Origin: a virus
Virus record (IMG/VR): IMGVR_UViG_3300037882_003995
Location: 1-21,500 of that record
Reading direction: 5' to 3' (one strand)
DNA length: 21,500 bases
Shown: positions 1 to 21,500 of the stretch, piece after piece
Layout of the letters: each line of letters starts with the position of its first letter
How positions within the stretch are numbered: the stretch's first letter is position 1
Notes under the pieces: model-generated
Told to the model about the DNA's origin: nothing
Seen by the model: the letters and a program-made list of their open reading frames with translations, nothing else
The model's database searches: none
Made by a program: the position numbers and the translations under genes

Positions 1-1083
1 GAAGGTCGCGACATCAGCCAGCATCTGCCCCAATGGTACAGCCAGACGAAAAGCTGGACCCGCATCAAGAAAGACCTTGACGCAGAAGTCGGTGACCCTG
101 CGCAAGTCATCATCAACGATCAGCAAATCAGGGCCATTGCCCACGATCCAGCGCGCGATGCGCCCGATCATGCCCAGCTTCTCAAAGGGGCCAAGGCGAC
201 CAAATGGCTCAAGCGTGGCTTTGTCCCCGCCCGCGCGCCATTCTTGATGAAGATCGTCGATTGCCAAGGCGACCGGCTGGAATGGGCCGATTATGCGATT
301 GGCTACAAAATCATGGCGCGCATCGATACGGGCGTCATTGAACATGATCCGACCAAGGACGAGGCTTGGGTTGAATTGTCGCGGCTTTGCCAGCGCGCCG
401 TTCCGGGCGACGGCTTGGTCGATTTGGGTTACGATATTGTCGTGGTTGATACCGGCGGCAAAAAAGGCACCACGGCGCGGGTCTATGATTTCTGCAGCCG
501 CGCCATCAATTTCTATGCGATCAAAGGCTCATCCAAGCCTTTGTCGGTTCCCGTTGAAAAAGGCCGTCGCCAAAAAGCAAAGCTGCCAGGCGGTCGCACC
601 GTCAGCACAGACCTGTGGTTCATCAATACGGACAGCGGCAAGACAGTCGTCTATTCCATGCTCAAAACCGCTGCCGCCGCGTCGGATGCGGGCCAGTGCA
701 TCGTCGGGGGTCTGTATCTTGATCCTGAGACGACGGAAGAAGACTGCAAGCAATTGACCGCTGAGGTCTGGGTGCCGTCCAAATCGCGCCGCGCCACTGC
801 CGAGGGCACGTGGGACCGCTTGCCGGGCCGCGCCAACGAACAACTGGATTTGGCCGTCTATGCCAATGCTTTGGCATGGGGCCGCACGGGCCGCTGGAGC
901 GAGGCGGAATGGGCTGCCTTCACCCGCGAGAGACTTTCAGGGCCAGCATCGCAACTCCCGTTGTTTGATGTGCCGCCCGCGCCCGCTTTGCCAAAGATCA
1001 TCGAAACCGCACCTAATCCCGGTGCCAAAACCAAACCCGCTTGGATGGCACGCCTTGCCGCTCACAATGGAGGACAGACCTGA
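1..1083 (+). CDS. Phage terminase large subunit, GpA family (3' part, 5' end outside window)
   Basis: This is the large subunit of the DNA-packaging motor, which cuts concatemeric phage DNA and pumps it into proheads. The frame is open from base 1 to the TGA at 1081, giving 360 codons; lambda GpA has about 640, so the N-terminal ATPase part lies upstream. What remains is the nuclease half. A VDCQGDRLEW motif holds a probable metal-binding Asp, VVVDTGGKKG matches the WDTGG-type motif of GpA nucleases, AIKGSSKP follows it, and RANEQLDLAVYANALAW matches the C-terminal RRNEALD...YA signature. The in-frame TTG/ATG at 244-249 is internal, not the start. The stop overlaps the next ATG (TGATG). The GpA family is known; the exact catalytic residues are inferred. 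Confidence 0.93.
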   Translation, partial: EGRDISQHLPQWYSQTKSWTRIKKDLDAEVGDPAQVIINDQQIRAIAHDPARDAPDHAQLLKGAKATKWLKRGFVPARAPFLMKIVDCQGDRLEWADYAIGYKIMARIDTGVIEHDPTKDEAWVELSRLCQRAVPGDGLVDLGYDIVVVDTGGKKGTTARVYDFCSRAINFYAIKGSSKPLSVPVEKGRRQKAKLPGGRTVSTDLWFINTDSGKTVVYSMLKTAAAASDAGQCIVGGLYLDPETTEEDCKQLTAEVWVPSKSRRATAEGTWDRLPGRANEQLDLAVYANALAWGRTGRWSEAEWAAFTRERLSGPASQLPLFDVPPAPALPKIIETAPNPGAKTKPAWMARLAAHNGGQT

Positions 1084-1277
1084 TGCAAATGAAACCTGCT
1101 ACCTTCAACCACACGCTGGGCAATTCTGGCTTGGCTTTCACAAATGGGCTGCCGAAAGGGAAGCCCCCAACGTATCAAGAGCTCTCAGCGGATTTTGAAG
1201 AGGTCGCCCGATCAAGCGCAATCATGGCGCGTGCTGCACCTTATCGTGCACGCAGCGTTCAAGGTTCCGCCGCTTGA
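1083..1277 (+). CDS. Small protein between terminase and gpW, unrecognised
   Basis: The product has 64 residues and I do not recognise it. I chose the ATG at 1083 because it overlaps the terminase stop by one base (TGATG), and the gene ends in TTGA, where the TTG is the start of the gpW-like gene; both junctions look translationally coupled. A second ATG lies two codons downstream. The protein is polar, has no membrane segment or signal peptide, and contains a short acidic helix-like stretch (YQELSADFEEVARSS) followed by an Arg/Ala-rich tail. In lambda, gpW follows the terminase directly, so this is an inserted gene. Its position suggests a role in packaging or connector assembly, but nothing in the sequence proves this. 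Confidence 0.6.
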   Translation: MQMKPATFNHTLGNSGLAFTNGLPKGKPPTYQELSADFEEVARSSAIMARAAPYRARSVQGSAA

Positions 1278-1489
1278 CCCTCCCCACAATCGATGTCCGC
1301 CTCGCCGAGGCCACGCTCGCCCTGCATCAATTGCAGATTGGCACCAAGATCGTGCGCATCTCCTATGATGGCGTTATCACAGAATTTCAGGCGGCAGATA
1401 CAGCCAAGCTCGAAGCCTATATCGCCAAACTTGAAGCCGAAAAGGCAGGCCGTCGCCGTCGCGGCGCTGTCGGGTTTGTGTTCGCGTGA
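1274..1489 (+). CDS. gpW-like head-tail joining protein
   Basis: In lambda, gpW is a 68-residue protein that binds the portal after DNA packaging and builds the site for gpFII and the tail. This product has 71 residues. It shows the family layout: an N-terminal helix (LAEATLALHQLQIG), a beta hairpin (VRISYDGVITEFQ), a second helix (TAKLEAYIAKLEAEKA) and a basic RRRRGAVGF tail close to the RRRGPAGF ending of gpW. The start is TTG at 1274 inside the TTGA that ends the preceding gene, and the stop overlaps the portal GTG (GTGA). The position between terminase and portal is exactly that of lambda W. The TTG start and double coupling suggest modest expression. Confidence 0.85.
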   Translation: MTLPTIDVRLAEATLALHQLQIGTKIVRISYDGVITEFQAADTAKLEAYIAKLEAEKAGRRRRGAVGFVFA

Positions 1490-3099
1490 TCACTAAACCT
1501 CGCCTCAAAGTTCCCGCTACGTCACGTCCAAGCGTGCACGCCAATTCCAGCTTTGGCAACGGCGAAACCTATCGCAGCCAAAGCGTCACCCATCAGGACA
1601 TGGCGGTGTGGCAGCCCGGTCTGCGCAGTGCCGATAGCGCGTGGGCACCGGGCCGCGATCTGGCCAAGGCCCGCGCTGACGATCTCATTCGCAATGATGG
1701 CGCGGCGGCGTCCGGCGTTGAAAAATCATCCGATCTTCTGGTCGGCAATCAATGGACCCTGTCGGCAAAACCAGATGGCGATGCTCTTGGTCTTAATCCA
1801 GAACAAGCCCACGCCCTTGGCCGCCAGATGGAGCGCCAGTTCAACCGTTGGGGGTCAAACCTATGGTGTGACAAGCGCCGCCGCTGCACCTTCCCGATGC
1901 TCTTGACCTTGGCTGCGCGCGAAACCCATGGCGCGGCTGGCGAATCGTTTGGCGTTCTGGGCTGGCGTGAGCGGGCGCTGGATCACCAGCGCGCTTTCTA
2001 TGCCACCTGCCTTGACATTGTGGATGCAGACCGCGTCCGCAACCCGATGGGCGGCGTTGACAATGAATTTCTGCGCAGCGGTATCGAGATTGACAGCGAT
2101 GGCGCACCCATTGCCGCTCATTTTCGCGGCGGGCATCCTGGCGACACGGGCTTCTATACCAATGCCTTCCAAACCACGCGCGTACCATGGGAAACAGAGA
2201 CAGGTCGCCCGATCATCGTTCATTGGGCAGAGCCGTTTCGGGCTGGTCAAACGCGGGGCGTGTCCCGCTTTGCCGCCATTCTGGCACCTTTCAAGCAATT
2301 GTCCCGATTGGCAGACGCCGAAATCGGCTCCGCTGTCATCAATGCCATGTTCTCGGCCTTTATCAAAAGCGGGTTTGACCCCGCCGCAGTCGCCGAAAGC
2401 CTTGGCGGCTCTGGCAGCGCTGGCGACCAAGGGCAGGGCTGGCAAGATATGCGGATGGGGATTTATGAGAATGCACCTGTGCTTCTCAACGGCAACAAGA
2501 TTCCAATTCTTGCACCAGGCGACGAGGTCGAAGTTCAAAACCAAAGCCGCGACACCGCAGAGTTTGTCGGCTTCCGGTCGAGTTTCCTCCAAACCATCGC
2601 CGCTGCTTTGGGTATCAGCTATGAACAACTTCAGGCCGATTTCACCAAGACAACCTATTCCAGTGCGCGCGCTGCGCTCAACGAAGTCTGGCGCTGGGTC
2701 AAGGCCCGTCGTGCTGGCCTGATCGCGCAATTCGTACAGCCAATTTATTACGCTGTCATGGAAGAGGCGTTCGACCGTGGCTACATCACGCCGCCCCCCG
2801 GTGCGCCTGATTTCTATGAGGCATGGGACCTCTATCTCAAGGCCACATGGATCGGCCCCGCACGGGGCTATATCGACCCCGTCAAAGAGCGCCAAGCCGC
2901 ACAAATCGGCATGGAAATTGGCGTCACGACTGGCGAGATGGAAGCTGCCGAACAAGGCGGCGACTATGAAGACAATCTCAATCAGCGCGCCGTGGAAGAA
3001 CGCATGCGTCGCGATTTGCGCCTGCCGCCCGTCGCTTCTGCGATCTATATGGGCGGCGCGCCATCCCCACCCCCAGAAGAGGCCCGCGCGACATCATGA
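1486..3099 (+). CDS. Portal protein, lambda gpB family
   Basis: The portal is a dodecameric ring at one capsid vertex through which DNA enters and leaves and to which the terminase and connectors dock. The product has 537 residues, against 533 for lambda gpB. The clearest signature is around residues 378-400, YEQLQADFTKTTYSSARAA, which matches the conserved YEQL...YSTARA...E.W segment of lambda-family portals. A conserved N-terminal R.DDLIRND stretch and PVKERQA.QIGME near residue 465-480 also fit. The start is GTG at 1486, overlapping the gpW stop; the stop overlaps the protease ATG (ATGA at 3096). The last about 20 residues are Pro-rich. In lambda, gpB is trimmed by the prohead protease; whether this one is cannot be seen. 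Confidence 0.95.
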   Translation: MITKPRLKVPATSRPSVHANSSFGNGETYRSQSVTHQDMAVWQPGLRSADSAWAPGRDLAKARADDLIRNDGAAASGVEKSSDLLVGNQWTLSAKPDGDALGLNPEQAHALGRQMERQFNRWGSNLWCDKRRRCTFPMLLTLAARETHGAAGESFGVLGWRERALDHQRAFYATCLDIVDADRVRNPMGGVDNEFLRSGIEIDSDGAPIAAHFRGGHPGDTGFYTNAFQTTRVPWETETGRPIIVHWAEPFRAGQTRGVSRFAAILAPFKQLSRLADAEIGSAVINAMFSAFIKSGFDPAAVAESLGGSGSAGDQGQGWQDMRMGIYENAPVLLNGNKIPILAPGDEVEVQNQSRDTAEFVGFRSSFLQTIAAALGISYEQLQADFTKTTYSSARAALNEVWRWVKARRAGLIAQFVQPIYYAVMEEAFDRGYITPPPGAPDFYEAWDLYLKATWIGPARGYIDPVKERQAAQIGMEIGVTTGEMEAAEQGGDYEDNLNQRAVEERMRRDLRLPPVASAIYMGGAPSPPPEEARATS

Positions 3100-4667
3100 C
3101 ACGCCGACAAATCCAAGATCGCGGTGCGCTCGCCCGTTTGATCGCCGCCAACACCAACCGTCCGCTGTTGATCCGTCAAGAAGCCGTTGGCCCGCTGATG
3201 GGTCAATTGGGCATACATCAAGAACGCCCGTCCCGCTTGGCCGCACTTGGCCGTATGTTTGGCATGGGTGCCACCAATGGACCGCCCCAGCCGATGGCGT
3301 GGGATGATTATGATGATGCGCCGCCCCGCGCGGGCACAATGGCCGATTGGCTGGGTGAAGATTTACGCCCGACGGTGCCGGGTCTTTCGGGATCGGGCAT
3401 CATTGGCGAGGGCTGGGGCTATGTGATTGCCGATGGCGGCATTGCCATCATCGGCATTGAGGGGGCTTTGCCCGCTCACGGCGGCTATTATTCAGACGCC
3501 TATCATGGCTATGACACCATTTCGCGAGCCCACGGCGAGGCACAGGCCGATGGCCGTGTGCGTGGCGTCATGATGCTCTCCAACACACCTGGCGGCGTCG
3601 TGCATGATGGCTTGAACGCTTTGGCAGATGAGCTGCGCACGGGCGACAAACCGCTTTGGACCTTTGCCGACATGGCCTGCAGTGCAGGCTATTGGATGGC
3701 CAGCGCCAGTGACCGCATTTTGTCGGGCCAATATGGTCAAACAGGCTCTATCGGAGTGGTCATCGTCCATCAGAATATGACGGGCGCTTTGGCGCAAGCG
3801 GGCGTTGAAATCGAAACAATCGAGTTTCCTGCCAATGCCGAAAAGACCGCAGGCGCTTGGTGGAAGGCTTTGTCTGAAACCACACGCGCAGATCTACAAG
3901 CCGACATAGACCAGATTGGTGCGGACTTCATTGCGGCGGTGGTGGCGGGTCGGCCCTCGATGGACTCCGCCGCGATCGAAGCGCTTGGCGCACGGGTTTT
4001 CATGGGCGCACACCGCGATGCCGGCCGCTCTGCTTTGTCGATTGGCTTGATTGACGAGATCGCACCAAGCCCGATGGCGGCCATTGCGTCGCTGGTCGCC
4101 AGTCTGCCCACAACTGTCGCGGTCTCCGTACCTGCAGACCCTCTCGCAACCCCAAACCGCGCGGACGCGGCTCGTCCGAAAACACCAGAAAAGGAGGCCG
4201 ACATGGCCCTTCGCAATCGACTATCAGCGGCCATGCCAGCCTTGCGCGCCGCCGCCCCCAAAACCAGTGCTGAAGATCAACTCAAGGCGATCCAAGACAT
4301 TCTGGATGCTCCCGATGAAGACGAAGAAGACCTCGAGGAAGACGATGCGGATGTCTCTGACGACGTGTCCGACGACGAGGAAGAGGGCGATCCTATGGCG
4401 ACGGCGCAAGCCATCATGAACCTGCCAGAAGCCAAAGGCCGCGATGCTCTTGCCAGAGTCCTCGCCTTTCAAAAGGGCGCAACGGTTGCAGGCGCAAAAG
4501 CCGCTCTCGGTGCCGCCCCAAAAGGCCGCACCATGGGTCCCGTGCCCAATCCAGAACTTGGTGCGGGTGGCGAAAGTGGGGCGGGGGGGACGCTGGCACA
4601 GCAAACCCTTGCCATTGCCCGCCAAGACGCCCTCGCCCGTCAGGGTGCCGCCCCCCGCAAATCTTAA
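3096..4667 (+). CDS. S49-family prohead protease (lambda gpC-like) with C-terminal scaffold domain
   Basis: This is a serine protease of the SppA/gpC family that processes the prohead during maturation. The product has 523 residues (lambda gpC: 439). The protease domain covers roughly residues 95-340. Ser196 in MACSAGYWMASASD is the probable nucleophile, and Lys250 in ANAEKTAGAWW the probable general base; the 54-residue gap is close to the 52 between lambda gpC Ser166 and Lys218. GQTGSIGVV follows the serine as in the family. Residues 340-369 form a Pro/Ala linker. Residues 370-523 form a scaffold-like tail with a strongly acidic patch at about 404-433 and can be made separately from an internal start. 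The ATG overlaps the portal stop (ATGA). Confidence 0.93.
   Translation: MTRRQIQDRGALARLIAANTNRPLLIRQEAVGPLMGQLGIHQERPSRLAALGRMFGMGATNGPPQPMAWDDYDDAPPRAGTMADWLGEDLRPTVPGLSGSGIIGEGWGYVIADGGIAIIGIEGALPAHGGYYSDAYHGYDTISRAHGEAQADGRVRGVMMLSNTPGGVVHDGLNALADELRTGDKPLWTFADMACSAGYWMASASDRILSGQYGQTGSIGVVIVHQNMTGALAQAGVEIETIEFPANAEKTAGAWWKALSETTRADLQADIDQIGADFIAAVVAGRPSMDSAAIEALGARVFMGAHRDAGRSALSIGLIDEIAPSPMAAIASLVASLPTTVAVSVPADPLATPNRADAARPKTPEKEADMALRNRLSAAMPALRAAAPKTSAEDQLKAIQDILDAPDEDEEDLEEDDADVSDDVSDDEEEGDPMATAQAIMNLPEAKGRDALARVLAFQKGATVAGAKAALGAAPKGRTMGPVPNPELGAGGESGAGGTLAQQTLAIARQDALARQGAAPRKS
4191..4197 (+). promoter_or_regulatory. Internal Shine-Dalgarno site for the scaffold start
   Basis: AAGGAGG lies five bases before the in-frame ATG at 4203, deep inside the protease gene. 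It is among the strongest ribosome-binding sequences in the window, and most neighbouring genes have weak sites or rely on overlaps. That placement argues for a real internal translation start rather than chance. Confidence 0.75.
4203..4667 (+). CDS. Probable internal in-frame scaffold protein (Nu3-like)
   Basis: In lambda, the scaffold Nu3 is translated from an internal in-frame start in gene C and shares the C-terminus of the protease. The same arrangement is visible here: ATG 4203 is codon 370 of the protease, preceded by AAGGAGG with five-base spacing, and it would give 154 residues. The product has an Ala-rich helical N-terminus, a highly acidic segment at about residues 35-64, and a Gly/Ala/Gln-rich C-terminus (ALARQGAAPRKS). 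High helix content, low complexity and strong charge are typical of capsid scaffolds. The independent product is an inference from position and ribosome-binding site; a protease-only model would read the segment simply as a C-terminal domain. Confidence 0.7.
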   Translation: MALRNRLSAAMPALRAAAPKTSAEDQLKAIQDILDAPDEDEEDLEEDDADVSDDVSDDEEEGDPMATAQAIMNLPEAKGRDALARVLAFQKGATVAGAKAALGAAPKGRTMGPVPNPELGAGGESGAGGTLAQQTLAIARQDALARQGAAPRKS

Positions 4668-4712
4668 TCGGCACTCCTCGCCAAAAAAAACGCAAAATCG
4701 GAGCCTTAAATC

Positions 4713-5081
4713 ATGGAAGTCACCAAAGCTGTTGCCCCTAAAACCGTCGATCAAGTCGTCGCTTGGGAAATTGAAACCACCTACACCACTGAAACCCGTG
4801 TCTGGGCCGCTGGTGTTCCCGTCACAGAAATTGGACAAGTTTATGGCGTCGTCACTTCAAACGGCACCATCAAACCACACGACGTCGCCAACTCTGACGG
4901 GTCAGAAGTTGCTGCTGGTATTGCGCTCACCCGTGGCGTGGCTGGCGAAACCTGCGCGGGCCTCGAAAATGGTCCGGCGATTGTCTTTGTCGATGGCTTG
5001 ATTTTCAAAGCAGGCATCTCTGCCCCAAACAAAGCCGCCGCCCTTGCCGCCTTGCGCGCCAAACTCATCAAGGCTCGCTAA
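4713..5081 (+). CDS. Head decoration protein, lambda gpD-like
   Basis: gpD forms trimers on the outside of the expanded capsid and stabilises it against DNA pressure. The product has 122 residues (lambda gpD: 110). The core shows the family pattern: a beta-rich start, TSNGTIKPHDVANSDG around residues 48-65, AAGIALTRGVAG at about 66-78, and NGPAIVFVDGLIFKAG, followed by a C-terminal helix (KAAALAALRAKLIKAR). It sits between the protease/scaffold and the capsid gene, as in lambda. A CGGAG ribosome-binding site lies about nine bases before the ATG, in a 45-base gap after the protease stop; this gap is one of the largest in the window and is compatible with independent high translation. Confidence 0.88.
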   Translation: MEVTKAVAPKTVDQVVAWEIETTYTTETRVWAAGVPVTEIGQVYGVVTSNGTIKPHDVANSDGSEVAAGIALTRGVAGETCAGLENGPAIVFVDGLIFKAGISAPNKAAALAALRAKLIKAR

Positions 5082-5092
5082 ATCGCGCCAAT

Positions 5093-5122
5093 CTTTACCC
5101 CCTTAATCCTGAAAGGATAAAG
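5093..5122 (+). promoter_or_regulatory. Short hairpin over the capsid ribosome-binding site
   Basis: ATCCT (5106-5110) and AGGAT (5114-5118) form a five-base-pair stem with a GAA loop. An outer CTTT (5093-5096) can pair with AAAG (5119-5122) across a bulge. The right arm is the Shine-Dalgarno sequence of the capsid gene. The stem is weak and may be without effect, but it lies exactly on the site that sets capsid yield. Confidence 0.25.
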
Positions 5123-5124
5123 TC

Positions 5125-6171
5125 ATGTTGACACTACTCGACAGCGGCGGAAGCCAGCTCATCTACACAAACCGCGAAGTTTCTGAATTGATCAATCTCT
5201 TGCCACCTGTTTCCCAACGCTTGACGGCGGCAGGGCGGTTCCGTCCACGCGGCGGTACATCGGCATTTGTAGAAATTGAACGCCTTGAAACTTCACTACG
5301 GATGATTCCAGCCGTTGCAGACGGTCGCCCTGCCAATCGACAGGCCCGCAAGCCCGGTGAAAGCCTGATCTTCAAAATCCCCAACATGCCGGTGATCACC
5401 ACGATCACAGCTAATGCCATTCGCAATATTCGCGCTGCCGGTCAGCGCGGTGCCCGCACAATGGCTGACGAAGTCAATCGCGAACTCACCACAATGCGGA
5501 TGCAATTTGACTTGACACGCGAGTATCTGCGCATGACCGCCCTCAAAGGCATCATCAAGGATGGCGCGGGGAGCACATTGTACGATCTTTATGAGGCCTT
5601 TGGCATCACTAAAAAGACCGTTGACTTTGCGCTTGATGTACCCACCACAAATGTGCGCGCCAAATGCCAAGAGATTGTCGCTCATGTTGGGGCTAATTTG
5701 CGCGGCGATACGTTCACGCAAATCCAAGTCGAGGTTTCAACTGATTTCTTTGACGATCTGATTGCCCACCCCAACGTCGAAAAATTCTACGTCAACGCAG
5801 AACAAGCGCTCAATATTGCTGATGTGTTGCGGGGCGTCGATGCCAATTATCGCCCGCGTGAGTTCCCATTTGGCGGGGTTCGTTTTGTCGAAGTGCCGGG
5901 ACAAGTTGAGTTGTGGAACGGCACTACCGCCCCCTTCATTGAGCCGGGCTTCGGTCACGCTTATCCAGGCGGGACTTTGATGACTGAAGAAGCCTTTGTG
6001 GCTCCGCCAATCGACATCACAGAAATGACGGGCGTGCCTGCCAATGTGGCGGATGTCCTGCACGTCACGCAAGAAATCTTGAAGCACAATGCCGGCGTTG
6101 AGCTTCAGGGCCAATTGAACGAACTTCCACTTTACAAGCGCCCGCAAGTGCTTGTCGAAGTCACGAAGTAA
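5125..6171 (+). CDS. Major capsid protein, lambda gpE-like
   Basis: This is the main shell subunit, with the HK97 fold. The product has 348 residues, against 341 for lambda gpE. Family features include the N-terminal LTLLDSGGSQLIYTNREVSE segment, RPRGGTSAFVEIE, a helical region with RMQFDLTREYLRMTALKG at about residues 131-148, STDFFDDLIAHPNVEKFY near 206-223, and AYPGGT in the C-terminal part. The protein carries no long N-terminal delta domain, which agrees with a separate scaffold. An AAAGGA site lies before the ATG and a short hairpin (ATCCT/AGGAT, 5106-5118) contains it. The stop at 6169 is followed by the left arm of a long inverted repeat. Confidence 0.93.
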   Translation: MLTLLDSGGSQLIYTNREVSELINLLPPVSQRLTAAGRFRPRGGTSAFVEIERLETSLRMIPAVADGRPANRQARKPGESLIFKIPNMPVITTITANAIRNIRAAGQRGARTMADEVNRELTTMRMQFDLTREYLRMTALKGIIKDGAGSTLYDLYEAFGITKKTVDFALDVPTTNVRAKCQEIVAHVGANLRGDTFTQIQVEVSTDFFDDLIAHPNVEKFYVNAEQALNIADVLRGVDANYRPREFPFGGVRFVEVPGQVELWNGTTAPFIEPGFGHAYPGGTLMTEEAFVAPPIDITEMTGVPANVADVLHVTQEILKHNAGVELQGQLNELPLYKRPQVLVEVTK

Positions 6172-6179
6172 ACCCCAAA

Positions 6180-6262
6180 GCCATCGGTCCAGACCCCTCA
6201 TGAACCCCGATCTTTCTGCGCTCGCGCTTTCGGGCGCAAAGCAGGTGATCTGGACCGATGGC
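6180..6262 (+). repeat. Perfect 14-base inverted repeat around a start codon
   Basis: The left arm at 6180-6193 (GCCATCGGTCCAGA) and the right arm at 6249-6262 (TCTGGACCGATGGC) are exact reverse complements. They enclose a 55-base loop with the ATG (6200) of the FII-position gene, which has no visible Shine-Dalgarno site. The left arm begins nine bases after the capsid stop; the right arm is inside the coding sequence. There is no T-run after it, so it is not a simple terminator. A short GCGC stem can form inside the loop. The arms are seen directly; a regulatory RNA role is inferred. Confidence 0.7.
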
Positions 6263-6583
6263 GCTTTCATTCCTGGCAGCGGCGCACCTGTGCCGCTGCG
6301 TCTATGGCGTCGCGCCAAGCGCCGGCCACAAAACATTGACGGCATGATGATCGGGGTCTTTGTCACCCAAGTCATCATCCACGTGGACCGCGCGGACCTG
6401 ACAGCCGAACCCGTCACCGATGACAGCTTCACGTTGGAAGGCCCCTATGGCCTTGAACAGTGGCGCGTGTGTGAGCGCGCAGCGGGTGAGACATTTATGG
6501 GCAATCAAGTTTGGCGCGTCCCCGTTGAGCCTGTGCCAGACACCGCTGCCACAATCTTCATGGACGGCAATGGCTATGAGTGA
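6200..6583 (+). CDS. Probable head-tail connector/stopper (FII position)
   Basis: The product has 127 residues (lambda gpFII: 117). FII-type proteins bind the filled head through gpW and create the docking site for the tail. I assign this role from position directly after the capsid gene and before a Z-like gene, from length, and from a beta-rich pattern (two strands around IDGMMIGVFVTQVIIHVDRA, then QWRVCERAAGE and NQVWRVPVEPVPDTAATI). Sequence identity to gpFII is not evident by eye, so a different connector type is possible. The ATG at 6200 was chosen because an upstream in-frame ATG (6152) would start inside the capsid gene. No ribosome-binding site is visible, and the start lies in the loop of a long inverted repeat. 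The stop overlaps the next start by eight bases. Confidence 0.5.
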   Translation: MNPDLSALALSGAKQVIWTDGAFIPGSGAPVPLRLWRRAKRRPQNIDGMMIGVFVTQVIIHVDRADLTAEPVTDDSFTLEGPYGLEQWRVCERAAGETFMGNQVWRVPVEPVPDTAATIFMDGNGYE

Positions 6584-7349
6584 TTTGCACCTTGGCCTTG
6601 CCCTTGAAGGCAATCTGCAATCATGGGGCGAGGGTCTGGTCGACGCGATGATCGGCGCAATCTCTGTCTCCGTGGCCGATGAAGCCAAGCGCGTCGAGCG
6701 GGCTTTGGAAGATGAAACGTCGATCTTGGGCGGCTTGGCCCGTGCTTGGGAGTATGAGCTGTTTCCAAAATCAGGCCGTTCTTATTCGCCATCCGCTGAT
6801 GTAGTTCATACCGAACCACATATCATCGAAGCCCATTCCAATGGTGCTGACATTCAGGCCAAGCGCGGGCGCTATCTTTGGATTCCTATTGAGGGAAGCC
6901 CTGCAGATCGCCGCTATGAAAAACATCAAATTCCAAGACTGGAAATGCAAAGTCTGTTTGGTCGCGACCAAATCAAACTCATCGTCACCAAAAAGGGCCA
7001 GTTGTTGGTTGTTGCGCAAGGCAAGGCGATGGACCCTGGCATGGCGATGGGAAAGTCTCTGCGCAAAGAGTTTAAGCGCCGCCGTGGCTTTGGTAAAGCG
7101 GGCAATGTGACGCGCACCTATAACCAGCACAGCAGCTTCACAAGCTATATTGAGCCCGACGTCACCATTCCTTTGTTCATCCTAAAGCCAAACGTTCGCC
7201 TTGAAAAAATCATGGACTGGCGGGGCCGCGCGGAAATGGAAGCGCGCAGTTTTCCAGACCGTGTCGATTCCAATTTGCAAGCCCGCTTTGATGCATATGC
7301 CAGAAATCCGGACGGCATTGAGCATATGCGGCGGGAGTATCCGTTATGA
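6576..7349 (+). CDS. Tail completion protein, gpZ/DUF6441-like
   Basis: The product has 257 residues from ATG 6576; ATG 6570 two codons upstream is equally possible. It resembles DUF6441 phage proteins, which sit at the lambda Z position: an N-terminal helical part, then KRGRYLWIPIEGSPA near residues 96-110, a basic segment (SLRKEFKRRRGFGKAG), PLFILKPNVRLEKIMDW near 206-222, and an aromatic C-terminal helix. gpZ acts at the tail end that joins the head. The order connector-Z-U-V supports the assignment. The family match comes from memory of the pattern and not from a search. The start overlaps the previous stop, and the stop overlaps the next ATG (ATGA), so coupled translation is likely. Confidence 0.55.
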   Translation: MSDLHLGLALEGNLQSWGEGLVDAMIGAISVSVADEAKRVERALEDETSILGGLARAWEYELFPKSGRSYSPSADVVHTEPHIIEAHSNGADIQAKRGRYLWIPIEGSPADRRYEKHQIPRLEMQSLFGRDQIKLIVTKKGQLLVVAQGKAMDPGMAMGKSLRKEFKRRRGFGKAGNVTRTYNQHSSFTSYIEPDVTIPLFILKPNVRLEKIMDWRGRAEMEARSFPDRVDSNLQARFDAYARNPDGIEHMRREYPL

Positions 7350-7840
7350 GCAAAACCGCCAGTCAAATTGCGTTCGATGGACTTGGGGCCATCATAGTCG
7401 CCGCGCTTTCCCCACAAGCCGTTCTATTCAATGCCCGCGTTGATGAGCGCCTCGCCAAGGCAGGCCAAAGCGCCACAATCGTCAATTGGGTCTGGTCGCG
7501 CCGTGCGCCCGTCGAGACAGGGCGCCAGTTCGGGCAGGGTGTCGGCCTTGATGTGGTTGACTTTAATCGCGCCTTCAATCTGGAAATCGTTTGTCGCGCC
7601 GCGTCTGACGAAACCATGGCACAGGCTGTCGCCGATGTGGATGCGCTTGTGATGGAGGTCCGCGCCGCATTGATGCCAGGGCCGTCGGTTCCTGATCCGA
7701 CGCATGGCGGCATTGTCCGCCATTATGTGTCCGTTGCCAGCGCTCAAGACGCAACCGAAGCCTTTGCCGGTGCCGCCCGCGTTGCCGCGCGCGTTCTCAC
7801 CATCACTGCCCATCTGCGCGCCATTGGCGACCCAGATTAA
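7346..7840 (+). CDS. Probable tail terminator (gpU position)
   Basis: The product has 164 residues (lambda gpU: 131). Tail terminators form a hexameric ring that stops tail-tube growth and caps the head-proximal end. The protein begins with a hydrophobic helix (AIIVAALSPQAVLF), has a central strand (GVGLDVVDFNRAFNLEIVCRA), a long helix around ADVDALVMEVRAALM, and a C-terminal strand (RVLTITAHLRAIG). This alternation of strands and helices and the position between a Z-like protein and the tail tube fit the terminator fold, but no signature motif is visible. The ATG overlaps the previous stop (ATGA). Confidence 0.5.
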   Translation: MSKTASQIAFDGLGAIIVAALSPQAVLFNARVDERLAKAGQSATIVNWVWSRRAPVETGRQFGQGVGLDVVDFNRAFNLEIVCRAASDETMAQAVADVDALVMEVRAALMPGPSVPDPTHGGIVRHYVSVASAQDATEAFAGAARVAARVLTITAHLRAIGDPD

Positions 7841-7866
7841 TCCACAAAACCACAAGGAGAGCCATC

Positions 7867-8082
7867 ATGTCTAAAATGCCAAGTAAAAACCTTGAAACCA
7901 AAACACAACCAACCCCCGAAAGCCTAGAGGCTACCCGCGCCATTTACATAGAAGCTGGCCTGCCGCCCGGGTCCATTGATGCGATCATGTCGGCGGAAAA
8001 TGTACGAGTGCAACAATTTACACAGCCTTCTGAAGATGTGCCCCCGCCTCCTAGCTCTGAGCCCGCGCCGATAGTCTCTTAA
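7867..8082 (+). CDS. Small tail-region protein, unrecognised
   Basis: The product has 71 residues and I do not recognise it. It has an excellent ribosome-binding site (AAGGAG seven to eight bases before ATG 7867) and a 26-base gap on its 5' side, which suggests it is made in quantity. It is hydrophilic: a Lys/Thr/Gln-rich N-terminus, a predicted helix (PESLEATRAIYIEAG), and a C-terminal tail rich in Pro, Ser and Glu (EDVPPPPSSEPAPIVS) that is likely disordered. It sits between the terminator and tail tube genes, where lambda has no gene. Chaperoning or trimming of the tube is possible but unsupported. Confidence 0.6.
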   Translation: MSKMPSKNLETKTQPTPESLEATRAIYIEAGLPPGSIDAIMSAENVRVQQFTQPSEDVPPPPSSEPAPIVS

Positions 8083-8121
8083 TTTTCCCCCAACTCTGTT
8101 TATCATAGAAAGGCAGTCGCC

Positions 8122-9087
8122 ATGACCAGTTCTAGACTTGTCCGCACGTATTTGGGCCTCCAAGCCGACCGTGACACGGTTGCGGGCACTCTAATCAATC
8201 ATCGCATCATGTCGATGTCCCAGGCAAAGCTGACCCGAGCGCGCGTGACGGATAATCAACTGGGTTTGGCAAGGGATGCCAGCCGGGATCCTCGCGATGG
8301 ACGCACGGGTCTGCCCGATGGCGTGATTAACGTTACCGTCCCCGTGAATGTGTTTGAGATCGGATATTGGTTGTCAGGATTTCTCACACGTGGCCTGCCA
8401 TTTGGGCCGGGGCCTTACTTCCACGGCTTTGTATCTGGCGGCGTGCCGTCAAATTACCTTACGTTGATCCAGCAGTTCTCCAGCGGAGCCATTGAGCAAG
8501 CCAACGGCTGCTGGGTGTCTCAGGCCCGGATTCGGTGGCAGAAGAATGCCACGGTCGCGCGCATGGATTTAACTTTAATCCCCGCCCTTCAGTTGCCTAC
8601 CACGTCAGTTCTGCCGCCCGCTTTAGCCAGCGCTACCGTCCACCCCGATGTGGACTTGAGCGAGTATCGCTTTGCGGCAACCTGGGGCGGAGCGGCGCAA
8701 GCGGAAGTCACAGCGCTTGATCTCCAAATTGATCTGGGTTTGGAGCGTATTCAGGGCCTAAATGGTAATGAGTGGCCGACGCGGCACCATGCAGGCGACA
8801 TTAACATTTCAGGCAGTGCCACGCTTTACGGCGATGCGGAGGCGTGGCGTGCTGACGCAGCATTTAATTTGCGCAAAGCTCTTTTGATTAGCGGCCTGTG
8901 CGATTCTGACCCGACGCAAGCCATCAGCTTTACGCTGCCGCGTGTCGAAAGCGATCAGTTTGGGCGCTCCGTCACTGAAAGCGGCCCGCAATCGGCCACA
9001 GTTTCGCTGCGGGCATCTCGTGGCGGGGTTTCACCCATCCCCGCTCTCTCAGTGGCAGTAACCAACCAACTGGCAAGTTACGTTTAA
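8122..9087 (+). CDS. Major tail tube protein
   Basis: This protein should polymerise into the tube through which DNA passes. The product has 321 residues, longer than lambda gpV (246). It shows the usual tube pattern: a start with TYLGLQADRDTVAGTLINHRIMSM, INVTVPVNVFEIGYWLSGFL near residues 68-87, a beta-rich core, NISGSATLYGDAEAW near 227-241, and a strand near the C-terminus (PQSATVSLRAS). The gene lies between the terminator and the chaperone/tape measure genes. A GAAAGG site precedes the ATG. The extra length could be an added surface domain, as the C-terminal Ig-like domain of gpV is. The stop overlaps the next start (TAATG). Confidence 0.75.
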   Translation: MTSSRLVRTYLGLQADRDTVAGTLINHRIMSMSQAKLTRARVTDNQLGLARDASRDPRDGRTGLPDGVINVTVPVNVFEIGYWLSGFLTRGLPFGPGPYFHGFVSGGVPSNYLTLIQQFSSGAIEQANGCWVSQARIRWQKNATVARMDLTLIPALQLPTTSVLPPALASATVHPDVDLSEYRFAATWGGAAQAEVTALDLQIDLGLERIQGLNGNEWPTRHHAGDINISGSATLYGDAEAWRADAAFNLRKALLISGLCDSDPTQAISFTLPRVESDQFGRSVTESGPQSATVSLRASRGGVSPIPALSVAVTNQLASYV

Positions 9088-9923
9088 TGGAGCGCGCCGC
9101 ACCACCACAGGCCGTGTTGGCAATGCTGTCGCATCTCGGTCTGTCGTTTACTGAACCAACATCTAAAATCGAATTGCCAAATGGGCTGGTTTTCACCTGC
9201 CGCCCGTTTGGGTTAGAAGATGACAGCGCTGCGCTCAAGGCCGCAGGGGAATTGTTTGGGCAAGCTGATGCATTTCGCCGATTTTGCAAAAAGCGCGGAT
9301 TTGCCTGGGATATCCGCCCAATCGCCAAGATTGCGAATGACCCCCTTTGGGTAGAGGGTCTTGTCCAATATGAGCGCGCCGTTCAATTGGCGCTGCGTAT
9401 CGTGACGCAGGTCACGCGGGGCGGTGTGACGATCGATCCGGTCGAGGACCTGTTTTCAGTTCTTATGAAAGATCAGGCCACACAAAATGCATTTCTTTCG
9501 TCGGCAATTCCCCCACGCTTGATTGATGTTGCTGCAGCCGCGCGGGTGGGCCGTCGTGCCAAAGCCATTTGGGACGCAACGCTGGATCAAGGCGATATTG
9601 ATCTTGAAACCCAGCCACGAACCTCTGCCGAAAAAGCGGCGTTGTCTTTGTTGGGCTATGCGGGTTTGTGGCGGTCTGGCAGCGGCGGCATTGGTCTTGA
9701 TTGGGCGGGCGCGCGCGCGCTCTGTCCGGCCCACGTGGTCTGGGCTGATATGGTTGAGTGTCTGCAAGCCATTGAAGGCGCGTGGCGCGCACAAGTTGCA
9801 AAGGCCCGCCCCGCTTCCCAGAACACAGTTCAAGGCGGAGTTATTCCCAAGACCGAAGACGGCATCGATCCCCACGCCCACGATGCGGAGGTTTATCAAC
9901 AACCTGTGATGGGAGTGGGTTGA
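9087..9923 (+). CDS. Probable tail assembly chaperone (gpG position)
   Basis: The product has 278 residues. In lambda-like phages the gene before the tape measure encodes a chaperone that coats the tape protein during tail assembly. Features are an N-terminal beta segment (IELPNGLVFTCRPFGLEDDSA) often seen in chaperones, then a mainly helical body (QYERAVQLALRIVTQV, AAALSL-type helices) and a hydrophilic tail. It is about twice the length of gpG (140) and close to gpG-T (279 by frameshift), so it could be a single-frame equivalent of the fused form. No convincing slippery site or overlapping T frame was found. The start overlaps the tube stop; the stop is one base before the tape measure ATG. 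A 12-base GC repeat at 9709-9720 lies inside. Confidence 0.5.
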   Translation: MERAAPPQAVLAMLSHLGLSFTEPTSKIELPNGLVFTCRPFGLEDDSAALKAAGELFGQADAFRRFCKKRGFAWDIRPIAKIANDPLWVEGLVQYERAVQLALRIVTQVTRGGVTIDPVEDLFSVLMKDQATQNAFLSSAIPPRLIDVAAAARVGRRAKAIWDATLDQGDIDLETQPRTSAEKAALSLLGYAGLWRSGSGGIGLDWAGARALCPAHVVWADMVECLQAIEGAWRAQVAKARPASQNTVQGGVIPKTEDGIDPHAHDAEVYQQPVMGVG

Positions 9924-9924
9924 T

Positions 9925-12900
9925 ATGGCAGATGCACGGGTCCGGCTTTCGGTTGAAGGCGGCGCAAAGGCCGCTGATGAGCTTCGCATGGTGGGCAAGA
10001 CCGGAAAGGAAAGCCTCGATAAACTGGCGGAATCCGCCAAGGATTTACCGCCTCATTTGCGTTTGATTGACAATGCTGTGGTGTCGCTGGCGGGCGATAT
10101 GCCCAGCTTGCGCTCCGAAATGGAAAAGGCCGGCAAGACGATGGCCGACCTTGAAAAAGGGTCGGCAAAACTGGACGCCGCCCTTGCCCAAATCTCCAAA
10201 GAAGGCGGCACGGCCAGCTTTCTTGATTTCTTGAAGATTGATCCCGCCAAGTTCGCGGGATGGGATACAGCGGAAAAGAAAATTCGTGGTATCAGTACCG
10301 CAATCGCTGGCTTTGATGATGCAGGCGCACGCACCAATTTGATCGAGGCTTTGGGCATTGGTGAGTTGGCACCGATTGTCGACGGCGCGGTCAATTCACT
10401 TGATGCAATGGAAGGCAAGCTGGCCATGATTGGCACAGTCGGTCTTGGTGTGTTTGCGGCTGTGGGTGCTGCGGCAATGGCATCGGTGCAATTTGCCAAT
10501 GAAAGCATGGATTGGGCCGATAAGTTGGGGCAAACAGCTGAAGACGCTAACGTGTCTACAGAGGCGCTGCAGCGTTGGCGGTTTGGTGCGGAAGAACTCA
10601 ACGGATCATCAGAAGCGCTTGACCGTGCGCTGTCTAGTGTCGCCAAATCGATGAAGGCCGTCCTTGATGGTTCTGCCTCGGTCGAGGATTTGGAGGCATG
10701 GGCCAAGATTGGTATCACACCCGAACAGCTTGCCAGCTTTGGTAGTCTCGAAGTAGCTTTCCCTGCCATCATTGAAGGCCTTGAAGGCATCACTGACAAA
10801 GCGGAGCGCGCGCAACTTGCCGAGCGTTTGGGCCTTGGCGCATTGTCGGATCAATTGGATAAAGGGGCGGGCGCTTTCCGCCGTTTTTCCAATTCGGCTG
10901 ATGAAATGGTTGGGGTCGTTGGCGGGGCTTCTGTTGACGCACTTCGCAGCGCCAGCACCGAACTCAAAGACGCCGAACGTGCGGCGGAGCGAGCTGGGGA
11001 AAAGCTGAAGAATTCTCTGCTTCCGTGGGCGATAGCTTTGGCCAATGCGATGGCGGGAATTGCTACCCAAGCAGCACGCGCCATTGATGCAATTACTCGC
11101 GTCGGCGCTGCAGAAGATCGCCGCGATCAGATACGCAGCGCGGGCCTCAATCGATTTATGGATCGCGGAGATCGCAGTTTTGGCTCGCGTGTTGGTGGCC
11201 TTGCTGACTTTATAAATCCAGAAGTTCGTCAGAGAAATGAAGCCTTGAACGGACGCCCCACGCCCTCGCCGGGAGGTAGGAATCGCCGAGGCGATCCTGA
11301 TCAGGCCATCGCCAATGACTTGGCTTCAGACAAAGCACGTGTATTGGGCTCGCAACTAGGACGGGGTGCGCGTGAGAGTTTAGACAACTATCTCGCTAGA
11401 ACAGCTAGGTCATTGCCCTCAGCCGCAAGTTCTGTATCTAGCGGCGGTCGTAGCCGTGGAGGCTCTTCTGCATCGCGCCCGCCAGCTCGAGCATCACGAG
11501 GACCCGTTGCCTCGCGGACACCACGCGCACCAGCGACCCCGCGCGCGCCTCGTGTTGAACAAATCCCCGCTGCTTTGCGCGCCACAATCGCTGAAATTGA
11601 GCGTCTGACCTCGAAAGCCGAAGCGGCAGAAGCGCCTGTTGAAACCTTGCGGGCCAAGCTGGCGGCGTTTGAGGATGCGGGCAAAAAGGGCAAGGCCAGT
11701 CTGGCCGATGTCGCCACGGCGTCTGAAGTCACCGCGCGGTCGATGCTGGAAGCCTCACTGGAAACCGCTGGCCTTGATCGTGAAACCCGCAATCTGTTCA
11801 AAGAAGGTCGCCTCAAAGCCGCCCTTGATGCCGCCACGGCGTCAACCTTGGCCTATGCAACTCAAAACAAGGCAGGGACTCTGAGCGCGGCGGAAATGGA
11901 TGCACAGGTCGCTGGTCTCACGCGGCGCTTGGTAGATCAAGGCAAGGCCGCACAAGAAACCGCTGACTTTATGGAAGCCGCCGCCAAGAGCCTGAGAAAG
12001 CTGGATGAAGACATTGCCGCCTCTGACGCACGCATCGCCAGCGCCCGCGACAATCGCATTGAAGGCCTGCGTGCCGATATTGAAACCCCCGAACAAATGC
12101 GCGACCGCCAATTGGCGTTGCTCCAAGATGATTTTAACGCCAGCCAAGGCACTGCCACGGCAATGACACCGGAAGAATTGGCGCGTGGCGGGGCTATGAT
12201 CGAGGCCAGCTACAAACGCGCCGCCGAGGCCATTCGCGGCGTCTCGCTTGAGCAACAGCTTTTGATCGGATTGATCGATGGCAGCGTCAATAGTGCGCAA
12301 GATTTTTTGAAGGTCATCTTGGCGTGGGCGCAACAAAAGATTTTGATGGCCGTCCTTGACCCTAATGCCGAAGGCGGGTCGTTTGGCTCGCGATTGGCAG
12401 GTGCTTTTGGTGGCGGCAAATCTAGCGGGTCTGGCGGGGGCGGTGGAATCGGTGGATTTTTGCAAAGTTTGTTTTCGCCCAAAGGCACCACGACTGTGCC
12501 AAGCGGCGCGTCTGTTTTTGGTCATGCGCACGGTGGCCTTGAGTACGCGGGGCAAACTTTCATAGCTGGTGAAAGCGGCCCTGAAATTGTGCGTCTGCCC
12601 GGTAATATGGCAGGTGTGGCACGTATCAGTGATGCGCAATCTACAATGCGGCAAGCTATGGCCTATGCCGAAAACGCGCGCGTGCCTATGGCAACAGCCG
12701 TGCCCTCGGCATTTGCTCCCACCACGGTGACGGCGACCGTGATCAATCAACTGGGTGTGCCCGGTCGCGCCGAAGTCAAGTCGCGTAGCGATGGGCAGGG
12801 CGGCTTAAATCTGGAAATCGTGATGAGGCAATTCGAAGACAAGATTGAGAGCCGCTTCAATGACTTTAAGGCTGGTCGAGACGATCGCGATTTGGCCTCA

Positions 12901-12936
12901 TCTTTCGGCCTGCGCCGTCCGTTGGCAGGTTCATAA
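9925..12936 (+). CDS. Tail tape measure protein
   Basis: Tape measure proteins set tail length and are ejected with the DNA. The product has 1003 residues (lambda gpH: 853), which would imply a tail somewhat longer than lambda's. The N-terminus (MADARVRLSVEGGAKAADELR) is typical. A hydrophobic Gly/Ala segment lies at about residues 166-190. Long Ala/Glu/Lys-rich helical stretches cover about 340-390 and 550-760. A Ser/Gly/Arg/Pro linker occupies about 495-545 and a Gly-rich stretch 829-842. The C-terminus carries the common HGGLEYAGQTFIAGESGPE motif at about residues 868-886, found at the end of many tape proteins. A GGGAG site lies about ten bases before the ATG. Confidence 0.93.
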   Translation: MADARVRLSVEGGAKAADELRMVGKTGKESLDKLAESAKDLPPHLRLIDNAVVSLAGDMPSLRSEMEKAGKTMADLEKGSAKLDAALAQISKEGGTASFLDFLKIDPAKFAGWDTAEKKIRGISTAIAGFDDAGARTNLIEALGIGELAPIVDGAVNSLDAMEGKLAMIGTVGLGVFAAVGAAAMASVQFANESMDWADKLGQTAEDANVSTEALQRWRFGAEELNGSSEALDRALSSVAKSMKAVLDGSASVEDLEAWAKIGITPEQLASFGSLEVAFPAIIEGLEGITDKAERAQLAERLGLGALSDQLDKGAGAFRRFSNSADEMVGVVGGASVDALRSASTELKDAERAAERAGEKLKNSLLPWAIALANAMAGIATQAARAIDAITRVGAAEDRRDQIRSAGLNRFMDRGDRSFGSRVGGLADFINPEVRQRNEALNGRPTPSPGGRNRRGDPDQAIANDLASDKARVLGSQLGRGARESLDNYLARTARSLPSAASSVSSGGRSRGGSSASRPPARASRGPVASRTPRAPATPRAPRVEQIPAALRATIAEIERLTSKAEAAEAPVETLRAKLAAFEDAGKKGKASLADVATASEVTARSMLEASLETAGLDRETRNLFKEGRLKAALDAATASTLAYATQNKAGTLSAAEMDAQVAGLTRRLVDQGKAAQETADFMEAAAKSLRKLDEDIAASDARIASARDNRIEGLRADIETPEQMRDRQLALLQDDFNASQGTATAMTPEELARGGAMIEASYKRAAEAIRGVSLEQQLLIGLIDGSVNSAQDFLKVILAWAQQKILMAVLDPNAEGGSFGSRLAGAFGGGKSSGSGGGGGIGGFLQSLFSPKGTTTVPSGASVFGHAHGGLEYAGQTFIAGESGPEIVRLPGNMAGVARISDAQSTMRQAMAYAENARVPMATAVPSAFAPTTVTATVINQLGVPGRAEVKSRSDGQGGLNLEIVMRQFEDKIESRFNDFKAGRDDRDLASSFGLRRPLAGS

Positions 12937-12941
12937 CTCGT

Positions 12942-13694
12942 ATGTTGGTCGCGACAGCGCCACTTTGGCCCCTCACGGGCGCAGGTTTTGCCATAGCTGC
13001 AAGCTTCCAGCGAGTTGAGCCATCACTGATTTCGATTTTTGAAACCGCCTCCAAATTGGAAAAACGGCGCTTGCTGCATCCGCGTGCACCATCGCGTGTG
13101 TCGCTTTCCTATCATTGCGAGACGGCTGCCGAAGCCAGCGCGATTGATGCCCAGTGGACCAGTTCACGGCGCGGCGAGCGGGCTTTTTCTTGGCGGCATC
13201 CAGAGTTTGGCACCAACACGGTGGCTCGCTTCACTGGCCCGCCCCAAATTTCACCAAAGGGGCAGGGCTTTGTCGTGGCTGTGGAGCTAGAGGCCGACGA
13301 CACATTGATTCCGCCCGAACCATTTTCGGGGTCAGCAGTGTGGCCGGTTACCATTCCTGCCCCTCAAAAGGCAAGTGTGAGTCGCGCGCGCGGGTCGGGT
13401 GCTGTGCGCGTGGAAATTGGTGCACGTACAATGCCGCGCCTGCTCGAAGGCAGCTCGCCTGAGAAACTAACGCTGTCCTTCTTATGTGATTTTGATGAAC
13501 GCACGGCCTTTTTGGCGTTCTGGCGCGGGCCTGCGGCGCGCGGCGCGCGATGGCTGGCGGCACCCGGTTGGGCGGTGTCTGTTGGCCTGCCTGCCAATTG
13601 TCAGACCCGCCTGTCGGGGGATTTGACCGTAACCGTCCAACCGCCTTATTTTGTGATTTCGGTCGAAGTTGAAGCCAAGGCAGGCGCGCTATGA
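12942..13694 (+). CDS. gpM-like minor tail protein with two similar halves
   Basis: The product has 250 residues and sits directly after the tape measure, the lambda M position. Residues about 49-117 resemble the minor tail M pattern: a strand (SRVSLSYHCET), a helix, an aromatic-Trp motif (RAFSWRHPEFG) and a closing strand (FVVAVELEA). Residues about 171-245 repeat it: KLTLSFLCDF, a helix with FWRGPAARGARWLAAP, and FVISVEVEA. The two halves suggest an internal duplication; gpM itself is about 109 residues. The protein probably belongs to the tail-tip complex. The ATG is five bases after the tape measure stop with a poor ribosome-binding site; the stop overlaps the next ATG (ATGA). Confidence 0.5.
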   Translation: MLVATAPLWPLTGAGFAIAASFQRVEPSLISIFETASKLEKRRLLHPRAPSRVSLSYHCETAAEASAIDAQWTSSRRGERAFSWRHPEFGTNTVARFTGPPQISPKGQGFVVAVELEADDTLIPPEPFSGSAVWPVTIPAPQKASVSRARGSGAVRVEIGARTMPRLLEGSSPEKLTLSFLCDFDERTAFLAFWRGPAARGARWLAAPGWAVSVGLPANCQTRLSGDLTVTVQPPYFVISVEVEAKAGAL

Positions 13695-14230
13695 GCGGCC
13701 CTGACACTGATCTCGCGTATCGCGCGCGAATTCAATCTGAAGACAGCGAAGCGCGCGAGTATGAGTTGTTGATTGTGGCGCATCCCGCATGGGCCGCACC
13801 GTTGTATTTGGTGAATGCGCCTGAACCGAATTGGTCAATTACCAGCCAAGGACGCGTGTTTCTGGCGGCAGGTTTTGCCGCCGAATGGCCCGATTTAGAC
13901 GCTGGCACAGGTCGGGCTGATGGCGTGGGCGCGTTGGCGCTGGCAATCACCGTGCCTGATGATCCCGCAATTTCCACAATCTTGGTGCAAATGCGCGCTG
14001 CGGTTGCCGCAGGCCTTGAGCGCCCCCGTTTGCGCCTTGAGGTTGTCGAGCATTTGTCCCCTGACATCATCCGTCGATCCACGCCAGACCTGCCTGTGTC
14101 TGGCATGGATTGGGACGCGGATATGGGGCAAGCCCAACTGACGTTGGCGCAGCCGGAATTTTTGATGCGGCGGGTCGGGCGGCGCTTTGTGCCTGCTGTG
14201 TTTCCTGCTTTGAGGGCGGCGCTGGCATGA
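13691..14230 (+). CDS. DUF1833-family minor tail protein (gpL position)
   Basis: The product has 179 residues. DUF1833 proteins occur in siphophage tail-tip modules just before the NlpC/P60 gene, where lambda has gpL. Matches to the family pattern are HPAWAAPLYLVNAPE near residues 31-45 (usual form: HP....PIRLVND), a central strand pair (VGALALAITVPDD), LRLEVVEHLSPD near 115-126, and the C-terminal RRFVPAVFPALR, which equals the usual G.RF.P..FPGL ending. No iron-sulphur cysteines like those of gpL are present. The ATG overlaps the preceding stop and the TGA overlaps the next ATG (ATGAGAC). The family call is from pattern memory, not a search. Confidence 0.7.
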   Translation: MSGPDTDLAYRARIQSEDSEAREYELLIVAHPAWAAPLYLVNAPEPNWSITSQGRVFLAAGFAAEWPDLDAGTGRADGVGALALAITVPDDPAISTILVQMRAAVAAGLERPRLRLEVVEHLSPDIIRRSTPDLPVSGMDWDADMGQAQLTLAQPEFLMRRVGRRFVPAVFPALRAALA

Positions 14231-14706
14231 GACAAAGCCTATTGGAGCGCAAGGAGCAACATGGACAACTTGATCTGAGTTGGACGGATTGTTATCGCCA
14301 GATTCCCTATGTTTTGGGCGGCGCTTCGGTTGCCGGTGTCGATTGCTGGGGCTTGTGTAGATTGGTCGCCCGCCGCGAATGCGGCTTGAGTTTACCGGAC
14401 ATAAATGCACCAACGGCAGGCCTGCGCGGGCAAATGGCCGCGTTTGATCTCCAAAAACAAGGCGCGCCTGTTGTGTTAGAGGGCGCGCCAATTCCCCTTC
14501 ATTCGATTGTTTTGATGGGGCCACGGCCAGATTCCAGCATTGCCACACATGCAGGCATGCATGTCGGCTTTGGCTTTGTGATGCACGCGGGTTCTGCTTT
14601 TGGCGTTCGGGTAGATTGTATCGACCAACTGAATGATTTGGCGCTGCATGTCGTTTCCATCCATGACATTTATCAAGCAGCAGCTTGGCTGGCGGGCCGG
14701 TCATGA
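14227..14706 (+). CDS. NlpC/P60 cysteine peptidase of the tail tip (gpK position)
   Basis: The product has 159 residues from ATG 14227, chosen because it overlaps the preceding stop. NlpC/P60 enzymes cut peptide bonds in peptidoglycan, and tail-tip versions assist tail assembly and may open the wall during entry. Cys40 in GVDCWGLCRLV is the catalytic cysteine; His112 in THAGMHVGFGFVMHAG fits the HVG histidine, and His120 the third polar residue. PLHSIVLMGPR corresponds to the usual PGDIVLF segment. Lambda gpK has an N-terminal JAMM domain before this module; here only the NlpC part is present. The stop overlaps the next ATG (ATGA). Confidence 0.87.
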   Translation: MRQSLLERKEQHGQLDLSWTDCYRQIPYVLGGASVAGVDCWGLCRLVARRECGLSLPDINAPTAGLRGQMAAFDLQKQGAPVVLEGAPIPLHSIVLMGPRPDSSIATHAGMHVGFGFVMHAGSAFGVRVDCIDQLNDLALHVVSIHDIYQAAAWLAGRS

Positions 14707-17700
14707 TTTCACGTGACATGCAGCTTGTCGCTGGCCCACTGTCAGCACCCAAAGCCCTGACTATCGCAGGCCTTAGGGAATCGCCCACTTTAGCCGATGC
14801 CCTGGCGGCATGCTCTGAGCTTGCGCATGTGCCACGCAATCAAATCGAGATTTCTATAGGCCCCACCATCATTGCGCGCGATCAATGGACCCTCACTGCG
14901 TGGCCAGATGATATTGCTCCGGTGATCATGGTGCGGCCTGCTGACCCTGCCACTATCGTTGCCACGGCAACCATGGTGTTCAAGGCAGTTGAGGCCTTTG
15001 CGGCGGCTAATCCCCAATTGTTTGCGGCTTTGGTCAATGCAGGCTTTGCCCTGTTGTCCAAGGCCTTTGATCCGCGTGCGAAAAAGCAACGAGCCGCGCA
15101 AGAGGCTTACAGCATTGAAAGGGCAGGCAATCAGGCGCGCCCAGGTCAGCCTGTTCCCGTGCTTATGGGCCGCCGCCGTATTTTTCCAAGTCTTGCCGCA
15201 CCGTATCGCAGGCGGGCCGATGGTGCCGGGAAGCTGTGGCTTGATGTTCTGCTTTGTGCGGGCGTTGGGCAAATGGATGTTGACACGCCCCGTCTTCAGG
15301 ACACGGCCCTGACATCAATCGACGGCGCGATCTGGCAAGCCCAAACCAAAGCGGGTGACCCCGCGCAGACCATTTATCCCAATGTTTGCTTCGCACAATA
15401 TGTGGGTCGTGAGTTTAAAGACAGCGCGGACGGCTGGCACACCACAAGCCTGCCGGATATTGTCACCAGTGTTGAAGTGCTGCTGTTTTATCCGGCGGGC
15501 CTCGGTCGGATAAAGAGCAATTCTGGCACGGTGGTTGGGCACAGCGTGACATATGAAGTACGCGTTGGTCCGGTCGCCGTCGCGCCCGACGCTGCGCCAT
15601 CGTCGTTTTCTTTTACGCATAGCGCCCAAACTCGCGATGGGTTTCACCGGGCACACACCATCACCGTCTCGCCTGCGCGTTATGATGTGCACTTTAGGCG
15701 CGTGACGCCAAATACAGGCACGGACAAATTGGAAAGTGCAATTCTGCTTCAGGTTGCGGGATTTTCCCCTGATGCCCCCGTTGCCGACCCCGATTTGCCC
15801 TTGATCTCAGTTTCAATCCCTGCGTCCAAAGTGTCAGAGGGGAGCATCGGCTCGTTCAATGTGGTGGCGACATCGCGTGTGCGCGAAGTCACAGCGACCG
15901 GGCCAGCGGCCATGATCGGCACGCGCAATCCAGCCGATCTTTTGCCCTCGGTCGCCGCTGCACCGTTTGCTGATCGCGCTTTGCCCGATACGGAAATTGA
16001 TTGGCCGACTCTTGCCACTTGGCGGGCATGGTGCGTCGCGCGGGGCTACTCCTGTGATCTCTATGAGGAAGGTGAAGTCGGGGGTGCAGAGCTGATGACG
16101 CGCATCGCCGCCACGGGGCGCGGGCGTTGGGTGTGGCGCAACGGGAAGCTCAGCGTCGTATGGGACGGTGAAAAGCCTGCAGCAACGCAGCTTTTCACGA
16201 CACGCAACGTGTCGCGGCTTTCGGGGAAGTTGATTTGGCCAGAGCCTGTGCATGGCCTGCGCGTATCTTTCGCGCGTGCTGAGCGCGATTATGCTACCGA
16301 TGAAATGGAGATTTTCGCCCAAGGCTACACAGGCTCCACAGCGACATTGTTTGATACTGCTGAAATTCGTGATCAGTGCGACACTGATCAAGTATCGACG
16401 ACCGCTGATCGAATGCTGCGAGAAACGCACGAACGGGCAGAAACATTCATTTTCGAAACTGATGGCGAAGTCCGCGCCATCAAACAATTGGACAGAATTT
16501 GGTTGACGCATCCAGGTGGTTTGGCGGGGCTTGCGAGTGCGCGTGTGTTGGACGTCTCCGCCGGTACGGTAAAGCTGGATCAAGCCGTGCGGGCACCCGC
16601 CGGGCAGCCGCTAGGCCTGCGCGCACGGCGTGGGGCCAACACCTTTGCAAGCATCGCAATTGCAAGTTTTGCAGTCGAAACTTACACCGATGTGCTGACA
16701 TTTGACGGCCCGCCGTCTCTGGATCTTCAGGTGGGTGATTTGGTGGGCTTTGGCGTCCGCACAATGGAATCATTTGATCTTGTCGTGGACACGATAAAGC
16801 CGCTTGCTAATAGCCGTTTTCAAGTCACCGCATGGCCTTACAGCAGTATCTTGGCAGGCACCGACCCCGCTACAGTTTATCGCACTTTTGCGGCCAACGT
16901 GATTGGCGGTGTGATCAGCGGCCAGTCAAGTGATGAGGGGATCAGATTGGCAGCGGGGATTATTGGCGCTGCGGGCGCGCCCGCCATCGGCACAAACATG
17001 GTGCGCTTTTCGCGAATGGACACCACGCGCGGCTATAAGGTGTTTTTCAACACAACCGGCCTCACACCTGCGCTCGCGGTTTTTGGCGATGCGAATGGGC
17101 AAAATTATCTGTTGGGATTTTTAGGTGCTTCGGTGGCTGCAGGCACGCAATTGTTTTTTGGGCCCGATGAACTTACCAATTTGGTCGGGTTGATACCGGG
17201 CCAGCGCTATGAGTTTTCAGCCGAGCCGATCTTTTCTGGCGCCGGTGCAGGTGCCACCCAAGAGCTTGTGCTGTTTGAATTTGATCTCGCCGGAGCGCCC
17301 TTGGCGGGCACGGTGTTGGGGACCGGTAGCGTTCAGGGTGTGTTTGCACCCATGGGCGGATTTGTGACGCTGCAGGCAACCACGAAATACGTTTGGCTGT
17401 TTCAGCGCATCATTTTTCAGGCGGGCAATGGTGCGCCCATCTTTGGCCTGCGGCGACCCTTCGTGGGCGCTGCGCGACTAGATCAGACTGTCTTATCGCC
17501 TTACTCCACCGGTGCCGAGGCCCAATTGGGGGCGGATGTGACGGGCGACAATACCGCCAAATTTTTAAAGGATGCAGGGACCGAAGCCTATCGCAATCGT
17601 GCGCGCCAATCGACGGCCCCAGTTTCGCCGCTGTCCGGCGATTATTGGGAAGACACGAGCGTTGCGCCTGTGCTGATCAAGCGTTACATCGGCGGTGTTT

Positions 17701-18863
17701 GGGTGACGCAAAATGTTGAAGGCGCGACCCGCAACATTGTCACCTGCAGCACGGTCGCCCCTGCCACGCCAATTGATAACGACATCTGGGTGGACACAAA
17801 TGCGCCTGTCACGATCAAGACGCGGGTAGGTGCAGCGTGGGTGGCGGGCGGCAATGTGGCGACCAGCCTGTCCCAAGTCAACGCGTCCGAGGCTGCAAAA
17901 TTGAGCGGCGTGGAGACTGGCGCGACGAAAAACATCAGCACGCGAGGGCTTTTGTCGGAGTTTCCCGTGGGTTCGCCGGGTGATTTCTACTATGTGACGG
18001 ACCTTAAGGTGCTCTACCAGAAAATCGGGGTTTTCTGGGAGATTTCCGCGAATAACTTCACCAATACCACTGAGCTGACTGACGGCGCGGGCCTTGGCAC
18101 AACGGCCATTTGGTCGGGTGTGACCGGTTCGAATAAGCCTCAAGACAATGCAGATGTGACGGCAAGCGTGTTGCCTCAATTGATTGGCCCCTCGTTTCGG
18201 ATATTTGACGTCAATGCCTCGGGTGCGGTCACGCCGTCCACGCAATTACCGCTTGGCTTGGCTTATCAATTGCTGCGCGGCGCGACTGATGTTTCGACCT
18301 CCGCTGTATGGTCGATTGTCGGCGCATCTGGCGTCACGCTTGGCACCATCACAAATGGTAATGTCAACATTACGGCGATAGGAACTAATGGCGGCACATT
18401 TAAGGTGCGCGCGGTTTATCTGACATTTGCATATGAAATTGACGTTGCTGTTGGGGTCAACACTGTCTCAACGGGCGGTGCGGCCAGCGCGGGCAATAAG
18501 GGCGAGACCAATTCGGGCACAGCGGGCGCGGGCTGGCAAACAATTTTGTCAACTACCGTCACCAGCGGGGGTGGCTTTGCCAGCATTCTAGGCAATCTGA
18601 CGCCTTTAACAGGGTCTGGCAATTGGAATGGGCGAGCGCGCCTGACGATTGACGGCACGGCCATTGTCACCACTGCCAGTCAGAATGTTGTGACAGGGGG
18701 GGTGATGAGTGCAGCTGATTTCACCGAGATTTTCGACGTCGCGCCCACGGTGACGTCAGGCCAAAAAACCTATGCCATTCAGCTTGAACGCACCTCTGGC
18801 ACAGGGTCAATCGACAGCACAGACACGCGCCTGCGCGTGATCGTCACGCCACAAATCGCATAG
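14703..18863 (+). CDS. Tail-tip / host-specificity protein, gpJ-like
   Basis: This protein forms the tail tip and probably binds the receptor. The product has 1386 residues from ATG 14703 (overlap ATGA); a TTG at 14685 is a weaker alternative. Residues 1-75 look like a small beta-grasp domain and 78-120 are hydrophobic, an arrangement that resembles gpI and may replace it. PVPVLMGRRRIFPS at about 150-165 and the beta-rich region to about 700 match the TipJ core. Residues about 735-925 look like a beta-sandwich. Three W/Y-D-T repeats follow at about 975-1115, then AKLSGVETGATKN- and DGAGLGTTAIWSGVTG-type fibre motifs, an Ig-like region at about 1165-1255, and a final beta domain. Confidence 0.88.
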   Translation: MISRDMQLVAGPLSAPKALTIAGLRESPTLADALAACSELAHVPRNQIEISIGPTIIARDQWTLTAWPDDIAPVIMVRPADPATIVATATMVFKAVEAFAAANPQLFAALVNAGFALLSKAFDPRAKKQRAAQEAYSIERAGNQARPGQPVPVLMGRRRIFPSLAAPYRRRADGAGKLWLDVLLCAGVGQMDVDTPRLQDTALTSIDGAIWQAQTKAGDPAQTIYPNVCFAQYVGREFKDSADGWHTTSLPDIVTSVEVLLFYPAGLGRIKSNSGTVVGHSVTYEVRVGPVAVAPDAAPSSFSFTHSAQTRDGFHRAHTITVSPARYDVHFRRVTPNTGTDKLESAILLQVAGFSPDAPVADPDLPLISVSIPASKVSEGSIGSFNVVATSRVREVTATGPAAMIGTRNPADLLPSVAAAPFADRALPDTEIDWPTLATWRAWCVARGYSCDLYEEGEVGGAELMTRIAATGRGRWVWRNGKLSVVWDGEKPAATQLFTTRNVSRLSGKLIWPEPVHGLRVSFARAERDYATDEMEIFAQGYTGSTATLFDTAEIRDQCDTDQVSTTADRMLRETHERAETFIFETDGEVRAIKQLDRIWLTHPGGLAGLASARVLDVSAGTVKLDQAVRAPAGQPLGLRARRGANTFASIAIASFAVETYTDVLTFDGPPSLDLQVGDLVGFGVRTMESFDLVVDTIKPLANSRFQVTAWPYSSILAGTDPATVYRTFAANVIGGVISGQSSDEGIRLAAGIIGAAGAPAIGTNMVRFSRMDTTRGYKVFFNTTGLTPALAVFGDANGQNYLLGFLGASVAAGTQLFFGPDELTNLVGLIPGQRYEFSAEPIFSGAGAGATQELVLFEFDLAGAPLAGTVLGTGSVQGVFAPMGGFVTLQATTKYVWLFQRIIFQAGNGAPIFGLRRPFVGAARLDQTVLSPYSTGAEAQLGADVTGDNTAKFLKDAGTEAYRNRARQSTAPVSPLSGDYWEDTSVAPVLIKRYIGGVWVTQNVEGATRNIVTCSTVAPATPIDNDIWVDTNAPVTIKTRVGAAWVAGGNVATSLSQVNASEAAKLSGVETGATKNISTRGLLSEFPVGSPGDFYYVTDLKVLYQKIGVFWEISANNFTNTTELTDGAGLGTTAIWSGVTGSNKPQDNADVTASVLPQLIGPSFRIFDVNASGAVTPSTQLPLGLAYQLLRGATDVSTSAVWSIVGASGVTLGTITNGNVNITAIGTNGGTFKVRAVYLTFAYEIDVAVGVNTVSTGGAASAGNKGETNSGTAGAGWQTILSTTVTSGGGFASILGNLTPLTGSGNWNGRARLTIDGTAIVTTASQNVVTGGVMSAADFTEIFDVAPTVTSGQKTYAIQLERTSGTGSIDSTDTRLRVIVTPQIA
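17628..18059 (+). repeat. Three degenerate repeats in the tail-tip protein C-terminal region
   Basis: Three units share the pattern Gly/Asn-Asp-aromatic/Ile-Trp/Tyr-x-Asp/Thr, then a Lys-x-hydrophobic strand, then Gly-x-x-Trp. They are GDYWEDTSVAPVLIKRYIGG near residue 982, NDIWVDTNAPVTIKTRVGAA near 1029, and GDFYYVTDLKVLYQKIGVF near 1096. Spacing is 47 and 67 residues. The match is at protein level only; the DNA is diverged, which implies an old duplication. Confidence 0.6.
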
Positions 18864-18875
18864 GAGATCGCACCG

Positions 18876-19217
18876 ATGAACACCGACCTCGCCAACCGAA
18901 TTGCGGCGCTTGCCGCCAGCGACCGCAGCACAGACCGCCTTGCAGAGGCGGCTACTTTGCCAGAGGCGCTCGCCATTATGGGCGCTTTTGACTGCCTCGC
19001 CAGCCGCTTTGATGGCGACAAGGCGCTGACCTCTGATGAGGTGGTTTTGCTGGCCGATTGCGCAACATTCCTGCGCGATACCAAAATGCGCAGCGCCAAT
19101 CACTTCCCTGATTTGGCCTTGGAAGTGATTGAGTGGTGTCGGTCGCAAGGCTTGATTGAAATGCCAACACCACCACCCCCCGCCGCCCTAATGGGCGGTT
19201 TTTTAATGGAGCAATGA
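18876..19217 (+). CDS. Unrecognised 113-aa protein at the tail/lysis boundary
   Basis: I do not recognise this protein. It is largely helical: residues 1-30 and 28-60 are Ala/Leu/Asp-rich (TLPEALAIMGAFDCLASRF), a SDEVVLLADCATFLRD helix follows, and ALEVIEWCRSQGLIEMP precedes a Pro-rich tail. No membrane segment or signal peptide is seen. A GGAG site lies about nine bases before the ATG, 12 bases after the J-like gene. The last codons (AALMGGFLMEQ) are read through the stem, loop and T-run of an intrinsic terminator. The gene is the last before the lysis genes. A tail-fibre chaperone is possible by position, as such genes often follow fibre genes, but no sequence evidence supports it. Confidence 0.65.
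   Translation: MNTDLANRIAALAASDRSTDRLAEAATLPEALAIMGAFDCLASRFDGDKALTSDEVVLLADCATFLRDTKMRSANHFPDLALEVIEWCRSQGLIEMPTPPPPAALMGGFLMEQ
19183..19204 (+). terminator. Intrinsic terminator overlapping the end of a coding sequence
   Basis: A six-base GC-only stem (CCGCCC at 19183-19188, GGGCGG at 19193-19198) with a TAAT loop is followed directly by six T residues (19199-19204). It lies inside the last codons of the 113-aa protein, 13 bases before its final base, and just upstream of the endolysin start at 19219. The orientation is plus-strand, between the structural and lysis genes. Confidence 0.8.
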
Positions 19218-19218
19218 T

Positions 19219-19704
19219 ATGAACTTTACAGCAGGACGGCCGGTGCACACGATTGTCGTGCATTCCAGCGCCACACAGCCAATTGCGAGCATTGATGCGG
19301 TTGACATTAAGGCGTGGCATCTAAAGCAGGGGTGGTCCGATATTGGCTATCATTTTGTGATTCCAGTCGATGCCAAGGCGCAAGTCGGGCGCGCGCTCAA
19401 TCTAGTCGGCAGCCATGTGCGCGGTCATAATGCTGGCACTATCGGCATTTGTATGGTTGGCGGCGTCGGCAAAGACAGCAAGCCAACTGACAATTACTTG
19501 CCAGCCCAAAAGCAGGCACTCTTCACGCTCATCCAAAGCCTTCGCGCTGCTAATCCGTCCATTACAAAGGTTTGCGGGCATCGTGATTTGTCGCCAGACC
19601 TCAATAAAGACGGCAAGATCACATCCAACGAATGGGTCAAGGCGTGTCCATGCTTTGATGCTGGCGCGTGGTATGCCGCCGAGCTGAAGGCGCGCGGGCT
19701 ATGA
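19219..19704 (+). CDS. Endolysin: N-acetylmuramoyl-L-alanine amidase (Amidase_2) with EF-hand loop
   Basis: This zinc enzyme cuts the bond between MurNAc and L-Ala in peptidoglycan to release phage. The product has 161 residues, one catalytic domain similar to T7 lysozyme (151). Predicted zinc ligands are His15 (VVHSSAT), His121 (CGHRD) and Cys143 or Cys145 (KACPCFD); Tyr44 (DIGYHF) and Lys141 match the catalytic Tyr and Lys of T7 lysozyme. Between His121 and the Cys lies DLNKDGKITSNE (residues 127-138), a full canonical EF-hand calcium loop. There is no signal peptide, so export needs a holin. A GGAG site lies seven bases before the ATG. The stop overlaps the next ATG (ATGA). Confidence 0.93.
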   Translation: MNFTAGRPVHTIVVHSSATQPIASIDAVDIKAWHLKQGWSDIGYHFVIPVDAKAQVGRALNLVGSHVRGHNAGTIGICMVGGVGKDSKPTDNYLPAQKQALFTLIQSLRAANPSITKVCGHRDLSPDLNKDGKITSNEWVKACPCFDAGAWYAAELKARGL

Positions 19705-20042
19705 TCGCGCGGATCCTTGGCGGGGTCTGCCTGGCGCTGGTTGTGGCGGTCACGGTCCAGACTGTCAGCCTCAAGCGGACGCAGGCGGCTTTGTCGGCGT
19801 CGGAATCGGTTCGCGCGGGCCTTGTTCGTGATCTGGGGGCGGTGACAGCCGCCCGCCAAACCGAGCGCGAGCAATGCGCACAAGACTTCGCGGGCGAGGT
19901 TGAGCGGGGCAAAATCGAGGTCGCCAAGGCAGCCAAAGCCGCACTGGCCCGCTCTCAAATCACGGGCCTTTGCCCGCGTGCATCCACACAAGCGGAGCGC
20001 CTTGCGGCCCTTCGCGCCAATTCAGGGGAAAGCAAACCATGA
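19701..20042 (+). CDS. Inner-membrane spanin subunit (Rz-like)
   Basis: The product has 113 residues from ATG 19701 (ATGA overlap with the endolysin). Residues about 2-22 (IARILGGVCLALVVAVTVQT) form one N-terminal membrane segment; the rest is a charged, Ala/Glu/Arg/Lys-rich helical domain with coiled-coil character that would lie in the periplasm. This is the type II topology of i-spanins, which pair with an outer-membrane lipoprotein to fuse the two membranes after wall breakdown. The assignment rests on topology, size, its place directly after the endolysin and the adjacent lipoprotein, since spanins are poorly conserved. Cys residues at about 59 and 90 could form disulfides. Confidence 0.75.
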   Translation: MIARILGGVCLALVVAVTVQTVSLKRTQAALSASESVRAGLVRDLGAVTAARQTEREQCAQDFAGEVERGKIEVAKAAKAALARSQITGLCPRASTQAERLAALRANSGESKP

Positions 20043-20329
20043 GGCATATCTTCCTTCTCTGCGCGGGTCTGGCAATTGCGGCCTGCCAGACCACACAAAC
20101 CGCGCCGCCCGTCGCACCGCCGGCCTGTCCGCCATCCTTGACGCAAGCGCTCGAGGCCCAGCCCACGGTGCCAGACGGTGCCGACTTTGACCTTGCCGAC
20201 ACGCCAGAGGCCCGCACCGCAGGCGACATCTACCTCGCCTATGTCGAAACCCTCGCGCGCTGGGGCCGCGATGGCTGGGCGCGGGCTGCAATATCCAAAA
20301 CCCACTGTGAGGCCAAAACCAATGGATAA
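20039..20329 (+). CDS. Outer-membrane spanin lipoprotein (Rz1-like)
   Basis: The product has 96 residues from ATG 20039 (ATGA overlap with the i-spanin). Residues 1-16 (MRHIFLLCAGLAIAAC) are a lipoprotein signal with lipobox I13-A14-A15-C16; the mature protein starts at Cys16. It is followed by a Pro-rich stretch (TAPPVAPPACPPS), a hallmark of Rz1 proteins. The C-terminal half is helical and may contact the i-spanin. In lambda, Rz1 is nested inside Rz; here the genes only overlap by four bases, the separated or overlapping architecture known from other phages. The stop overlaps the next gene by eight bases. Confidence 0.75.
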   Translation: MRHIFLLCAGLAIAACQTTQTAPPVAPPACPPSLTQALEAQPTVPDGADFDLADTPEARTAGDIYLAYVETLARWGRDGWARAAISKTHCEAKTNG

Positions 20330-20687
20330 CCCGCTTTTCTGGTCAATGGCGCACGCCTTGGCCTTCATCGTCCTCATCTCGATCATCATTGTTCGCCCTG
20401 GCTATTGGGCGGGGTCGATCAATTGGCTGTCAGCCGTCGCGCTGGTCTTGCTCTCGACCGTGCGCGGCAAGGTGGCCCCACGCGGCGCGCGCACCCGCTG
20501 GCAATTCACCTGCCTTGTGTGCGGGGCTGCGGCCTCTGCCATGACGGCGCTGTCCTATCTTGCCCTATCGGCGTCTCTGCCACACGCGGCGGTGATGGTG
20601 GGGTTTGGGCGATGTTGGATGCTGTTGATTGTCATGGCTTTCGCGCTTGGGTCACTCTCGACTGGGCGTGACGGTCATGCAGTTTGA
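20322..20687 (+). CDS. Small multi-pass membrane protein, holin candidate
   Basis: The product has 121 residues from ATG 20322, which overlaps the o-spanin stop by eight bases (ATGGATAA). Four hydrophobic segments are visible: about residues 8-27 (MAHALAFIVLISIIIV), 31-46 (INWLSAVALVLLS), 61-82 (FTCLVCGAAASAMTALSYLAL) and 88-112. A basic stretch (RGKVAPRGARTR) lies between segments two and three. Size and topology fit a holin or antiholin, and the neighbours are lysis genes, but no holin family motif is recognised. It may instead be an accessory membrane protein. No good ribosome-binding site is visible, so coupling to the spanin gene is likely. Confidence 0.55.
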   Translation: MDNPLFWSMAHALAFIVLISIIIVRPGYWAGSINWLSAVALVLLSTVRGKVAPRGARTRWQFTCLVCGAAASAMTALSYLALSASLPHAAVMVGFGRCWMLLIVMAFALGSLSTGRDGHAV

Positions 20688-21087
20688 GGCTATCGGCGTC
20701 TTTATCATAGCCAATTGGATGGCACTCATGGCGGGCATTTTGGGCCTTGCCATGCGGGCCTCTCGCGTGCCGTTGCCCAATGGAGGCGCGGAACCACGCT
20801 CTATCTGGGCGCACGGTTGGCGATTGTTTCGCGTATGGATCGAAGCAACGGCCGGCGCATTTGTGCTGGCGCTCATTGCGGCGGGCGGCATGATCGCCAA
20901 GCCTGACCTTGTCGCGGCGGGAGCATCGCCCTTTGTGCTTGCTCTGTTTGTGTTTCTTGGTGCGGCCGCATCTGATCTCTGGATGCGCTGGGGAACCGAT
21001 CCAACTAAAGCGCCGGGCGACATCGCCAATGCTGTTGGCGGTCTGGTCGATGTTTGGCGACGGTTTAAGGGGGATGTGGCGTCGTGA
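20677..21087 (+). CDS. Small membrane protein, holin candidate
   Basis: The product has 136 residues from ATG 20677; a GTG at 20668 in the same frame is an alternative. It overlaps the preceding gene by 11 bases. Hydrophobic segments lie at about residues 4-24 (AIGVFIIANWMALMAGILGLA), 53-72 (TAGAFVLALIAAGGMIA) and 80-97 (ASPFVLALFVFLGAAAS), with a basic Arg/Trp region between the first two and a charged C-terminus (VWRRFKGDVAS). Three segments, a charged tail and this size match class I holins. Of the two small membrane proteins this looks the better holin, and the other may modulate it. The stop overlaps the next GTG (GTGA). Confidence 0.6.
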   Translation: MQFEAIGVFIIANWMALMAGILGLAMRASRVPLPNGGAEPRSIWAHGWRLFRVWIEATAGAFVLALIAAGGMIAKPDLVAAGASPFVLALFVFLGAAASDLWMRWGTDPTKAPGDIANAVGGLVDVWRRFKGDVAS

Positions 21088-21500
21088 CGCTTAAAGCTCC
21101 CTTTCCATGGTTTGGCGGCAAAAGCCGCGTGGCTGACTTGATCTGGTCCCGCCTTGGCGCAGACGTAAACCGCTATATTGAGCCCTTTTTTGGCAGCGGT
21201 GCCACATTGCTGGCGCGGCCTTTGCCGCCTGATGGCGTGCCAGATGGCGGGGAGGTGGCGAACGACTATGACGGCCTGCTCGCAAACTTCTGGCGCGCTA
21301 TTCAGGCCGACCCTGCCGGTGTGGCCCGCTTTGCCGATTATCCGATCAGCGAGATCGATCTGGGCGCGCGTCATGCGTGGCTGGTCGCGCGCAAGGCACG
21401 ACTCAAATGGGCGCTTGAAGATCCCGACTTCTATGACATCAAGGCCGCTGGCTGGTGGGTGTGGGGCCAAAGCCAATGGATTGGCGGCGGCTTTTGCAGC
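21084..21500 (+). CDS. DNA N6-adenine methyltransferase, Dam/D12 class (5' part, cut by window end)
   Basis: This enzyme should transfer methyl groups from S-adenosylmethionine to adenine in phage DNA, a common way to avoid host restriction or to mark DNA. The window contains 139 codons. Motif PFPWFGGKSRVA at residues 6-17 and YIEPFFGSGATLL at 31-43 are the cofactor-binding elements of D12-class enzymes; NDYDGLLANFW at 60-70 follows as in the family. A later GWWVWGQSQWIGGGF segment is usual in phage members. The catalytic DPPY motif would be beyond the edge. The start is GTG 21084, overlapping the holin-candidate stop (GTGA). The target site cannot be told from this part. Confidence 0.9.
   Translation, partial: MTLKAPFPWFGGKSRVADLIWSRLGADVNRYIEPFFGSGATLLARPLPPDGVPDGGEVANDYDGLLANFWRAIQADPAGVARFADYPISEIDLGARHAWLVARKARLKWALEDPDFYDIKAAGWWVWGQSQWIGGGFCS

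What the first reader, a model, noticed from the sequence alone, without database searches (positions are those of the whole stretch)
6180..6262. Perfect 14-base inverted repeat enclosing the start codon of the FII-position gene
GCCATCGGTCCAGA (6180-6193) and TCTGGACCGATGGC (6249-6262) are exact reverse complements 55 bases apart. The loop holds the ATG of the connector gene, which has no Shine-Dalgarno site, and the left arm starts nine bases after the capsid stop. A 14-base match this close is unlikely by chance in a window of this length. An RNA stem here could lower connector translation relative to capsid, act as an RNase III processing site that protects the capsid mRNA 3' end, or be a DNA-binding site.
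Basis: partly seen in the sequence, partly recalled or inferred. Interest (0 to 1): 0.6.

Follow-up and report, generated by a model that had tools for sequence, protein, structure and literature searches.

The report
RNA hairpin over head-closure gene start
Right after the shell-protein gene of an unnamed lambda-like bacterial virus, the messenger RNA is predicted to fold into a strong hairpin that hides the start of the next, rarely needed head-tail joining gene, a plausible but unproven way to make much shell protein and little joint protein from one message.

Summary
The perfect 14-bp inverted repeat 6180-6193/6249-6262 is real. No other perfect repeat of 12 bp or more with a gap up to 150 nt exists in the window; about 2% of composition-matched random windows hold one this long. 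None of 1319 gene-like ORF starts in related loci has an enclosing stem that long (longest 13 bp). The RNA folds far better than shuffles (z -5.5) and the stem forms with probability >0.96. It gives this gene the highest modelled ribosome-access cost in the window (23 versus 4-18 kcal/mol) beside a poor Shine-Dalgarno.

The gene is probably a diverged Phage_attach/FII head-closure gene, by synteny as well. Covariation could not be tested: capsid relatives are at best about 42% identical and no DNA relative was found.

Indirect support: across 23 capsid lineages the 80 nt after the capsid stop is unusually structured (mean z -2.3 versus about -0.6 to +0.2 in controls); some lineages put the hairpin in early head-closure codons. 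Best reading: an mRNA hairpin that throttles head-closure translation and may shield capsid mRNA. Known mechanism, new place; function unproven.

The parts
5125..6171 (+). major capsid gene (Phage_cap_E / lambda gpE family), upstream cistron
   Evidence: PF03864 E 2.4e-65; phrog_29 major head protein
6180..6193 (+). left arm of the inverted repeat, in the 28-nt capsid/head-closure gap
   Evidence: pairing probability >0.96 in 200- to 700-nt contexts
6194..6248 (+). loop region with the ATG (6200-6202) and an inner GC-rich hairpin (8 bp in the minimum-energy and centroid folds)
   Evidence: minimum-energy and centroid structures
6249..6262 (+). right arm; lies in codons 17-21 of the downstream gene (encodes I-W-T-D plus flanking bases)
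6275..6298 (+). second stable hairpin just downstream (10 bp, 4-nt loop), inside the head-closure gene
   Evidence: -21.5 kcal/mol alone
6200..6583 (+). diverged head-closure (Phage_attach / lambda FII-like) gene, 127 aa, start codon enclosed by the stem
   Evidence: PF05354 E 0.015, best hit; FII profile E 0.0018; hhalign E 9.4e-5, probability 59%; order capsid - FII - DUF6441 shared with L083, L088, L089, L100, L139
6576..7349 (+). DUF6441 gene in the lambda Z position (context only)
   Evidence: PF20039 E 1.4e-10; lambda order E-FI-FII-Z

Best explanation
The inverted repeat works at the RNA level as a translational gate for the head-closure gene. In the polycistronic late mRNA the 14-bp stem ties the sequence just 5' of the ATG to codons 17-21, so a 30S subunit must melt about 17 kcal/mol of helix to reach a start codon that also lacks a good Shine-Dalgarno. 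Initiation would be possible mainly on nascent RNA before the right arm is made, or while a previous ribosome holds the right arm open. A ribosome ending capsid translation reaches only the base of the stem. The head-closure protein, needed in few copies, would thus be made far below the capsid from the same message. The same stem, 8 nt after the capsid stop, may also hold up 3' exonucleases and stabilise capsid mRNA. Shown: the repeat, the predicted fold, the computed opening costs, the likely gene identity, and recurrence of hairpins in this region in relatives. Inferred: formation in vivo, effect on translation, effect on stability.
For: Fold z -5.48. Opening cost of the -18..+15 footprint 23.1 kcal/mol, highest of the window's genes (others 4.0-17.9, 18.4 for an alternative J start; capsid 10.9), falling to 6.0 once the left arm is open. 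Nascent-RNA model: cost 5.6-6.9 until the right arm appears, 24-27 afterwards, 5.9 again with a ribosome on the right arm; a ribosome edge at 6181 leaves 11 of 14 pairs. Across 23 capsid clusters (60% identity) the 80 nt after the capsid stop has mean z -2.26 versus -0.49 before the capsid, +0.15 to -0.28 inside it, -0.63 further on (paired p 0.003 to 1e-5); after the FII stop -0.35. FII opening cost exceeds that of the upstream gene (15.6 vs 10.2, p 0.0004). Related prophage head-closure genes carry an 11-15 bp stem at codons 5-9/16-20, with Ala codon 18 written GCG in 34 of 37 against 15 of 65 at other Ala positions. Precedent for start-site sequestration: T4 e, soc, 49, I-TevI (PMC3014915).
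Against: No covariation evidence: no alignable relative. No relative shows the same start-enclosing perfect stem; most FII-bearing relatives overlap or nearly abut the capsid gene. The FII-start excess of structure is only suggestive in codon-controlled paired tests (p 0.05-0.21), and the window's own gene, within its coding codons alone, is not more structured than codon-permuted versions (z -0.2 to -0.5). Per-window chance is about 2%. Opening cost against the downstream gene does not differ in general (p 0.68).
Confidence: 0.5

Rival explanations
1. mRNA 3'-end element: the stem protects the capsid mRNA from 3' exonucleases or is cut by RNase III, giving differential stability of capsid and downstream segments as in the Rhodobacter puf operon; any effect on head-closure translation is secondary.
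For: Stem begins 8 nt after the capsid stop; relatives have strong hairpins 3-31 nt after the capsid stop, mostly without a U-tract (L007, L051, L053, L061, L065, L105 cluster, L126). The puf intercistronic hairpin is a documented precedent in alphaproteobacteria (Klug et al. 1987, cited in PMC11354728).
Against: The stem contains a start codon and coding sequence, so translating ribosomes would keep opening it, unlike a plain 3' hairpin. 14 bp is short for a typical RNase III site (general knowledge). No terminator-like site was called on the + strand in 4500-8200.
Confidence: 0.2
2. No function: a chance or mutational (template-switch) inverted repeat that falls on a gene boundary.
For: About 2% of random windows have one; the scan covers many windows and many feature types; no conservation is demonstrable; the arm pair is found in no other viral contig.
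Against: Exact placement across a start codon; 0 of 1319 ORF starts reach 14 bp; the same junction is unusually structured in relatives.
Confidence: 0.27
3. DNA-level protein-binding site or recombination site.
For: Perfect inverted symmetry only.
Against: Arms 69 bp apart centre to centre, half inside a coding sequence; no third copy with fewer than 3 mismatches in the window, the 3-mismatch matches being near the chance number; no promoter-like site on the + strand in 4500-8200.
Confidence: 0.03

Closest known systems
Start-site-sequestering mRNA helices of phage T4 genes e, soc, 49 and I-TevI (PMC3014915)
   Same: Intramolecular RNA helix at the translation initiation region expected to reduce 30S binding to a phage gene.
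   Different: In T4 gene e and I-TevI the left arm is dropped from late transcripts, so the helix is a timing switch; here both arms lie in one operon with no promoter-like site between, so a constant throttle is more likely. Here the ATG is in the loop and the region just upstream in the stem.
Rhodobacter puf intercistronic hairpin (Klug et al. 1987, cited in PMC11354728)
   Same: Stable hairpin right after a highly expressed cistron in an operon whose products are needed in unequal amounts.
   Different: The window hairpin encloses the next start codon and part of its coding sequence; no RNA decay data.
Lambda late operon E-FI-FII-Z, where translation initiation sets relative expression (Sampson et al. 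1988, title seen as a reference in PMC5712128; text not held)
   Same: Same gene order around capsid and head closure; lambda FII also has a structured 5' coding region (codon-permutation z about -2.9).
   Different: Lambda has FI between E and FII, and its FII start was not found to be enclosed by such a stem; its FII opening cost is 14.7, not 23.1.

Membership tests
Phage mRNA helices that occlude a translation initiation region | Start codon or Shine-Dalgarno region predicted to be held in a stable helix | tested here: met
   Stem pair probabilities 0.97-1.0 in 200- to 700-nt contexts; bases -20 to -7 of the ATG lie in the stem and the ATG in its loop
Phage mRNA helices that occlude a translation initiation region | Helix shown to reduce 30S binding or expression | not testable with these tools
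   Only modelled opening cost (23.1 kcal/mol)
Phage mRNA helices that occlude a translation initiation region | Pairing conserved by compensatory changes | not testable with these tools
   No DNA-alignable relative
Phage_attach / lambda FII head-closure proteins (PF05354), for the downstream gene | Match above the Pfam gathering score | tested here: not met
   16.3 bits against 26; E 0.015, sole and best hit; so stated as FII-like by profile and synteny, not as a formal member
Phage_attach / lambda FII head-closure proteins (PF05354), for the downstream gene | Position directly after capsid and before the Z-position/DUF6441 gene | tested here: met
Intrinsic terminator | GC-rich stem, short loop, U-tract | tested here: not met
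   No terminator-like site on the + strand; right arm is followed by GCTTTCATTCC

The most novel reading that the evidence does not exclude
Capsid-E (lambda-type) phages as a class place RNA hairpins at the capsid/head-closure junction, either after the capsid stop, around the next start codon, or in the first ~20 head-closure codons, to set the large capsid to head-closure copy ratio, with different sequences evolving the same architecture repeatedly; the window is the start-enclosing version.
Probability: 0.3. Interest if true: 0.55.

Novelty: new member of a known kind. Interest (0 to 1): 0.38.

Why it matters
How one late message yields hundreds of capsid subunits but only a few head-closure subunits is an old question for lambda-like phages. 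A visible hairpin at exactly that boundary, and the excess of structure there across 23 distant capsid lineages, gives a simple testable cis-acting element. If confirmed it would help annotate regulatory RNA in phage structural operons.

Tried and rejected
Direct covariation test: sought relatives in viral contigs, genome contigs, phage and plasmid records and about 1030 bacterial genomes; best capsid identity about 42% and no junction alignable, so not done. Exact arm-pair scan of viral contigs: none. Rfam: only sub-threshold chance hits. Terminator and promoter scans: nothing on the + strand. Idea that head-closure gene starts are in general codon-selected for structure: mean z -0.86 versus -0.09 and -0.24 for neighbours, but paired p 0.05-0.21, kept only as suggestive. 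Start-spanning repeat at the J gene (14643-14724): not more stable than shuffles (z -0.48), rejected as a second example. Alternative start TTG 6152 for the gene: would add a low-complexity R/S/K-rich stretch with no counterpart in FII relatives, rejected. A first Fisher test used a wrong total; one search replaces it.

Full report
WHAT IS THERE. The window is a 21.5-kb virus record holding a lambda-type late operon: terminase end, portal, S49-type protease, decoration protein D, capsid E, a small gene, DUF6441, tail tube, tape measure, J-like fiber, amidase. Between capsid (stop 6169-6171) and the small gene (ATG 6200) lie 28 nt.

IS IT MORE THAN CHANCE. It is the only perfect inverted repeat of 12 bp or more with a gap up to 150 nt in the window; 2% of 150 Markov-2 windows hold one of 14 bp or more. 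Among 1319 gene-like ORF starts in the fetched loci the longest start-enclosing perfect stem is 13 bp. The fold of 6150-6300 has z -5.48, and the 120-nt window at 6181 ranks second of 1069 along the genome. Shuffling the 28-nt gap destroys the stability in all 1000 trials; drawing synonymous codons for the gene's start reaches it in 0.6%. So the structure is unusual, with modest significance for a scan of many windows.

WHAT THE GENE IS. The 127-aa product has Phage_attach (lambda FII) as its only Pfam hit, E 0.015, below cut-off. A profile from six head-closure proteins taken next to DUF6441 genes finds it at E 0.0018, and hhalign gives E 9.4e-5 with probability 59%.

COULD COVARIATION BE TESTED. 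No. Protein searches gave capsid relatives at 42% identity or less, none for the small gene or the portal in viral contigs, and no DNA match to the junction.

MECHANISM. The stem pairs with probability 0.97-1.0 in contexts up to 700 nt. The cost of clearing the -18..+15 ribosome footprint is 23.1 kcal/mol for this gene, highest among the window's genes (others 4.0-17.9; capsid 10.9), and drops to 6.0 when the left arm is free; for an alternative J start it is 18.4. The upstream sequence is a poor Shine-Dalgarno (-2.4 kcal/mol). Modelled on nascent RNA, the site is open (5.6-6.9) until the right arm is transcribed, then 24-27; a ribosome on the right arm brings it back to 5.9; a ribosome whose front edge is at 6181, my estimate for one terminating on the capsid stop, still leaves 11 of 14 pairs. 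This describes a leaky gate that allows few initiations per message. In lambda the same calculation gives low costs to the abundant proteins E and V (8.0, 8.6) and high ones to M, K and T (20.9-23.2), though nu3 is an exception at 21.7. Published work holds that initiation sets lambda late-gene expression (Sampson et al. 1988; only its title was available here).

COMPARATIVE EVIDENCE. Among 23 capsid clusters at 60% identity, the 80 nt after the capsid stop have mean z -2.26 (s.e. 0.40), against -0.49 before the capsid, +0.15 to -0.28 inside it and -0.63 100 nt further on, and -0.35 after the head-closure stop. Listing the junctions shows three arrangements: plain hairpins between capsid stop and next gene (L002/L055, L003, L007, L051, L053, L061, L065, L105 cluster, L126; only L002 and L013 look like terminators); hairpins inside the first head-closure codons (L050, L059, L060, L070, L147, L148, L151); and the window, with the start enclosed. 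In a Rhodobacteraceae prophage lineage the early-codon stem pairs codons 5-9 with 16-20; Ala codons are mostly GCC on the 5' side and GCG at codon 18 (34 of 37, versus 15 of 65 at other Ala positions; Fisher 5e-12). Sequences are related, so these counts overstate independence, and members whose protein changed there lose pairs. A codon-controlled test over 27 head-closure clusters gives mean z -0.86 for the first 30 codons against -0.09 (downstream gene) and -0.24 (upstream gene), but paired p values are 0.05-0.21; I regard it as a lead.

KNOWN RELATIVES OF THE MECHANISM. T4 e, soc, 49 and I-TevI mRNAs sequester their own initiation regions; the gene e helix lowers synthesis about 100-fold (PMC3014915). 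The puf operon uses an intercistronic hairpin for differential mRNA stability (Klug et al. 1987 via PMC11354728). The window feature works like the first and is placed like the second; function was not tested, so membership rests on structure only.

VERDICT. Observation confirmed; interpretation partly supported. A translational gate is the best explanation (0.5), with capsid mRNA protection (0.2) and no function (0.27) as real rivals.

Noticed in passing
window 14643-14667 and 14700-14724: A second inverted repeat spans the likely J-gene start (ATG 14703, ATGA overlap with the upstream ORF): outer 10 bp perfect, 72% complementary over 25 nt. The fold is not better than shuffles (z -0.48).
   Followed up: partly
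L241, L248, L250, L254, L255, L262 (first ~60 nt of the head-closure gene): Rhodobacteraceae prophage head-closure genes share a perfect or near-perfect 11-15 bp stem (GCCGCCGCCATGGAC / GTCCATGGCGGCGGC) at codons 5-9 and 16-20 with asymmetric Ala codon use.
   Followed up: partly
L105, L117, L120, L122, L123, L124, L129, just after the capsid stop: A conserved 11-bp hairpin (CCGGGTGGGTG...CACCCACCCGG) without a U-tract follows the capsid stop in this cluster, with a few arm substitutions; suitable for a covariation test with more members.
   Followed up: no
window 20601-20720: Most stable 120-nt window relative to shuffles in the whole sequence (z -5.2), near the end of the late region; not examined.
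   Followed up: no
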